Source: Armatimonadota bacterium (GTDB taxonomy: Bacteria > Armatimonadota > Fimbriimonadia > Fimbriimonadales > Fimbriimonadaceae). Taken from it: 64,000 bases of DNA. Below, piece after piece: positions 1-64,000 of the stretch; positions within the stretch are counted from its first letter, which is position 1; each line of letters starts with the position of its first letter. Where the stretch lies: the NCBI GenBank assembly GCA_016125185.1, contig WGMG01000002.1, positions 372,001 to 436,000 of the forward strand. The letters are read 5' to 3'. Below the pieces are notes generated by a model. It made no database searches. It was not told where the DNA came from and saw only the letters and a list, made by a program, of their open reading frames with translations. The position numbers were made by a program, and so were the translations under genes.

Positions 1-555
1 GGTGAAGGTGGTCCCGGTCAGGGTGGCGAAGGCTTCCAGGGCGGACCTCCTCCCCAAGGTGGCCCCGGGCAAGGCGGGCAAGGCCGCTTCAACCCCGAAG
101 AGGGCAAGAAGATGGAAGCCGCGATCAAGAAGATCCTCAACGACTCGCAGTACAAGCGATACAAGCAGATCGACCTTCAGGTCGATGGCCCGCGAGCCTT
201 CCTGCGACCAGAAGTCGCCGAGGCGCTCAACCTCACCGACGACCAGAAGGATCAGATGCACCAGATCATGGAGAGCAACCGACCGCAAGGTGGGCCCGGT
301 CAGGGCGGACCTGGCCAAGGTGGCCCCGGACAGGGCGGGCCAGGGCAGGGTGGTGACCCGGGCAAGTTCGCCGACGAACTGATGAAGAAGCTCACGGCCG
401 TCTTGACCGACACTCAAAAGTCCAAATTCAAGGAAATGACCGGCGCGCCGTTCAAGCTTGAGCGACCGCGAGGCGGACAAGGAGGTCCTGGTGGCCAGGG
501 CGGCCCCGGAGGACCTCCTCCGCAGGGTGGCGGCTTCGGCGGCGGACAGAGCTAG
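1..555 (+). CDS. Gly/Gln/Pro-rich protein, 5' truncated by window edge
   Basis: The frame is open from base 1, so the start lies outside the window. The visible 184 residues alternate low-complexity GGPGQ-type repeats with two short helical stretches carrying LT-x-x-Q-K elements (ALNLTDDQKDQ and AVLTDTQKSKF). That LTxxQ style recalls Spy/CpxP-like periplasmic proteins, but the similarity is short and the family call is inference. It ends QGGGFGGGQS. A hairpin terminator follows 38 bp after the stop. The repeats use GGC/GGT and CAG/CAA in variable combinations, so this is not simple triplet expansion. Function unknown; probably exported. Confidence 0.7.
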   Translation, partial: GEGGPGQGGEGFQGGPPPQGGPGQGGQGRFNPEEGKKMEAAIKKILNDSQYKRYKQIDLQVDGPRAFLRPEVAEALNLTDDQKDQMHQIMESNRPQGGPGQGGPGQGGPGQGGPGQGGDPGKFADELMKKLTAVLTDTQKSKFKEMTGAPFKLERPRGGQGGPGGQGGPGGPPPQGGGFGGGQS

Positions 556-593
556 TTTGGTTCTCTCTTCACCAAACCTATAGAACCAATCCA

Positions 594-616
594 GGGAGCC
601 GCAAGGCTCCCTTTTT
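594..616 (+). terminator. Rho-independent terminator
   Basis: A 7-bp stem (GGGAGCC / GGCTCCC) with a GCAA tetraloop is followed by five T residues. It sits 38 bp after the Gly-rich gene and on its strand. Confidence 0.85.
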
Positions 617-686
617 ATTCTTTGGCGAGCAGTTCGTTGGCGCATCGTGAAGACGCCGTCTCGCATACCCAAATCACGACTCTATA

Positions 687-1262
687 ATGAACATCGTGAG
701 CGAAGAGACACTCCAATTCATTCGTGATGTCGAAGATGGGTACATCGGTAAGGTTCGGCGTGCGTTGAAGCGAAATCCTGAACTCGTTCACGCTCGAAAT
801 GACTACGGTGCCACTCCGTTGCACCGCGCCGCTGTCTTCGCTCAGATTGAAGTCGTGAGGTTACTCCTGGCTTTTGGTGCGAACGCAAATGCAACCGAGC
901 GCAGTCGATCGACGCCGCTTCACTTTGCTTGCCACGACTTTTACGATTCGATTCCGGTCATGAAGCTCCTGGTCGATGCTGGCGCGCAACTGGACGCTCG
1001 CGACAAGCAATGGGATTCGGCCCTCATGACGGCCGCCAACTACTCCAACTTACCGGCCGTCTCATTTTTGTTGGCGGTAGGTGCACGCATCGACTTTCGC
1101 GATCGCCACGGCAGAACCGCTTTGGACATCGCGATCTGGCAATTCGACAGTATCCCAAGGACGGATAAGTACTTCGAGCAGTTGGCCACACAAGAGGTCG
1201 TTATCTTCCTCTTGCGCCAAGCCACAAATCTCAATCACTCAATTGCCGTTGCACCTACATAG
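687..1262 (+). CDS. Ankyrin-repeat protein
   Basis: A 191-residue protein with about four ankyrin repeats. The repeat hallmarks are visible as GATPLHRAAVF (about residue 41), STPLHFACHDF (about 75), DSALMTAANYS (about 111) and GRTALDIAIW (about 144), each with a following helix such as VVRLLLAFGANAN. It is likely a cytosolic protein-protein interaction scaffold; the partner cannot be told from sequence. There is no signal peptide or membrane segment. A perfect TATAAT at 683-688 overlaps the ATG, so if that is the -10 box the real start may be the GTG at 696 on a leaderless message. The gene is alone between two terminal regions. Confidence 0.85.
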   Translation: MNIVSEETLQFIRDVEDGYIGKVRRALKRNPELVHARNDYGATPLHRAAVFAQIEVVRLLLAFGANANATERSRSTPLHFACHDFYDSIPVMKLLVDAGAQLDARDKQWDSALMTAANYSNLPAVSFLLAVGARIDFRDRHGRTALDIAIWQFDSIPRTDKYFEQLATQEVVIFLLRQATNLNHSIAVAPT

Positions 1263-1296
1263 CGACCGGCAGTCCCGAATCGAATAAACTAGGGGG

Positions 1297-2064
1297 GTGA
1301 GTCCGCGCCTTCGCTTTGCCCTCGGGGCCGTACGCAAAGCCGGCCAATCGACCCTCGACCATTTTCAAAACAGCGTCGTGGTCGAGATGAAGGCGGATCA
1401 CTCTCCCGTCACCGTCGCCGACAAAAACGCCGAGCAAATTCTGCGCGACGAGATCGGAAGGGAGTACCCCGGAGAAGCGATCCTTGGCGAGGAACAGGGC
1501 CTCACCGGGACCGGCACCACGCGCTGGATCATCGACCCAATCGATGGCACGAAGTCCTTCGTCGCCGGAGTCCCGCTCTACGCCACCCTCCTCAGCTTCG
1601 AGGTCGACGGCGTTCCCCAACTCGGCGTCGCCTACTTCCCTGCTCTCGACGAAATTGTCTACGCCGAGCGTGGTCTTGGATGCTTCTGGAACGACAAGCC
1701 AGTACGGGTCACTTCGCGCACCACCGTGCAAGACGGCTTTCTTGCCTGTGGCGGGCCGAACAGCATGGTCAAATACGGCCGATGGCAGGGCTTCGAAGAA
1801 CTTTCTAAGGTAGCTCTCGCCACCCGAACCTGGAGCGACGCCTACGGTCACTGTCTCGTCGCGACGGGCCGAGTGGACGCCATGATCGACCCAGTCGTTA
1901 GCCGTTGGGACCTCAGCGCCATTCGCGTCATCATCGAAGAAGCCGGTGGGCAATTCACCGACTTCAACGGAGGCGATCCGTTCGCCAAAGGCGACTTTGG
2001 CCTGGAGGCCATTTCGTCCAACGGCCACGTTCACGATCAGATCCTCCGGGTGTACCGTTCGTGA
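1297..2064 (+). CDS. Inositol monophosphatase-family phosphatase, HisN-like (histidinol-phosphatase)
   Basis: A 255-residue Mg-dependent phosphatase of the inositol monophosphatase fold. The metal and phosphate motifs are present: GEEQG (about 64-68), DPIDGT (80-85) and the C-terminal WD (204-205). The spacing and the stretch around WSDAYGH are closest to the HisN-type histidinol-phosphate phosphatases, so a role in histidine biosynthesis is likely, but other sugar or nucleotide monophosphates are possible. The GTG start is forced by an in-frame TAA at 1285-1287; the G-run just before it is too close to be a normal ribosome binding site. The stop overlaps the GTG of ruvX (GTGA), starting a translationally coupled chain. 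Confidence 0.85.
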   Translation: MSPRLRFALGAVRKAGQSTLDHFQNSVVVEMKADHSPVTVADKNAEQILRDEIGREYPGEAILGEEQGLTGTGTTRWIIDPIDGTKSFVAGVPLYATLLSFEVDGVPQLGVAYFPALDEIVYAERGLGCFWNDKPVRVTSRTTVQDGFLACGGPNSMVKYGRWQGFEELSKVALATRTWSDAYGHCLVATGRVDAMIDPVVSRWDLSAIRVIIEEAGGQFTDFNGGDPFAKGDFGLEAISSNGHVHDQILRVYRS

Positions 2065-2462
2065 GGGTGCTGGGCATCGACTTCGGCGGCAAACGAATCG
2101 GAGTTGCCGCCGGAGAGACCGACCACGCCGTCGCCTCGCCTAGGCCCGCGCTCGAAGCCACCGGAACTTTGCGCCTCGATGCCGCGAATATCGTCGAAAT
2201 CGCGAAAAAAGAGGAGTGCGAATCCGTCATCATCGGTTTACCGTTAGTAAACGGCGAAGAAACAAAGATGTCGAGGATTTGCCGAATGCTGGGCGCGGAG
2301 ATCGAGAAGCTGGATTGGCCCGTCGTCTACATCGACGAATCCCTCACCTCGGCCACCGCTGAATCGGCCCTCAAGAACCAGGATTGGACTGCCGCCACGC
2401 GCCGAAAGCACCTCGATAGCGAAGCCGCCTGCCAAATCCTGGAGAGGTACTTCCGTGGCTAG
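2061..2462 (+). CDS. ruvX: RuvX/YqgF putative pre-16S rRNA nuclease / Holliday-junction resolvase
   Basis: A 133-residue YqgF-family protein with an RNase H-like fold. It opens with the first catalytic Asp in LGIDFGGKRIGVA, has the strand VIIGLPL and the second acidic motif YIDESLTSATAE, and ends with the DSEAACQIL helix that carries the last Asp. E. coli YqgF acts in 5' processing of 16S rRNA. The start is GTG, overlapping the previous stop by 4 bp, and the end overlaps the mltG start by 8 bp. The ruvX-mltG order is a common bacterial arrangement, which supports both calls. Confidence 0.92.
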   Translation: MRVLGIDFGGKRIGVAAGETDHAVASPRPALEATGTLRLDAANIVEIAKKEECESVIIGLPLVNGEETKMSRICRMLGAEIEKLDWPVVYIDESLTSATAESALKNQDWTAATRRKHLDSEAACQILERYFRG

Positions 2463-3465
2463 AAGGCGCCGGCTGGGATGCAAGTGGATTCTCTTGCTCC
2501 TGCTCGCCTCGCTGGTCGGCGCCCCTTATGCTTGGTTCCGCATGGTAACGGGTGGAAGTGAGCACGGCCCGGCTAAAACCGTCATCTTCACCAAACAACG
2601 AAGACTATCCTCCGTCATCGACGAGTTTGCCCAGGCAGGCTACATCAAGAACGCGTTTGCGACCAAGGTCCTTGCCGTCGTCAAAGGAGTCAAACGGACA
2701 ATCGCTCCCGGTGCCTACAGCCTGAGCACCGGCATGTCGTCCGAGGAGGCTCTCGATGCCCTGAAGTCGCCCATCAAGCAGATGGTGCGAGTCCCCGAAG
2801 AGCGGTGGATTGCCCGGGTCGCCAAAGTGCTCGAAGACAAGAATGTGTGCAAAGCGGCCGACTACATCGCCCTTTCGAATCGGTCCGACAAGTTCGAGGA
2901 CATGGGCATCCCATTCTTTAACGAGTCTCTAGAAGGCTTTCTGTACCCCGACACGTACAACTTCGCCCCCGGTATTGGTGCCGAATGGGTCATCCGCCGC
3001 CAGCTCATGAACTTCCAGAAGAAGACCGAAGGGCTTGGCCTCACCAAGGAAAACGTGCGGCGAACGTTGATCATTGCTTCCCTTCTGGAGCTCGAAGCGA
3101 GCGACTATAAAGAGAAGCAGATGATCGCTGGCGTCATCGAAAACCGGCTGATGCACGGCATGCGCCTCCAGATCGATGCCACCGTCAACTACGGCCTCCA
3201 ACTGTGGCGGCCGCTGGTCTACGCAGACTACACCTCGGTCAAATCGCCCTATAACACCTATCTCTACAAAGGTCTTCCGCCCGGGCCGATCTGCTCACCG
3301 ACGGTGGACAGCATCAAAGCAGCCCTGAATCCTATCAAGCACAATATGGTGTACTACATCACGATGCCCGACGGAGTGACGCGATTCACGGCGACCTACA
3401 AGGAGCATCTGGTAAACGTAAAACTGCGCGACAAACTGAAGGCGCAGAAGAAGGCGACGCAGTAA
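2455..3465 (+). CDS. mltG: Endolytic peptidoglycan transglycosylase MltG (YceG)
   Basis: A 336-residue membrane-anchored lytic transglycosylase. A positively charged N-terminus is followed by one membrane helix (about 11-28), then the YceG domain. The catalytic Glu lies in IIASLLELEAS (Glu 212, matching the E of the family's ASIVEKET), followed by VIENRL and DATVNYGL. It cuts nascent glycan strands and helps terminate peptidoglycan polymerisation at the inner membrane. The start is a GTG inside the end of ruvX, and the stop shares TAATG with the next gene, so translation is coupled on both sides. Confidence 0.93.
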   Translation: MARRRRLGCKWILLLLLASLVGAPYAWFRMVTGGSEHGPAKTVIFTKQRRLSSVIDEFAQAGYIKNAFATKVLAVVKGVKRTIAPGAYSLSTGMSSEEALDALKSPIKQMVRVPEERWIARVAKVLEDKNVCKAADYIALSNRSDKFEDMGIPFFNESLEGFLYPDTYNFAPGIGAEWVIRRQLMNFQKKTEGLGLTKENVRRTLIIASLLELEASDYKEKQMIAGVIENRLMHGMRLQIDATVNYGLQLWRPLVYADYTSVKSPYNTYLYKGLPPGPICSPTVDSIKAALNPIKHNMVYYITMPDGVTRFTATYKEHLVNVKLRDKLKAQKKATQ

Positions 3466-4553
3466 TGGGATTTCGGCCAGGACAATTCGATCGATCGCGG
3501 ACGGGCGTGCTCCGCTCGTTTTGTCCGGCCCACGCCGTTGCGTCCCTGCCCGAAATCAGCCTCGACCAGCTTCGATCCGAAGGCAAAATGCTCATTCTTT
3601 TGGATGTGGACCACACACTTGTAAAGTGGAAGCAAGAGGAATTCTCTCCCGAAGTCTTGGCCTGGGTGGCCAAAGCCAAAGAAATGGGCTTCCACCTCTG
3701 CATCCTCAGCAATACCCGCCACCCGGAGCGCCTCGGAAGACTCGCCGAGAAGCTCGGTATCGAAACATTCCGCGGGAGATTTAAGCCCAGCACCCACATG
3801 TACGAGATGGCGCTGGAGCACTTCGGCGAGAAACCGGAAAACGCGGTGATGATCGGCGACCAAATCATGACCGACGTCCTCGGCGCAAACCGAAGCGGAA
3901 TCGACGCGATCTGGGTCCAGAAGATGGAGGGACCGGAGTTCATCGGCACCAAGTTCAATCGAATGATGGAACTTTTGGTCACGAGTTTGCTTTATCGTTC
4001 CTTGGTGACTCCTTCCGACGCTATCGATACCAATCCCAATGTGCCACTGTTGGAGCGGACCATTGTCAAACAGATCCTCAAATTCTGCTTCGTTGGCGGC
4101 ATTTCGTTTGTCATCGATTTGGGAATCCGATTCCTGCTGATGAACGTGATTCGTCTGAATGGCGATCTCCTCAGCGACGAGGTCGGTCGGTCGCTCACCA
4201 GCCGATTTCCAACCATTTTCCAGTTCGCGTCGGGTCCAGACAAAGCCTTCTACCCGATCGCCGTTTTCATTGCCGCCTCGGTCGCGATGTTCAACTCGTT
4301 CGCCCTCAACCGCTCGTTCACGTTTCGGGTGCAAGGCAATGAGGGCAAGGGCGGGCAACTGGCCCGAGTCTACGTCGTCGGCTACATCGGCATGGCTCTG
4401 AACATCCTCATCTCCTCGGGCCTTTACAACATCATCCCGGGACACCGCAAGATCAGTCTTGTTGTCAGCGCCGTATGCGCCGCCTTCATAGTTGCGGCCT
4501 GGAACTTTGTTGGCCAGCGATACTTCGCGTTCCGCGTCCACAAGAGCGAATGA
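3465..4553 (+). CDS. Fusion: YqeG-type HAD phosphatase + GtrA-like membrane domain
   Basis: A 362-residue two-domain protein. Residues about 35-175 are a HAD-superfamily IIIA phosphatase of the YqeG type, with motif I DVDHTLV (47-53), motif II LSNT (81-84) and motif III-IV GDQIMTD (131-137). Residues about 200-360 have four membrane helices and the GtrA/DPMS-like signatures SFALNRSFTFR and WNFVGQRYFAFR. YqeG homologues dephosphorylate lipid phosphates such as phosphatidylglycerophosphate; GtrA proteins are linked to polyprenyl-linked sugar flipping. The reading frame is continuous with no sign of frameshift. A role in lipid or lipid-carrier phosphate metabolism is inference. It overlaps mltG by 1 bp and aroE by 4 bp. 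Confidence 0.85.
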   Translation: MGFRPGQFDRSRTGVLRSFCPAHAVASLPEISLDQLRSEGKMLILLDVDHTLVKWKQEEFSPEVLAWVAKAKEMGFHLCILSNTRHPERLGRLAEKLGIETFRGRFKPSTHMYEMALEHFGEKPENAVMIGDQIMTDVLGANRSGIDAIWVQKMEGPEFIGTKFNRMMELLVTSLLYRSLVTPSDAIDTNPNVPLLERTIVKQILKFCFVGGISFVIDLGIRFLLMNVIRLNGDLLSDEVGRSLTSRFPTIFQFASGPDKAFYPIAVFIAASVAMFNSFALNRSFTFRVQGNEGKGGQLARVYVVGYIGMALNILISSGLYNIIPGHRKISLVVSAVCAAFIVAAWNFVGQRYFAFRVHKSE

Positions 4554-5356
4554 ACGAAGTCTTCGACTGGAAAAATGCTCCCTCCGCCGAGTTCGCCGTC
4601 ATCGGCCACCCAATCTCGCATAGCCTTTCCCCCAAGATGCACGCCGCGGCGTTTGCCGCCCTTGGTCTGTCGTCTTCTTATGTCGCCATTGAGGTTCAGC
4701 CTGGCGAAGTTGACTCGGCCCTTGACCATCTTGCATCGCTCGGTTATCGGGGCGTCAATGTAACCGTGCCCCACAAGGAAGACGCTTTTCGCTGGTGCGA
4801 AACCGTAAGCGATGTCGCCCAGCGTCTGCACGTTTGCAATACCCTCGATTTACAAAAAAGGGACGGAACGAACACCGACGGAATCGGCTTCATTCGAAGC
4901 CTCGATGGACACGACTTTGGCAGTCGTCAAGCCTTGGTCCTCGGGGCCGGTGGGAGCGCCCGTTCGATTCTCGACTCCCTTCTGGCCGATGGCTGGGAAG
5001 TCTTCTTGTGGAACCGGACGCAGTCCCGCGCGGAAGAGCTAATCCAGCGCTTCAGCTTCGAAGCAACGCTGATTGACCGCCCATCCTTGGCGGGGAAAAG
5101 CTTGGTCGTCAACACGACCTCCGCAAGCCTCGGAGGGCATCGCTTGCCCTTACAGTGGTCCGAAGCCAGTCATGAAACCCTGGCTTACGACCTCGCCTAT
5201 GGGCACGGACTGACGCCGTTTCTGGCCGATGCCGCCGAGCACGGCTTACCTGTGCTGGACGGGCGAAAGATGCTAATGGAGCAGGGGGCCGCCGCCTTCG
5301 AGTTTTGGTGGGGCAAGACCGCTCCCCGCAAGGAGATGCTCGCCGCCCTCCAATGA
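4550..5356 (+). CDS. aroE: Shikimate dehydrogenase
   Basis: A 268-residue NADP-dependent shikimate dehydrogenase (3-dehydroshikimate to shikimate, aromatic amino-acid pathway). Visible motifs are SHSLSP (23-28, substrate serines), NVTVPHK with catalytic Lys 76, NTDG with catalytic Asp 110, the Rossmann GAGGSA (132-137), the NADP-phosphate region NRTQSRA, and the closing GRKMLMEQGA helix. The ATG at 4550 overlaps the previous stop as ATGA; an upstream in-frame ATG would run deep into the GtrA domain and is unlikely. Length is normal for the family. Confidence 0.93.
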   Translation: MNEVFDWKNAPSAEFAVIGHPISHSLSPKMHAAAFAALGLSSSYVAIEVQPGEVDSALDHLASLGYRGVNVTVPHKEDAFRWCETVSDVAQRLHVCNTLDLQKRDGTNTDGIGFIRSLDGHDFGSRQALVLGAGGSARSILDSLLADGWEVFLWNRTQSRAEELIQRFSFEATLIDRPSLAGKSLVVNTTSASLGGHRLPLQWSEASHETLAYDLAYGHGLTPFLADAAEHGLPVLDGRKMLMEQGAAAFEFWWGKTAPRKEMLAALQ

Positions 5357-6276
5357 ACCTGCTCTCGCCCACTCGCGAAAACCTCCTTTCAGTAGCCACA
5401 GCCTTGTTGGCCGGACAAAACGCGATCCTGCCGACGGAAACCGTCTACGGTCTGGCCGCCGACGCGACCAACGAAGATGCGGTGCGCAATATCTTTGCCC
5501 TCAAGGGTAGGCCAGCCGATAATCCGCTCATTGTCCACGTATCCTCCCTCAAACAAGCAAGCGCTTTCGTGCTGGAGTTCCCCGAGATTGGCAATCGGTT
5601 AGCCGAAGCGTTCATGCCAGGGCCGCTCACTCTCGTGGTGCGCAAAAGGCCCACGGTTTCTGACATTGTGACCGGTGGGCTCGACACAATCGCCATCCGC
5701 ATGCCGGACCATCCGGTCTGCTTGGCCGTGATGGAGCTTGGCAACATCGCGCTGGCCATGCCCAGCGCCAATCCGTTCATGGGGCTCTCTCCGACTCGGA
5801 TTGACATGGTCGATGCCGAACTCGCCGAGAAGGTTTTCGCTGTCGTGGACGGCGGTCCGTGCCCATTCGGTATCGAATCGACCGTGGTCGATATCACCGG
5901 TGAGCCGAGCATCCTTCGCCCAGGTTCGATTTCGCGACAGGAGATCGAAGCGGTTCTCGATCAGCCGGTTTCTTCGTCCGCAAGCCAAAGCGGGCGGCGC
6001 TCCCCCGGCCAATACCGCCGTCACTACTCCCCAAAGACTCGGTGCTCGATCGTCGCAAAACTTGCGCTGGGTCAACCTGGCTTGACGCTTTCGGAGGCGA
6101 GTACCAATCAGATTCAGATGCCGACCGACCCGAAGGAATATGCCCGACTCCTGTATGCGTCGATGGCCGAACTGGATTCCCTAGGTCTGTCTGAATTCGG
6201 CATCGAAGCGCCTCCTGAAGATGCCCGCTGGACCGCCGTATGGGATCGTCTGATCAAAGCGACCGCGACGGCCTAA
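5353..6276 (+). CDS. tsaC: L-threonylcarbamoyladenylate synthase (Sua5/YrdC/TsaC)
   Basis: A 307-residue enzyme that makes threonylcarbamoyl-AMP from threonine, bicarbonate and ATP for the t6A37 modification of ANN-decoding tRNAs. The YrdC domain shows PTETVYGLAADA, KGRPADNPL, the FMPGPLTLV stretch, and the SANPFMGLSPT and ESTVVDIT segments. After ILRPGSI a linker with SPGQYRRHYSPKT starts a short Sua5-type C-terminal extension, making it longer than bare YrdC. ATGA overlap with aroE. It converges with nagA with no intergenic base, so transcripts from both strands meet here. Confidence 0.9.
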   Translation: MNLLSPTRENLLSVATALLAGQNAILPTETVYGLAADATNEDAVRNIFALKGRPADNPLIVHVSSLKQASAFVLEFPEIGNRLAEAFMPGPLTLVVRKRPTVSDIVTGGLDTIAIRMPDHPVCLAVMELGNIALAMPSANPFMGLSPTRIDMVDAELAEKVFAVVDGGPCPFGIESTVVDITGEPSILRPGSISRQEIEAVLDQPVSSSASQSGRRSPGQYRRHYSPKTRCSIVAKLALGQPGLTLSEASTNQIQMPTDPKEYARLLYASMAELDSLGLSEFGIEAPPEDARWTAVWDRLIKATATA

Positions 6277-7347
6277 CTATCCGACGTCAAACGACGCCAA
6301 CAGCTCGCCCGTGTTTTCGTCCACCAAATTCCACTTTCGCGGATGCCCCTTGATCCGCAACGCCTCGCGCGGTGCATAACAGCACAAATCTGCCGCCACG
6401 TCTACGCCAAAGTCTTCGGTCAAATTCTCGAAAGCCTTTCGGAGCGTGATCGCCGAACCTGCCAGGTTCCCGCCATCGGCCAGCCGAACATCGCCCTCAC
6501 CCACCACGCAGTCGAGTCCCCACATCTTCAGCTGCGTCCCTGGCTCTAGGCCGGAGGCCATGGTCGAATCGCTGACGGCGATCACTTGACCATCGACCAG
6601 GCGTGTTTGAATCAGCACCATCGCCGCCTCCGGGCTTACGTGGATGCGGTCATAGATCAGTTCGGCAAAGAAGGGAGTCAGGGTCATCGCCGCTCCCGCC
6701 GCACCCGCCTCCCGATGATGAAAGCCCCGCATGGCGTTAAAGGTGTGCGTGCTGTGCCGCAAGCCCGCCTCATGACCCTTCTCGGCTTCCTCATAGGTCG
6801 CGTCAGTATGGCCCATGCTCGCAATCACCTTGCGTTTCGCCAGGCGACGAATCAGGTCGAGCGCCCCTGGGCGCTCGGGAGCCAGCGTCACCACCCGCAA
6901 GCGACGATCATCCAAAATCTCATCCCACTCCGACGAACCCGTAGGGGGATCGATAATGAATTCCTTGGGTTGCGCGCCCGGATACTTCGGCGAAATGAAA
7001 GGTCCTTCCAAGTGGAAGCCGAGGACCATAGGGTCAGCGGGTAGGTTCGCCAGCGCCTTCTTAACATCAGATGCCGGTGCCGTAACCGTAGTGGGCAGAA
7101 ATCCTTCGTAGCCGTCGCCAGCGAGCTTCTTACAAAGGACACTCATCTGCTCCTTCGTTGCTGACATAAAGTCGATGCCGTAAGCGCCATGAAAGTGAAT
7201 ATCGACAAAGCCAGGAACCAGCACGCCCTCCGGCTCGCCGTTCTTGATGTCCGTCATCTCGCCCGTCTCCGTATCGAACCGAATGAGGTCGAGCCCATCC
7301 TCCCCGGGCGTCAGGGCCACAATGCGACTTCCGTATTTCTTCGTCAT
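6277..7347 (-). CDS. nagA: N-acetylglucosamine-6-phosphate deacetylase
   Basis: A 356-residue amidohydrolase that removes acetate from GlcNAc-6-phosphate in amino-sugar catabolism or cell-wall recycling. Metal and catalytic residues are visible: HFHG (51-54), Glu 114 in FHLEGPF, His 180 in MGHTDAT, His 201 in THTFNAM, and Asp 260 in AVSDSTM. Substrate-loop elements NAMRGF and GNLAGS are also present. Its start overlaps the dprA stop (ATGA), so the two share a message. No nagB or transporter lies nearby. Confidence 0.92.
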   Translation of the reverse strand: MTKKYGSRIVALTPGEDGLDLIRFDTETGEMTDIKNGEPEGVLVPGFVDIHFHGAYGIDFMSATKEQMSVLCKKLAGDGYEGFLPTTVTAPASDVKKALANLPADPMVLGFHLEGPFISPKYPGAQPKEFIIDPPTGSSEWDEILDDRRLRVVTLAPERPGALDLIRRLAKRKVIASMGHTDATYEEAEKGHEAGLRHSTHTFNAMRGFHHREAGAAGAAMTLTPFFAELIYDRIHVSPEAAMVLIQTRLVDGQVIAVSDSTMASGLEPGTQLKMWGLDCVVGEGDVRLADGGNLAGSAITLRKAFENLTEDFGVDVAADLCCYAPREALRIKGHPRKWNLVDENTGELLASFDVG

Positions 7348-8327
7348 AGCGCTTTCGCAAATCCTCCGTGTTCTCGGATCACCCGTCCTTCCAGTTCCAG
7401 AATGGTAAGTTCCGCGAGCACTTCGCTCATCTCCATTCCAGTTAACTCGACAATCTTCTCAACTGGCATCGAATTCGCGTCAAGAACGCTCAAAATTTTC
7501 GCGGCCGGACCCTGAACCGCCGCCTTCGGCTGAACTGCGCGCGGTTCGATGCCTAGCGATTCGATCACCTGCATCGGGTGATCGAGCAGAGTCGCCCCAT
7601 CGCGGATCAGCGAGTGCGAACCTTGGAACCCGAATTGATCGATCGGACCCGGAACCACAAAAACCTCTCGACCTTGCTCAGCGGCAAAGCCCGCAGTTCG
7701 GATTGCCCCGGACTTGAGCGGCGCCTCGATCACCACCACCGCCGAACTCAAGCAGGCGATCAGATGGTTACGCAAAATGAATTTGTAGTCTGCCGGCTTA
7801 GTGCCCGCGGCAAACTGGCTGAGGAGCAAACCACGCTCCTTCATCCGCTGAAAAAGGCCGGAATGCGCCGACGGATAAACATGGTCCACCCCGCAAGCCA
7901 GCACTGCAATGGTCGAGCCGCCCGCCGCCAAAGTGCCTTCGTGAGCGGCCGCATCGATGCCGACGGCACCGCCGCTGACAACGGTAATCCCGTGCCGGGC
8001 GAATTCCTCGGCGAACTTGCGCGCGCAGACGCGGCCATAAGAGGTTGCGCTCCGTGTTCCGACAATCGCCACCATCGGCTGATCAAACGCCTCACGATTC
8101 CCAGAATAGAGGAGTGCAGGCGGCACTCCCGAAGCGTAAGCGAGGCTGTCCGGATAATCATCCTCAGCCAGGACCCGAATGTCACCAGCGAAGCTGTCGA
8201 TGGCCAGAACGGCGCTGAGACGTCGCTTCTCCGATTCGGTCAACAAAGAAGACGCCAAAAGAGCTTGGCCCCAATTGGAAAGAGGGTCGAGAGACTCTGC
8301 AATCTCTCGACCCTTCTGAATCGGCAT
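7344..8327 (-). CDS. dprA: DNA-processing protein DprA (Smf)
   Basis: A 327-residue single-stranded DNA binding protein that loads RecA on incoming DNA in transformation. The Rossmann-fold domain carries GTRSATSYG, VSGGAVGIDAAAH, ACGVDHVYPS, the RNHLIACLS segment and SGAIRTAGFA with VPGPID. The C-terminal 60 residues form a winged-helix-like domain common in DprA. Together with the pseudopilin elsewhere in the window it suggests natural competence, but no com genes are seen here. It is translationally coupled to nagA. Confidence 0.92.
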   Translation of the reverse strand: MPIQKGREIAESLDPLSNWGQALLASSLLTESEKRRLSAVLAIDSFAGDIRVLAEDDYPDSLAYASGVPPALLYSGNREAFDQPMVAIVGTRSATSYGRVCARKFAEEFARHGITVVSGGAVGIDAAAHEGTLAAGGSTIAVLACGVDHVYPSAHSGLFQRMKERGLLLSQFAAGTKPADYKFILRNHLIACLSSAVVVIEAPLKSGAIRTAGFAAEQGREVFVVPGPIDQFGFQGSHSLIRDGATLLDHPMQVIESLGIEPRAVQPKAAVQGPAAKILSVLDANSMPVEKIVELTGMEMSEVLAELTILELEGRVIREHGGFAKAL

Positions 8328-8361
8328 TTCTGTTGCCAGAAACGCGTTCCAGTTCTGGAAA

Positions 8362-10011
8362 CTAGCCGGCTCCAGCGCCGGTTCCGCCTCCGCCGAAGCC
8401 GCCCTTGCCGCCTTTGCCGCCCGGTCGTCCGCCGTTAGTCGTGCTGTCTTCTGTGCCTGGTCGCTTCAGCGGATCCAGCGCATTATCGACCCGGATCGTC
8501 ACCGAAAGGTTCGTTTGGTTACCCATCCAGTCCGAAGCCGTGATGTGAACCACGTGTCGTCCGTTGGCGATCATCGGGTTCTTCTTAAACTGCGAAATCT
8601 GGCAGATCAGATAGCCGTCTCGACCGAAGTCAAAGTTGTAGGCCTTTCCGTCGATGTCCATCTTTACGCTGGAAATGTTAACGCCGGACGCTTCGTCCTC
8701 AATCTTGAAGATGAATTCCTGACCAGACTTACCGGAAACGAGTTCGCCTTGGCTCGGCCAAACCTGCTTCACTTCCGGGCCAATCAGATCGACGCCGCTG
8801 TTCATATCGAACGCCAGCAAGCTTGCATCTTCCGCCGGAACCAAAAGCGTGTGCCCGCATAGAGCCACCGGAGCCGTGATCTGCTCAACCACGATCGGAT
8901 CGTTATTCGTCGAGGAGCTAGCCTTGCTTCCTCCTTGTCCAAATCCGCCGGGGCCGCCCTGACCGAAACCGCCGGGGCCAGCGCCTTTTCCAGTCGTGCC
9001 GCTGTCGGAGCCCGCATTGCGCGCCGCATCGTTCATCGGGCGAACGTAGTACTGCCAATCGACCGTTCCCGCCGAACTGACGAGTTGAACGGAACCGTTG
9101 ATGGTCGGAACGACGAATTTCTTGCCAACGCACGTCGGCATGACGCTTGGCTGGGAGCCCAACTCGATCGGCTTGCGGGTGATGATGTTGCCGCCGTCGT
9201 CATAGAAGTAGGCGTTGCCCTGCTGGCTGATCGCCAAGACCATGCCGTTCCCGACAGCCGGGGCGAAGATCATTCGCTCGCTCATCGGCTTCTGCCATCG
9301 AAGGGACCCCGACGAGGCGTTTAGGCAAGCCATGTAGGTGCCAGTGTAAACGTACAGGTAACCCTCGGAGACCGTCATCGAGCCATCAGGGGGTGCGACA
9401 CCGAACGGCTGTCGCCACGCGACCTTCTTCGATGCGAGGTCGATTGCCTGAAGGTTGTTGCGTCCATCAAAGAAGGAAACGACGCTTCGACCGTCGGAGT
9501 AGATCGGTCCGCGGATTCCGTCGAGAATTCGATAAGGAGCGTCGTAGATCGCATTACCCGTGCCAGAATCGACGCCCATCAGGTTGCCGCCGTCCATCGC
9601 AAAGGCGATATTCTTGCCGACCGCCACAATCTGACCGGAGATCGCATACGGTGCCTGGTACAGCCACTTCAGTTCGCCAGTATTCGGGTCGAGGCCGTAA
9701 ATTTCTTTTTTGTCGTTGTAGGAGCAGAGAACGCCGTTAACGAGAATCGGTGCGCGTCGGAAAATGCCGGGCGAAGGAGCGCCGTTCGGATACTTCCACT
9801 TGGTGTTGCCAGTGGCCTGGTCGATCGCGTAAACGCGGTTACCGAGGTTGAAATAGATTGTATTGCCATCAACCACCGGGGACCCGTTCGGCGAAACCGG
9901 CGATCCTTGTTGCCACCTCCACGCCAGAGGGGCGGGACCGTCGAATTGTGCGGCCGCAATGCCGCTTACCATCGCAAGGGAGGCAATGACGAAACTTCGA
10001 ACTCCAACCAT
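8362..10011 (-). CDS. Exported PQQ-like beta-propeller protein with Gly-rich tail
   Basis: A 549-residue protein with a Sec signal peptide (about 1-21, ending SGIAAAQ). Residues about 25-360 are PQQ/YvrL-type propeller blades with repeated GxxxWxxP-like elements such as TGNTKWKYPNG, TGELKWLY, SGSLRWQKP and AGTVDWQYY. A Gly-rich linker (GPGGFGQGGPGGFGQGG) precedes an Ig-like domain (about 430-515) and the tail is nearly pure Gly/Lys. It is probably a periplasmic or surface scaffold; no quinoprotein catalytic residues can be assigned. A promoter is visible upstream at 10057-10086. Confidence 0.85.
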   Translation of the reverse strand: MVGVRSFVIASLAMVSGIAAAQFDGPAPLAWRWQQGSPVSPNGSPVVDGNTIYFNLGNRVYAIDQATGNTKWKYPNGAPSPGIFRRAPILVNGVLCSYNDKKEIYGLDPNTGELKWLYQAPYAISGQIVAVGKNIAFAMDGGNLMGVDSGTGNAIYDAPYRILDGIRGPIYSDGRSVVSFFDGRNNLQAIDLASKKVAWRQPFGVAPPDGSMTVSEGYLYVYTGTYMACLNASSGSLRWQKPMSERMIFAPAVGNGMVLAISQQGNAYFYDDGGNIITRKPIELGSQPSVMPTCVGKKFVVPTINGSVQLVSSAGTVDWQYYVRPMNDAARNAGSDSGTTGKGAGPGGFGQGGPGGFGQGGSKASSSTNNDPIVVEQITAPVALCGHTLLVPAEDASLLAFDMNSGVDLIGPEVKQVWPSQGELVSGKSGQEFIFKIEDEASGVNISSVKMDIDGKAYNFDFGRDGYLICQISQFKKNPMIANGRHVVHITASDWMGNQTNLSVTIRVDNALDPLKRPGTEDSTTNGGRPGGKGGKGGFGGGGTGAGAG

Positions 10012-10056
10012 ATTTGTACAGCGTCTCCAAGGTCGCCTCGCGACCCGTCCTTGGAC

Positions 10057-10086
10057 ATTGTAATTCTACTAGGGTCGTTTTGTCCA
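10057..10086 (-). promoter_or_regulatory. Sigma-70-like promoter for the PQQ-propeller gene
   Basis: Reading the minus strand, TGGACA (10086-10081) and TACAAT (10062-10057) are separated by 18 bp, ending about 46 bp upstream of the ATG. Each hexamer matches the consensus at five of six positions. Confidence 0.5.
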
Positions 10087-10277
10087 GGGTTACAAGGCGT
10101 CTACCCTTTAGACGCACGAAAAATTCTGTGGATTCACGGTTTTGCCCTTCGCAAGAAATTGTTAATTGAAAAGCCCACAAAAGTGGCCGTCAGAAGGAAT
10201 CGCAGAGACTTGGAGTCTGCCTTGAATGAGGTACAGGGGCGAACTCCACGTCCGTAAGCTGAAGATTCGCGGAAAAT

Positions 10278-10354
10278 TGGTGGGCCCAGGTGAACTCGAA
10301 TCACCGACCTCACCCTTATCAGGGGTGTGCTCTAACCAACTGAGCTATGAGCCC
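10278..10354 (-). tRNA. tRNA-Ile (GAT)
   Basis: A full cloverleaf on the minus strand. The acceptor GGGCTCA pairs with TGGGCCC, the D-arm is AGCTCAGTTGGTTAGAGC, the anticodon loop is CTGATAA (anticodon GAT), and the T-loop is TTCGAGT. CCA is encoded (10278-10280). It is a stand-alone Ile tRNA outside an rRNA spacer. A TATAAC -10-like box lies at 10371-10366. Between it and the propeller gene (10012-10277) only the promoter above is recognisable. Confidence 0.97.
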
Positions 10355-10452
10355 GCGAGGAAATAGTTATACCAGATCGCGATTCGTACTTTCTAGAGTG
10401 AGGACTGCGGACATCAATTTTCAATCCTCGTTCGAAACGAGTCGGATTCAGA

Positions 10453-10458
10453 TATACT
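10453..10458 (+). promoter_or_regulatory. -10 box of tRNA-Leu
   Basis: TATACT lies 10 bp before the mature 5' end of tRNA-Leu, the right distance for a -10 element. No convincing -35 hexamer is seen. Confidence 0.45.
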
Positions 10459-10468
10459 TTTTGGGCCC

Positions 10469-10554
10469 GCCCGGGTGGCGAAATGGTAGACGCAGAGGAC
10501 TTAAAATCCTTTGGTAGCAATACCGTGAGGGTTCGAGTCCCTCCCTGGGCACCA
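10469..10554 (+). tRNA. tRNA-Leu (TAA)
   Basis: An 86-nt class II tRNA. The acceptor GCCCGGG pairs with CCTGGGC, the anticodon loop CTTAAAA gives anticodon TAA, the long variable arm is TTGGTAGCAATACCG, the T-arm is GAGGG-TTCGAGT-CCCTC, and CCA is encoded. It is divergent from tRNA-Ile and convergent with the isomerase gene 11 bp downstream. Confidence 0.97.
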
Positions 10555-10565
10555 AACCCCTTCAT

Positions 10566-11438
10566 CTAAAGGGCTTCAACCTTCGAACGGAGCCAGTCCA
10601 TCCCGGCACGCGTGGCCTCAACTCCGTCTTCGCCGCACTCCATTTCCAAGTCGATGAAAATCGGCTTTTCGCCGACCTTTTCGATCAGTACCGCCAGCGC
10701 CTCTTCGATTGGCACTACTCCCTCTCCGAGCCGACATCCGTCGTAGCCAACGCCCTTGTTCGAACGGTAAACGCCGGGTTCCGCGGGACGGAAGTCCTTC
10801 ACGTGGATCAGGGCCGGAGCTGGGAGCTCACGCGCCGCCTCCACTGCGTCCACGCTCGCCAGCAGGAAGTTCCCAACATCGAAGCATAGACCCGTGTTTC
10901 GTCCCTGCAGAGGCTCCAGAATGGACATCAGCCGCGAAGGCGTCGCGAAGACATTACCGTGGTTCTCTAGCGCCAACGTCACGGACGCATCGTCGAGATC
11001 CTTAAGGGCATCGATGGTGCGGTAGCGAACCAGATCGATGCTATCCGTCGATGTCGGATTGCCCGAGAACACCCTCACAACGCTCGCGCCGATTTCCTTC
11101 GCCAAGTCGATACCCAAGCGAATTTTTTCCCGCTCCAAAATCAGCCGACCGGTGTCGTCATGATTGAAGTCGTTGGTCACCGAAATACTGTGAATCTTAA
11201 GGCCGGTTCTCGCCAGCGCCTCCTTCGTCTCCTCCAGCAAGTGGTCGACCTTGGCCTGGTGCGGTAGATGATCACGCACTTCACCCGGCTCATAGAGGAA
11301 AGCGTCCAAGAGCTCGACGCCATCGGCTCCGACCTCCTTCGCAAAGTCGATGAACCGCCCTGCCGACATCTCGCCTCGACGCCACGCGGCGATCACCGAG
11401 TACCACGAAATGCCGAGCGAAACGTTACCGCTGGCCAA
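10566..11438 (-). CDS. Sugar phosphate isomerase/epimerase family TIM-barrel protein
   Basis: A 290-residue protein of the xylose-isomerase-like TIM-barrel superfamily (AP endonuclease 2 fold). Likely metal ligands are Glu in LALENHGN, Asp in LCFDVGNFL, His in ALIHVKDF and Glu in FIDLEMECGEDG near the end. Such enzymes isomerise or epimerise sugars or inositols; the substrate cannot be told. It overlaps the end of nuoN by 14 bp and is probably the last gene of the nuo transcript, an unusual passenger for a complex I operon. A weak hairpin (CCCTT/AAGGG) overlaps its stop codon. Confidence 0.8.
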   Translation of the reverse strand: MASGNVSLGISWYSVIAAWRRGEMSAGRFIDFAKEVGADGVELLDAFLYEPGEVRDHLPHQAKVDHLLEETKEALARTGLKIHSISVTNDFNHDDTGRLILEREKIRLGIDLAKEIGASVVRVFSGNPTSTDSIDLVRYRTIDALKDLDDASVTLALENHGNVFATPSRLMSILEPLQGRNTGLCFDVGNFLLASVDAVEAARELPAPALIHVKDFRPAEPGVYRSNKGVGYDGCRLGEGVVPIEEALAVLIEKVGEKPIFIDLEMECGEDGVEATRAGMDWLRSKVEAL

Positions 11439-12870
11439 GTTGGCTAACCAAGGGGGCGTAGAAGATCACACTTCCGACAACGACGAGTGCGCAGATGGCC
11501 AGGGCCGAGATCGCTCCAGACGAGAGTTCGTATCCGGTCGTGGTTTCTCCTTCTTCCGAATAGGCAGATCGCACCAGCTTGAAGTAATAGAACGCGCCGA
11601 ACGCAGAGTTCGCCACTAGTACGATGGCCAGCCAAGCCTGGTCAAGTCGCACCAGGTCCGACACGATCAAGACCTTTCCAACAAAGCCCGCCACCGGCCC
11701 AATACCGATCTGCGAAAGCACAAACACAACCAATAGAGCCGCCAGCATCGGATGTCGCTTCGAGAGTCCGCGAAGCGAGTCGATCGTTTGCGGTCCCTCC
11801 TGATCACCCTCGGCGAGGGCCAGGATGATGAACACGCCGAGCGTCGCAAAGACGTACCCGATCAGGAAGTACAGCAAAGTCCAGTTAGCCGCCGAACGAG
11901 CGGCCGAAAGAGCCGCGAGAAAAGCCATGATGTAGCCAGCATTGGCCACCGACGAATACGCCAGTAGTTTCTTGGTCTCGGACTGCGTAAACGCCATCGC
12001 ATTGCCCACCACCATCGACAGAACACTCAGGGCGACGCAGGCCGGAAAAGCAACGTGCTGCAGCGGCGCGCTCTGCGCGATCAAGTGGTACAGCGCGATG
12101 AAGGGACCAACCTTTGCTCCCGTCGCCATGAATGCCACGATATTGGTCGGAGCGCCGGAATAAACGTCCGGAATCCATTGGTGGAAAGGAGCGACACCGC
12201 ACTTGAAGCTGAATCCAACCAGGATCAGCACGAAGCCAAAAACATCGAGCGACTGGTAAGGAGCATTCGCCTGCGATTTGAAGAACGAGAATCCATCCAG
12301 GTTCAGCGTGCCCGATGCCCCATAATGGAACGCGATTCCGTACAGGAAGAAGCCGGTGGCAAAGGCACCCAGCAAGAAGTACTTCAGCGCCGCCTCTTGA
12401 GAAAACTTCGACCGCTTGTTCATGCCGGCCAGAACATAAAGCGATATCGACAGCAACTCCAAGCCAACGAAGATCGCCAGCAGGTTGCTGGAGGTGCACA
12501 TGATCATGCCGCCCAGCGAAGCCCAGCAGATGAGCGGATAGAACTCCGGACAATGAATCCGAGTTCGCTTGAAGTATGGATTGCTAATGAGAACCACTAC
12601 GAAGGTGCTCAGCAGAATGAGGGTCTCGGCCAAGATTCCGCTCTTGTCCTTGAAGACCATCTCAAGCTCCATGTACTCGTTGCCGATCAGCCCGAGCTGC
12701 GAGAGCAGGGCGACGAATACACATGCCAGCGTCCAGCCGAACAGCGAATTCGACGTCCCTTTCGGCTTGACCATGTGCAGGACCAGGCCGAGCATTCCCG
12801 TCACCGCCAGGGCGATGTACGGAAACATGGGGGCGAATTCGAAAGCAGGAAGATTGAAAGGAGGCTTCAT
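11425..12870 (-). CDS. nuoN: NADH-quinone oxidoreductase subunit N
   Basis: A 481-residue antiporter-like membrane subunit of complex I with about 14 predicted helices. The conserved proton-channel features are visible: an acidic helix with GLELLSISLYVL, the broken helix around KCGVAPFHQWIPDVY (Lys then PFHxWxPDVYxGAP), and KLLAYSSVANAGY. It pumps protons in concert with NuoM and NuoL. It overlaps nuoM by 4 bp. Confidence 0.95.
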   Translation of the reverse strand: MKPPFNLPAFEFAPMFPYIALAVTGMLGLVLHMVKPKGTSNSLFGWTLACVFVALLSQLGLIGNEYMELEMVFKDKSGILAETLILLSTFVVVLISNPYFKRTRIHCPEFYPLICWASLGGMIMCTSSNLLAIFVGLELLSISLYVLAGMNKRSKFSQEAALKYFLLGAFATGFFLYGIAFHYGASGTLNLDGFSFFKSQANAPYQSLDVFGFVLILVGFSFKCGVAPFHQWIPDVYSGAPTNIVAFMATGAKVGPFIALYHLIAQSAPLQHVAFPACVALSVLSMVVGNAMAFTQSETKKLLAYSSVANAGYIMAFLAALSAARSAANWTLLYFLIGYVFATLGVFIILALAEGDQEGPQTIDSLRGLSKRHPMLAALLVVFVLSQIGIGPVAGFVGKVLIVSDLVRLDQAWLAIVLVANSAFGAFYYFKLVRSAYSEEGETTTGYELSSGAISALAICALVVVGSVIFYAPLVSQLGQR

Positions 12871-14456
12871 CGCGGTTCCTCCGTCTGGCTCTTTAATGCC
12901 ATCAAGTCAGGATTGGTTGGCTTAGCCACGATGATCTCGGCTGGCTTTTGCGCTTCGGTCATGGCCTGGATCGTCTGCACGCGTGGCTCAAGCGAGCGTA
13001 GCATCGTCATCGGCAGGATGCCAAGAACCAGAATGATGACGGCAAATACAGTCCCGATCAGCATTTCGCGCGGGTTCAAGTCGCGCAGAGGTTCACTCCC
13101 CTCGGCTCGCTTGCCGTAGAACATCCGCTGATACATATACAGCAAGTAACCGGCCGACAACACGGCGCCGCCCGTCGCGATGTAGGCGAAAATCGGCGTC
13201 AGTCCGTTCACGCCTGCATGGCCCGCAGTGAATGCACCGAGTAGGGCGAGGATCTCACCAACAAAACCACTCGTGAACGGCAGGCCCAAGTTGGTGAGCA
13301 TCGCCACCAGGAAGAGGGTCGAAAAGATCGGCATCGTCTTTTTGAGGCCGCCAAGTCCGTCCAGGGAGCGGACCGATGTTCGGTCGTAAAGGAAGCTGAG
13401 CAGGACGAAAACCGCCGCCGCCGCGATGCCATGGTTCACCTGCTGGAATGCCGCCCCCATCATGCCGTAATGGTTGAGGGAGAACAATCCGATCAGGATG
13501 TAGCCGACGTGGCTCACGGTCGAAAAGGCCATCAAGCGTCCTGGATTCTTCTGGATCGCCGCTAGAATTCCACCGTAAACGATGCCAACGACTCCGATGC
13601 CCACGATGATCGGAGCATAGGCGCGGCAGGCATCCGGGAAGAGCGGAAGCACAAAGCGGAACATGCCGAACGTACCGACCTTCAGCACCACACCAGCAAC
13701 AATCGCTCCGATCGGCGCATCTTCATAGGTGTCGGCCAGCCATCGGTGCATGGGCACCACCGGAGATTTCACCAAGAAGGCAATCATGAAGCCCCAAAAG
13801 GCGAGCGATTGGAGCGGCCACGAATTTGCCCAGAGCCCTTCTTTCACGAATTGCTGAAGGTGTAGCAAGTTCAGGTCCGGTTGGCCCGTATGATGGGTGG
13901 CTTGGTTGCCGACGACGGTAATGCCCACCAGCATCAGAAGCGAACCGGCAAAGAGCACACCAACGTATCGCAGAGCCGACTTCCCTTTTTGGCCCGACCC
14001 CCAACCGAGGATCATCAGCGCAACCGGGATCAGGCTCAACTCGAAGAAGGTGTAAAACAGCAGCAGGTCGAGGCTACTAAAGACTCCGAAAAGGGTCCCT
14101 TCCAAACAAAGCAACAACCCGAAGAACTGGTTCGATCTTTCGGCCGGTTTGGAAATCAGCACCGCGATCAAAGTCAAAAACGCAGTCAGAAGCATCATCC
14201 AAACGGCGACGCTATCCACTCCCACAAAGTAGTTCGCCCCAATGGTCGGAATCCAGTTCGCATAGGTTCGATACTGGAAGTCGTCTCCGCCGCCGATGAA
14301 GGTCTTCGTCAGTGCGCCGCACAGAACGAGCATTCCGATCGAAACAATGCTTCCGATGACCTGCGCCACTTTGGAAGCCTGCGGGGCCAGCGCCAAAACG
14401 ATGCCCGCGACGATCGGAACGAAAATCAGGATATTGAGGAGAGGAAGTCCGTTCAT
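12867..14456 (-). CDS. nuoM: NADH-quinone oxidoreductase subunit M
   Basis: A 529-residue antiporter-like subunit. Recognisable elements are the FFELSLIPVALMI helix with its conserved Glu, the broken-helix region VKSPVVPMHRWLADTYEDAP, and GRLMAFSTVSHVGYILIG. A hydrophilic tail follows the last helix (MTEAQKPAEIIV...). It overlaps nuoL and nuoN by 4 bp each, so the distal nuo genes are coupled. Confidence 0.95.
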   Translation of the reverse strand: MNGLPLLNILIFVPIVAGIVLALAPQASKVAQVIGSIVSIGMLVLCGALTKTFIGGGDDFQYRTYANWIPTIGANYFVGVDSVAVWMMLLTAFLTLIAVLISKPAERSNQFFGLLLCLEGTLFGVFSSLDLLLFYTFFELSLIPVALMILGWGSGQKGKSALRYVGVLFAGSLLMLVGITVVGNQATHHTGQPDLNLLHLQQFVKEGLWANSWPLQSLAFWGFMIAFLVKSPVVPMHRWLADTYEDAPIGAIVAGVVLKVGTFGMFRFVLPLFPDACRAYAPIIVGIGVVGIVYGGILAAIQKNPGRLMAFSTVSHVGYILIGLFSLNHYGMMGAAFQQVNHGIAAAAVFVLLSFLYDRTSVRSLDGLGGLKKTMPIFSTLFLVAMLTNLGLPFTSGFVGEILALLGAFTAGHAGVNGLTPIFAYIATGGAVLSAGYLLYMYQRMFYGKRAEGSEPLRDLNPREMLIGTVFAVIILVLGILPMTMLRSLEPRVQTIQAMTEAQKPAEIIVAKPTNPDLMALKSQTEEPR

Positions 14457-16537
14457 GGGTGCCCTCCCTTGAAGAAGTAGATCACAATCAATGCGAGTCC
14501 GACCACCCCAACCAACATGCTCAGGGCGTACATACGAACGATGCCCGTCTGGAAGACTCGAACCACACCAGCCACGAACTCGGTCAGCCTGCCGATGCCA
14601 ACGCCCGATCCTCCGATCAGCCGCTCATCGACGCCGTCGTCTAGCATGGTCGCGATCTCGGAGCCGCCTTCGACCGACATCGTGGTCATCGCTTGGTCAT
14701 AGCCGAACTGGCTACCAACCCAGCCACGAACCATTCTGAACAAGAAGAATTCCTTGGCCTTGGTCTTGGGGAGGCCACGGAAGTAGAGGAAGATGCCAAG
14801 AACGATACCGCCGATAGCCACGCCAATCGCAATCTGCTGGAGGTAGCTAGCCGCCTCGTGAGTATCCAGGGCCGAAGCCGTCGGAGCCGCCAGCCAATTC
14901 TTGAATCGCTCGCCTTGGCTGAGGTACCAACCGCCACCTGCGCTCAACACAGCCAGAATCACCAACGGCAGCCACATGCTGATCGGCACTTCGTGCGGGC
15001 GATGGCTCGGCGTCAAGCCATGATGGTGCTCCTCGCCTTCTTCGTGCTCGTGGCCTTCGTCGACCGGCATTTCTTCGTGCGACTCGCCTTCCTCGATGGC
15101 GGCAACTTCGTGCCCGTCAGGTGTCGCCATCCATCGTTCTTTCCCAAAGAATGTCAGCATCATCAGCCGAGTCATGTAGAAGGCCGTCAGCAACGCTGCC
15201 GCCAATCCGATGTAGCCCGCATATTGCCCGGCGTTAAATCCGTAGCGGGTGGCTGCCGCATTTTCGAATGCGGCTCCCAAAATCTCCTCCTTCGAGTACG
15301 ACCCAGACAGAAGCGGCACACCCGCAATCGCCAACCACGCGATCGTCATTGTCACAAAGGTGAACGGCAGGTACTTCTTCAGGTTGCCGTAGTTGCGCAT
15401 GTCCTGGTCGTGCGCCATCGCATGGATGACCGCACCGGCGCCAAGGAACAACAGCGCCTTGAAGAACGCGTGCGTCGTCACGTGGAACATGCCCGCCCAC
15501 GAAGCGCCTACACCGCAGGCAATGAACATGTAACCCAGCTGAGACACCGTCGAGAACGCCAAGACTTTTTTGATGTCGGTTTGCCCGCAAGCGATGATCG
15601 CAGCGAAGATGGCTGTGAACGCGCCCACCAAACACACCACCATCGAAGCGATGGTCGAAATCTCATAAACCACGTGCATCCGGTTCAGGAGCACCACGCC
15701 CGAGGTGACCATCGTGGCCGCGTGGATCAGCGCCGAGACCGGCGTTGGACCTGCCATCGCATCGGGCAACCAAAGGTACAGCGGGAACTGAGCCGACTTT
15801 CCGCATGCTCCAACGAACAGCAACAGGCCGATTGTCGTGGCCAGCGGCACATTGTGTGTCAGCGCGTCGCGCAGAATCGGGAAAATCGTGTCGTAGCTGA
15901 GGTACCGCGTATCCGACAGGTGATGTTGGTCGCTGTGGGTCGCGACTGTCGCCACGATCAGCAACAGGCCAAGGGTAAGGCCCCAGTCACCGATGCGGTT
16001 AACCACAAACGCCTTGTTTGCCGCCCGCGAATTCGCCAAGTCTTCGTACCAAAAGCCGATCAGCAGGTACGAACACAGGCCAACACCCTCCCAACCGACG
16101 AACAGGAGGAGCAGGTTGTTGCCGAGCACCAGCATCAGCATCGAGGCGATGAAGAGGTTCAGATAGGCAAAAAATCGGCCGTAATCCTTCTCTTCCGACA
16201 TGTAGCCCGTCGAATACAGATGGATCAGCGATCCAATTCCCGTAATGATCAGCACCATCGTCATCGAAAGCGTGTCGATACGAAGCTCGAATGGAATCGT
16301 TAGTCCCTTGATGTCGATCCAAGGAACGCTGGCCACGACCGTTGCCGCCGAGGGGTCCATCCCCATCGCGATCTTCGCCCCAATCAGGAACGAAAGAACG
16401 ATCGGCACCACGGCAAGGATTCCAAGAATCCGCTTACCGCCCGCCGTCCCTTGCAGGCCAGGGCCAAGAAAGGTTTGCAGCAAAGCGCCGAGGACGGGAA
16501 GTCCGAGGGCAATCCAAATCATTCCGTTTCCGTCCAT
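14453..16537 (-). CDS. nuoL: NADH-quinone oxidoreductase subunit L
   Basis: A 694-residue subunit, the distal antiporter-like module with the long lateral helix at the C-terminus. Motifs include WEGVGLCSYLLIGFW, GKSAQFPLYLWLPDAMAGPTPVSALIHAATMVTSG-type broken helix (Lys plus LPDAM), and KVLAFSTVSQLGYM. A His/Glu-rich cytoplasmic loop with HEHEEGEEHHHG lies at about residues 485-515. Such acidic/His loops are common in NuoL of some phyla, and whether it binds metal is unknown. It overlaps nuoM by 4 bp and is 3 bp from nuoK. Confidence 0.95.
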   Translation of the reverse strand: MDGNGMIWIALGLPVLGALLQTFLGPGLQGTAGGKRILGILAVVPIVLSFLIGAKIAMGMDPSAATVVASVPWIDIKGLTIPFELRIDTLSMTMVLIITGIGSLIHLYSTGYMSEEKDYGRFFAYLNLFIASMLMLVLGNNLLLLFVGWEGVGLCSYLLIGFWYEDLANSRAANKAFVVNRIGDWGLTLGLLLIVATVATHSDQHHLSDTRYLSYDTIFPILRDALTHNVPLATTIGLLLFVGACGKSAQFPLYLWLPDAMAGPTPVSALIHAATMVTSGVVLLNRMHVVYEISTIASMVVCLVGAFTAIFAAIIACGQTDIKKVLAFSTVSQLGYMFIACGVGASWAGMFHVTTHAFFKALLFLGAGAVIHAMAHDQDMRNYGNLKKYLPFTFVTMTIAWLAIAGVPLLSGSYSKEEILGAAFENAAATRYGFNAGQYAGYIGLAAALLTAFYMTRLMMLTFFGKERWMATPDGHEVAAIEEGESHEEMPVDEGHEHEEGEEHHHGLTPSHRPHEVPISMWLPLVILAVLSAGGGWYLSQGERFKNWLAAPTASALDTHEAASYLQQIAIGVAIGGIVLGIFLYFRGLPKTKAKEFFLFRMVRGWVGSQFGYDQAMTTMSVEGGSEIATMLDDGVDERLIGGSGVGIGRLTEFVAGVVRVFQTGIVRMYALSMLVGVVGLALIVIYFFKGGHP

Positions 16538-16540
16538 CCC

Positions 16541-16876
16541 TTACCCCTTGATCAAGTTCAAATCGTCGACATCGACTTCTTCCTTCAGTCGATAGATCGC
16601 CATAATGATGCCCAGGCCAACCGCGACTTCTGCCGCCGCAACCGCCATTACGAAGATGACCATCATAGGCCCGCTCATGCCTTGTGCCAACGTATGGCCC
16701 TCGGTTGCAAAGCGGTACCGCGCAAATGAAAGGAAAGCAAGGTTGACGGCATTCAGCATCAGTTCGATGCACATGAAAATCACGATCGGGTTTCGGCGAA
16801 TAATGACACCGACCACACCGGTTGTGAACATGAACATGCTGAGGCCGAGATAGGCGGCTAGCGGTACGCCGTTCAT
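16541..16876 (-). CDS. nuoK: NADH-quinone oxidoreductase subunit K
   Basis: A 111-residue three-helix membrane subunit. The conserved Glu residues in the helices are seen in [16 protein letters not shown] and [18 protein letters not shown]. These carry protons between the E-channel and NuoN. Its start overlaps the end of nuoJ by 4 bp. Confidence 0.95.
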
Positions 16877-17376
16877 GGAGTCCTCTTTTTAGCCAAAAAG
16901 ACGGAGCCGACAACGCCGACGAGCAACAAGATACTCACAACTTCAAACGGGAACACGTACGACGTGAACAAAGCGTCGCCAATCAACTGCGGACTGCCAA
17001 CCTGGTTCACCACCGGAGCGGCGTCGACATTGATCGTTGCGGGCAGAATCTGGCTCGCCAACAACCCGAACAGCACAAAACCAAATAGCAATCCGATCGG
17101 TCGCTTCAGGTCCCGCTTTTCCTCCAACAGCTTCGGATTCAAAAGCATGATCACGAACACGAACAAAACCATGATCGCGCCGGCGTACACCATGATCTGC
17201 GAGATACCCAAAAGCTCCATATTCAGGCTGAAGTAGAGGAACGCCAGCAGGAAGAAGTTGAAAACGAGGCACAGCGCGCTTCGAACCGCGCTCTTAGAGG
17301 CCACCACGCCGACCGCGCCCAACGCTGCCGGACCCGCCAGCATGGCAAACACGATCAGTTCGGGAGTGATCTTCAC
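16873..17376 (-). CDS. nuoJ: NADH-quinone oxidoreductase subunit J
   Basis: A 167-residue five-helix subunit with the family signature in TM3 ([22 protein letters not shown], with the conserved Tyr and Gly/Ala pi-bulge region). The chosen start is GTG at 17376, which overlaps the nuoH stop as GTGA and begins [10 protein letters not shown]. An in-frame ATG 40 codons further upstream would translate the end of nuoH in another frame and is rejected. Confidence 0.93.
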
Positions 17377-18683
17377 GAAGTCGCCTCCTTGTTCGAAACC
17401 ACCTCGACGGTTCGGCGGTTCGACGACACCATGTTCACACTGCGCGAGCGGTATTGCGGCTCCAGCTTCTTGGCCCGATGCCGAACCATCGCCCACACAA
17501 AGAACAGGATCGCATAGAGCACGATGCCCGTGATCCAGCCTGCGGTCGGGCTATAAACTTTCGTGGCAAAAATCCACGTAGCCGTGATCATTAGGTTTGC
17601 CACCGCCAGCGGAAGGAGGAAGCGCCAGCCCAGGTTCATCAACTGGTCATAACGCAGCCGTGGGAACGTAGCCCGTACCCAAATGTAAACCGAGAGGCCG
17701 ACCGCGCCCTTGAACAACATCACGACCAGCCCCATCAGGTAGCTGTTCTCGAGCGGCGCCAGCGCATCCCATCGGATCGGAAGCTGGTACCCGCCAAGGA
17801 AGACCGTGGCGAACACCATGCTGAAGGTGAACATCGCCATGTACTCGGCCATCATGAACAAGCCCCACCGTTTCGTGCTGTACTCGGTGTGATAGCCCGC
17901 CACCAGTTCGTTTTCCGCTTCAGGAAGGTCGAACGGCGGCCGGTTGGTCTCCGCCAGCATGCAGATGAAGAACACCACTGCGGAAATAAAGCCCATCGGG
18001 GTGAGGATGTTCCAGTTGTGCAGGAAGCTGATCTCGCCAAATAGCGGCTGAGCCTGCGCATTAACTATGTCCGTCATCTTCAGCGAACCGGTGGTCATCA
18101 CCATCGCCGCCAGAGAAACACCCATCGCCAACTCATAAGAGATCAACTGGGCCGAGGCTCGCAAACCACCAAGCAGAGAATATTTGTTGTTCGAGCTGTA
18201 TCCGGCCAAAACCGTTGAATACGCACCAAGCGAGGAAATCGCGAGGATATAGAGCAGACCAATATTGACGTCGGCCACCGGAGTAAATCGCGTGTCGCCG
18301 CCATAGGGAATGGTGCAGCCAAGCGTCAATGCGACAAACAAAGCGATCAGTGGCGCAAGGATGAAGAGGAACCGGTCGGTCTTGTCCGGCATGATGTCCT
18401 CCTTCAAAAAGAGCTTCAGACCATCGGCCATGGACTGCGCTAGGCCGAAAAGCTTGAACTTTTTACCCCTCAGAAAGCCCGGAACGACCTTACTGGTGCG
18501 CGAGAAAGTGATGTTGCCCGTTCGGTTCGGACCGATGCGATCCTGCATCCAAGAAAGGAGGCGTCGCTCGTACCAAATGATGAAAGGAACCGGAGCGAAG
18601 ATTGGGATGATTGCCAGAATAGCCCGCCCGAATGCAGAAAGAACGTCTTGGATGGTGGGGTTTAGGCTGTGTAACCAGTCCAT
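17373..18683 (-). CDS. nuoH: NADH-quinone oxidoreductase subunit H
   Basis: A 436-residue subunit forming the quinone chamber floor. Family motifs are WYERRLLSWMQDRIGPNR, GLAQSMADGLKLFLKED, ETNRPPFDLPEAENELVAGYHTEY (the conserved acidic loop, only partly quoted here as ETNRPPFDLPE) and FLGGY. The start at MDWLHSLNP (18683) places the first helix normally; an upstream in-frame ATG adds 42 residues without membrane character and is rejected. The C-terminus is a hydrophilic tail about 35 residues longer than in E. coli. It is the first gene of the nuoHJKLMN run; nuoI, usual between H and J, is absent. Confidence 0.93.
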   Translation of the reverse strand: MDWLHSLNPTIQDVLSAFGRAILAIIPIFAPVPFIIWYERRLLSWMQDRIGPNRTGNITFSRTSKVVPGFLRGKKFKLFGLAQSMADGLKLFLKEDIMPDKTDRFLFILAPLIALFVALTLGCTIPYGGDTRFTPVADVNIGLLYILAISSLGAYSTVLAGYSSNNKYSLLGGLRASAQLISYELAMGVSLAAMVMTTGSLKMTDIVNAQAQPLFGEISFLHNWNILTPMGFISAVVFFICMLAETNRPPFDLPEAENELVAGYHTEYSTKRWGLFMMAEYMAMFTFSMVFATVFLGGYQLPIRWDALAPLENSYLMGLVVMLFKGAVGLSVYIWVRATFPRLRYDQLMNLGWRFLLPLAVANLMITATWIFATKVYSPTAGWITGIVLYAILFFVWAMVRHRAKKLEPQYRSRSVNMVSSNRRTVEVVSNKEATS

Positions 18684-18775
18684 TTGGCAGTCCAAAGAAT
18701 TTACCTGAGATCGTTCCGTGGATGCACTTAGGTACCGATTCCTCGCCGCAGGATTGTTACAATGTCTTCGATCCC

Positions 18776-19267
18776 ATGAAACTGACGACGCTGACTTTCT
18801 CCATGACACCGGACCATTTTCGGAAGCTTGCCGTCAAGGCAAACCTTCGGCTGTACGTCCCAATTTCAATCCTGCTCGGCTTGATCGGTGCGCTCGTCGT
18901 CGCTTTCTCTGGTGTACAAAATGGAGTCCCCATAGCTGTCATTGTCTTTGTCGCCGAGGTTGCCTATGGAACGCTCCTTTCCTTTTCTGCCAGCCAGAAG
19001 CGGGTCATCTTGAAGCTAAATAAAGGGATTTTTGAGCGGAGGCGGATCATGGAATTCGACGAAGACGGCTACACTTCGAGGTCGGATTCTGGCAGCCATT
19101 CTTACACGGTCTGGAGCGATGTGGTACAGGCCAGCCATGTTTACGAGGTCACCAACCTCTACCTGTCTCGCCTCTACGTCGTCCAAATCCCCGATTCAGC
19201 GTTTCCTTCTTCGCGTGAACGCGACCAACTGCATCAACTTCTTCGATCGAAATCCCTGCTGAAATAG
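18776..19267 (+). CDS. YcxB-like small membrane protein
   Basis: A 163-residue protein with two adjacent membrane helices (about 27-70) and a C-terminal beta-rich domain. The pattern ending in YTVWSDVVQASHVYE and LYVVQIPDSAF followed by a helical end is typical of YcxB-like C-terminal domains, which resemble PH domains. The function of the family is not known. The start was placed at MKLTTLTFS. A TACAAT at 18758-18763 sits 12 bp before the ATG and could be a -10 box giving a very short leader. Confidence 0.65.
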   Translation: MKLTTLTFSMTPDHFRKLAVKANLRLYVPISILLGLIGALVVAFSGVQNGVPIAVIVFVAEVAYGTLLSFSASQKRVILKLNKGIFERRRIMEFDEDGYTSRSDSGSHSYTVWSDVVQASHVYEVTNLYLSRLYVVQIPDSAFPSSRERDQLHQLLRSKSLLK

Positions 19268-19305
19268 TGCAACCCAAAAATCCCTAGAAATAGTATCTTT
19301 TCATT

Positions 19306-19794
19306 GTGAAAAAATCTTCTGCTGTACCAGCGACGTTCTGTGCGGCAGTCGCCGCGCTCATCCTCCAGGGTTGCTCCAGCCCCGTCTCCGTCCGGCGGTG
19401 CGTGGACCCAACTAACGGCACCATTCTTCCCGATACGGCCTGCACCAATCCGATCATCGCCACCACGTACCGTGGAGGACGATATGCCCGCGTTCCATCG
19501 TCCACTGGTAACGTCTGCATCGATACAAATTCGAACCAAGTCGTGCCCGACTCATACTGCCGCAACACCACCAGCTACTACCCAGGCTACTATCATGCCG
19601 GGCGTCTTATACGGTCACCGCGATGGGGCTACGATGGTAGCGTTTCAAGCGGGAGGGTCACCAATTTCACCTCGACTCCGAGAGCAGGGTCCGATATCCA
19701 CTCCTCCAGTGGAGGGTTTGTTTCCCATAGCTCGACAAGCACATCCCGAGGTGGATTCGGATCGACCGGTCGAGGCTTCAGCGCATTCTCTTAA
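19306..19794 (+). CDS. Small Ser/Gly/Tyr-rich lipoprotein
   Basis: A 162-residue protein starting at GTG with a lipoprotein signal (LILQGCSS, Cys 23 as lipidation site). The mature part has four cysteines in two similar halves (RRCVDPTNGTILPDTAC and NVCIDTNSNQVVPDSYC), which looks like an internal duplication forming two disulfide loops. The C-terminal 60 residues are Ser/Gly/Arg-rich and probably disordered. It lies 6 bp before the ATP-grasp gene and may be cotranscribed with it. No function assigned. Confidence 0.7.
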   Translation: MKKSSAVPATFCAAVAALILQGCSSPVSVRRCVDPTNGTILPDTACTNPIIATTYRGGRYARVPSSTGNVCIDTNSNQVVPDSYCRNTTSYYPGYYHAGRLIRSPRWGYDGSVSSGRVTNFTSTPRAGSDIHSSSGGFVSHSSTSTSRGGFGSTGRGFSAFS

Positions 19795-19800
19795 ACGCCA

Positions 19801-20940
19801 ATGAGAAGAATTCCGATTGCTCCTCGCCCAAATTGGCAGGCAAAGGTCGAGGAATGGGGCCTCGTGTTCCACACCGATGAAGATCTCGTCTACTGGAACG
19901 AAAGCGCTTATTACGAATTTACGGCTCGTGAAATCGACGAACTCGAAACCGCCACCAACAAGCTGCACGCGATGTGCCTCGAGGCCATCGACCACGTCAT
20001 CACCGAAAAGCGCTATGACCTATTCGGCTTCTCGCCAAAGGTCATTCAGGCGATCGAATGGTCGTGGGAAGCCGAGCCTCCGACCCTTTACGGCAGGTTC
20101 GACTTCGTGTACGACGGCTTCCACCCACCCAAGCTCCTGGAATACAACGCCGACACACCGACCGCGCTCCTCGAAGCCGCCGTCATCCAATGGAAGTGGC
20201 TGCAAGATTTGTTTCCGCACCGAGACCAGTTCAACTCGATCTGGGAAGGGCTCGTCGAGCAGTGGACGTGGCTGAAAACAAACCGAAAGCTCCTCGGAAG
20301 CCAAATCCACTTCGGTCATGGCGATCTCTGGGAAGACGAGTTAACGGTGGCGGTCCTCCGCGATACTGCGCAGGAAGCTGGACTCGCGACCGTCTCCCTG
20401 CTCATGGAGAACATCGGCTGGGATCACGCCCGTCAGTGGTTCGCCGACGAGAACAACATGAAGATTTGGACCATCTTTAAGCTCTACCCCTGGGAGTGGA
20501 TGGTCAAAGAACAGTTCGGCGATCTCGCCCTCGACAACCTGAAGGACACCCAATGGATCGAACCGGTATGGAAGATGGTGCTCTCCAACAAGGCGCTGAT
20601 GGCCCTCCTTTATGAACTCTTTCCTTCGTCGCCATATCTACTGCCCGCCTATCTGGACGGACCCCGAAGTATGCGGCGGTACGTCGAAAAGGCAATCCTT
20701 GGTCGGGAGGGCGCCAATGTCACGATTTACGACGGCGGCTCGGTCGTCGAGAGCCGAGGTGGCGACTATGCGGCATCGGGAAGCCTGTTTCAGGAGTATG
20801 TCGAGATTCCGAACTTTGACGGCAACCACCCGATCATCGGAAGCTGGATCGTCGGCGAAGACGCGCGTGGCATCGGCATCCGCGAGACGGACGGCCTCAT
20901 TACCGACAATATGGCGCGCTTCGTGCCGCATCTCTTTTAG
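19801..20940 (+). CDS. Glutathionylspermidine-synthase-like ATP-grasp protein
   Basis: A 379-residue protein of the glutathionylspermidine synthase (GSP_synth) preATP-grasp family. Signatures are GRFDFVYDG, LLEYNADTPTALLEAAV (substrate/ATP contacts), HFGHGDLWEDE, and the ATP-grasp end IGSWIVGEDARGIGIRE. It joins a peptide and an amine or similar pair with ATP in better-known members. No amidase domain is attached, and no polyamine genes are near, so the true substrates are open. Such stand-alone members (YgiC/YjfC-like) are widespread and often of unknown role. Confidence 0.85.
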   Translation: MRRIPIAPRPNWQAKVEEWGLVFHTDEDLVYWNESAYYEFTAREIDELETATNKLHAMCLEAIDHVITEKRYDLFGFSPKVIQAIEWSWEAEPPTLYGRFDFVYDGFHPPKLLEYNADTPTALLEAAVIQWKWLQDLFPHRDQFNSIWEGLVEQWTWLKTNRKLLGSQIHFGHGDLWEDELTVAVLRDTAQEAGLATVSLLMENIGWDHARQWFADENNMKIWTIFKLYPWEWMVKEQFGDLALDNLKDTQWIEPVWKMVLSNKALMALLYELFPSSPYLLPAYLDGPRSMRRYVEKAILGREGANVTIYDGGSVVESRGGDYAASGSLFQEYVEIPNFDGNHPIIGSWIVGEDARGIGIRETDGLITDNMARFVPHLF

Positions 20941-20944
20941 GCTT

Positions 20945-21445
20945 CTAGCCCTTCTCTCGCTTCAAAACCAACGGATGAAGGGCCGTCTCCTTTCCCTCCG
21001 CATCTACGACGTTCAGCGTCGTCTCATACTGGTCGCCAACAATCTTCGAGTGATTTCGCCAATGGCCAGTATCGCCGGATAACCCGGTGAAATCGAAAAT
21101 CAGCTCACCCGTTCCTAGGGTGATGTGGCCGAAATAGATCGTCGTCCCGTTGTGCTGGTCAAGGTAGAAAACCTGATTCGTTTCGGGATCGATGCCCATC
21201 TTGGCGTGCATCTTCAATACCGGCTTCTTGGGATCGCCGACAATGCCGTCTGACTCCACCACTCGGCCATCTTCGACGAGCCGAAAACGAATCTCCACTG
21301 GCAACTTCTCGCCGACTGTACCGCGCCACACGCCGCCAACCATCGCCTTGACTTGCGCAAAAACATTGTTCGCCTCCGCGACATTGGCTTGAGCAAACAC
21401 GGACGAAGACAAAGCGATCCATCCCAAAAGGGCAAAGTGTTTCAT
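20945..21445 (-). CDS. Exported protein of unknown function
   Basis: A 166-residue protein with a signal peptide (about 1-20, SSSVFAQA). The mature part is beta-rich with phrases such as GGVWRGTVGEKLPVEIRFR, DQHNGTTIYFGHITLG and DFTGLSGDTGHWRN, suggesting a lipocalin-like or DUF1579-type barrel; this is a guess. It converges with the ATP-grasp gene 4 bp away. Confidence 0.65.
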   Translation of the reverse strand: MKHFALLGWIALSSSVFAQANVAEANNVFAQVKAMVGGVWRGTVGEKLPVEIRFRLVEDGRVVESDGIVGDPKKPVLKMHAKMGIDPETNQVFYLDQHNGTTIYFGHITLGTGELIFDFTGLSGDTGHWRNHSKIVGDQYETTLNVVDAEGKETALHPLVLKREKG

Positions 21446-21656
21446 GCCTCATTATTGATCGGCCACGCCCCAAGTACAAGTGCCTACCTTGGCCTTGGTC
21501 AACCTGAGAAATTCAATACCGAACAATTGCTGGCTAATCTATCGAGATACCCTCAAGACCAAAAATGGTAATTTTGCGCGCTAGTAGAACTGCCAGATTT
21601 GCAACATCAGGTTCAAAAACCCTGATAACATTGACGAGGTTTTGGAGATACCTCTC

Positions 21657-22466
21657 ATGAAAACTCATTTAATTACCATTAGCATTTTTGCAGGCTTGGC
21701 ATCGCTGGGGAACGCGCAAGGTTACTTCAGTGACAACTTCGACTCGTCCAGTCAGCTGGACTACTACGGCGTGGACCGCGAGGCTCCTCTGTCGTTCACG
21801 ACCGGGAACTTCTTTGGCCACACCGCCGCGAAGCTCTCCGTGTGGGACGACTCTGGTCAGACCAACTCGTTCTACGACTTCCAGGGAGAACAGCGCTATG
21901 GCGACACCGCCCATTCGACGGGCTTTGCCCTTCCGGCGGTGGGAACGAAGCTCAGCATGGACATCTACGTCCCGTCTTCGTGGAACGGTACCGCAAGCGG
22001 CTCCGACGACAAGCGCGGTGGCGACCTCTGGGCTCGCTACGACGACGTCACCCAAACCATCGGTAACGACGCCTATCCGACGGTCGGCTTCTACAACGAA
22101 GGCGACGGCAACGGCCTCAACATCGAAACGTTCGACACCTACACGGGCAACATTTCGGTTATCCCGCTCGCTTCGGCTAACGTTCAGCTCGACGGTTGGA
22201 ACAACCTCTCGATGATCTTCGACGGCACCTCGCTGAACTCGTACGTCAACGGTGTGCTCGTCCACAGCGATAGCAATGCGGGCTGGGCCAATGTGGCTTC
22301 ACTCGAATCTGGCTTCATCCAGGGCTGGCGACCGCTGTCGTGGGTTGGCACGACCAACAGCTATGACGTCGTGGTCGACAACTTCCAGGCCGTTCCGGAA
22401 CCGGCGACCTTCGCCGCCCTCGGACTCGGCGGCCTCATGCTCCTGCGCCGACGCAAGAAGGCATAA
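21657..22466 (+). CDS. PEP-CTERM sorted exported protein (1)
   Basis: A 269-residue protein. It has an N-terminal signal peptide (ending GNAQ) and a C-terminal PEP-CTERM tripartite anchor: VPEPATFAALG, hydrophobic GLGGLMLL, then RRRKKA. Exosortase cleaves this type of tail and the protein is placed at or beyond the cell surface, often with exopolysaccharide. The body is a beta-sandwich, concanavalin-like domain with Asp/Gly/Ser-rich loops. Start chosen at MKTHLITIS because GGAG lies 8 bp upstream; a hairpin (ATCAGG/CCTGAT, 21606-21626) lies in the leader. No exosortase gene is in the window. Confidence 0.85.
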   Translation: MKTHLITISIFAGLASLGNAQGYFSDNFDSSSQLDYYGVDREAPLSFTTGNFFGHTAAKLSVWDDSGQTNSFYDFQGEQRYGDTAHSTGFALPAVGTKLSMDIYVPSSWNGTASGSDDKRGGDLWARYDDVTQTIGNDAYPTVGFYNEGDGNGLNIETFDTYTGNISVIPLASANVQLDGWNNLSMIFDGTSLNSYVNGVLVHSDSNAGWANVASLESGFIQGWRPLSWVGTTNSYDVVVDNFQAVPEPATFAALGLGGLMLLRRRKKA

Positions 22467-22469
22467 CAA

Positions 22470-22499
22470 AAAAGCCCCTTCTGATTGCGAAAAAGGGGC
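22470..22499 (-). terminator. Rho-independent terminator of the Ro60 transcript
   Basis: On the minus strand GCCCCTT and AAGGGGC pair across a short loop and are followed by six T residues. It lies 88 bp after the end of rsr. The A-run on the other side makes it partly usable for the convergent PEP-CTERM gene. Confidence 0.8.
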
Positions 22500-22587
22500 G
22501 AGCATTCAGCGATTCTCCAAATTGCGTGGAACCGTTGAACTCGCCCCTCCATCCCAACCCTTCCTCCCGAAGGAGGAAGGACAAGCG

Positions 22588-24174
22588 TCACGCGATGAAC
22601 TGACTGATCACCTGCGGAACCGACGTATCGAATCCCACGATGTTAAGCGTCCCCGCATCGCCCGGGTTCCCGATGCTCACTCTCGTCGAAGCCATAGCCA
22701 CCACGATCAGCTTCGCATCGATCCCCGTCTTTCGGCGGTAAGCCTCGATCGCTTGGGCCGGATGTTGAGATCCCTGCCACGTCTCCGAGTCCGTGTAGAT
22801 CACGAACGCGTCGACCGCGATCTTGTGCTCCATTGCATACTGGATCGGAAGCGCACAGTCGGTCCCTCCTCCACCTGTCTTGGCGAGCAAGTCCACGACT
22901 GCATCCAATCGCATTTTTTGCGAAATGTTCAATTTGTACGATTTGGTATCGAAGGCCACGTGCGTTACGTGGTCTTCAACCGCCTCGGTGATCAACGCCA
23001 TCGCTCCACACGCCTTTCGGCAGTCGAGCCCGGCGACGCCCGCAACCGAAGTTCCGCGCATCGATCCCGAAACGTCCAATCCGACGAGGATCCGCTTTCC
23101 AGATTTCTCGACGTTTCCGAACGAAGTGTAGAACGCCTTGTCCAGAGCCGTCAGGACTTCCTTCACCGCCTTCCACGTTCCGCCTCCTCGGACGCCATGC
23201 CCACCCGCATAGGTGTTCATCGCCGCCAAGATCGCCACCGGGTGGATTCGCGACTTCTTCAGTCGCTCCTCGTTCCCAAGGGCCTCGACGACCGTCCGAG
23301 TGGCCGACTTATCCTTCACGAACCATCCTTCCTCCAGCAACCCGACCTTCGTCATGTTGCCCAAGTTTCGGATCATCGCCGTGAGCGGCATATCGGCCAG
23401 CAATGCCTGCCAGATCGCCTTTTCTTTCAGCATCTCGGTCGGCAAAGCCTCTCGCGGCACACGGTGCTCGCGGACCAATCGAACCGCTTCGTCCAAGTCG
23501 TGTGTTTCGCGCAGAGTCAATGTCGCCTGCACGAGCGGCAGTTCGCCGGTGATCTCCCCGTCAACGATCCACTTGTAAAGCACGTTGTGCTTCTCAGTGC
23601 TCGCCACCGGGTGCGAGAGCCTCAAAAGGTCTCGGTTCGACCATCCGCCGCGCGCTTGGTACTTCACCACGCCGTACTCAAGCGAGTCCGCCGATTGCGC
23701 GTTGTACCACTTCGCGACCGCCTTTCGGAGTCCACGTCCCCATCCTCGCATCCCGTCGCAAGCTTCGGCAAACGCGAAGAGGTGGGTTCCGGTTCGGCAA
23801 ACCTTCGGCAAAGCGTCGAACGCGGCCGCACGAGTCTTATCGTTTCCGAACGACGCCGCCAATGCCAGAGCAAAGATCGCCGGATCGTTCTTCGGTGCGT
23901 TTCCGCCGTGGCTAACCTCGGCGATGCGCGCAACGACTCGTTCTCCGTCTTCCTTGATCGCTTCGAGGACGTTGGCCGCGTTCTCCATCATCAGCTTTCG
24001 CTCACCGACGTAAAACGTTCCGTTCTCGCATCCCAGGATCAAAAACCGATCAAGCAAGGTCCATCGATCGACGTTCCAAGAGTAGCCGCCGGCATGGTTC
24101 GCGACTTGGCTCGTAAACGGGATCGCCCTCGACTGGTGGGTCGATTTGGCGTTGAACAACTTGCTGTATTTCAT
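22588..24174 (-). CDS. rsr: Bacterial Ro60 orthologue (TROVE + VWA domain RNA-binding protein, Rsr)
   Basis: A 528-residue ring-shaped RNA-binding protein. Residues about 15-350 form the TROVE HEAT-like ring (VGERKLMMENAANVL, FALALAASFG, GWGRGLRKAVAKWY, MPLTAMIRNLGNMTK are typical). Residues about 360-528 are a von Willebrand A domain with an intact MIDAS: DVSGSM (Asp 367, Ser 369, Ser 371), Thr/Asp in GGGGTD (about 438) and TDSETW (Asp 462). Bacterial Ro60 binds Y RNAs and, with them, a nuclease such as PNPase, and acts in rRNA maturation and decay under stress. AGGAG stands 8-12 bp before the ATG. The seven Y-RNA-like elements immediately upstream run on the same strand, which strongly supports the call. 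Confidence 0.95.
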   Translation of the reverse strand: MKYSKLFNAKSTHQSRAIPFTSQVANHAGGYSWNVDRWTLLDRFLILGCENGTFYVGERKLMMENAANVLEAIKEDGERVVARIAEVSHGGNAPKNDPAIFALALAASFGNDKTRAAAFDALPKVCRTGTHLFAFAEACDGMRGWGRGLRKAVAKWYNAQSADSLEYGVVKYQARGGWSNRDLLRLSHPVASTEKHNVLYKWIVDGEITGELPLVQATLTLRETHDLDEAVRLVREHRVPREALPTEMLKEKAIWQALLADMPLTAMIRNLGNMTKVGLLEEGWFVKDKSATRTVVEALGNEERLKKSRIHPVAILAAMNTYAGGHGVRGGGTWKAVKEVLTALDKAFYTSFGNVEKSGKRILVGLDVSGSMRGTSVAGVAGLDCRKACGAMALITEAVEDHVTHVAFDTKSYKLNISQKMRLDAVVDLLAKTGGGGTDCALPIQYAMEHKIAVDAFVIYTDSETWQGSQHPAQAIEAYRRKTGIDAKLIVVAMASTRVSIGNPGDAGTLNIVGFDTSVPQVISQFIA

Positions 24175-24213
24175 TTTCTTTTTTTCTCCTAGATCATTTG
24201 TTTCTTGTTTCTT

Positions 24214-24322
24214 CTGCGGGCAAAGTCGGTGTGGTCAAGTCAAGGGATCGCTCCCAAGACCGCTGGATTTGAACCAGCCCGCTTTTTCAGCTAACCGATA
24301 AGCCACGTCCATCGGCCCGCAA
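24214..24322 (-). ncRNA. Y RNA-like element 7 (rsr-proximal): T-arm and capped stem, no D-arm
   Basis: About 109 nt, the last element before rsr (40 nt from its ATG). The closing stem is TTGCGGGC with GCCCGCAG. The conserved block GGGCCG, nine nt, GTGGCTTATCG follows. The upper stem GG..GTGG pairs with CCAC.CC. Inside is a canonical T-arm (GCTGG-TTCAAAT-CCAGC), then a stem GGTC-TT-GGGA capped by a GCGA tetraloop and closing TCCC-TT-GACT. No GTAGCTC D-arm is seen, so this is a reduced version of the permuted tRNA-like module. End points are set from the closing stem and are approximate. Confidence 0.75.
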
Positions 24323-24332
24323 ATCATATGTT

Positions 24333-24481
24333 GTTTGCCCTCGGGCAAAGGGGGAGGTTTGGTCTTCCCCGCCGTGCTCCAAACACCTCGATCCCGCAAG
24401 CGAGACCGGCCGGCCTTTCCGCCGAGGCGCTCCATGGTTTTGTGTAGTTGGATAACCCAAACCCATCGGCCCGAAGGCAAC
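24333..24481 (-). ncRNA. Y RNA-like element 6: degenerate effector module
   Basis: About 149 nt. The closing stem GTTGCCTTCGGGC pairs with GCCCGAGGGCAAAC (12-13 bp). The Y core GGGCCG, ATGGGTTTG, GGTTATCC is present and the upper stem GGGTTTGG pairs with CCAAACCT. The inner module has no TTCGAAT loop, but keeps the same order of hairpins: CGGC-GGAAAG-GCCG, then an 8-bp stem CGGTCTCG-CTTG-CGGGATCG, then GTG-TTTGGAG-CAC, a possible D-arm mimic with a GG in its loop. I read it as a diverged permuted tRNA-like fold; that part is inference. Confidence 0.65.
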
Positions 24482-24489
24482 TTGTTGAA

Positions 24490-24644
24490 CTCGGAAGAGT
24501 GTGGACAAAGAGCGCCGTAGATGTTTTAGATGCTCTAGCCACTGAGCTACAAGCAAGCCTTTCGGCAAGCAAGGGCGGATTCGAACCGCCGACCTTCCGC
24601 TTAGGATGCGATAACCTACTAGCAACGGCCCACACTCTTCCGAG
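24490..24644 (-). ncRNA. Y RNA-like element 5: full permuted tRNA-like module
   Basis: About 155 nt, closed by the longest stem of the array: 24490-24506 and 24628-24644 are complementary over 17 bp, with one G-U. Core: GGGCCG, TTGCTAGTA, GGTTATCG. Module order on the RNA is T-arm (GGCGG-TTCGAAT-CCGCC), capped acceptor-like hairpin (GCC-GAAA-GGC with flanking tandem U-U mismatches), then D-arm (TAGCTCAGTGGCTAGAGCA). Gene finders may call a tRNA here because of these arms, but their order is circularly permuted and there is no free 3' acceptor end. Confidence 0.82.
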
Positions 24645-24650
24645 GTCAAA

Positions 24651-24784
24651 GTACGGGCAAGAGAATGCCGTGGATAGATGCTCTAGCCAATTGAGCTACA
24701 CGCTAGCCAATTGGTTAGCGTGGATGGATTCGAACCACCAACCCTCCGCGTGATAGGCGATAACCCACATGCTTCGGCCCGTAC
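24651..24784 (-). ncRNA. Y RNA-like element 4: full permuted tRNA-like module
   Basis: About 134 nt. The closing stem GTACGGGC pairs perfectly with GCCCGTAC. The core GGGCCGAAGCATGTGGGTTATCG-like block (given in parts: GGGCCG, AAGCATGTG, GGTTATCG) is very close to the vertebrate Y1 pattern GGUCCGAAGG...GUUAUC. The upper stem GC(A)TGTGG pairs with CCACGGC. The module is T-arm GGTGG-TTCGAAT-CCATC, capped acceptor ACGCTA...TAGCGT with an AATT loop, and D-arm GTAGCTCAATTGGCTAGAGCA. Confidence 0.85.
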
Positions 24785-24798
24785 AAGTTGTTGTCGAA

Positions 24799-24931
24799 GT
24801 ACAGGCAAAAGGGGGGGCGCTGGATGTGTCAATTGCTCTACCTGGCTGAGCTACCCGCCAACCGAAGTTGGCGGGGCCGGATTCGAACCGGCGTCCTTTT
24901 GTTCCGATAACCCAACAGCATCGGCCCGTAC
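24799..24931 (-). ncRNA. Y RNA-like element 3: full permuted tRNA-like module with UUCG cap
   Basis: About 133 nt and the clearest member. The closing stem is GTACGGGC with GCCTGTAC. Core: GGGCCG, ATGCTGTTG, GGTTATCG. The module is T-arm GCCGG-TTCGAAT-CCGGC, then a perfect 9-bp acceptor stem CCCGCCAAC/GTTGGCGGG closed by a TTCG tetraloop where a tRNA would have its free ends, then D-arm GCTC-AGCCAGGTA-GAGC. The Y stem takes the place of the anticodon stem. This is the topology known for YrlA-type bacterial Y RNAs. Confidence 0.88.
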
Positions 24932-24947
24932 ATAAATTGTCGTCGTA

Positions 24948-25010
24948 TGCAGGCAAGTCTCGTCCGGCCTGGGAGATTTACAGTCGGTAACCCAAGCCTT
25001 CCGGCCCACA
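24948..25010 (-). ncRNA. Y RNA-like element 2: minimal form without tRNA-like module
   Basis: About 63 nt. The closing stem is TGTGGGC with GCCTGCA. Core: GGGCCG, GAAGGCTTG, GGTTACCG. The upper stem GGCTTGGG pairs with CCCAGGCC over 8 bp, and the loop contains a small TTAC-CGACT-GTAA hairpin. There is no T-arm or D-arm, so it would bind Ro60 without presenting a tRNA mimic. Confidence 0.75.
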
Positions 25011-25024
25011 AAAGGGGAGGCGAA

Positions 25025-25092
25025 GCGCAGACAAGAGTTCGGTTCTGGCGGTGTATCTACCCAAAAGATAAGCCAACACCAACGGCCCGCGC
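25025..25092 (-). ncRNA. Y RNA-like element 1 (promoter-proximal): minimal form
   Basis: About 68 nt, first in the array. The closing stem GCGCGGGC pairs with GTCTGCGC (8 bp with two G-U). Core: GGGCCG, TTGGTGTTG, GCTTATCT. The upper stem GGTGTTGG pairs with CCAGAACC (7 of 8), and the loop holds TATCT-TTTGGGT-AGATA. No tRNA-like module. A further hairpin (25110-25134) lies just upstream and has no Y core. Confidence 0.72.
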
Positions 25093-25240
25093 ATCAAAAC
25101 TGGTTCTGGGAAGAAGGCAAAAACGGCCTACTTCGCGACGTCGATCAAATGTTTTTCGTGCTGGGAGTCGACTCAACCTGTCACGAATTGATCTCGACGT
25201 CAGCACCCTCGTGTAAAGGGACTCATTTGCAAGAAAGGAT

Positions 25241-25268
25241 TGTTTACGATGACGAATTTCCTTGTCAA
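25241..25268 (-). promoter_or_regulatory. Candidate promoter of the Y RNA-rsr unit
   Basis: On the minus strand a perfect TTGACA (25268-25263) is followed 16 bp later by TAAACA (25246-25241), about 150 nt before the first Y element. The -10 is weak. The stretch 25093-25500 holds this, the 25110-25134 hairpin and the divergent promoter of the next gene; I see no further gene in it. Confidence 0.4.
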
Positions 25269-25384
25269 GGGTTTTCGAGAAAAAAGTCATAAAATGTACA
25301 AAATGGGACTTTAGCAATCCCAACATAGCACCCAGTAAAATTACCGGAACATAAACCACTTGATTAGCTATAACGATATTGCTG

Positions 25385-25390
25385 TATAAT
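25385..25390 (+). promoter_or_regulatory. -10 box for the PEP-CTERM gene at 25501
   Basis: A perfect TATAAT preceded by TG (TGTATAAT) lies 110 bp before the ATG. TTGATT at 25360-25365 is a possible -35 with a long 19-bp spacer. Confidence 0.4.
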
Positions 25391-25500
25391 GCCCTTGTTT
25401 GCAATGACGTTATTGCAACAGCGTATTCAGTGGCTCGGATGATCGACGGACAGCTTGGTAACCGCGACCAAAAGGGCGACATGGCAGGAACGGGTATTCA

Positions 25501-26664
25501 ATGATCGGTAACAAAAAGCAACTCTTCGTCATCTTGGGTAGCGCCTTCGTCTCGGCGCTGGCAAACGCGCAGCTCGTCACGATGCCTAACACGTTCATCC
25601 CCACCGGATTGAGCGGGAACGGCACGACCATGGTCGGCTACGGCACCGGCGGCTGGGCTTACTGGAATCAGTCTAACGGCGTCGTCCAGATTGGTGGAGT
25701 CCAGTCCGGCAATGCCCGAATCTCCGACGACGGCACCAAGATCGGTGCGAGCATGGCCGGGCCGCCCAACCCCTATACATCCACTGGCTGGACCGAAATG
25801 GGCCAGTATGAGGTGACGACCGGCACTTGGCAGAACTATGGCCACCTGAACTACCATTCGGGTACGACCGCCAGCACGGCCTGGGGAATTTCTGGCGATG
25901 GCAACACCATCCTTGGTCAGGCTTACTACAATACTACGGCTCAAGGCGGCACCGCCGCTCGCGTCAACCCGACGATCTCGTCCACTCCGGGCGGACCGGC
26001 ACTTGATCTCGACCCAAACACCGTCAACAACGGACGTATTTCGGCCTCGAACTACGACGGTACCGTCGTGGGCGGCTACGACCAGGGAACATCGTTCGGC
26101 TCCATCTGGGTCAATGGCGCAATTCAGACCATGACCGGTGACTACAACGGAACCACCATTAACCTTGGCGTCGTCGAGGATATCTCGGGCGATGGTCGCT
26201 ACGTCGCAGGCGATGGCACCAGTTCTTCGAGCTTCCAGCCGTACGTTTACGACCGTGCAACCGGCACTGCGAAGTTCGCTCCGAACCCCTGGGCATCCAA
26301 CCTTGAGCGAGGCCTCATCATTTCGGTTTCCGGCAACGGCCGATACGCCATGGGTCGATATCTTCGATCTGGATTCAATCCCTACGTCGACGCCCACCTG
26401 TTCGTTTGGGACACACAGCTTGACACTGTGACCCTTCTGAACGATATCGCGACCGCACAAGGTATCGACCTTCAGGGCTTCAACATGACGCTTCCGTCCG
26501 GTATGTCCGACGACGGAACGACCTTCTGTGGCGTCGGCATCCCGTCGATCGGTACCGCCACTCAAGCGTTCTACCTGAAGCTGAATCCGGTTCCAGAGCC
26601 CGCGAGCCTTCTCGTCATGGGTGCCGGCCTCGCCGGAATCTTGGTCCGACGGCGCAAGAAGTAG
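25501..26664 (+). CDS. PEP-CTERM exported beta-propeller protein (2)
   Basis: A 387-residue protein with signal peptide (SALANAQ cleavage region near residue 24) and a C-terminal anchor VPEPASLLVMGAGLAGILVRRRKK. The body carries repeated GISGDGNTILGQ, ISASNYDGTVVGGY, DISGDGRYVAGDG, SVSGNGRYAMGRY and GMSDDGTTFCGVG motifs, the pattern of extracellular HAF/SGDG-type propeller repeats. It is probably displayed at the surface through an exosortase pathway. AGGAACGG precedes the ATG. It is divergent from the Y RNA array. Confidence 0.85.
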   Translation: MIGNKKQLFVILGSAFVSALANAQLVTMPNTFIPTGLSGNGTTMVGYGTGGWAYWNQSNGVVQIGGVQSGNARISDDGTKIGASMAGPPNPYTSTGWTEMGQYEVTTGTWQNYGHLNYHSGTTASTAWGISGDGNTILGQAYYNTTAQGGTAARVNPTISSTPGGPALDLDPNTVNNGRISASNYDGTVVGGYDQGTSFGSIWVNGAIQTMTGDYNGTTINLGVVEDISGDGRYVAGDGTSSSSFQPYVYDRATGTAKFAPNPWASNLERGLIISVSGNGRYAMGRYLRSGFNPYVDAHLFVWDTQLDTVTLLNDIATAQGIDLQGFNMTLPSGMSDDGTTFCGVGIPSIGTATQAFYLKLNPVPEPASLLVMGAGLAGILVRRRKK

Positions 26665-26737
26665 GACGAACACACGAAGATGAGAACCCGGGGTGGCCCA
26701 CTGCCCCGGGAAATCCCATGTCTGGATGCATTAAACT

Positions 26738-27784
26738 ATGAAGCCGTTGGGGACGGACAAAAAGAATTACCGAATCAAGCGCGTTCGGCTGGCAGATGTT
26801 GCAAAAGAGGCCGGACTCTCGATTCAGGCCGTGTCCCACGTTCTGAGCGGAAACGAATCGGTTCGCATTCCCGAAGCCACCCGCGTCCGCGTTCGAGAGG
26901 CCGCCAAGAAGGTTGGTTATGTCCCCAATCGCCTCGCTCGCGCGATGAAGACCGGCAAGACCAAGGTCATCGCCATCTGGATCAACCTTGGCCGACTCCA
27001 GATCACCTATGTGCGCATGCTCCAGGCGCTCTCCGACCGAGCCAAAGCCGAGGGTTACGCTCTCATGATTATCTCGGTTGACCGCGACCTCGCCTACAAA
27101 GGCGAAGGTCCGCCGCCCGAATTCTGGCCCGTCGACGGCGTCATCGCCCTCGACGCCGGCAAAGCCCTTCGCACCTTCCGCGAAGATCCGAGTAATGACG
27201 GCACACCAGTGGTGGTGCTCGCCATGGAAGAATATGCCAACGGCGACACCGTTGGTTGGGACGTCTACGGTGGCGTCCGTAGCCAAGTCGAACGTATGAT
27301 CGCACTTGGAAAGGAGCGAATCGTCCATCTCAGCCCACAATGGATCATCGACGGCTATCCACGCGAACAGCGCCGCCGAGGCTACACCGAGGCAATGCTC
27401 GAAGCGGGCCTCGAGCCCGTCATCATCCCGGTCAAAAATGAGTCGAGCGACAGCGCCGAGATGGCGATGAGCGAGTATCTCAAGACCAATCCCATGCCGG
27501 ATTGTGTGGTTGGGTTCCTCGATAACCTGGCCGTCGGCGGAGCCCGGGCCGTTCTCAACGCCGGGGGTCGCATTCCCGAAGACTGCTGGGTCTTTGGCAT
27601 TGGCAACTACCCCGAAGCCGCCGACTTCCGCGTCCCGATTTCGTCGCTTCAGGTGCCGATCGAGGCCCTGATCGACCAAGCTTGGACCTGGCTCCTCGAC
27701 CGAATCGGCAACCAGGATCAAGAAACCAGAGTGCAGGTCCTGCCAATGGAATTCATCGAGCGAGAATCGACTGGGCGAACATAA
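26738..27784 (+). CDS. LacI-family transcriptional regulator
   Basis: A 348-residue repressor-type protein. The N-terminal helix-turn-helix reads VRLADVAKEAGLSIQAVSHVLSG (only key part LADVAKEAGLS...VSHVL) at about residues 16-38, followed by the hinge helix PNRLARAMKTGKT. The rest is a periplasmic-binding-like effector domain with VIAIWIN, VDGVIAL, GKERIVHLS and DCVVGFLDNLAVGG. Ligand probably a sugar. No sugar operon is adjacent; candidate operators cannot be named with confidence. Confidence 0.9.
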   Translation: MKPLGTDKKNYRIKRVRLADVAKEAGLSIQAVSHVLSGNESVRIPEATRVRVREAAKKVGYVPNRLARAMKTGKTKVIAIWINLGRLQITYVRMLQALSDRAKAEGYALMIISVDRDLAYKGEGPPPEFWPVDGVIALDAGKALRTFREDPSNDGTPVVVLAMEEYANGDTVGWDVYGGVRSQVERMIALGKERIVHLSPQWIIDGYPREQRRRGYTEAMLEAGLEPVIIPVKNESSDSAEMAMSEYLKTNPMPDCVVGFLDNLAVGGARAVLNAGGRIPEDCWVFGIGNYPEAADFRVPISSLQVPIEALIDQAWTWLLDRIGNQDQETRVQVLPMEFIERESTGRT

Positions 27785-27830
27785 GCCCTGCCCAAAACCA
27801 TTTCGGAATCTGCCCTAATGGGATGGCCTT

Positions 27831-27857
27831 TTTGGGGGCACAGGCGTCCCGCCTGTG
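27831..27857 (+). repeat. REP-like palindrome, left copy of RAYT unit
   Basis: A 27-nt sequence TTTGGGGGCACAGGCG.. whose right part folds as CACAGGCG..CGCCTGTG. It is the mirror (inverted) copy of 28583-28609 with a single mismatch, and together they bracket the transposase gene. Confidence 0.8.
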
Positions 27858-27931
27858 GACATGACTAATCTTCCCTCCTTCCGCCACAGACTATCATCCT
27901 CTGGAGCAGTTAACAAACCATCACCAACTGC

Positions 27932-27950
27932 GCTGGCGTCCCGCCTGTAT
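27932..27950 (+). repeat. Partial REP-like sequence
   Basis: GGCGTCCCGCCTGTAT repeats the inner part of the left palindrome with a changed outer arm, so it cannot close as long a hairpin. It lies between the full palindrome and the transposase start. Confidence 0.5.
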
Positions 27951-27994
27951 CAAACTCACCTAGTTCAATGCATCAGTAAAGTAACCTACCGCGC

Positions 27995-28573
27995 ATGGAC
28001 CATAAGGGCTGGTATCGCCGCGATCTCCCGCACTTCGATGCCAGCAATTACACTCAGTTCGTGACGTTTCGCCTCGCCGATAGCCTTCCTCAAACCACGC
28101 TTGATCAAATGCATGAAGAATTGAAGCGTGATCGCAAGAATCTAAATGAAGAATTGGTTCGGCGTATGGAGGCCCATCTAGACCAAGGAATTGGGTCTTG
28201 CATCCTCGCTGAACCGAAATGTGCTCAGGTCGTACAAGATTCTCTCATCTGGCTTCACGAAAGGAGCTTTCACTTGGTCGCTTGGGTTGTGATGCCAAAC
28301 CATGTCCACTTTCTAGCCTACATCGATGAGGGTCAATCCTTATCAAAAGCCCTCCACTCATTAAAATCGTTCACTGGCCACGAATTGAAGCGACTGCATC
28401 CGGAGCACGAAACGGTTTGGCAATCCGAGTCCTTCGACCGCTATATTCGAACCGAGGACCACTTCCTTAGTCGAATTCAATACATCCACGAAAATCCAGT
28501 CATGGCTCGACTCTGCGATCGGGCTGAAGACTATCCTTGGAGCAGTGCCTCGGCAAAATGGAATAACCCGTAA
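27995..28573 (+). CDS. REP-associated tyrosine transposase (RAYT, Y1_Tnp family)
   Basis: A 192-residue single-domain Y1/HUH endonuclease. Visible features are YTQFVTFRLADSLP near the start, the HUH metal motif as MPNHVHFLAY (about residue 100), and the catalytic-Tyr helix region DHFLSRIQYIHENPVMARL with YPWSSA near the end, all typical of RAYTs. These single-copy transposases act on REP palindromes rather than carrying inverted-repeat ends. The gene is flanked on each side by REP-like palindromes, which is the expected layout. It appears intact. Confidence 0.9.
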   Translation: MDHKGWYRRDLPHFDASNYTQFVTFRLADSLPQTTLDQMHEELKRDRKNLNEELVRRMEAHLDQGIGSCILAEPKCAQVVQDSLIWLHERSFHLVAWVVMPNHVHFLAYIDEGQSLSKALHSLKSFTGHELKRLHPEHETVWQSESFDRYIRTEDHFLSRIQYIHENPVMARLCDRAEDYPWSSASAKWNNP

Positions 28574-28582
28574 GATCAACCC

Positions 28583-28609
28583 CACAGGCGAGACGCCTGT
28601 GCCCCCAAA
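28583..28609 (-). repeat. REP-like palindrome, right copy of RAYT unit
   Basis: The reverse complement of 27831-27857 with one mismatch in 27. The hairpin arms are CACAGGCG and CGCCTGTG, followed by CCCCC. It starts 9 bp after the transposase stop. Confidence 0.8.
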
Positions 28610-28613
28610 TACA

Positions 28614-28641
28614 AAAACCCCGCTCGTTTGAGCGGGGTTTT
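28614..28641. terminator. Bidirectional Rho-independent terminator
   Basis: A 12-bp stem AAAACCCCGCTC / GAGCGGGGTTTT with a GTTT loop and T-runs on both strands. It sits between the RAYT end and the pnp end and can serve both. Confidence 0.88.
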
Positions 28642-28668
28642 CTAATTTGCCTAGCGAGCCTTGGGTGC

Positions 28669-30972
28669 TTAGCGTCGCTTTCGGAACTTTGCGTCAGGAT
28701 CGCCCGATCCACCGCCATCTCGGCGCGGACCTCGGTCTCGATCTCGATCTCCGCCACGGCCACCGCCGTCGCGTCGAGGACCACGATCTCGGCCACCGCC
28801 ACCTCGTCGTCCGCCGCCATCGTCGCCGCCACCGGTAGAAGCCGGAGGAACTCCGTCCTCATTGCCTTCCAGGGTCGGCAGATCCTGCTTCACGCCGATC
28901 GCCGTCAGGTTCAGTCGGCCCATGGCGTCAAGCTCGAACGTCTTCACGTTCAGCGTGTCGCCCATGTTCACGACCTCTTCGATTCGGCCAATCGGCTTCA
29001 GGGTGATGTGCTCCTTCGGAACAAAGCCTTGCTTGCCGTTGCTCAGTTCAACCAGCACGCCGCGACCCATGATTCGGGTCACAACGCCGGTGAATTCCGT
29101 ACCCATTTCGACGTCGCCGACGGCATCCTTCACCATCGCGATCGCCACTCGGGCTTGCTCGCCGCCGCTGGAACCGATCAACACCCTGCCATCCTGCTGA
29201 ACGTCGATCGAAGCGCCGGATTCGGCCGTGATCTTCTTGATCGTCGCGCCGCCCGGGCCGATCAGCGCACCGATCTTCTCGGGGTTGATCTGGATCGTCG
29301 TCACCTGCGGAGCCGTGTCAGCGACCGTGCTTCGCGGTTCGGAGATTTCGGCTTCGATGACATCGAGAATCTCGAGTCGAGCGTCGAGCGCCTGGTTAAG
29401 GGCTCGGGCCAGAACGTCGTCCGGAATACCGTCCAGCTTCGTGTCGAGCTGAAGAGCGGTGATACCGGCACGGGTACCCGCAACCTTGAAGTCCATGTCG
29501 CCGCAGAAGTCTTCCATGCCGATGATGTCGGTGAGGACCTTGAAGACCTTACCGTCGGACATCAAGCCCATCGCGATACCGGCGACCGGTGCCTTGATCT
29601 TGATACCGGCATCCATCAGCGCGAGGGTCGAACCGCAGACCGACGCCATCGACGTCGAACCGTTGGACTCCAGAACCTCGGAGATCAGCAGAAGCGTGTA
29701 CGGGAAGTTCGGATCATCGAGCGGGATCACCGATCGAAGCGCGCGCTCGGCAAGAGCGCCGTGACCGACTTCTCGTCGTCCCGGACCGCGCATCGGGCGG
29801 CACTCGCCAACCGAATACGCCGGGAAGTTGTAGAAGTGCATGTAGCGCTTCGGCTCTTCTTCCTCGATTCCGTCCATCGTCTGGGCATCACCCGGAAGGC
29901 CAAGGGTCGCAACCGTCATAACCTGGGTCTGACCGCGGGTAAACAGGCCCGAGCCGTGGACGCGAGGCAGAATTCCTGCGATTGCTTCCAGCGGACGAAT
30001 CTGCGTAAGCGATCGACCGTCCGGTCGCTTGTCCTTGCTGATGATCAGCTCTCGAACAACTCCCTTCACCACACCGTCGGCGGCTTCGGATAGCTGTCCT
30101 AGAATCTCCGGCTTGTCGGCGTATTCCGGCTTGAGCTTCTCGACGATCTCCTTAATGAGGTCGTTGAGCGCGCTTTCTCGAACGGCCTTGTCCTTGCTTC
30201 CAAGGAGAGCCTTCTCGATGTCCTTGCCGTACTTCTTTGAGATATTCTTCTTCAGGTCCTCGTCGATGACGAACAGCTTGACGTCTCGCTTTGGCTTGTT
30301 GACCAACTTGGCGAACTCTTCAAACTTCTCTGCGATCTGCTGAATAGCCTCGTGGCCAAACTTCAGCGCCGCCGCCATATCTTCTTCGGAAACTTCACTC
30401 GCGCCGGCTTCGACCATCGAAATCGCGCCCTTGTGGCCCGCGACGATCAGGTCGAGGTCACTCGCTTTGATCTGGTCGTTAGACGGGAACAAAACGAACT
30501 CACCGTCGATGCGTCCAACTCGAACGCAGGCGATAGGAGCCTTGAACGGAAGGTCACTCACCGCGATTGCCGCGCCAGCGGCACAAACCGCGAGCACGTC
30601 CGGTGGGCAATCCTGCTCCACCGCAAACGGCATGGCGATAACCTGGACGTCGTTGCGAAGGCCCTTCGGGAACAGCGGGCGAATTGGGCGGTCCATCAGT
30701 CGGCTGACGAGGACGGCCTTTTCACTCGGTCGTCCGCCGCGCTTCATAAATCCGCCGGGAATCTTTCCGACGGCGTACTTTCGCTCTTCGTAGTCGCAGG
30801 TGAGGGGAAGGAAGTCGATTCCATCGCGCGGATTTTCGGACATAGTCGCGACACCGAGGACGATGGTTTCACCCATTCCAAGCAAAACAGCGCCGCCAGC
30901 TTGCTTGGCGACGCGACCGGTTTCGAGGTAGAACTCTTTTCCACCTACCTCGAATTCTAAGGTTTGTATCAT
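28669..30972 (-). CDS. pnp: Polyribonucleotide nucleotidyltransferase (PNPase) with RGG-type tail
   Basis: A 767-residue trimeric 3'-5' phosphorolytic exoribonuclease. Two RNase PH domains are present (first with RPIRPLFPKG and DGIDFLPL; second, catalytic, with FYNFPAYSVGE, GRREVGHGALAERAL and the Asp-containing GDMDFKVAGT). A KH domain follows (IGALIGPGGATIKKI, about 555-610), then an S1 domain (FTGVVTRIMGRGVLVELSNG, quoted in part; about 620-690). The last ~60 residues are an Arg/Gly/Asp-rich tail (GGRDRGPRRDGGG repeated) that is not standard and should bind RNA. PNPase is the known partner of Ro60-Y RNA in Deinococcus; rsr lies 4.5 kb away. Cotranscribed with rpsO, 16 bp apart. Confidence 0.96.
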   Translation of the reverse strand: MIQTLEFEVGGKEFYLETGRVAKQAGGAVLLGMGETIVLGVATMSENPRDGIDFLPLTCDYEERKYAVGKIPGGFMKRGGRPSEKAVLVSRLMDRPIRPLFPKGLRNDVQVIAMPFAVEQDCPPDVLAVCAAGAAIAVSDLPFKAPIACVRVGRIDGEFVLFPSNDQIKASDLDLIVAGHKGAISMVEAGASEVSEEDMAAALKFGHEAIQQIAEKFEEFAKLVNKPKRDVKLFVIDEDLKKNISKKYGKDIEKALLGSKDKAVRESALNDLIKEIVEKLKPEYADKPEILGQLSEAADGVVKGVVRELIISKDKRPDGRSLTQIRPLEAIAGILPRVHGSGLFTRGQTQVMTVATLGLPGDAQTMDGIEEEEPKRYMHFYNFPAYSVGECRPMRGPGRREVGHGALAERALRSVIPLDDPNFPYTLLLISEVLESNGSTSMASVCGSTLALMDAGIKIKAPVAGIAMGLMSDGKVFKVLTDIIGMEDFCGDMDFKVAGTRAGITALQLDTKLDGIPDDVLARALNQALDARLEILDVIEAEISEPRSTVADTAPQVTTIQINPEKIGALIGPGGATIKKITAESGASIDVQQDGRVLIGSSGGEQARVAIAMVKDAVGDVEMGTEFTGVVTRIMGRGVLVELSNGKQGFVPKEHITLKPIGRIEEVVNMGDTLNVKTFELDAMGRLNLTAIGVKQDLPTLEGNEDGVPPASTGGGDDGGGRRGGGGRDRGPRRDGGGRGGDRDRDRGPRRDGGGSGDPDAKFRKRR

Positions 30973-30988
30973 TTAAACTCCGTTTCGA

Positions 30989-31270
30989 TTAACGGGGCTT
31001 AACTTCTCGAATTCCAAGTTTCTTGATAAGTTCGCGATACTTCACGACGTCGCGGTTGCGCAAATAGGCTTCCAATCGGCGTCGCTTACCAACCAGCATC
31101 ATCAAGCCTCGTCGGCTGTGGAAATCCTTCTTATGAGTTCGAAGGTGGTCGGTGATTTGCAGGATTCTCGCCTGCATGATTGCGATTTGCACTTCAGCAG
31201 AACCGGTATCGCCATCTTTGACGCCGTATTCTTTAATGACTTCTAGTTTCTTATCTGGACTCAGGGGCAT
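30989..31270 (-). CDS. rpsO: 30S ribosomal protein S15
   Basis: A 93-residue S15. It shows the family pattern [39 protein letters not shown] (partly quoted as [11 protein letters not shown]) and [15 protein letters not shown]15 binds the central domain of 16S rRNA early in 30S assembly. The rpsO-pnp order is the classic bacterial operon. A small hairpin CCGTT/AACGG lies in the 16-bp gap to pnp, where CGGAG could act as the ribosome binding site for pnp. Confidence 0.97.
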
Positions 31271-31414
31271 CGTGTTTTAAGCTCCGTGATAGATCAAACC
31301 CAGCAGAAACGCTTACCGCTCAATTCAGCCTCCCTTCCAACGGAGCGAGGGGCTCAAGTCAACGGTCAACGAACATCCGCCGAGCCGACGGGCAAGAGTC
31401 TACCACATATTTTG

Positions 31415-32092
31415 TTAAGAGGTCTGCAACTCCTCAAACAACCAGCCCTTATGGTCCGCCTTAGGCAAGCAGTCGATCTTCCAATCATCGCAGATCCGCT
31501 TAACTTCGGCAACGAATCGCTCAGCTTCCTCCTTGCGTTCCTGCTCCTTTTCCTCGGCAGTCTTCTTCTTTCGAACCAGGGCCCGGAAGATTTCCCCAAA
31601 GGCTCCCCGCGAAATCTTCGACTTTGAATCTGTAAACGCCTCGTACGTCGATGGCAAATGTCCAAGCTGCCTGAAGGCCAGAACCAGCGTATCCTTTCCG
31701 ATCTGTAGGCGGTGGGGCCCAGCCTCCATCGGAATCGAGGTCGATGTTCCGAGCTTGTACTGAAACGTGTCGGTTGTCGCAACTACAACCAGTGAATCCT
31801 TTCCCAAAGCAGCCTGCAGAATAACGGCCTGGGCAAAAAACTCGATAGCAGGTCGGTGTTGTGCATGAGTTTCTCCCATAGAGGACAAAGCGTAGGCGTA
31901 CGACAGGTGGATGAAGTAGTCGATCAGAAACTCGTATTTAGCTTCTGTGAATCGATCCAGAATGCTCTCGACTTCAACTTCTTTCCCTAAGAAGTTTGCC
32001 ATGAAGGTACGGCCAGCCTCCCTCATCTTCTCGTCAATGAGAAGGGCCTGCTCGCGATGAGCCGCCAAAAGTCCCTTTCCCGTCTGCACCAA
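31415..32092 (-). CDS. Hypothetical protein with charged coiled-coil near C-terminus
   Basis: A 225-residue protein I do not recognise. It has an alpha-helical N-terminal half (FLIDYFIHLSYAYALSSMG), a central beta part (KDSLVVVATTDTFQYKLG) and a highly charged helix KKKTAEEKEQERKEEAERF near residue 180. There is no signal peptide. The start is TTG (32092) or the GTG right after it, 4 bp from the end of the carbonic anhydrase gene, so the two are probably cotranscribed. No clear ribosome binding site. Confidence 0.6.
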   Translation of the reverse strand: MVQTGKGLLAAHREQALLIDEKMREAGRTFMANFLGKEVEVESILDRFTEAKYEFLIDYFIHLSYAYALSSMGETHAQHRPAIEFFAQAVILQAALGKDSLVVVATTDTFQYKLGTSTSIPMEAGPHRLQIGKDTLVLAFRQLGHLPSTYEAFTDSKSKISRGAFGEIFRALVRKKKTAEEKEQERKEEAERFVAEVKRICDDWKIDCLPKADHKGWLFEELQTS

Positions 32093-32095
32093 GAC

Positions 32096-32815
32096 TTATT
32101 TTACGGGAGGATCGAGTTTTTTCGCGCCAATGCCTGCCTTGGCGGACTGCTTCAAATAGATGTTCTTGATCTCCCCGCTGTCGAGGTCGTACACCGAACC
32201 AAGGATCGTCAAATCTCCGTCTTCGATGAACTTCTTGAACGGCGAAGTCTTAGCGACCTCATTGACGGTATTGATCACGTTCTGAGCGATGGCGTTATCG
32301 AGGTGGATTCCCTCCTTGTCTTTGGTCGCCCGAACGGCGGGCATAATCTCGTCGATCAGTGTCGGAATGAAGCTCGGCCCATCGTGCGCCTCCGACTTCC
32401 CTTTTGAATAGAACGAATCGAGCGCCGCCTTCACCGCGCCACATCGCTCGTGCCCAAGCACGACCAACAGCTTGGTACCCAATTTCTCGACCGCATACTC
32501 GATGCTGGCCATGATCTCCGTATCCGGCACGTTGCCCGCCACTCGAATCACAAATAGGTCGCCTAGGCCTTGGTCGTAAACAATCTCCGGTGGCACCCGC
32601 GAGTCGGCACACGAAAGCACGATCGCGAACGGCTTCTGATCGCGAGCCAGCGCCGTTCGCGTCGCCGCATCCTGATTCTTGTGCTCGGCCATGCTGGACA
32701 CGTACCGCTTGTTGCCGGCCTTCAACCGCGCAATCGCGTCCGCTGCCGAAACTGGCAAAGCGGGCGGCTGTTGCTGAAGCAGGACGACGGCACCGAGGAT
32801 AACGCTGACAATCAT
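32096..32815 (-). CDS. Exported beta-class carbonic anhydrase
   Basis: A 239-residue beta-carbonic anhydrase (CO2 hydration). Zinc ligands and catalytic dyad are intact: Cys 69, Asp 71 and Arg 73 in CADSR, His 122 and Cys 125 in GHERCGAVKA. The N-terminus (MIVSVILGAVVLL) is a signal peptide or anchor, so it acts outside the cytoplasm. The ATG at 32815 was chosen over an upstream in-frame ATG because that would run into the divergent gene and lacks family similarity. Confidence 0.9.
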   Translation of the reverse strand: MIVSVILGAVVLLQQQPPALPVSAADAIARLKAGNKRYVSSMAEHKNQDAATRTALARDQKPFAIVLSCADSRVPPEIVYDQGLGDLFVIRVAGNVPDTEIMASIEYAVEKLGTKLLVVLGHERCGAVKAALDSFYSKGKSEAHDGPSFIPTLIDEIMPAVRATKDKEGIHLDNAIAQNVINTVNEVAKTSPFKKFIEDGDLTILGSVYDLDSGEIKNIYLKQSAKAGIGAKKLDPPVK

Positions 32816-32972
32816 GGCTTTCGACTCTTGAACCCAGTATCCGCCCGTCAGGTGGAAAATGCTAGGATTCCCCGCAAAATTACCTGATAAAACGATCTGC
32901 CCGCCTTTCCCTCGTCGGAACTGACCTCGAAACCGCGTGAAATCCCCGACGCCCAAACTGTAAACTCGCGCC

Positions 32973-33968
32973 ATGAGTTCTCCCGTCAATCTCGCATGGG
33001 TCGGCGTCGCCCACATCCACACTCCCGGCTTTTCCAACGAAGTCCTCAAGCGGGGCCACAAGTGCGCCGGAGTCTATGACCACGATGCGGCCAAAGCGGC
33101 CAAGAACGCCGAAACCCTGGGCGGCAAGGTCCGCACCATCGCCGAGATGGCGGCCGACTCGTCCGTCGATGCCTTCATCGTGACCAGCGAAACGTGCTAC
33201 CACCTCGACCTGGTCAAGCAAATCGCCGACGCAGGCAAACCGATCTTTGTCGAGAAACCCCTCGGCATCAGCACCGAATTTTCGACCTCCATCCTAGAAA
33301 TCCTGGAAGATAAGAAGATCACCTTCCAAACCGGCTACTTCCAGCGGGGCGGAGCGGCGATCCAGACCCTTAAGAAGAACATCGACGGGGGCCACTTCGG
33401 CACGATCACACGGGTCCGAGCCAGCATCTGCCACAGTGGCGCTCTCGGCGGCTGGTTCGATACTGATTGGCGATGGATGGCCGACCGCAAGCTCGCAGGG
33501 GTCGGCGCCTATGGTGACCTCGGAACCCATGGCCTCGACCTCCTGATGTGGCTCTTCGGCGGCGTCAAAGCCGCGACCGGTGCGCTCTCGATGGGAACCG
33601 CTCGATACGAAGGGTGCGATGAACTGGGCGAAGGTCTGCTGAAGTTCACTAATGGCATCATCGGAACCCTTACCGCGTCCTGGGACGACGTCGCCAACCC
33701 TATCCGCATGCAGGTCACCGGAACCCAAGGCCACGCCCTCCTCAATGGCGAACTCAAGCTCGCTGGCCCGGATGGCAAACTCGAAGTCGTCACCGCGCTT
33801 GAGCCGGGCGTTTCGGCTGGCTTCCCCGGCTTCCTCGACTTCTTGGAAGGCAAGAAGGTTGATTTGGTCAAGCCGCGCGAAGCTGTCGCCCGCGACATCG
33901 TCATGGACGCGATCTACAAGGGCGCCGAGACTCAATCTTGGATCGACATCTGTAGCGACTGGCACTAA
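32973..33968 (+). CDS. Gfo/Idh/MocA-family NAD(P)-dependent oxidoreductase
   Basis: A 331-residue enzyme with an N-terminal Rossmann domain (LAWVGVAHIHTPG..., D-type dinucleotide contact after VYDHD) and the EKP motif in VEKPLGIS (about 92-99). The C-terminal domain has the GDLGTHGLDLLMWLFGG signature with the conserved Asp/His pair. Substrates in this family are mostly sugars or inositols and cannot be fixed here. The start region lacks the usual GxGxxG, having GVAHIH instead, which is seen in some branches. A hairpin follows 15 bp downstream. Confidence 0.85.
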   Translation: MSSPVNLAWVGVAHIHTPGFSNEVLKRGHKCAGVYDHDAAKAAKNAETLGGKVRTIAEMAADSSVDAFIVTSETCYHLDLVKQIADAGKPIFVEKPLGISTEFSTSILEILEDKKITFQTGYFQRGGAAIQTLKKNIDGGHFGTITRVRASICHSGALGGWFDTDWRWMADRKLAGVGAYGDLGTHGLDLLMWLFGGVKAATGALSMGTARYEGCDELGEGLLKFTNGIIGTLTASWDDVANPIRMQVTGTQGHALLNGELKLAGPDGKLEVVTALEPGVSAGFPGFLDFLEGKKVDLVKPREAVARDIVMDAIYKGAETQSWIDICSDWH

Positions 33969-33983
33969 GCCAGTTCGCGAATC

Positions 33984-34018
33984 ACCCTCAGCGTCCTTTC
34001 AAACAGGTTGCTGAGGGT
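33984..34018. repeat. Palindrome upstream of the second Y1 transposase
   Basis: A 9-bp inverted repeat ACCCTCAGC / GCTGAGGGT with a 17-nt loop. The same CCCTCAG/CTGAGGG arms recur after the transposase at 34605 and 34671, so it is part of a REP family. No T-run follows, so it is not a clear terminator. Confidence 0.65.
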
Positions 34019-34035
34019 TGCAAAACCAAGAAGTG

Positions 34036-34594
34036 ATGTCTGACTACAAGCATTACATCAACCCAAAGGACCTTGGGCAACTATGCTTCGTCACGACCAC
34101 TTGCTTGGACTGGGCTCACCTCTTTCGACGCGAAGAAATGCGAACGAGAATGTCGATCTCGCCGCTCCAAGACTGCAAACAAGAGAGCAAAGCTTTTCAC
34201 GTATGTGGTGATGTCAAATCATCTGCACTTTGTGGTTCGCCCGCACGAAACGAAAACCATTTCGGAGCTAGTTCAAAAGATCAAACAACGGTCGGTTATT
34301 CGCCTAGAAAAACACCTTGAGCAATCCGAGCGAGAGCAGCTCTCTCCTCAAGCTGGTCTCAACCGACATCGATATTGGCAGCGCTCGTTTCGAGCAAATC
34401 CCCTGCATACGACCGCTGTCGCGGAACAGAAGATCGACTACTTGCATCAAAACCCAGTCCGGACTGGCATCGTCGACACTCCCGAGGACTATATATGGTC
34501 GAGCCACTACGCCTGGCACCAAGAGGCTCTGGCTGACGACACGTCTATCGACCTAAGTCGGATGCTGGAGCTCTACAGGGGCTTACTACCGTAA
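34036..34594 (+). pseudogene. Frameshifted Y1/HUH (IS200/REP-type) transposase
   Basis: The N-terminal part (MSDYKHYINPKDLGQLCFVT..., from ATG 34036) and the C-terminal part (TYVVMSNHLHFVV with the HxH metal motif, then YLHQNPVRTGIV and YIWSSHYAW) are the two halves of one REP-type transposase but lie in different frames. The shift (+1) is somewhere between about 34130 and 34195. An alternative is a sequencing error or programmed frameshift; the region has no obvious slippery heptamer. It is flanked by CCCTCAG palindromes on both sides. Confidence 0.8.
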
Positions 34595-34602
34595 CCTTCT
34601 CG

Positions 34603-34810
34603 CTCCCTCAGTAGCCGATCCCGGACCGTTCCCGCGACTATGACGCATAGCTCGAAAGCCGGAACAACCCGGCTGCTGAGGGTACGAATCAATCAAAGCC
34701 TCAACAGCAAGTCCTTCCGAATCCGCACACCATACGAAAACCCAGCGGCCAGCCATGCCTATGCTGCTGAGGCAGCAATCGAAGCCCTCTCCTCCGCTCC
34801 TTCAGTAGCC
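34603..34810. repeat. REP-like palindrome cluster
   Basis: CCCTCAGTAGCC (34605-34616) pairs with GGCTGCTGAGGG (34671-34682) with one G-U. Further copies are TGCTGCTGAGGCAGCA around 34762 and CTTCAGTAGCC near 34800. The space 34595-34914 holds these repeats and no gene I can support. Confidence 0.65.
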
Positions 34811-34914
34811 AATCTGGGAACATTCTTTCGACCGAACCGACAGGCCTCCAACAAAGGCTCCTTGATCCAATGTTTAGACATCAAGAGAGAAATCCATGGA
34901 TCTCGAAATTCTTG

Positions 34915-35784
34915 CTAAAGATACTCGGTGACCATCCAGACATTGGAGAAGTCGAGGTTTTGAAGGTCTTCTTTGCGAATCCAAAAATACGCTGCCCCGC
35001 AATCGCCCCAGGTACAGCCGACTTCGTCGAGACCTTCGAATTGGGCCAACATGATCCAATCTTCACGTCGCGACCTTAGTGAGGTGGCCTCAGCCGTCAT
35101 CTGTCTGTTTTGATCATATATCTTGATGCCAGAATGGGCTGCTTCAACGTCCCGTTCCATATCCTCGGTCTGGAGTTGCTCTGCGTACCCCATGACTTGC
35201 ACTGCGTTCTCCAAACCTACAGGGAACAAGTCAGTCCATCGCACCTTGACCTCCCGAGGTATTTCGCTCGATTCAAGTAATCGGCTGCTTGACGAAGGGT
35301 AGCTGGTAACTTTCTTAAAGCCTAGATTTGACTTAGGAAAGTTGAATTTGTTCTTTGACGGCTTCATCCTGAGAGAGCAAGAATTATTGCCGTCTTCCGC
35401 GTACAACACTCGGCAAATATTGGAACCAACCGGACCAGCCTCAGCAAAGCAATTCTCGTAGTCGACAAAGAAGTAAAGGACCCCGGATTTGGGCAGACCG
35501 TAATTCGGGTTCAGTGACGGTAAATCGCCCAGGTCAAGTTGGGCAATGAAGTCCAGGTCACCAACCGTGTTAGTTGGCCATTGCATCGTCGACGGCATTT
35601 TCGGCGAGCCACCTGTAAAGCTATTTGTATTGTAATTAACCGAAAGTCCGGCGATTGCTTGTACCGCTAAAGCCTCAATCTGTGAGATGATTGATTGATT
35701 CTCCAAGCGCACCTGTTCAATAGGTGTCTCTGGTTCCCTCGACAATACGTTTCGAATTAAGCTGAAAATCCCCATTTCCAACAT
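34915..35784 (-). CDS. DUF1963 (YwqG-family) protein
   Basis: A 289-residue cytosolic protein. The DUF1963 pattern is visible: GGSPKMPSTMQWP, LDFIAQLDLGDLP, LPKSGVLYFFVDYE and, near the end, WIMLAQFEG..WGDCGAAYFWIRKEDL. The family is widespread with no established biochemical role; some members sit near toxin-immunity genes. GC content is lower than in neighbours, and with the adjacent REP cluster this suggests an acquired stretch. Confidence 0.85.
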   Translation of the reverse strand: MLEMGIFSLIRNVLSREPETPIEQVRLENQSIISQIEALAVQAIAGLSVNYNTNSFTGGSPKMPSTMQWPTNTVGDLDFIAQLDLGDLPSLNPNYGLPKSGVLYFFVDYENCFAEAGPVGSNICRVLYAEDGNNSCSLRMKPSKNKFNFPKSNLGFKKVTSYPSSSSRLLESSEIPREVKVRWTDLFPVGLENAVQVMGYAEQLQTEDMERDVEAAHSGIKIYDQNRQMTAEATSLRSRREDWIMLAQFEGLDEVGCTWGDCGAAYFWIRKEDLQNLDFSNVWMVTEYL

Positions 35785-35890
35785 CTATTGTCGGAAGTGA
35801 AGGGTCAAAAGCTAAGTTTCAAGGTTTTCTGTTTTGCTTCCTCCGCAGCCAAGGAAATCCGAATTCGCTCGCACTTGCCCTTGCCCGGTC

Positions 35891-38554
35891 CTACGGCTCC
35901 CCGTCGTCGTCCCCGATCCGCCTCGGCAATTGAGACTTCCCATCCGGGTCGGGGCGGACGTCCAGCAGCTTCTCGTACACCTGTCCGTCCACCGTCAGCC
36001 GCACCGTATACATGCCCGGTTCCACAAACGCCCCGCGCGTGAGCGGCGTGCTGTGCCAGATCGCGGCCATGCGCAATCGCGTGTCCTCACCCTTCTTGCG
36101 CAAGTCCCACACAAATCGGTGGCTTCCCGACGTGGCCACTAGCGGCTGAGGGTCGCGCGCCCATTGTTCCTGAACCGTGATCGCCTTCGGATCGACCGGC
36201 TTCAGCACATCGTCGCTGGAAAACGTTCGCTGAACCTCGCCCTTCTTATTCAGAAACTCAAGCTTGACCTGGTGCGCATTCGAATCCAGATAGTAGTCGA
36301 TCGCCACACCGTCCGGCGGGTTCTGCCCGGCGGGCTCCTCTGGCGGAAGCGGAGTATCCGTGTTCAAGTTCCACTCCACCAAGAACGACCGCGACGGTGG
36401 CGCCAACACGTCGTCCAGGTGCCGAAGCAAGTTCACGGAATCCATGATCCAAAAGCCGCGGCCGTGAGTGCCGACAACCAGATCGTCGTCCTTCACCACC
36501 AAGTCGCGAATCGACGTCGCCGGCATGTTGGTGCGGAGTGAATTCCAGTTCGCGCCGTCGTCGGCCGAGAACCAAACCTGCGTCTCCGTCGCCGCGTAAA
36601 GAAGGCCCTTCTTGACCGGATCTTCGCGCACCGCGTTCACCGGCGCGGTTCCCAAACCGTTCACGGAAAGCCCCCAATTCTTGCCATAGTCGTGGGTTAC
36701 GTACACGTACGGGGCTTGATCGTCGCATCGCAGGCGGTTCACCGCCACGTACGCCGTCCCCTTATCGAAATGCCCGGCGTCGATCTGTGCGACCTTGCTC
36801 CACGAGGTCAGTTGCGGCGGCGTGACATTCTCCCAATTCTTACCAAGATCGCGGGTCAGCCACACCAGACCATCGTCCGTTCCGCACCAAACGATCTTCT
36901 TGTCCTTTGGCGACGGACCGACCGCATAGATCACGCCGCGCCGCTTCATCGTCTTCCCTTCGTCCGAGACGGCGGCAAACGGAGCCGGAACGTCCCACGC
37001 CTCGCGCGACAAATCTGGACTGATGATCGACCAATCCTTACCTCCACTCGTGGTCAGCAGCAGCTTGTTCGACGCCAAAAACAACATGTGCGGGTCGGCT
37101 TGCGAGAACAGCATCGGCATGGTGCGGATGTAGCGCAAATCCTTGAATGTCGGACGCACGCTCTCGACTCGCCCAGTCGACTGGATGAACTTCGAGCCCT
37201 TGCTTCCGTACACGATGTCCGGGTTCAGGGGGTCGGGAGCCACATACGCGTACTCCTCCGCCCCCACCGCGTGCCAATCGCGAAAGGTGATCGATCCGTT
37301 TCGGCCCCGGCTGGCCACCGCCGCCGAGCCGCTTTCCTGCTGGCCACCGTACACCCAGTAGGGGAACCGGTTGTCGGTCGAAACGTGATAGAACTGCGCC
37401 GTCGGCTGGTTGTACCAACTGCTCCACGTCTCGCCGTAGTTCACGCTGATCGTCGCGCCCTGATCGCTGGCGAGGCCAATGATGTTCGGGTTGGTCGGGT
37501 GAATCCAAATCGTGTGATAGTCGTCGCCCCCCGGCGAGCCCTTGATGCACGTGAACGTCACGCCCTTATCCGTCGAGCGGTACGTCGATGTGTTCGCCGC
37601 GTACACCACGTCCGGGTTCATCGGATCGACGCGGACCTCGGCAAAGTCGCTTCCCCGCCCCCAAATCCTCGGTTCGCTGTTGGTGTGGACCCACGTTTCG
37701 CCGCCGTCCTCACTTCGGTAGATGCCGCCTACCTTCGGCGCATCGACCGTCGCGTACAAGCGCTGAGGGTCAGCTTTGCACACCGAGAAGCCAATTCGTC
37801 CCACGCCATCCTTCTCGTCCGGCAGACCGCCGCCCAGCTTTCGCCAGTGCACGCCGCCGTCGATCGACTTGAACAAACCACTGGTGTTGCCCTGCCATCC
37901 GCCGTTCTCCCACGGCCCCTCGCGCGAGGCCCAAAGATCGGCGTAGACCACCTGTGGGTCTGTCGGGTCGATCGCCACGGCCGCCGCCCCGGTATTCTCA
38001 TCGACATAAAGCGATTGGGTCCAGTGCTTGCCGTAGTCGGTCGTTAGGTACACGCCTCGCACTGGGTTGGGGCCATAGGGATGTCCCATCACCGCCACAA
38101 AGACCCGCCCTGGGTTCGTCGGGTCAACCGAGATGCCGCTGATCTGTTGGCCATCGCGAAGTCCCATGTTCTGCCATGTCTTGCCGCCGTCGTCGGTTCG
38201 GTACACGCCGTCGCCCACGCTCAAGTCGGGCCGATGCAGACCCTCGCCGCTCCCCACATACACCACGTTTGGGTTCGATTGGGCGATGCCCAGGCACCCG
38301 ACCGAGCCGGTCGGCTGATCGTCGAACACGGAGATCCACGTGTGACCGAAGTCGGTCGATTTCCACACCCCGCCATTGTTGACACCGATGTACCAAATGT
38401 TCGGCTGGCTGACCACGCAGTCGATGCCCACCGTCCGCCCGCCGCGAAAGGGACCAATGTTCCGCCACTGGAGGCAGTCGTAGCGATCTTTGGGGATTGA
38501 CTGGGCCGAGCAAAGGCCGGCAAACAGGACAAGCGCGAGCGGGGCAAATCGCAT
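35891..38554 (-). CDS. Exported BNR/sortilin-type beta-propeller protein
   Basis: An 887-residue protein with signal peptide (ending AGLCSAQ). It has about ten BNR/Asp-box repeats such as STDFGHTW, TDDGGKTW, TTDYGKHW, SIDGGVHW, SEDGGETW, TSGGKDW, TRDLGKNW, THDYGKNW and SADDGANW, arranged as one or two propellers as in VPS10/sortilin-like 'glycosyl hydrolase' proteins of soil bacteria. A C-terminal Ig-like domain follows (from about 760) with FVWDLRKKGEDTR. Catalytic residues cannot be assigned; many members have no shown hydrolase activity. It stands alone. Confidence 0.85.
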   Translation of the reverse strand: MRFAPLALVLFAGLCSAQSIPKDRYDCLQWRNIGPFRGGRTVGIDCVVSQPNIWYIGVNNGGVWKSTDFGHTWISVFDDQPTGSVGCLGIAQSNPNVVYVGSGEGLHRPDLSVGDGVYRTDDGGKTWQNMGLRDGQQISGISVDPTNPGRVFVAVMGHPYGPNPVRGVYLTTDYGKHWTQSLYVDENTGAAAVAIDPTDPQVVYADLWASREGPWENGGWQGNTSGLFKSIDGGVHWRKLGGGLPDEKDGVGRIGFSVCKADPQRLYATVDAPKVGGIYRSEDGGETWVHTNSEPRIWGRGSDFAEVRVDPMNPDVVYAANTSTYRSTDKGVTFTCIKGSPGGDDYHTIWIHPTNPNIIGLASDQGATISVNYGETWSSWYNQPTAQFYHVSTDNRFPYWVYGGQQESGSAAVASRGRNGSITFRDWHAVGAEEYAYVAPDPLNPDIVYGSKGSKFIQSTGRVESVRPTFKDLRYIRTMPMLFSQADPHMLFLASNKLLLTTSGGKDWSIISPDLSREAWDVPAPFAAVSDEGKTMKRRGVIYAVGPSPKDKKIVWCGTDDGLVWLTRDLGKNWENVTPPQLTSWSKVAQIDAGHFDKGTAYVAVNRLRCDDQAPYVYVTHDYGKNWGLSVNGLGTAPVNAVREDPVKKGLLYAATETQVWFSADDGANWNSLRTNMPATSIRDLVVKDDDLVVGTHGRGFWIMDSVNLLRHLDDVLAPPSRSFLVEWNLNTDTPLPPEEPAGQNPPDGVAIDYYLDSNAHQVKLEFLNKKGEVQRTFSSDDVLKPVDPKAITVQEQWARDPQPLVATSGSHRFVWDLRKKGEDTRLRMAAIWHSTPLTRGAFVEPGMYTVRLTVDGQVYEKLLDVRPDPDGKSQLPRRIGDDDGEP

Positions 38555-38709
38555 ACTGACAATCTTATCAGAGATGGGATTAATCTGCCTGTTTGGTCCG
38601 CCGAGAAAGACCTCTGATGACCCATTGCGTTGCTAGCAATAGTTTGTTGAACACCTGCGCCGTAAATGGGATGAAAGAAAGCTTGAAACCGAATCAAACA
38701 AAATAAGCC

Positions 38710-39420
38710 ATGCAAGACAGGTACGCCGGGGACGTAGGCGACTTCAGTAAGTTCGCATTGATGAGGCAATTGCAGACTTGCTCGGATCGTCCACTTGGCC
38801 TAGTGTGGTATAGGCATCCAGACGAATTTCGCACCAACGACGGAAAGCATATTTCTTACCATCATCGGTCGAGTTGGCAACAATGCGATGGCGAACTTGC
38901 TAATCTGCTAAAACTCGCTTCCTCACAGAACCCTCGAACGATTGAGTTTCTTGAAGGACTGCCAATGTTTCAACTTACACCTCGGTTCGTAGGCGAATAC
39001 TGCCATCCGATGGGTCGAGTCGGCTGGAACCGGGAACAGTGGTTCGAAGATGCGACCCATAAAGTTGCAAATTGTGAAATTGTTTTCGTCGACCCCGACA
39101 ACGGCATTAACCTTAAGCCGAACAAAAGATGCTCGCCAAAACATATCGACCTATCTGAACTGAAGTTTCTTGCAGATCGACACAAGATAGTCGTCGCCTA
39201 TCATCACTTCGATCGAAGCGAATCACACCGGGGCCAAATGAATCGGTTGAAGGACGAGCTCTTCGCCGAGTTGCCCAACCACAAAATCGAGATCTTGCGA
39301 TACCGACGAATCAGCCCAAGGGCTTACGTTTGCCTTGTTCAGCCGTCAGCCTGCGAAGACTTCACCAATTGCGTAGACTTATTGACGAACACTCCTTGGG
39401 ATGTCCACTTCGAACGATAG
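38710..39420 (+). CDS. Conserved protein of the 'RYxGDxGDFxK' family
   Basis: A 236-residue cytosolic protein. It begins QDRYAGDVGDFSKFALMR, a recurring start of a widely scattered bacterial family, and contains IVFVDPDNGI, KFLADRHKIVVAYHHFDRS (quoted in part) and an end LVQPS. The acidic DPDNG and the YHH..R motif look like active-site residues, but no function is known to me. Members are sporadic in genomes and often near mobile elements. GC is lower than in the surrounding housekeeping genes, suggesting transfer. Confidence 0.7.
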   Translation: MQDRYAGDVGDFSKFALMRQLQTCSDRPLGLVWYRHPDEFRTNDGKHISYHHRSSWQQCDGELANLLKLASSQNPRTIEFLEGLPMFQLTPRFVGEYCHPMGRVGWNREQWFEDATHKVANCEIVFVDPDNGINLKPNKRCSPKHIDLSELKFLADRHKIVVAYHHFDRSESHRGQMNRLKDELFAELPNHKIEILRYRRISPRAYVCLVQPSACEDFTNCVDLLTNTPWDVHFER

Positions 39421-39500
39421 AAGGGTTGTGGAGTCATCAAATTCATAAAAGATCCCGTTGGGGCGCAGGAGAGCGACCGCACCGTCTACCGTATGGCTAA

Positions 39501-39740
39501 AGCCCAAGATGCCCCTTGGTGAAGGGGCCGATGACGCGCCACTGGCAAGGAATCGGGGGATTGAGGTCAGCACCAGAAAAGTCACTCTAGATCTCCCGGA
39601 ATAAGAGACGTGTAGCACCTAAATGGTATGCGAGCTCTCCCTCGCCCCAACGCCAACCAAAGGGCCAAAGCCAAAGATGCCCCCTGGCGAAGGGGCCGAT
39701 GACGCGCCAAAGGCGAGGAATCGGGGGATAGGGTCAAATC
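39501..39740 (+). repeat. Dispersed repeat, copies 1 and 2
   Basis: Two head-to-tail copies of a ~76-bp core (39501-39576 and 39665-39740). The core has the hairpin GCCCCTTGG-GAAGGGGC, then CGATGACGCGCCA and GAGGAATCGGGGGAT. Between copies lies a spacer with AGACGTGTAGCACC and ATGG that resembles the promoter/start of the polymerase gene at 41141. The gap 39421-39859 contains these repeats and no supportable gene. Confidence 0.75.
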
Positions 39741-39871
39741 AACCCAACTCCAATCGAACCAACCGGACCTTGTGCAGGATTTCCACCACACGCCATCCGT
39801 TCTCATCAGCGTCTCATCTACCGCAGCCTTGAATAGAACCGTACGGGCAACCGCACGCGATGAGGACTCCA

Positions 39872-40567
39872 ATGACAACGAAAACCACTTTTCTTGGTCT
39901 GCTTTTAGGCGCGTCCGCGCTGGGTTACGGACAAACCATTCTTTACGACAAGATGTCGAACGCCTATTCGGGCAACATCATCCAATCGGCATGGTGGTCG
40001 CCGGACGGCTCCGACTACGACGTCTACACCTGGGACGACTTCACCCTGTCCGCCGACTCGACCATCAACGAGGTTTATTGGCGGGGTGGAAATGCAATCA
40101 CTGGAAATGGGGGAATTTCGGGTTTCTCGATTCGATTCTACGAGTCGATCGCGGGCGGATCTCAGCCGAAAATTACCGCCCTGCCAGAAAACGAAACCTC
40201 GGCCGACTACCTGAAGGGCTACAACGTGAACGGAACCGCTAACGAAACGGCGATACCCGGAACGATTCTTTCGGAATACCACTACGCCCTGCCGACCTCT
40301 CTCACCCTCAAGGCGAATACGAAGTACTGGATTAAGATCGTCGCGAATATGGGCACTTTTCCGTTTTGGGGCCCCACCCAGGGCACCGGAGCCGGTAGCG
40401 ACGGCCAATGCTTCCGCTACTTCACCGGCGGTCCTTACTTCCAGTACGGGTCGGGTGACATCGCCTTCCAACTGAGGGGGACTTCAACGGTTCCCGAGCC
40501 TTCGGGCTTGGTGACTCTGCTGATCGGAGGAGCGCTCGCCCTGCGTCGCCGATTCAAACGAGCTTAG
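39872..40567 (+). CDS. PEP-CTERM exported protein (3)
   Basis: A 231-residue protein with signal peptide (LLLGASALGYGQ) and C-terminal anchor VPEPSGLVTLLIGGALALRRRFKRA (given here as VPEPS, hydrophobic helix, RRRFKRA). The body reads as a beta-sandwich with TWDDFTLSADSTINEVYW and KANTKYWIKIV, resembling extracellular choice-of-anchor domains. The ATG at 39872 was chosen because GAGG precedes it by 7 bp; an ATG 12 bp upstream is possible. The gene is sandwiched between two blocks of the same dispersed repeat. Confidence 0.82.
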   Translation: MTTKTTFLGLLLGASALGYGQTILYDKMSNAYSGNIIQSAWWSPDGSDYDVYTWDDFTLSADSTINEVYWRGGNAITGNGGISGFSIRFYESIAGGSQPKITALPENETSADYLKGYNVNGTANETAIPGTILSEYHYALPTSLTLKANTKYWIKIVANMGTFPFWGPTQGTGAGSDGQCFRYFTGGPYFQYGSGDIAFQLRGTSTVPEPSGLVTLLIGGALALRRRFKRA

Positions 40568-40726
40568 CAGAATTGGGCCACTCACACGAGGTGAGGATTG
40601 TGAATTCGCCATCGATGGACCGCGAGACTCCTCCGAGACTCTTAGGTTCAAATTGAGCCACGCTAGCGATTCGTCAATCCTCACCTCGTTTTATCTCGCC
40701 CAACCTCCCGTTACGTGCACCTGAGC

Positions 40727-41097
40727 GAGGAATCGGGGGGGTTTAGATCAGCCCTGAAATGTCGCCTTAGATCGCCCGGGCGAAAAGACGTTTAGCACCG
40801 ACATGGTTCGCAAAACCTTGTGGTCACTCTCCTTCGCCTCCCAGAGCCGACCGTATATTTCCAGCCCAAGGATGCCCCTTGGCGAAGGGGCCGATGACAT
40901 GCCAACGGCGAGGAATCGGGGGATTGAGGTCAGCCCCAGAGAACTCGCCCTAGATTTAGACGCTTTGCAACAAAATGGCACGCAAGCTCTCTCGCCCCAA
41001 CGCCAACCAAAGGGCCAAAGCCCTAGATGCCCCTTGGCGAAGGGGCCGATGACGCGCCAACGGCGAGGAATCGGGGGATAGAGGTCAGCCCAGAAAA
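40727..41097 (+). repeat. Dispersed repeat, copies 3 (partial), 4 and 5
   Basis: A partial core (40727-40770) with its spacer, and two full cores (40862-40940 and 41021-41097). Copies 2 and 5 also share the preceding stretch CTCGCCCCAACGCCAACC and AAAGGGCCAAAGCC. The gap 40568-41140 contains only these repeats and the polymerase promoter. Confidence 0.75.
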
Positions 41098-41128
41098 AAG
41101 TACCCTAGATTTCCTGGAATACTAGACG

Positions 41129-41134
41129 TATAAT
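41129..41134 (+). promoter_or_regulatory. -10 box of the Y-family polymerase gene (leaderless)
   Basis: A perfect TATAAT ends 6 bp before the ATG at 41141, so transcription should begin at or next to the A of the start codon. No ribosome binding site is present. A -35 box is not clear. Confidence 0.55.
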
Positions 41135-41140
41135 ACATAT

Positions 41141-42442
41141 ATGGTAGACAAGAATCTACCAATACGAAAACTCCCCTTGCGGTCGCTCTATTTCGACCTC
41201 AACAGCTATTTCGCGTCGGTCGAACAGCAACTCGACCCCAAGCTGAGGGGCAAGCCGGTCGCCGTCGTGCCAACCATGGCGGATACGACGATGGTCATCG
41301 CCGCCTCCTACGAGGCCAAGAAGTTCGGCATCAAGTGCGGCACGATGGTTGGCGACGCCATCAAGAAATGCCCGGACATCATCCTCATGCAGGGCAACCA
41401 TCCCGCCTACGTCGCCTACCACGAGAAGGTGAAGGAGGCGGTCGAGACCGTCCTGCCCATCGATAAAGTCTGCAGTATCGACGAGATGCGCTTTTGCCTG
41501 CTGGCGACCGAAGGCGAGCCTGAAATCGCCCGCCAACTGGCTTTGCAGATGAAGAAGGTGCTGGCCGAGCAGGTCGGCGAGTGCATCACCGCGTCGGTGG
41601 GCGTCGCGCCGAACCACTATCTGGCCAAGCTCGCCACCGACATGCAGAAGCCGGACGGCATGGTGATCCTCCAGCACTTCGACCTTCCCCATCGCCTGTT
41701 CGACCTTAAGCTCACCGACTTCTGCGGCATCAACTACCGCACCAAGATTCGCCTGAACGCGGCGGGAATCTTCAGCGGGAAAGACCTAGTGCTCGCCTCC
41801 GAGCAGGAGTTGAAGCGCGCCTTCGGCGGCGTGGTTGGCGAGAGATTCTATCGCCGATTGCGAGGCGAGCGCACCAACGACGACTTCCAGGTCGACAAAT
41901 CGCTCAGCCATTCGCATGTCCTCGCACCAGAATATCGAACCGACCAGGGTTGTCGAGACGTCCTTCTTCGCCTCCTCCACAAAGCCTCGGCCCGCCTGCG
42001 CGCCAACGGCCTGTGGGCGACCCATATGTCGATCTATGTGAAGGGCATGGTCCGCTCGTGGCACTCCATCACCTCGCTTGCCCCCACCCAGGATAGTGTC
42101 ACGATGACCAACTACGTGCTGGACATGTGGGAGGAGCGAAACTTCGAGCGCCCCCTGCAGGTCGGCGTCGTCTTCACCGGCCTCCTGAAGCCGGAGCAGG
42201 TTACGCCCAGCCTCTTCGACCCGACCGTCGAGCGGTCGGCGTTCAACTCGGCGGTGGACAGCGTCAACCAGCGATTCGGCAAGCATAAGGTGATCTTGGC
42301 CGGATTGGACAAGGCGAAGGACACGGCCGACGAGAAGATCGCCTTCCAAAAGGTCTCGCTGTTTCAGGAGGGCAAAGGCGACAACGTCTTCCCCGACCTT
42401 TGGCCGGATACGTTTCGCGGCGGCGCGGCGTTTAGCGGGTGA
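41141..42442 (+). CDS. Y-family (DinB/UmuC-like) DNA polymerase
   Basis: A 433-residue translesion polymerase homologue. Catalytic carboxylates are present: Asp 19 in YFDLNSYFASVEQ, and Asp 114-Glu 115 in CSIDEM. Thumb helix-hairpin-helix and little-finger regions follow. The usual SIDEAYLD is changed to SIDEMRFCL, so it belongs to a divergent branch rather than classic DinB. It copies damaged DNA at low fidelity. The C-terminus (FPDLWPDTFRGG) has no clear beta-clamp motif. It seems to be read from a leaderless promoter; no LexA box can be named. Confidence 0.87.
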   Translation: MVDKNLPIRKLPLRSLYFDLNSYFASVEQQLDPKLRGKPVAVVPTMADTTMVIAASYEAKKFGIKCGTMVGDAIKKCPDIILMQGNHPAYVAYHEKVKEAVETVLPIDKVCSIDEMRFCLLATEGEPEIARQLALQMKKVLAEQVGECITASVGVAPNHYLAKLATDMQKPDGMVILQHFDLPHRLFDLKLTDFCGINYRTKIRLNAAGIFSGKDLVLASEQELKRAFGGVVGERFYRRLRGERTNDDFQVDKSLSHSHVLAPEYRTDQGCRDVLLRLLHKASARLRANGLWATHMSIYVKGMVRSWHSITSLAPTQDSVTMTNYVLDMWEERNFERPLQVGVVFTGLLKPEQVTPSLFDPTVERSAFNSAVDSVNQRFGKHKVILAGLDKAKDTADEKIAFQKVSLFQEGKGDNVFPDLWPDTFRGGAAFSG

Positions 42443-42452
42443 AGCCCCGAAT

Positions 42453-43457
42453 CTATCGAAGCAGCTGTTGGTCCGTCAGGGCCTGCACCAGTAGGTGCGT
42501 AAACTTCCGAGCACCCTTCTCGTCGAAGTGAATATAGTCGTGATAGTTCGAAGGGTCCTTCACGAATGCTGGGTCCAAGCCAGTTGGATCGACGAATAAG
42601 AATCCGGATCGATCGCACATGCTTCGAAGGCTCCGTCGCCAATCCGCCAAGTCGTCGGGCGATTCCCACGCATCGATGTATTCGGGACAATAGACCAAAA
42701 CGTAGGTCGTCCCAACTTCGTTCTGTAGTTTGCGCAGAATCGCGATCGCGTTTGAGCCCTTCATCATTTTGGCGAACGACCCATACTTGCCCTCGTGATG
42801 CGATCTTCGAACATAGTCGGGATCTGTGGTCACCAGCGAGTCGTGATACGCAAGGGAACCATATTTGTCCGTCACAAATGGATCGCCAAAAAATGGATGC
42901 CTTTCTCCCGCTATGGCCTTACTGATCGAGCCGTAATATTGCATCACGCGACTCTTGAGCAATCGTTCGTCAAGCGATTTTTTCGAGGACGGATCGGCGA
43001 GCCACCCGCGCTCAATACGACCCAAGGCTAGCTCCTTATCCGATCGCGCATCGTAATCCTCGGCCAGGTCAGCCGTTCTCACAAAGTGAAGGATCACTTC
43101 CGGCTTGCCGACGCGGCTACTCCAGAAATGACGCCAATACACCTCGGTTCGTCCAGGAGACAGCCCGCTCATGCCCAATCCAAAGGATCGCTTTCCGGTC
43201 AACTGCTGAAATAAGCCGATCTCGGCATTAGCCCTCGAAATTGAGCTGCCCATGAAGACAACCTCCGGTGAACCATCCGATTTTTGGTACTTCTCAAGCA
43301 AATCCTCGCGCAACATCGTGGACGAGTTGTAATAAGGGGATGGCAGGGGTAGCACCTTTCGCACGAGCCGAATCCGCAGCAGCAGTTCTAGCGACAGGAG
43401 GCAGGCCGCACCAAAACACAAACCCAAGATCAAAACGCGATATGGTGAGCTTTTCAT
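42453..43457 (-). CDS. Membrane-anchored SGNH-like protein, partner of MBOAT
   Basis: A 334-residue protein with one N-terminal membrane helix (about 7-30). It has PEVVFMGSSISRAN, a GDS-like block I position (GSS), and a C-terminal YHDYIHFDEKGARKF, the Asp-x-x-His block of SGNH hydrolases. Such proteins work with MBOAT acyltransferases (AlgJ/AlgX or PatB-like) in O-acetylating extracellular polysaccharide. The start at MKSSPYRV (43457) lies 4 bp after the MBOAT stop, so the pair is an operon; an ATG 36 bp upstream is inside the MBOAT gene. Confidence 0.78.
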   Translation of the reverse strand: MKSSPYRVLILGLCFGAACLLSLELLLRIRLVRKVLPLPSPYYNSSTMLREDLLEKYQKSDGSPEVVFMGSSISRANAEIGLFQQLTGKRSFGLGMSGLSPGRTEVYWRHFWSSRVGKPEVILHFVRTADLAEDYDARSDKELALGRIERGWLADPSSKKSLDERLLKSRVMQYYGSISKAIAGERHPFFGDPFVTDKYGSLAYHDSLVTTDPDYVRRSHHEGKYGSFAKMMKGSNAIAILRKLQNEVGTTYVLVYCPEYIDAWESPDDLADWRRSLRSMCDRSGFLFVDPTGLDPAFVKDPSNYHDYIHFDEKGARKFTHLLVQALTDQQLLR

Positions 43458-43461
43458 AACT

Positions 43462-44856
43462 TTAGAACTGGAAGTAGATGAAAACACCTCCACTGATGTC
43501 TCCCGAAAACACGAGGAGAGCTATCATCGAGAAGCAATAGACGACCTTGGGAATCGGCTTCCAGGTCAGCACCGCCATCTCGGACTTACCCAAGACCTGT
43601 GGCAGATCGATCATAGCCATCATGGCAAGCAGGAAGATGCTGGCAATCGGGAATTGATACCCTGGGTGCCGAAAGTTGGCGAGCTTTTGGAAGATCAACC
43701 GGGTTTCGTCGAAACTCGGCGAGCGGAAGAAAATCCATGTAAGGGAAACGAGAGCGAAAGTAAAGACGACACTAATCCAGTTCTTTTTGCCGGTGGTCCG
43801 GCCGATGCCAAGAGCCTGCCCGATAGCCAAATAGAGTCCGTGCAATCCGCCCCAAATGACGAAATTCCAGCTTGCCCCGTGCCATAAACCGCCAAGGAGC
43901 ATCGTCGCGAAGAGGTTCACATAGGTGCGCAACTTCCCTTTTCGATTGCCTCCAAGCGGGATATACAAATAGTCGCGGAGCCAAGTAGATAGCGAGATAT
44001 GCCACCGTTGCCAGAACTCACGCACGTTGGCCGACAGGTACGGATGATGGAAATTGTCCGAGAGTTTGAAGCCGAATAGAAGCGCCGAGCCGCGCGCAAT
44101 GTCTGTATAGCCCGCGAAATCCGAGTAGATCTGGAGGCTGTACCACATGACAGATTGGACCATCAGGAACCAAGATCGCCGTTCAGGATCGGCATACGTC
44201 AGGTCGACCAGCGCACCGGCGGTATCGGCGATTACGACTTTGCGAAAGAGTCCAAATAGGATCAAATACATCCCATTCCGAACCATCGTCTCCGTGACGG
44301 ACCTTGGCTTTTGGCATTGTGGCAACAGGCTGGTCGACCGGGCGATCGGGCCGGCTACAAGCTGAGGAAAGAATGACAAGAAGAGGGCCAGTTCGACAAA
44401 ATCTTTGGTTGGTTCAACATCCTTTCGGTACACATCGACCACGTAGGAAATGGTGTGGAAGGTGTAAAAGCTAATTCCGACGGGTAAGACGATAGAAAGC
44501 GTCGACAGGCTTGCTCCCGGCAGAAACCGGTGAAGCAACGTTCCGAACGAATCGATGAAAAAATTCGCATACTTAAAAATGGCGAGGATCGCAAGGGCGA
44601 ACGACACGCCGCACACCATCCATCGCTTGGCCAGGGTTTCGTCGCCATTCGACCGAGCCCCTTGAATTCTCAATGCCGGCCAAAAGCCCAGCGCCGTTGC
44701 AGCCAACATCAGCCCGCAAAACTTCCAATTCCAGAAGGCATAGAAGACGTAGCTGAGAACTACTAGCCAAAGGTTCTGCGCACGATGGGGCAATCGCATG
44801 GCCGTGAGCAAAGCAACAGCAAGAAACGCAAAATAGGCAAGGCTGTTGAATTGCAT
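43462..44856 (-). CDS. MBOAT-family O-acyltransferase (AlgI-like)
   Basis: A 464-residue polytopic enzyme with about ten membrane helices. The catalytic His lies in LLGGLWHGASWNFVIWG (WHGxxW motif), and the second conserved region SDFAGYTDIARGSALLFG is present. It moves acyl groups from cytoplasmic donors across the membrane, usually to acetylate a surface polysaccharide. The following SGNH-like protein is the probable periplasmic transferase. Nearby PEP-CTERM proteins fit an exopolysaccharide-rich surface. Confidence 0.92.
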   Translation of the reverse strand: MQFNSLAYFAFLAVALLTAMRLPHRAQNLWLVVLSYVFYAFWNWKFCGLMLAATALGFWPALRIQGARSNGDETLAKRWMVCGVSFALAILAIFKYANFFIDSFGTLLHRFLPGASLSTLSIVLPVGISFYTFHTISYVVDVYRKDVEPTKDFVELALFLSFFPQLVAGPIARSTSLLPQCQKPRSVTETMVRNGMYLILFGLFRKVVIADTAGALVDLTYADPERRSWFLMVQSVMWYSLQIYSDFAGYTDIARGSALLFGFKLSDNFHHPYLSANVREFWQRWHISLSTWLRDYLYIPLGGNRKGKLRTYVNLFATMLLGGLWHGASWNFVIWGGLHGLYLAIGQALGIGRTTGKKNWISVVFTFALVSLTWIFFRSPSFDETRLIFQKLANFRHPGYQFPIASIFLLAMMAMIDLPQVLGKSEMAVLTWKPIPKVVYCFSMIALLVFSGDISGGVFIYFQF

Positions 44857-45048
44857 AGCCTCCGATAGCCTACCGATTAGCTCCCGCAGTGGTCATTACA
44901 CGAGAAGCAATTAGGAATTTAGACTACATTGCGGTTGATTTCCGCATGGAACCAGGAATTACTCAGTTCGTCGGTAACTGGGTGTACCGGTGAATGATCG
45001 ATTATCCTTTGAGACGTGTCGCCAGGATCACTGATCGTTCCGAATCTT

Positions 45049-46683
45049 CTACTTTTGGTCGAGCTCCTGCCGGGTCGCGATGGGCACATATCCAATTTCC
45101 AAACCCTTCGGCGGCTTGACCAATTGGGCCGGATCGAGACTCGCTAGAGTTCCGCGAGTCGGCGGCGGCAAGTAGTCGCGATTGCTCTTCCAGGCCCGGT
45201 GGATCATCTCGACCTTCACCTGCAACGCTTCTCGTTCGGCCTTGGTCATATCGGAATTGAGCAATGCTGGCTGGTCGGCAAACCGATACCAATAGTAAGT
45301 GACCACGCTCCCATCACCGAGGCGAGCCGTAAACGGCCCGGCGGCTGGACCCGGTTTCTTCCAGGTCGAGTCCGCTTCATCGGGTGTCGAATAGGGCTTC
45401 GGCGGACCTTCCTTCGCGCGCTCCCACCGAATCTTCCTCAGTCCCGTTTCTTCGGGAACGTCCGATGGCGAAATCGGAATCCATTTTGACTTCTTTTCGT
45501 CACCCGCTTGTACCAGGCGGTAGTACTCCGGCAGCGTCACCAGGCCAGATTCTATGCGATTAAGTCGGCCAACAAACTGCCCGCCAAACGTACCCCGATC
45601 CCAATTTCGAAACTCGCCGATCTGGCTCCAATCCAGAGAGACCTTCCGCTCCTTTCCATCGCTCTCCTTCCACCAAATCTGCCACGTGGCGTAGCCTTTG
45701 TCGCCAAAATTCCGAACTTGCGCTCCCGCTGGGTCGACCTTCCCGGTGCTGAGATGCCCGCCCTTGAACCAGGCCAACACGTCGTCAAACAAAGCCGATT
45801 GGTTGTACACAGTGTCGCTGTGGACCATCACCGAGGTTCCGTCCTTGTCGGCCGGGAAGGATATCGGCGCGATCCTGGCATACCAATTGCCTCGATCGTC
45901 CCTTCCCAAACGGCACGGCGTATTTTGAGTCTCCATTTGAACGGCTCGATTGGGATTTGCGGGTCGAGTATCGAGAAGTTGACCAACCAGCCGCGTGTCT
46001 TTCACGGTCGCATGGGACCAAAAGTGAGGCAAGAAGAAGGCGACCGGACCTTTGAAATTCGCCGAGTTAATGAAAAGGGTCCACGAGTTCGCGCCAGTCG
46101 GAAGGTTCATGCCGTCCGTTGTCGACTTTTCCTCGCAAAGCGGCAAATTGAGGTACCCATATCCAAACAGCTTTCCAATTTCGCCCTGCTTGATGTCCAG
46201 ACCGTCGATCGGAAACAGAAGGTTCTGGCTAAGTTGAGCGACACCATAAAGTCCACGCGGATTGCTCCAGTCTCCCCACCCATGCGAAGGGCCATTGGCA
46301 ATCTCGGAAAAATTGGGAGCCACGCCGCCCATGATGAATTTGGGTGTCGTCGTTGGGAACCGTGTGTCCGTCCACCAGCCCAAGCCGCCCTCGATGTCCG
46401 AGTACATGTCCTTTGGCGCACTCCCTTCGTACTGCGCAAACATCCATGTTCCAGGAAGTCCCGATTGGAAACGGTGGCCGGGGTACTGACTCAGGAGCGG
46501 CCAAACCGTAACATACATCGAGTATCCGGCATTAAAGTCCGCCTCAACCTTCCCCACGTGCGGCACGATGACATAACCACCAACATGCTCATCCCTTGGA
46601 TTGGAAATGAGCTGAGCATGCGAAGCGGCAATCATCGCACAACCGATGATAGGAAAGATCAGGCGACGGACCGTGGTGTTCAT
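45049..46683 (-). CDS. Exported protein of unknown function
   Basis: A 544-residue protein with signal peptide (MNTTVRRLIFPIIGCAM..SHAQ). It is rich in aromatic and Gly residues (GGLGWWTDTRF, GPSHGWGDWSNPRGL, FFLPHFWSH) without a motif I recognise. The start at 46683 puts it 7 bp after the S9 peptidase stop; an in-frame ATG further upstream overlaps that gene deeply. Likely cotranscribed with the peptidase and secreted. The gap 44857-45048 holds nothing I can name. Confidence 0.7.
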   Translation of the reverse strand: MNTTVRRLIFPIIGCAMIAASHAQLISNPRDEHVGGYVIVPHVGKVEADFNAGYSMYVTVWPLLSQYPGHRFQSGLPGTWMFAQYEGSAPKDMYSDIEGGLGWWTDTRFPTTTPKFIMGGVAPNFSEIANGPSHGWGDWSNPRGLYGVAQLSQNLLFPIDGLDIKQGEIGKLFGYGYLNLPLCEEKSTTDGMNLPTGANSWTLFINSANFKGPVAFFLPHFWSHATVKDTRLVGQLLDTRPANPNRAVQMETQNTPCRLGRDDRGNWYARIAPISFPADKDGTSVMVHSDTVYNQSALFDDVLAWFKGGHLSTGKVDPAGAQVRNFGDKGYATWQIWWKESDGKERKVSLDWSQIGEFRNWDRGTFGGQFVGRLNRIESGLVTLPEYYRLVQAGDEKKSKWIPISPSDVPEETGLRKIRWERAKEGPPKPYSTPDEADSTWKKPGPAAGPFTARLGDGSVVTYYWYRFADQPALLNSDMTKAEREALQVKVEMIHRAWKSNRDYLPPPTRGTLASLDPAQLVKPPKGLEIGYVPIATRQELDQK

Positions 46684-46690
46684 CAGATAA

Positions 46691-48742
46691 CTATGGTTTG
46701 AGCGCGTCGATGAAGAACTCCATCTTTCGATCGAACCGCAAGCCCGAGTGGCCCTGGTCCACGCCCGCATACAGCCGATACGGCTTCGCCGCCCGATCCA
46801 GCGCATTGATCAACTGATAGGTGTTTGCCGGGTGAACATTGTCGTCAGCCGTGCCAATGTAAATGCAAAGCTTGCCGGTCAGATTCTTCGCGTACTCCAT
46901 CGCCGAGCCCTCGCGATAACCATCCGGGTTGTTCTGCGGAGTGTCCATAAACCTCTCGGTATAGATCGAGTCGTAGTTGTACCAGGCCGTGACTGGCGAG
47001 CCTGCGACCGCCGCTGCAAACGTCTCCGGGTGCCGCAAAATGGCCATCACCGATGAGTACCCACCGTACGACGTCCCTTCGATGCCGATTCGACTTCCAT
47101 CGATATAAGGCATCTTCGCCAACGCCTGCATCGCCGCTGCCTGGTCGTCGATCTCGACGATGCCGAGGTGGCGGTACGGCGCCTGACGAAAATCGCGACC
47201 GCGTCCCTTTGTGCCGCGACCATCGATCCAGGCGTGAATGAACCCGAACTCGGCATCGGGGCTGTTGCCCAAGTACCGCTCGCGCCCGCTTCCCGAGTCC
47301 GGTCCGCCGTAAACGCTCAAAATGACCGGATACTTCTTGCTGGCATCGAAGTCCGAGGGCTTCTGAATGTAGCCATAAATCTTCGTCTTTCCGTCTGCGG
47401 CGAGGCAGGTAAACGATTCAGCCGCCTTAAAACCTCCCTTAGTTAGATCGCTAACGTCAGCCGCGCCAAGTTGGGTCAGGACCTTTCCATTAGCGTCGCA
47501 GAGCTGAACCTTCGGCGGCGTACCGAGAGCCTCCTCCCGGTCGATGAACGCGTTTTCATTCTCCGAAAGCTGGACGGTGTGCCCAAGCCCTGGATCGGTC
47601 AAACGTGTATCTCCCGACCCATTCAGCTTCACTCGGTGAAGCTGAAGCAAGTATGGATTGGGAGCGCTGTGAGCCATGTACCACATCACGCCCTTCTTCT
47701 CATCCACCTTCACGACGTTCTCGACTTCGAACGAATTCTTGGTCACCGGCGCAATCACACCCTTATCCAGTGACGCCAAGTACACGTTCCAATAGCCCGT
47801 CTTCTCGCTAAACCAAAGGAACCGCTTGCCGTCCTCCAGCCAAATCATGGTCGGCGTGTTGTCGACCCACCCGTTTGGATTGGTCTCTTGAAGCACAACT
47901 CGACAAGCGCCGGTGGCAGGGTCGGCGGCGACCAATTCGAACACGTTTTGCTTGCGATTGGTCCGGTCGAAAAGGATCTCTTTACCATCCGGCGAGAACC
48001 GAACATCATAGATGTATTGGGCGATATCTGGGTCTGTCGACTTGAATTCCGTGTCGATTCTGATCGTGCTCTTGGTATGAACGTCGTAAACCAAAAGTTG
48101 CACAAGTGGGTTGTTGGCACCCGCCTTCGGATACGCCTCGGTGTACAGCCGATCCTGAATCCCGCCTTCGTCGAGCGTCACATAGTAGTCCTTCACCTTC
48201 GATTCATCGAATCGATAGAACACTAGCTTCGACGAATCGGGCGACCACCACATGGCATCGCGCTGACCAAGCTCTTCGCCGTACACCCAACTTCCCGTCG
48301 CGTATTTGATCCGCGTCGCCGCGCTGCCGTCCGTCGTCACCGCCGTCTTCTCAGCCGAATTCTTGGCGTCCTCCAGGTACAGATTAGAGTCTTCGTACCG
48401 CGCCACCCATTTCCCGTCGGGCGAGTTTGCCGTAGCAAATTGCCTTCCCCGCCCCGGTTGCTGGCGTCGGTCACCCCGGCCAAATCGATTCGGTGCCTCG
48501 GTCGTCGGCTTGTAGTCGACGATCTCCTTCTTCTGCAGATCGTACGCCTTCCCATCGCCCGTCACCACATAGCGGCCGTCGTCGCCCCAGCGGTAAACAC
48601 CAACCGTAGAAAGCGCCCCCATCAGGTCGCGTGACGCCTTCTGAGCATCGAGATACTGCTTGTATTTGGGGTGTTCGGGGAGCCGATCTTGAGCAAAGCC
48701 GATCGCCGGAACGAATAGCAAGGAAAACGCGAGCCAACGCAT
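46691..48742 (-). CDS. Exported prolyl oligopeptidase-family serine peptidase (S9, DPP IV-like)
   Basis: A 683-residue secreted peptidase with signal peptide (ending AIGFAQ). Residues about 90-430 form a DPP IV N-terminal propeller (GSWVYGEELGQRDAMWWSPD, in part VYGEELGQ, carries the Glu-Glu-like substrate motif as EEL). The C-terminal alpha/beta-hydrolase has Ser 558 in GTSYGGYS, Asp 633 in TADDNVH and His 665 in DQGHSG. It removes dipeptides, often X-Pro, from peptide N-termini. Probably a periplasmic nutrient-scavenging enzyme. Confidence 0.92.
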   Translation of the reverse strand: MRWLAFSLLFVPAIGFAQDRLPEHPKYKQYLDAQKASRDLMGALSTVGVYRWGDDGRYVVTGDGKAYDLQKKEIVDYKPTTEAPNRFGRGDRRQQPGRGRQFATANSPDGKWVARYEDSNLYLEDAKNSAEKTAVTTDGSAATRIKYATGSWVYGEELGQRDAMWWSPDSSKLVFYRFDESKVKDYYVTLDEGGIQDRLYTEAYPKAGANNPLVQLLVYDVHTKSTIRIDTEFKSTDPDIAQYIYDVRFSPDGKEILFDRTNRKQNVFELVAADPATGACRVVLQETNPNGWVDNTPTMIWLEDGKRFLWFSEKTGYWNVYLASLDKGVIAPVTKNSFEVENVVKVDEKKGVMWYMAHSAPNPYLLQLHRVKLNGSGDTRLTDPGLGHTVQLSENENAFIDREEALGTPPKVQLCDANGKVLTQLGAADVSDLTKGGFKAAESFTCLAADGKTKIYGYIQKPSDFDASKKYPVILSVYGGPDSGSGRERYLGNSPDAEFGFIHAWIDGRGTKGRGRDFRQAPYRHLGIVEIDDQAAAMQALAKMPYIDGSRIGIEGTSYGGYSSVMAILRHPETFAAAVAGSPVTAWYNYDSIYTERFMDTPQNNPDGYREGSAMEYAKNLTGKLCIYIGTADDNVHPANTYQLINALDRAAKPYRLYAGVDQGHSGLRFDRKMEFFIDALKP

Positions 48743-48756
48743 GGAGCGATTTTACG

Positions 48757-49593
48757 CTAATCCTTCAGCCGAATCGCGCGAAATCCTTCCGCCATGTTCA
48801 AGCCCGCCGCCTCGCCGTCATCCAGTTCCTTTTGCATCACCGTCCCCGTCACAGCTTGCAGCTTTTCGCCATAGAACTGGCTCTTATGAATCTTCAGCAA
48901 GTCCGCCCGTTCCGACCAATACTTGTCCGTATCGAAGTACACATTCGGTGCTGTGGTCGCAAACAAAAGCAGCCATGAAGCCGAGGTCTTTGACGCAAGC
49001 TCGGACGCGGCGCGACCAGAATTCTCGTGGTCTCGATGCTGAACAAACGGAACATATTCTGAATCGAACGCCAAGATGTAATCGGGATGCGAATCCACCA
49101 TCGCATCCTCCAGCTTCTTCCGTAAGACAGGTTCATCGGGATCATAGCGGCCATCGGGGCCACCCAAGAAAATCACTTTCGCCCCATAGTGCGAGCTCGC
49201 ATCGTTTTGCTCGATCCGCCGCACCCGCCGGTTCTCGGCCACATTGGTCATAAACGGCGGATAGTAGCTTTTGTCGCCATCCGTCACCACGATCAGGGTG
49301 ATTTCTGCCCCTGCCTCGTGAAGTTTCAGCAAGGTGCCAGAGATGAAATATTCGGTGTCGTCGGGGTGGCCCGTCACGACCGTCACCCGAGTGCCCTTCG
49401 AAAACAGGCGAGCCGAGTCTGGGTCGATTTTGGGATAGTCCGCCGGTGGTTTACGCACTGGGTAATGAATCCTTTGGGGGTTCCACCAATAGATTCCACC
49501 CACGATGAGCACGAACAAAAGAAGCATCCGACCCACCGATTTGAGCGCTCTTTTCCATCGTGGGCCGCTCACCACCTTCTTCTTTCTCATCAC
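48757..49593 (-). CDS. PIG-L/LmbE-family deacetylase, membrane anchored
   Basis: A 278-residue zinc-dependent N-deacetylase. An N-terminal membrane helix (about 22-36) anchors it. The signature HPDD (76-79) and the later HRDHENSG give the zinc ligands and the catalytic Asp. Substrates in this family are GlcNAc-conjugates (mycothiol, bacillithiol, glycolipids). The gene ends 15 bp after the S9 peptidase start and may be in the same transcript. Confidence 0.87.
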   Translation of the reverse strand: MMRKKKVVSGPRWKRALKSVGRMLLLFVLIVGGIYWWNPQRIHYPVRKPPADYPKIDPDSARLFSKGTRVTVVTGHPDDTEYFISGTLLKLHEAGAEITLIVVTDGDKSYYPPFMTNVAENRRVRRIEQNDASSHYGAKVIFLGGPDGRYDPDEPVLRKKLEDAMVDSHPDYILAFDSEYVPFVQHRDHENSGRAASELASKTSASWLLLFATTAPNVYFDTDKYWSERADLLKIHKSQFYGEKLQAVTGTVMQKELDDGEAAGLNMAEGFRAIRLKD

Positions 49594-49659
49594 GACTCTC
49601 TCTCATTCTAACGCCAGCCCATTTCTTTATCGTTCGAAATCCATTAAACTAAACTTACG

Positions 49660-50340
49660 ATGCGTCGTGCTTTCACTTTGATTGAATTGCTGGTTGTCAT
49701 TGCCATTATCGCGATCCTGGCCGCCATCCTCTTCCCCGTCTTTGCCCAGGCAAAGCAGGCCGCCAAGGCAACCTCGTGCCTTTCCAACCTCAAACAGTTG
49801 GACCTTGCGTTCATCATGTACCAGGGCGACAACGACGACAGCTTCCCGCTCTCGTCCTACGGTACGCCAACCTCTTTCGTTCTTTGGCACGACATCATCG
49901 ACCCATACGTGAAGAACAAGCAGGTCTGGCTCTGCCCGTGTAGCAACGTCAAGCAATTCGACACCAGCGGGGCGCCGACCAGCCACTTCGGCTACAACGT
50001 CCGCTACCTGACGAACATCGCTCTCGACTTCTCGAACCTGGCCACTCAAACCTCCGTGACTGCGACCGCAGTCCAGGATCCGGCCAACACCGTCGCCCTC
50101 GTCACCGGCAAGGCATCCAAGCCGAACTCTTGGTGTGGCGACGACGGAAAGTTTCTCCTGAGTGCAACCGACTACTACCAGACGCTGGGTGGTACAGGCG
50201 CAGACTGCTGGGGCGTTCCCGACCCGAATGCGATGAACCATGCGATCATCGCTTGGGTCGATGGCCACGCTAATAAGAAGGCGCTCAGCCAGTTCTACTC
50301 CGGCCAAACTCCGCTAGATAAGTATCTCGATCTGGAATAG
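49660..50340 (+). CDS. Type II/IV pseudopilin-like protein (DUF1559-style)
   Basis: A 226-residue protein with a prepilin signal: RRA before [19 protein letters not shown], mature Glu 5 included. The -1 residue is Ala where most prepilins have Gly. The helix continues into [12 protein letters not shown] and CLSNLKQL, and the end has the H-x-G-rich [13 protein letters not shown] element (WxDGH, typical of these 'DUF1559' families). It is exported by a type II or IV system and may form part of a surface or competence fibre. A damaged copy of its last 60 residues lies at 51358-51546. Confidence 0.87.
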
Positions 50341-51021
50341 CTAGTTCTGCAATTCGAGAAAAACTGTGTAATTTCCAGTTCCGCCCGTCAGACCCAGAAT
50401 AACGTCGTTAACGCCGGGAGTAAAAAAGGCGTCTCCGTTCGAGTCAAGCGTATAAGTTTGTGCGTTGGGACTGGTCCGGCTCTCGCTAATGCTGATTGAC
50501 GAGGCAACCGCTGGCTCCACATGGACTCGGTAACGATGGCCCTTAACGAGCGCCGATACCACAAAGTTATCGACATCGGTTATGGACGATAGCGAGCCAG
50601 TTATTTCTCGATTGCCGTCAATAGACGTTGCGTTGGCATAAAAGGCACCAGCACCGGCATCGTTTGGTTCTACTTCGGCAACTGCGGCTGGCGTGCCTGT
50701 CACAAAATGGTCGACGGACAAGTCAGAACCATACTGATCAGCCACGCCGACGGCGCCATCCAGGTTCACGTTGGCAGGAACTGTGACGAGAATCTTCGTT
50801 GGAGTCACAGAATCGATTGCCCATGAGGTTCCGGCGATCGAAAATTCCATGGAGCCATCAGTCGCAAAATTATGTCCGTAGATGGCGACTTGTTGACCGG
50901 CCGATGCGATCGCAGGATCGAACCCGTCAAGGGTTGGTGCCGCATGATCCGATCCAAGACCGCCGCATGCAAGCAGGCAGATAGTCAAAGTGCCGAAAGA
51001 AACTACCGAGAAACCCTTCAT
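50341..51021 (-). CDS. IPT/TIG-domain lipoprotein
   Basis: A 226-residue lipoprotein (signal with LLACGG, lipidated Cys about 19). Residues about 28-110 are an IPT/TIG Ig-like domain (FDPAIASAGQQVAIYGHNFA). A second beta domain with EVEPNDAGAGAFYANAT and VDNFVVSALVKGHRYRVHVE (in part) looks like a pre-peptidase C-terminal (PPC) domain. Its stop directly abuts the pseudopilin stop, with no base between. Likely outer-surface. Confidence 0.8.
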   Translation of the reverse strand: MKGFSVVSFGTLTICLLACGGLGSDHAAPTLDGFDPAIASAGQQVAIYGHNFATDGSMEFSIAGTSWAIDSVTPTKILVTVPANVNLDGAVGVADQYGSDLSVDHFVTGTPAAVAEVEPNDAGAGAFYANATSIDGNREITGSLSSITDVDNFVVSALVKGHRYRVHVEPAVASSISISESRTSPNAQTYTLDSNGDAFFTPGVNDVILGLTGGTGNYTVFLELQN

Positions 51022-51127
51022 GAAATTCTAACCTTAAGCAATACCTACGAATGACAAATCGTTCAGCGACATTGATCGCCAAGGTAATTTTATCTCATAA
51101 ACTTGCAACAGCAACCATCTACGCAAA

Positions 51128-51166
51128 ACAAAACTCCCGTGAAGCGAGGCTTCACGGGAGTTTTGT
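51128..51166. terminator. Strong bidirectional terminator
   Basis: An 18-bp perfect stem ACAAAACTCCCGTGAAGC / GCTTCACGGGAGTTTTGT with a GAG loop and T-runs on both sides. No intact gene ends next to it, so it is probably left from a lost gene. Confidence 0.85.
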
Positions 51167-51269
51167 TTACTTGACCGGACTTCCTTCAGTTACGAGCAGA
51201 TCGCTGCCTCGGTGGCGAGGTGGGAGGACCACATCTGGATTACCCAAGTCAGAGGTTCTGAGGCAACAA

Positions 51270-51300
51270 AAAAGCCCCTCGGCTAAACCGAGGGGCTTTT
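51270..51300 (-). terminator. Terminator after a lost minus-strand gene
   Basis: AAAAGCCCCTCGG / CCGAGGGGCTTTT stem with a TTTAG loop on the minus strand, followed by TTTTTT. It sits 11 bp after the stop of the remnant at 51311-51355. The stretch 51022-51546 holds two terminators and two gene tails but no intact gene. Confidence 0.82.
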
Positions 51301-51310
51301 CCAACTTAAC

Positions 51311-51355
51311 TTACTTCGAGACAAGCTCCTTCTTCTTGGTGCGGAGTCGACGGCC
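51311..51355 (-). pseudogene. C-terminal remnant identical in its last residues to ClpC
   Basis: The minus strand reads GRRLRTKKKELVSK-stop. The last eight residues KKKELVSK match the ClpC C-terminus 0.8 kb away, with nucleotide differences only at third positions in that part. It is followed by a terminator, as clpC is. I read it as the tail of a deleted gene, possibly a clpC paralogue or a gene sharing the tail. Confidence 0.5.
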
Positions 51356-51357
51356 AA

Positions 51358-51546
51358 TTCCTTCTCAAGCCGGACGACTATTACAACCTGCTTGGCGGAG
51401 CGGGCGCCGACTGCTGGGGAATTCCCGATCCAAGCGCGATGGACAACGCCATTATCGCTTGGGTAGACGGACATGCCAATCGCAAGAAGCTCAGCGCGTT
51501 CTACTCGGGACAAAATCCGATCGACAAGTACTTCGATCTGCGGTAG
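51358..51546 (+). pseudogene. 3' fragment of a pseudopilin gene (duplicate of 49660-50340)
   Basis: Translation gives FLLKPDDYYNLLGGAGADCW...[21 protein letters not shown]...SGQNPIDKYFDLR-stop. It aligns along its full length with the C-terminus of the pseudopilin ([31 protein letters not shown]). No signal peptide or start precedes it; the upstream part is replaced by the ClpC-like tail and terminators. A truncated paralogue. Confidence 0.85.
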
Positions 51547-51756
51547 TCAGTGGGTCAGGGCGTAGAGCCCGAAACCTAGAATGGAAGTTCCGAAGGCGGT
51601 TAATATGAATCCGGCGACAACGGCTCGTCCACCGGTCTCGGCTTCGGCATAAAAGTAGACCGTTCTCTTCGTCAGAATTCCCTTGACTCCGCAAAAGATC
51701 ATGAATCCCGATCCCAGAAGGAGCGCTAAGAGATTGGTGGCGAGATGTTTGGACAT
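51547..51756 (-). CDS. Small two-helix membrane protein (paralogue A)
   Basis: A 69-residue protein with two membrane helices (about 8-25 and 45-64). Start placed at MSKHLATNLLALL; a longer in-frame form would overlap the next gene. It aligns with the neighbouring 71-residue protein over the GxKGIxxKR...GGRAVVAG region, so the two are tandem paralogues. Function unknown. Confidence 0.6.
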   Translation of the reverse strand: MSKHLATNLLALLLGSGFMIFCGVKGILTKRTVYFYAEAETGGRAVVAGFILTAFGTSILGFGLYALTH

Positions 51757-51764
51757 TCCTAACC

Positions 51765-51980
51765 TTAGTATGCGTGCGGATTTTGCATCACGCTCAGGAT
51801 TTGAGAGAGAATCAACAAGCCAATGGCGATCAGGGATATACCCGCAACCACCGTCTGTTTTCCGCTTGCAGATTTTCGTCCGACCCAGAGACTTCGCTTT
51901 CGAATACCATGTAACCCGGCAAGAAGACAAAAACCGCTCGCAAGAAATCCCGCAAAAAGATTTAGCCAATAGATAATCAT
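51765..51980 (-). CDS. Small two-helix membrane protein (paralogue B)
   Basis: A 71-residue protein, MIIYWLNLFAGFLASGF..., with two membrane helices separated by a basic loop (GIRKRSLWVGRKSASGK) and ending TVVAGISLIAIG. It is paralogous to the adjacent 69-residue protein and 8 bp upstream of it, likely one transcript. Confidence 0.6.
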   Translation of the reverse strand: MIIYWLNLFAGFLASGFCLLAGLHGIRKRSLWVGRKSASGKQTVVAGISLIAIGLLILSQILSVMQNPHAY

Positions 51981-52041
51981 CTGCTTGCTCCTACTCTTAC
52001 GGAACAAGACCACACCAGGATTCGTTGGGCGCAAAAAGGAA

Positions 52042-52070
52042 AGCCCCGCTTGGTCTCACCAAGCGGGGCT
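52042..52070 (-). terminator. Terminator of clpC
   Basis: AGCCCCGCTTGG / CCAAGCGGGGCT 12-bp stem with a short loop; on the minus strand it is followed by TTCCTTTTT. It lies 26 bp past the clpC stop. Confidence 0.82.
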
Positions 52071-52095
52071 CGCAATATTTGTGGCTGAGTAAGCC

Positions 52096-54612
<2,517 letters not shown>

Positions 54613-54880
54613 ACTCTCTCTTTGTCCTTCGAACCGATCGCTCGGTTCTGTGTTTGTTACTACGTCTGACGATCTGCGGTTAATACGGGTTTCCAACCGA
54701 GATTGGAAGACCTATACTCCGCCTGTACCGTTCAGGACGAAAAACGCTCCGTGTTGGGTTCTTTTCTAGCGAAGCTTGTCGTTAGAATTTACCCTCTGGG
54801 AGCCTCCGTACCTAGCATTATTGGCGGGAAAGACTTCGGGCCCAGGTTTTGTGGTGAGAATTTGCCGCATTCTAAGAAAC

Positions 54881-54898
54881 CCCCGTAATCGTGCGGGG
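54881..54898 (-). terminator. Weak terminator after the sulfatase-fold gene
   Basis: CCCCG-CACGATTA-CGGGG on the minus strand followed by GTTTCTT, 26 bp past that gene's stop. The 312-bp space 54613-54924 also must hold the clpC promoter; I see no convincing -35/-10 pair in it and no gene. Confidence 0.5.
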
Positions 54899-54924
54899 AT
54901 TTGAACTTAAAAATCTGGGCAATC

Positions 54925-56298
54925 TCACGGCGTGACGCGCTTGGCCGTCATCGCCCGGACAATGTCAAGTTCCGAAGCATTTGAATTCGAAATCAGCAGT
55001 CGAACGACATCGGCCAGATGCTCGCCGCACGCTTGGTCGTTCACCCGACCTGGCTTAACAATGTTGGTTCCAGAAATCAGCATCGGCACTCTTCCGCACG
55101 GCTTGATGCCATGCAGAGTCGCCCGAAGGTTATGATCCGAAGTCGCGATGAACGTGTAGGGCTCTCCTGTTTTCGCCAACGTATCCTCCATGGTTTTGCA
55201 GATTTCGCCAGCATAATCCACCGCACCGTAGTAGGACTCCGGATCAAAGCCCAACGGGTCGCCCGGGATGGGATGCATGACATACGGGACGTGCGGACAA
55301 GGAACGTGCAAGAAGATCAATCCATGGTGTTCATCGATGAAGCTCGGAACCTGAGCATGAAAATCCTCAATGATCTTCCGCTGCCAGTTGGAATAGAACG
55401 TATTGAGCATCTTGGTCTGCGAGTTCTTTCCGACCATCTGGAATGGACGCTCGACCAGAAAGTCGAAGAGCAGCCAAAAGCAGAAGGTCGGATCATCCGA
55501 CACTCGCTCGTAAAACCGTCCCTCCACACCTGGGAATTCACGATCGTAGGGGTGGTACCAGCCCATCGCCGACGCCCCAACCGTGTCCCTTGCCTCGAGC
55601 AAAATGTTGGGCTTCTCGTTCCATTCCCGCTTCTTGCCGCCCACGATGAGATTGAGGGTTTGAGGTCCAGCCGCCTTGGCCCTTTCGACGGTGTGCCCAA
55701 TGGTCATGGCTGGGAGCGAATACAAGGTTTCCGGTCCGGGCTCAAGGCAATTTGTGAAGTCCAGCGAACGCTTTGCCAAGTCGAGGAATTCATTCGGAGG
55801 ATACTGACTTGGCCATTTTTCCAATGTGTGAACGGGATCCAATTCGTCAAACACTGCGACCACGATTCTGGGGCCGGTCTTGTGGGCGTTCAGGGCTTGA
55901 GATTTGGGGGCCGGAGGGTTGGCGCGAAAGAGCGAAAGGGCACCAATGCAGGTCGCGATTCCGGCATATCCCAATAACTCGAGGATAAGGGTTCCACCCC
56001 TCAACCATGTCGTTTTCTCCTTGCGAACCGCTTGCCAGATCAAAAGAAAGGCAACCGCGGCCATGCCGACAAAGACCAAAAATGGAATCGAAAACCCTCG
56101 CCGAAAGTCGTCGGCCATGACCAGAGAAATGGGGATGAGCAACCACCGAGTCCATGCGGGAAGATAGGTGCAACCGAATATGAGGACCGACAAAACCGCC
56201 ATGAGCATGTAGGCCGCAATAAGCATCCCCCGAGGTTGGTCGGAATAGAAGTATCCAAGTCCAGGGTCGAACACTCGCGACCAATTGCCCATCATCAA
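54925..56298 (-). CDS. Membrane protein with alkaline-phosphatase/sulfatase-like domain
   Basis: A 457-residue protein. The N-terminal 130 residues have four or five membrane helices. The rest resembles the alkaline phosphatase/sulfatase fold used by LTA-synthase and phosphoethanolamine transferases: RIVVAVFDELDPVH at the first metal site, LYSLPAMTIGHT with the likely nucleophile (Thr/Ser), HGLIFLHVPCPHVPY, and IATSDHNLR for the second metal Asp-x-His. Such enzymes modify surface glycans or lipids. It may be diverged. Exact substrate unknown. Confidence 0.75.
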   Translation of the reverse strand: MMMGNWSRVFDPGLGYFYSDQPRGMLIAAYMLMAVLSVLIFGCTYLPAWTRWLLIPISLVMADDFRRGFSIPFLVFVGMAAVAFLLIWQAVRKEKTTWLRGGTLILELLGYAGIATCIGALSLFRANPPAPKSQALNAHKTGPRIVVAVFDELDPVHTLEKWPSQYPPNEFLDLAKRSLDFTNCLEPGPETLYSLPAMTIGHTVERAKAAGPQTLNLIVGGKKREWNEKPNILLEARDTVGASAMGWYHPYDREFPGVEGRFYERVSDDPTFCFWLLFDFLVERPFQMVGKNSQTKMLNTFYSNWQRKIIEDFHAQVPSFIDEHHGLIFLHVPCPHVPYVMHPIPGDPLGFDPESYYGAVDYAGEICKTMEDTLAKTGEPYTFIATSDHNLRATLHGIKPCGRVPMLISGTNIVKPGRVNDQACGEHLADVVRLLISNSNASELDIVRAMTAKRVTP

Positions 56299-56444
56299 CC
56301 CTTCGGCGTAGCCGATCGAGATCAGGATTCGGGTTGTGAGCTTGACGGTCGCGCCTCCAGAGTTTTCTTCGTCATTCTACTGGGAAATCTAAAAGGCGGG
56401 GTATCGCGTGCCGAAGATGTTTAGGGTATTATTTTCACTCTCAC

Positions 56445-56520
56445 TGCCGCTTAGCTCAGTCGGTAGAGCAGCTGACTGTTAATCAGCGGGTCGTAGGTTC
56501 GAGTCCTACAGCGGCAGCCA
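56445..56520 (+). tRNA. tRNA-Asn (GTT), integration site
   Basis: A 76-nt tRNA: acceptor TGCCGCT/AGCGGCA, D-arm TAGCTCAGTCGGTAGAGCA, anticodon loop CTGTTAA (anticodon GTT), T-arm GTAGG-TTCGAGT-CCTAC, encoded CCA. A TATTAT -10-like box lies at 56427-56432. Its 3' 46 bp recur at 62780-62825, so the integrated element re-created an intact tRNA on its left side. Confidence 0.97.
56475..56520 (+). repeat. attL (46-bp core, part of tRNA-Asn)
   Basis: The sequence from the middle of the anticodon loop through CCA, identical to 62780-62825. The bases before and after diverge at once. Confidence 0.9.
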
Positions 56521-56537
56521 CTTATTTAGGTTCAAAG

Positions 56538-56560
56538 AGACTCCAAAGAGGGAGTCTTTT
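56538..56560 (+). terminator. Terminator after tRNA-Asn, brought by the element
   Basis: AGACTCC-AAAGAG-GGAGTCT stem followed by TTTT, 18 bp after the tRNA end. It lies inside the element, so it replaces the tRNA's original terminator. Confidence 0.75.
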
Positions 56561-56577
56561 CTGCTTTTTCAGGGCAG

Positions 56578-56600
56578 TTGAAACCAACGCTGAAACCAAC
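56578..56600 (+). repeat. Candidate integrase arm-type site, left
   Basis: A 23-bp sequence with two copies of GAAACCAAC (as GAAACCAACGCTGAAACCAAC, 21 nt, given in parts: GAAACCAACGCT, GAAACCAAC). An identical copy lies at 62653-62675 near attR. Repeated short motifs next to att cores usually are arm-binding sites of the integrase. Confidence 0.55.
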
Positions 56601-56680
56601 CCGCGCCATCTACTTTAGATGCTAGGTGGTTATCAGAAGCTCAATTGATCATTGAACCCTACGAAAATCCTCGTGCCGAT

Positions 56681-57016
56681 TCATGAACGGTTACCGAAAA
56701 TATTCTTGATTGGGGGATCATCAGATTTGGGAAACAATGCCTGAACGAAGAAGTTTCCCAGAAAATCTGAGATTCCAATTGAGGCAAGGACAAATCCCCC
56801 AAAATATACCAATATTGGCGTAAACCATTGGACGTAGAAGCCTAGTATGCCCAGGCAGACCCACTGACCAATGGAAGTAATCCAGTACACTAAGTTTGGA
56901 ATTTTTCGCCTACGGTACATTCCTTGGTCATTTCGCTTGCATGCGGTTCCAAGGCAAGTCAGAGCAAACCAGACTATCAATGCCCAAAACTGGATCGATT
57001 TTCCAGCAATGATCAT
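56681..57016 (-). CDS. Small membrane protein of the element
   Basis: A 111-residue protein with three predicted membrane helices (IQFWALIVWFALTCLG, IGQWVCLGILGFYVQWF, FGGFVLASIGISDFLG). The basic loop CKRNDQGMYRRRKIPN lies between the first and second. No family recognised. It is AT-richer than the host genes. Confidence 0.55.
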   Translation of the reverse strand: MIIAGKSIQFWALIVWFALTCLGTACKRNDQGMYRRRKIPNLVYWITSIGQWVCLGILGFYVQWFTPILVYFGGFVLASIGISDFLGNFFVQALFPKSDDPPIKNIFGNRS

Positions 57017-57154
57017 TGGGCCATTATATCCTGCTCTTTCCTGGACTCAACGCGTTCACGCCGTTGAAATGGGCTAGTCGCAAAGGTCGGCACGTACCAT
57101 AGAAGAATTACTTCAAACTCCCAGACCACCGTGCCTTGCGGTGTCGAGCTTCAT

Positions 57155-58300
57155 CTACCTATTGTATATATCACATTGAAGTATCGAATCCATCTTATCT
57201 GCCGCGTCCCTTTGCAGGGCCGGGATGACGTGGGAGTACGTGTTCAGCGTTAGCGTGATTTGGCTGTGTCCGAGCGTCTGCATGATCGTTCGAGGGTCGG
57301 TACCTTGGGACAAGAGCAAAGTGGCGCAAGAGTGCCGAAGGTCGTGGAATCGAAGTTCTGGCAGTTTATTGTCGGCGAGGACCTTCGTTAGGGATCGGCG
57401 AACGTTTCGAGGATCGGCGGGAGTGCCAATCGAGGACGTGAACACCAATCCATTTTCTTGCCAGTCGTCGCCCGCTAGCTCCTTGTCCTGCATTTGTTGG
57501 CGAGCCCAAAGGTTTTGAAGCGATTGAACCGCAAAGGCAGGAAGCGGAATCGAGCGGCGAGCGTTACGGGTCTTGGTTTCGACATAGACCAGCTTGCCCT
57601 TTACCCGCTGTAACTGCCTTGAAACGGTCAGAGAGCCGTTCTGCAAGTCCAGGTCGGACCATTTGAGGCCAAGGGCCTCACCAAGGCGCAAACCGACGGC
57701 CAGAGCCACCGTATACAGGGCCTCGTGCCGATGCCCTTGGATTGCCTTAAGGAACCGTCTTGCTTGGTCGGGGTCTAGGTACTTGATATCTGCCTTTTCC
57801 TTGGTCGGACACGACGCGAGAGAGGCGACATTGCGCGGAGCTAGGTCAAAGCGTACGGCGTAGCTGAGAGAGGCTCTGAGGACCCTTCGCAGGTGTTCTG
57901 CGCTTATGCCTGCATCATGCTTGGCTCGCAGGAACTTCGTCACGTCCTGGGGAGTGAGTTTGCTTAGGGGTAGTTTGCCGAGCCCTGGTATCAGGTGGTT
58001 TCGGACGATCTGCTCATAGCTTCGATAGGTAGAGGGCCTGACCTTGGGCTCTATCACGTCGGCGAGCCACTGATTGAGGAAGTCTCCCAGGGTTTGCTTT
58101 TCGTTGTGGAGCGTTAGCCCTTGGTCCCTTGTTCGGATACCAGCGGCGAGCTTTGAGGCGACTTCCTGCCGAGTCTTGCCGTAGAATGCCTTTCGCTTGG
58201 GCTTGCCATTCTCCCAACCGACGGTGATTCTCGCGACCCAGCGACCGTCTGGCCGAAGGGAGATTGAACCTTCAGAGTTTCCGCGTTTTGCTTTAGCCAT
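57155..58300 (-). CDS. Tyrosine recombinase / phage-type integrase
   Basis: A 381-residue integrase. It has an N-terminal AP2-like arm-binding domain (GSISLRPDGRWVARITVG region), a SAM-like core-binding domain (about 70-165), and the catalytic domain with Arg 205 (VGLRLGEAL), Lys 243, His 319-x-x-Arg 322 (HDLRHS), His 345 (LGHSQ) and the nucleophile Tyr 355. It catalyses site-specific recombination at tRNA-Asn. The start at MAKAKRGN overlaps the upstream gene by 8 bp. It lies 0.63 kb from attL, facing it. Confidence 0.94.
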   Translation of the reverse strand: MAKAKRGNSEGSISLRPDGRWVARITVGWENGKPKRKAFYGKTRQEVASKLAAGIRTRDQGLTLHNEKQTLGDFLNQWLADVIEPKVRPSTYRSYEQIVRNHLIPGLGKLPLSKLTPQDVTKFLRAKHDAGISAEHLRRVLRASLSYAVRFDLAPRNVASLASCPTKEKADIKYLDPDQARRFLKAIQGHRHEALYTVALAVGLRLGEALGLKWSDLDLQNGSLTVSRQLQRVKGKLVYVETKTRNARRSIPLPAFAVQSLQNLWARQQMQDKELAGDDWQENGLVFTSSIGTPADPRNVRRSLTKVLADNKLPELRFHDLRHSCATLLLSQGTDPRTIMQTLGHSQITLTLNTYSHVIPALQRDAADKMDSILQCDIYNR

Positions 58301-59291
58301 GTTCGTTATCCATTTCAGTCTGCTTGTTGTGTTGCCGCCACGCACGTTGCCTGCATTTCGAACTACAAGTCTTCTTCCTTAAGTCCAATGGTTGAAACCA
58401 TTTCCCGCACCCTTCACACCGCTTTACAGGTCTACTTGAACCAATAATTTCTTCGGCGAGTAACGCGTAAATGGCTCCAAGTAGATTCTTTGGTTTAAGC
58501 AGGATTGTAGTTCCAGAAATAGCCTCGATTGTTGGTCTTACCCAGTCCTGCAACTTCGCATTGAGTTCAAATTCAAGTGCCATCTTGGCAACAATCGAGT
58601 ACCTAAAAGTTCCGTCAAGAGCCATGCCCGATTCAGTTCTGACCAAGTGAGGGAACACATATTTTCCAAGCTCTGGTGAGACCGTTCTGAAGATTCTTCG
58701 GTAGGCAAATGGGTTATCATCGCTGGAAAGCAAGCGGTTCCTGTGTTCCAATTCTTTACAGACTATTTGCATCCACGCTAGCTTCGCCTTCGCTTCATCT
58801 CGACATTGATCCCAATACGAGAGTAGTTTTTTCATCTCGGATATTTCGTAGTACCAAAAGGCCAAGGGTTCAATAAAGTCAATGAACGGTGAGACGGTGA
58901 GAGCAGTTTGATAGCAGCAAGCTCCGAGCAAGCCATACTGGTCGGCAAAGGCACAAACGGCTTTTGGAGTCATGGACAACTCCCCAAATGTGCGATGCAG
59001 CGTTCGGTAGTCCATCGGATCGAAATACGAATCTTCTGCCATGCCACCAGTCCTCCGAGGCAAGATGTAGCCCTTCTCCTGAAAGGACTCATCTCGATAA
59101 CGATCTGGCATTACTTGGGTTTTCAGCAATGTATCCGTTTCCCACTGCATACAAAATGGAACGCCATCCTCTAGACTTCTCCCTAGTGCCTTTGCCTTTG
59201 TGGCCGAGACATATCCCAAATCATCTCTCTTCCACATCAGTCTGAGTGGTCTGCTTTTGGATTTCATGCTTGTTACGGAAGTGGAACGCAT
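58293..59291 (-). CDS. Zinc-finger protein coupled to integrase
   Basis: A 332-residue protein, mostly alpha-helical, with a C-terminal treble-clef-like zinc finger (CEGCGKWFQPLD then CSSKCRQRAWRQH). The region before it (LLGAIYALLAEEI) resembles proteins with CGNR-type or phage-like C-terminal fingers. It is translationally coupled to the integrase by an 8-bp overlap, which suggests a role in integration or its control; that is inference. Confidence 0.7.
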   Translation of the reverse strand: MRSTSVTSMKSKSRPLRLMWKRDDLGYVSATKAKALGRSLEDGVPFCMQWETDTLLKTQVMPDRYRDESFQEKGYILPRRTGGMAEDSYFDPMDYRTLHRTFGELSMTPKAVCAFADQYGLLGACCYQTALTVSPFIDFIEPLAFWYYEISEMKKLLSYWDQCRDEAKAKLAWMQIVCKELEHRNRLLSSDDNPFAYRRIFRTVSPELGKYVFPHLVRTESGMALDGTFRYSIVAKMALEFELNAKLQDWVRPTIEAISGTTILLKPKNLLGAIYALLAEEIIGSSRPVKRCEGCGKWFQPLDLRKKTCSSKCRQRAWRQHNKQTEMDNEHG

Positions 59292-59363
59292 TTTGATTTT
59301 GGTTACGGATATCTGTCTCGTATTCTCTCACATGTTGGCGAATCCGTCAACGTTTTTTGAACG

Positions 59364-59579
59364 ATGCAAAAGCAATTACTAAAGATCACGGAAGCAGCCG
59401 AACAGGCTGGAGTTGGCCGAACCATGGCCTATGAATTCGTCATGTCGGGCCAGTGGCCGAGCGTCAAGATCGGTCGTTCACTGCGAATCCCACTTTCGGG
59501 CCTCAATGAATGGATTGAGGGCAAGGAGAAGGAAGCGACGGCAAGAGCCAATGAATTGAAGGGAGGTTACACCTTCTAG
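59364..59579 (+). CDS. Excisionase/AlpA-type helix-turn-helix protein
   Basis: A 71-residue DNA-binding protein of the MerR-like excisionase family: LLKITEAAEQAGVGRTMAYEFV then WPSVKIGRSLRIPLSGLNEWI (each quoted partly: TEAAEQAGVGRTMAYEF, VKIGRSLRIPLS). It divides the divergent integrase and primase units and probably controls excision or replication. Confidence 0.85.
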   Translation: MQKQLLKITEAAEQAGVGRTMAYEFVMSGQWPSVKIGRSLRIPLSGLNEWIEGKEKEATARANELKGGYTF

Positions 59580-59620
59580 ACTTCATACAGAATAGGGCGA
59601 ACGAACGGGTCTGGCTCGGA

Positions 59621-60805
59621 ATGGTCAAACTCTCGCTGTTTGAAGCCATCTTGCATTTGCAAGAGCTTGGGCTTGACCAGTGTGCAGTCTTCCAGATCAA
59701 GCCAGACTCGCCGAATTGTCACGTCAAACCGATGGTGCTGGATGGAAAGTACATAGACGTTGAGGACGAGCTTTGTAAGCTGAATGCCCAGGGTTGCGCC
59801 ATCTTTGTTCAGGTCAATGGCGGCGAGAGACGCGGCGATAGGCACATTAGAGAATTGAATTGGCTGTATGCCGACCTGGACCGAGCGAAAACGCTACCAA
59901 AATTGCCTTTTGAGCCTCATATGGTTATCAAGACCAAGAGAGGTTTTCACTTGTATTGGAGAATTGTCGAATCGAGGGACAAAGACCTTTGGAAAGCCGT
60001 CGAGAGGGCCCTAGTTGCCCTAATCGGCGCGGATTCTGCCGCAAAGCAGGTATCACAGGTTCTCCGGGTCGCGGGATTCGAGCACCGGAAAGGCGAGCCA
60101 TACCAGATTTGCATTCACTCGTGGAACCCGAATATGAAACCTTACGACCTGGCCGACTTGCGAGACCAACTCGGGGTTTCCATCGTTCCGAAGACCGGCA
60201 AGGTCAAGACTCGAATTGAGCCCATAGGCAAAGCTGAGAAACGATTTTGGTTTCCCATTGTCGGCTACCACGTGACACAGCAAAAACGAAAGATTGCAAA
60301 GGCCAAGGTCGGATGCAGGTGGTTGACGGTTCGCCATGCAGCTTTCAGCTTAGGCCACTATGTACACTTGGGCCTAGACCAGGAGTATTTGCGCAGAGCC
60401 CTATTGTTGGCAGTTAAGAACGCCCATTGGCCGGACGAGGACCTACGACCGGAAGCGTTGAGCCCCATGATTGAGCAAAACATCGTGAACGGAATCAAGG
60501 ACGGCTTGCCGATTCTTAAGCCTGAACTTGTCGCGAAAGCAAATGCAATCAGGGCAGGTGAAAGGGCCCTTGAAAGAGCCAAAGACTCGGTCAAGACGTG
60601 GCCGGACGTTTTAACAACTGACCAAGCTTGGGCCATCATGCGGCCAGAAGGTAGCGGACAAGCATGGACATCCGATAAACAGGTTAGCTACCAAACATCG
60701 AAGTTCCTTCAGCAAAACGGATATCAACCAGCCGGTAGGAGCAATGGGAAATCGCGCTATCGTCGGCGGTCGGATACGGAATCTGGTTCAGGTCCGTGGT
60801 CGTAA
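59621..60805 (+). CDS. PrimPol-type (archaeo-eukaryotic primase) replication protein
   Basis: A 394-residue protein with a RepB-like primase domain. The catalytic motif I is WLYADLDR (Asp 85, Asp 87), motif II FHLYW (His 110) and motif III RVAGFEHRKGEP (about 149-160). An alpha-helical C-terminus follows with no helicase Walker motif, so priming may rely on the host helicase. Such genes start replication of small plasmids and satellite elements. It follows the HTH gene by 41 bp on the same strand. Confidence 0.8.
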   Translation: MVKLSLFEAILHLQELGLDQCAVFQIKPDSPNCHVKPMVLDGKYIDVEDELCKLNAQGCAIFVQVNGGERRGDRHIRELNWLYADLDRAKTLPKLPFEPHMVIKTKRGFHLYWRIVESRDKDLWKAVERALVALIGADSAAKQVSQVLRVAGFEHRKGEPYQICIHSWNPNMKPYDLADLRDQLGVSIVPKTGKVKTRIEPIGKAEKRFWFPIVGYHVTQQKRKIAKAKVGCRWLTVRHAAFSLGHYVHLGLDQEYLRRALLLAVKNAHWPDEDLRPEALSPMIEQNIVNGIKDGLPILKPELVAKANAIRAGERALERAKDSVKTWPDVLTTDQAWAIMRPEGSGQAWTSDKQVSYQTSKFLQQNGYQPAGRSNGKSRYRRRSDTESGSGPWS

Positions 60806-60884
60806 GTGGTCCCCTCCCCCTGGTCCCCCCCTCTACTGTACGAGAATGCACTGAATAAAAGAAGTCTCTACTAAAGGCATGGCC

Positions 60885-61478
60885 CTACAAGTCGAAGTAG
60901 GTTGAGAACTTGCGAGAGAACGCTTGATCAAACTGTTCGTCGGCCAATGTGAGCATCTCTATCAGTCGCCAATATGTCTTCTGCCTCATGTATTTGGGCC
61001 TTGCCAAAGAGTTCCCGTTTACACCAATGCGAGATTCGAGTTTTGCCATTCTGGCAATGGTTCGCCCAAGTATGCATTGGCGCTGGCTCTTGTACCGTAG
61101 GTTGTGACATTTGCGACAAAGGAACCTCGAACGACAATAGAGCACACCAACGCGGGCATTACAACGAGGACAAAGAAACCATGGCCGTTTACCGCCAAAG
61201 TTGCAGGGAGTCCAGACCACCGGGACCGTGTAGGCAAATTGCTTGGAGTCTTCGCCATGTTCACGGGTTGAGTAGATCAGGCGAACGCCGTTTGCATCCG
61301 AAATGGCAGAGACCGAGCCGGTCAGTTCGTCATCGGTATACCAGGAGAGGCTATAGAGCATCCTGTTTTCGGCCAGATAACCACGTCGGTAGAGCCGTGA
61401 CACGGACAGCCTTAGACATTGGCTTGTAGTGCCATGCGTGCTGTATCTTGTCCACGTGCCAGAACCGTAACCGCCCAT
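60885..61478 (-). CDS. 'MGGYGSG' zinc-finger protein of mobile elements
   Basis: A 197-residue protein that begins MGGYGSGTWTR and contains TPCNFGGKRPWFLCPRC, RVGVLYCRSRFLCRKCHNLRY (in part VGVLYC...CRKCH) and YKSQRQ. This is a common but uncharacterised family in integrated elements, with a four-Cys zinc ribbon (CPRC, CRKC). Its job is not known. It is convergent with the primase gene. Confidence 0.8.
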   Translation of the reverse strand: MGGYGSGTWTRYSTHGTTSQCLRLSVSRLYRRGYLAENRMLYSLSWYTDDELTGSVSAISDANGVRLIYSTREHGEDSKQFAYTVPVVWTPCNFGGKRPWFLCPRCNARVGVLYCRSRFLCRKCHNLRYKSQRQCILGRTIARMAKLESRIGVNGNSLARPKYMRQKTYWRLIEMLTLADEQFDQAFSRKFSTYFDL

Positions 61479-61547
61479 TTGCCCATATTGTTAGACGACC
61501 GAACGATAGGAATTGCCTAATGATTTCGGCAAAATGACAGGTAATGG

Positions 61548-62318
61548 CTATGGCAGGAAGATGTTCTTTTGACTCGGGTACGCGACCTCTCGAAGCCGAT
61601 TTCCATCGACTCTGAAGTCCATGACACGATCATAAAGACTCTCCGCACTCTCACTTGGATAAGTGCTGACCATCATCCTAGACCAGTCGCGAAGCAATTC
61701 ATCAGTCTCCTTGGACCAGGTACCTTCAGCCGAGTAAAGCTCAAAGCCCTTTCGCGATGCAAACTCAATTAGGTCGCTTAGCGACGCTTGGGGCATGTCT
61801 TCCTGTTCCACGCTGTGAGATGGTATTTGATCAGAGATTTCGAGGTCATTGATACCAAGATTGGTAGAAGTTAAGACAGCAGGCTCGCACAACTCATGCT
61901 GAGTAATAGTCCTTTCACATCCGCATCGAGGACATATCGTCATTTTTGGTGCCATTAGTGCCGAACAATTCTTGCATCGGCTCTCTATAGATGGGACCCT
62001 GTTAGGGGTTGGTAAGCTCCCCGCAAATGGCTTTTGCCCTTCAAAAACTGGGGTACGGGGAGCTAACGATCCCTGATTTTTCCAATCTAGTTCGCGGACG
62101 AAATCCAGGTCACTGAGGACATACCCAGATGAGCAAATAGGGCATAACATCAGGTTCTGCGAATCATACGGAATGATTGGAATGAAAAACAAGCTGTACC
62201 ATTTCTTCGTTTCAACAAGCTGAAAAGAAACTTCATTGCGGCAATTCGAGCAAGTGTAATTAGCGGAAGTACCTCGCAACTTGTTCGTTCGCCGTCCCCA
62301 TCCAAAAATGAAAAACAT
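61548..62318 (-). CDS. Zinc-ribbon protein of unknown function
   Basis: A 256-residue protein. Its start FFIFGWGRRTNK, then CSNC, WYSLFFIPIIPY and CPIC, is a known zinc-ribbon arrangement in small bacterial proteins. A second pair (CKNC...CPRCGCE) at about residue 115 adds another ribbon. The C-terminal half is helical and acidic. No enzyme domain. Function in the element unknown. Confidence 0.7.
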   Translation of the reverse strand: MFFIFGWGRRTNKLRGTSANYTCSNCRNEVSFQLVETKKWYSLFFIPIIPYDSQNLMLCPICSSGYVLSDLDFVRELDWKNQGSLAPRTPVFEGQKPFAGSLPTPNRVPSIESRCKNCSALMAPKMTICPRCGCERTITQHELCEPAVLTSTNLGINDLEISDQIPSHSVEQEDMPQASLSDLIEFASRKGFELYSAEGTWSKETDELLRDWSRMMVSTYPSESAESLYDRVMDFRVDGNRLREVAYPSQKNIFLP

Positions 62319-62378
62319 TGCCTATGGCCATCGTACCTCTGCACAGCAGAATTCCAGAACGATCTTAGGTCATCGGCG

Positions 62379-62630
62379 GTGTACTGCAAGTACAATCTTC
62401 AAGTGCGTGCAGTTGGCTTTTGCTTTCTTGGTTTGGCACTATTTGGGGCATTGGTGTTCGTTCCCACTGGCTATCCAGCGACCTACGGACGAGTTAGCAA
62501 TCCTGGCTACGAGATTATCTTCAATATTCATGGCTCAAGGGTAATTGACTCTAGCCGAATGTGGATACAGACCCTCTTGCTCGTCGGTATTGGTGCATAT
62601 TTCTTGTACGCTTCGAACAAGCGTCCATGA
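62379..62630 (+). CDS. Small membrane protein of the element
   Basis: An 83-residue protein with two membrane helices (AVGFCFLGLALFGALVFV and WIQTLLLVGIGAYFLY). No family recognised. It is the last gene before attR and divergent from the zinc-ribbon gene. Could be a shadow, but length, start and hydrophobic pattern are reasonable. Confidence 0.5.
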   Translation: MYCKYNLQVRAVGFCFLGLALFGALVFVPTGYPATYGRVSNPGYEIIFNIHGSRVIDSSRMWIQTLLLVGIGAYFLYASNKRP

Positions 62631-62652
62631 GGAACCGCAAATGGAGTGGCAA

Positions 62653-62675
62653 TTGAAACCAACGCTGAAACCAAC
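62653..62675 (+). repeat. Candidate integrase arm-type site, right
   Basis: Identical 23 bp to 56578-56600, with tandem GAAACCAAC motifs. It lies 105 bp inside attR. The stretch 62631-63145 otherwise holds attR, a displaced terminator and the att fragment at 63011; I see no gene in it. Confidence 0.55.
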
Positions 62676-62779
62676 GGAGACGCTTTGAAATGAACAATTG
62701 CGGCAATCTGCGGCGACACAGCGTATACTTTGAACCTAATTTGGCCCAAGACGAACCGCTGCGGATCATGGCAAGCAGA

Positions 62780-62825
62780 ACTGTTAATCAGCGGGTCGTA
62801 GGTTCGAGTCCTACAGCGGCAGCCA
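62780..62825 (+). repeat. attR (46-bp tRNA-Asn 3' fragment)
   Basis: A perfect copy of the tRNA-Asn 3' end without the acceptor 5' half or D-arm, so it is not a functional tRNA. Confidence 0.92.
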
Positions 62826-62840
62826 TTAAAATCACAAATC

Positions 62841-62877
62841 ACTTTGGGTGGAACTTACGTCAGGTTCCACCCAAAGT
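62841..62877 (+). terminator. Displaced original tRNA-Asn terminator (hairpin)
   Basis: A 14-bp perfect stem ACTTTGGGTGGAAC / GTTCCACCCAAAGT with a 9-nt loop, 15 bp past attR. Its placement fits the original host terminator of the tRNA gene before integration, though the following T-run is poor. Confidence 0.55.
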
Positions 62878-63010
62878 CGTTTGTGGGCTTCGATCGTCCG
62901 TCGCTGAAGGACGAGAAGTTCATCCTCGATGATTCCGCCGAAGGGCAATGAACAAAGTGAATCGGAACGCCATGCGTCAGCGAGGGAAATGGAGCAAACC
63001 GGAATCGGGA

Positions 63011-63031
63011 AGTCCTACAGCGGCAGCCATT
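63011..63031 (+). repeat. Third, partial att core
   Basis: A 21-bp copy of the end of the att core plus two flanking bases (AGTCCTACAGCGGCAGCC then ATT), shared with attR at 62809-62827. It suggests a second integration or a scar at the same site. Confidence 0.6.
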
Positions 63032-63145
63032 CAGATTGGAAACAGAAGGAAGAGCCAGTCGCAGTGCCCACGCGACCTTCTAGTAATTGCCGAGGCATTG
63101 TGTTTGGCATAATTCTCGCTCGGGGACTTAGCAACTAAGCAGCTC

Positions 63146-64000
63146 TCACCAATCGAAAATTTCGCTAGCCGCAAAAGGTGCTTCGATATCTCTATCGATT
63201 GCATGGCAAAAGAAACTGTGGCCGAATTCAGTAAATTCTGTGAACTGAACTTTCGTTTCGAGACTCAGTGAAGTAATTTGCTCGCTCCATTTTTCACGAG
63301 ACGAATCTAGAAAGTCAGGAACTTTCTCATAAATTGGAGCAAGCAGTTCCCTTTCCTCAGGTACCACACCCGAGTTGAGGACTACCCTTCGATCTATTAG
63401 CTGAAGTGAATGAGTGAAAACCCGCGACTCAGGGTCTTCAATGATTTTCAGGCGAGCCAAATTATCAAGAGCAGAATACAGTAACAAAGGCGACAAGCTT
63501 GGACTCCAAGGGTCGCCTGACCCGATTTCAAGGCGTGGTTGATTATCATAAACGCCGGAAGCCCGACTCTTCCATCTTGTCATGTCCATCTTGAATCTAA
63601 GTAAATTGCGCTTTGAAGGTGTCAGCGCCCTTAAGAAGACAGCTTCTTTGGGATGCAGCTGCTTGATAATCTCTACAAAGGCTGGATGAGGCTGGGAAAC
63701 ATTCGTGCCATCCATGGCCGAAGCCAAGAGATTTGCAAACATGTCGCTCAGAATTTCGTCGTTTCCTAGGTAGCGCATTGCCTCGATTGCTGGTACCGCA
63801 ATATTTGCTGGTGGAGCAATTACGCGCCCTGGGGGAACTTCGGCGAGTTTCTTTTCCAAGGCATCTTTCAAGTGCTTTTCAATACGCTCGAATCCCCAAA
63901 CCGTTCCTTTGAGCGGAAGAAGTGCAACATTGATGGCACGACCAATAAGAGTTAGGGCCTTTCCAACTTCCTTCGACGCCCCACTTAATGCATCATCATA
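63146..64000 (-). CDS. DUF4393 (Abi-alpha-like) protein, 5' end outside window
   Basis: The frame stays open to the window edge, giving at least 284 residues; an apparent TTG start at 63871 is only an internal Leu. The N-terminal visible part has VGKALTLIGRAINVALLP and the body VPPGRVIAPPANIAVPAIEAMRYL (part) with LSDMFANLLASAMD and HPAFVEIIKQLHPKEA, the DUF4393 pattern. Some members of this family are annotated Abi-alpha and sit in defense loci. Its position next to att scars and low GC fit an acquired cargo gene. Function unproved. Confidence 0.8.
   Translation of the reverse strand, partial: YDDALSGASKEVGKALTLIGRAINVALLPLKGTVWGFERIEKHLKDALEKKLAEVPPGRVIAPPANIAVPAIEAMRYLGNDEILSDMFANLLASAMDGTNVSQPHPAFVEIIKQLHPKEAVFLRALTPSKRNLLRFKMDMTRWKSRASGVYDNQPRLEIGSGDPWSPSLSPLLLYSALDNLARLKIIEDPESRVFTHSLQLIDRRVVLNSGVVPEERELLAPIYEKVPDFLDSSREKWSEQITSLSLETKVQFTEFTEFGHSFFCHAIDRDIEAPFAASEIFDW

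Follow-up and report, generated by a model that had tools for sequence, protein, structure and literature searches.

A Ro60 locus with seven head-to-tail Y RNA genes, three of them predicted to carry permuted tRNA mimics

The Ro60 gene and its array of Y RNA elements

The window, the whole stretch of 64,000 nucleotides analysed here, comes from an Armatimonadota bacterium of the family Fimbriimonadaceae. It contains a Ro60/Rsr gene whose product matches Ro60 (E 7.6e-111) and Rsr (E 1.4e-106) in the PDB, its best solved relatives being animal Ro60 and bacterial Rsr. Seven Y RNA elements lie in tandem immediately upstream of this gene, on the same strand. The array (24212-25094, minus strand) is larger than the feature at 24490-24931 described in the initial annotation; elements 3, 4 and 5 together cover 24497-24933 (minus strand). 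The main features of the locus are:

22588-24174, minus strand: Ro60/Rsr gene with TROVE and Ro60 vWA domains (Pfam), directly downstream of the array
24212-24324, minus strand: element 7, D-arm-less Y RNA that has a T-arm and a capped hairpin
24337-24478, minus strand: element 6, Y RNA whose module is conserved but not tRNA-like (nine relatives)
24497-24637, minus strand: element 5, Y RNA with a predicted four-arm permuted tRNA module (RF02553; alignment)
24649-24786, minus strand: element 4, Y RNA with a predicted four-arm permuted tRNA module, anticodon arm kept (RF02553; 31-pair covarying structure)
24797-24933, minus strand: element 3, YrlA-type Y RNA of canonical topology without an anticodon arm (RF02553, Y motif, minimum-energy fold)
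24945-25013, minus strand: element 2, compact Y RNA (Y motif, fold, alignment)
25023-25094, minus strand: element 1, compact Y RNA without T- and D-arms (Y motif, alignment)
25239-25268, minus strand: weakly supported promoter-like site, TTGACA-18-AACAAT, preceding all seven elements
28669-30972, minus strand: PNPase gene (pnp) with KH and S1 domains; rpsO lies upstream of it

What makes these elements Y RNAs? They adjoin Ro60 on its own strand, and all seven share a terminal stem with a conserved motif. Each opens with a 22-nt Ro60-site motif, GGGCCGANGNNNNUGGGUUAUC, in slightly varying form (positions 25088, 25007, 24927, 24780, 24631, 24472 and 24318), and ends at its 3' side in (A)CUUG(C/U)C or a near variant, which closes the terminal stem. 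The lower stem with the Ro60 site, GGGCCGANG....UGGGUUAUC / ACUUGCC, carries an upper module that differs from element to element. The best Rfam matches of the array are RF02553 and the nematode Y-like family RF01656. Animal Y RNAs and the nematode stem-bulge RNAs (RF01656) resemble the array in the lower stem, with GG(U/G)CCGA...GGGUUAUC and AACUUG(A/C)CC, but the animal RNAs have no tRNA-like module, whereas the upper part is tRNA-like here.

The spacers between elements 3, 4 and 5 measure about 10 nt, and the promoter-like site upstream of element 1 is the sole one of its kind, although one such site was found where 0.9 would be expected by chance. Because the spacers are short and the only promoter-like site precedes element 1, a common precursor is likely, and the seven genes are probably transcribed together. 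A long hairpin (GACGUCGAGAUCAA.../...UUGAUCGACGUC) occupies the leader of the array at 25130-25205 (minus strand), just upstream of element 1. The pnp gene, 3.6 kb from the array, forms a separate transcription unit; an operon of the two was considered and rejected, as plus-strand genes lie in between.

The locus holds at least four Y RNA designs: compact, tRNA-type, with a non-tRNA module and without a D-arm. Compact element 1 has an anticodon-like hairpin on its own, UAUCU-UUUGGGU-AGAUA (25054-25070; 5-bp stem, 7-nt loop), which appears in the minimum-energy fold (z -2.6). Element 6 combines a GGAAAG-loop hairpin, a variable stem and a KURGA-loop hairpin; across nine arrays 15 of its 31 predicted pairs are altered on both sides, the module has no match in Rfam, and comparison points to a new covarying Y RNA module without tRNA likeness. 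Element 7, with its T-arm at 24262-24278 and capped hairpin at 24238-24261 (minus strand), has the look of a D-arm-less tRNA mimic. The order compact, tRNA-type, element-6-type, element-7-type, Ro60 is the same in six genomes (this one and G077-G081). Of the 85 family genomes 35 have Ro60, as do 55 of the 291 in the phylum; the named bearers are Fimbriimonas, Fimbriimonadaceae and 'Armatimonadetes bacterium Uphvl-Ar1'. Many of these Ro60 genes are preceded upstream by elements that share the 22-nt motif, between one and seven of them.

Permuted tRNA-like modules in elements 3 to 5

On the minus strand elements 3, 4 and 5 follow the order that the initial annotation had read from them: a T-arm, then the 3' acceptor strand, the cap and the 5' acceptor strand, and last the D-arm. 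In all three, U8-A9 stands just ahead of the D-arm. The parts are (all minus strand):

24876-24892, minus strand: element 3 T-arm
24854-24875, minus strand: element 3 capped acceptor stem, 9 bp plus UUCG
24835-24853, minus strand: element 3 U8-A9 and D-arm
24747-24759, minus strand: element 4 anticodon-arm-like hairpin CGC-CUAUCAC-GCG
24723-24739, minus strand: element 4 T-arm
24699-24722, minus strand: element 4 acceptor stem with cap, ACCAAUUGGC
24680-24698, minus strand: element 4 D-arm
24598-24610, minus strand: element 5 anticodon-arm-like hairpin CGC-AUCCUAA-GCG, also in the centroid fold
24574-24590, minus strand: element 5 T-arm
24550-24573, minus strand: element 5 capped acceptor stem, GAAA cap
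24532-24549, minus strand: element 5 D-arm

This is the layout of YrlA (Salmonella and others; RF02553, PDB 6CU1), a Ro60-linked RNA with a Ro60 stem and permuted D-, T- and capped acceptor arms (PMC8394870, PMC11472068), whose solved structure superposes on tRNA as a circular permutation (PMC11472068). RF02553 matches elements 3, 4 and 5 along the whole model, at 45.2 bits (E 1.6e-8), 41.6 bits (E 1.8e-7) and 25.3 bits (E 0.0094), respectively, aligning the anticodon-like arm of elements 4 and 5 as an insertion; RF01656 matches element 4 below threshold (25.3 bits, E 0.016). The curated cut-off of RF02553, 69 bits, is reached neither by these elements nor by any match in the 291 genomes of the phylum, which suggests that the cut-off is narrow rather than that the elements are foreign. 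Counting YrlA in the phylum by RF02553 matches was rejected, as many of them are adjacent real tRNAs. The sub-threshold matches at L068, L071 and L083, for instance, are pairs of adjacent tRNA genes, a trap for automatic YrlA counts.

Element 3 is the clearest case. Its acceptor is a perfect 9-bp stem (CCCGCCAAC/GTTGGCGGG) with a TTCG cap, just as first noted, and its minimum-energy fold contains this stem together with the T- and D-arms. The tetraloop cap proposed for all three acceptors holds only loosely for element 4, where seven perfect base pairs are followed by an A.C mismatch, CC/GG and AATT; because the mismatch interrupts the stem, AATT does not cap a continuous helix. The GAAA-capped stem of element 5 is badly mismatched (6 of 10 pairs, four U.U mismatches), a weak acceptor by the standard of YrlA; this poor pairing suggests that element 5 may be decaying. 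Element 4 also has ACCA at the place of the discriminator and CCA. Energy folding recovers the module well only in element 3, and the whole module is absent from the minimum-energy folds of elements 4 and 5, so that their modules rest on comparison and energy folding was rejected as proof.

The comparison drew on 80 Ro60 loci, including Chloroflexi, Myxococcota, Deltaproteobacteria, Trueperaceae, Gemmatimonadetes and others, and on three plasmid or phage loci, 83 in all. Scanning these for permuted T-acceptor-D modules turned up candidates in 44 of the 83, a few of them removed as coding sequence, and 69 non-redundant related modules from several phyla (27 from the family, 42 from other families and phyla) formed the comparison set. 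T-stem pairing is complete (345 of 345 cells). Pairing is kept in 439 of 483 acceptor cells (215 compensatory; shuffle mean 247 paired) and in 258 of 276 D-stem cells, counts for which, as for hairpin pairing, the sequences were partly picked for pairing, unlike the loop-size test and the slide control. A fixed-structure alignment of 15 four-arm RNAs of the family (31 pairs, 464 cells) pairs in 97.6% of cells, a figure that falls to 31-43% on sliding the 3' partners. Cells changed on both sides number 85, against 24 in shuffles and 12-20 after sliding. The outer stem of the alignment is 100% paired with double changes in four of eight pairs, and compensatory changes occur in every variable helix. 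Shuffles overstate the significance, because elements of related genomes share ancestry, which the 42 modules from independent phyla offset only in part. Searched with the model of the four-arm RNA, 22 genomes of the order yield strong matches over its full length (E <= 1.1e-9); every one of these genomes bears Ro60, and the 15 sequences that built the model are among the matches. Partial matches of this model were not taken as a count, since many such matches, too, are adjacent real tRNAs. One full-length match, G032:C5:515345-515497 (minus strand; E 6.9e-15), lies about 419 kb from one of the Ro60 genes of its genome, on the same contig, and is possibly an unlinked Y RNA.

Could these be ordinary tRNA genes, or the remains of some? 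ARAGORN reports no tRNA in the array, the elements have no cloverleaf with a 5-bp anticodon stem (their anticodon-like stems consist of three Watson-Crick pairs plus G.U), and the genome has a complete set of 46 tRNAs for all 20 amino acids, none of which stands out as a parent of elements 3-5; the initial view that these are not ordinary tRNAs is borne out. A decaying cluster of real tRNA genes would account for the tRNA-like T- and D-arms and for the mismatched acceptor of element 5, and some sub-threshold RF02553 matches elsewhere (L068, L071) are indeed adjacent real tRNAs. It is nevertheless scarcely credible in the face of the compensatory changes in all variable helices, the 22-nt motif in every element, the retention beside Ro60 across genera and phyla and the lack of a close parent tRNA. 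The stems of elements 3-5 differ yet covary, as would structures under selection, and the RF02553 matches, the permuted arms and the covariation of the 69 modules across phyla all uphold the YrlA-module topology. The locus is very probably a Ro60 (Rsr) ribonucleoprotein locus with seven head-to-tail Y RNA genes, of which elements 3-5 carry permuted tRNA mimics.

An anticodon-arm-like hairpin beside the Y stem

The initial annotation had also proposed a Y stem in place of the anticodon stem. This fits element 3, which has no anticodon-like hairpin and in which a long-range UUG/CAA (TTG/CAA) can pair across the Y stem as in canonical YrlA, a weak version of the stem 27-31/39-43 continuing into the Y stem. 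It does not fit elements 4 and 5, which, like most of their relatives in the family, have a hairpin beside the Y stem and in this depart from canonical YrlA. A search for canonical YrlA in E. coli gave no match, and Rhizobium plasmids supplied the reference; in the Rhizobium etli YrlA roughly a dozen bases separate CUAC from the T-stem, which leaves no room for an anticodon arm.

The majority of the family's tRNA-type elements have the hairpin after GGUUAU, with three pairs and a 7-nt loop. With a fixed register, three Watson-Crick pairs enclose a 7-nt loop in 26 of 77 family elements, against 0-9 for other loop sizes and offsets. At a tRNA-like distance from the T-arm the hairpin is found in 18 of the 27 family modules (2.3 expected from shuffles; other sizes 0-5) and in 20 of the 42 modules from independent families and phyla (3.7 expected; other sizes 1-11), a set that played no part in forming the idea. 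Seven nucleotides is by far the most enriched loop size. Stems are 3-4 bp long, and column 30-38 covaries in the 15-sequence alignment (CG 9, UA 3, AU 2, GC 1). Positions 33 and 37 are fixed while the triplet varies: 33 is U in 33 of 39 loops and 37 a purine in 34 of 39, with 34-36 free. Taken together, U33, a purine at 37 and a free triplet read as the signature of an anticodon loop whose shape would be kept without decoding any single codon. Several of the triplets begin with A34, which is rare in bacteria. No pattern emerged when the triplets were matched to tRNA type, except for a suggestive case in element 2 of locus L044 (Leu-like D-arm, AAG).

Does the hairpin simply belong to the Y stem, forming at its apex or side after GGUUAUC, with a role in Ro60 binding or a purely accidental likeness to an anticodon arm? 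Compact Y RNAs lack T- and D-arms, yet about half of them have a similar hairpin at a similar place (element 1 is one), and the hairpin and the Ro60 motif overlap in the conserved UUAUC. Against this stand the anticodon-loop signature just described, the tRNA-like distance to the T-arm and the occurrence outside the family, as in L145 with a perfect 5-bp hairpin, AUUGA-CUCUUAA-UCAAU. Moreover, a long-range anticodon stem of at least 4 bp is more frequent in elements without the hairpin (12 of 33) than in those with it (3 of 36). On balance we regard a mere Y-stem feature as unlikely.

An anticodon arm, the preferred reading of the hairpin, would give two topologies for the permuted modules. 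In elements 3-5 the acceptor ends would be joined by the cap and the molecule opened where the Y stem enters. Element 3, like known YrlA, would be opened inside the anticodon loop; in elements 4 and 5, apparently permuted tRNAs with all four arms, the opening would fall between positions 26 and 27, leaving a short anticodon arm as a hairpin of its own. The array differs from YrlA as known in this retained arm and in having three such RNAs among seven. Sequence and covariation show the linkage to Ro60 and, within the RNAs, the lower stem, the anticodon-like hairpin and the T-, D- and acceptor arms. Bacterial Y RNAs have been described as tRNA mimics without an anticodon arm, and many may in fact keep one. 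Going by Rfam, one canonical sequence and reviews, a Y RNA with an anticodon arm appears to be undescribed.

Mimics with further variations were seen in other loci. Two in Anaerolineae (L173 ~3369 and L203 ~8042) have an anticodon-like hairpin, a long variable arm and a D-arm of the Ser/Leu type (UGGCCGAGUGG...), apparently as class II tRNA mimics. Desulfonema magnum (L170) has three, at 4534, 4694 and 5097, with acceptor loops of 24-43 nt; two of these caps start with ACCA and resemble the spacer between two tRNA genes.

Possible origin and roles of the modules

The permuted tRNA genes of algae and Thermofilum likewise place the 3' half before the 5' half, joined at the acceptor end. Might elements 3-5 be genes of this kind, as in red algae, whose transcripts are circularised and cut at the acceptor end to yield working tRNAs? 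They share the permuted order, an anticodon arm is present, 6 of the 63 caps (that of element 4 and two from Desulfonema among them) have CCA at the tRNA-like place, and the genome encodes an RtcB ligase. The anticodon stems, mostly 3-4 bp, and the frequent A34 triplets argue otherwise, as do the caps, often stable tetraloops (UUCG, GNRA), the complete tRNA set of the genome, the linkage to Ro60 and the position of the T- and D-arms inside a conserved Ro60 stem. The junctions in Cyanidioschyzon fall at 20/21, 37/38, 50/51 or 59/60 (PMC3978253); the junction here would be 26/27. The algal genes become tRNAs; the present modules sit inside a Ro60 stem. A source of working tRNAs is highly improbable.

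For the mimics themselves, two adjacent tRNA genes are a plausible, if more weakly grounded, origin. The 3' half of one tRNA gene and the 5' half of the next have the same order as the module, and partial matches of the four-arm model fall on adjacent real tRNAs, such as tRNA-Asp/tRNA-Phe in the same genome.

What could such RNAs do? In Deinococcus the Y RNA serves Rsr both as a tether to PNPase and as a gate (PMC8394870, PMC4726728), and Salmonella YrlA is modified by DusA and TruB (Psi, D) (PMC8394870). The present locus resembles the Rsr-Y RNA-PNPase assembly of Deinococcus radiodurans (RYPER) in its Ro60 ortholog, its Y RNA and a PNPase in the genome; it differs in its many arrayed Y RNAs and in a pnp that is nearby but a separate unit. 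By analogy with the Deinococcus and Salmonella work, Ro60 would bind the lower stem, and the tRNA-like module could regulate access to Ro60 or dock a partner, e.g. PNPase or tRNA enzymes. An effector role as PNPase tether or gate is conceivable, possibly also as a nuclease decoy. Different modules would then give differently addressed Ro60 particles, and at least four designs in a fixed order suggest that Ro60 may be sent to different partners by swapping RNA modules.

If many Y RNAs keep an anticodon arm, the Ro60 particle could meet anticodon-reading enzymes, and the purpose of the tRNA-like module becomes testable. YrlA has been proposed to inhibit, or compete for, anticodon nuclease (PMC7790460), a task that would suit an RNA with an anticodon arm better than the armless YrlA. 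The fullest form of the idea, a rather unlikely one as it stands, is a widespread class of Y RNAs that amount to a complete four-arm tRNA from two neighbouring tRNA genes, joined up at the acceptor and open between the D- and anticodon arms. The anticodon arm would be functional and show a generic loop to tRNA-reading enzymes; tethered to Ro60, it might for instance act as a decoy for anticodon nucleases or as their sensor. Were it true, such a role would also explain why phages carry Ro60 and these RNAs. Phage Ro60 is common (354 records), and mycobacteriophage Sebata and Gordonia phage Cashline both have Y RNAs with the hairpin.

Among the mobile elements, two Pseudomonas plasmids (L208, L210) have compact Y-RNA-like repeats in a row downstream of rsr, with the pattern CGAAUGC...GGGACUACA...UUGUCG; in L208, rtcR lies on the opposite side of rsr.
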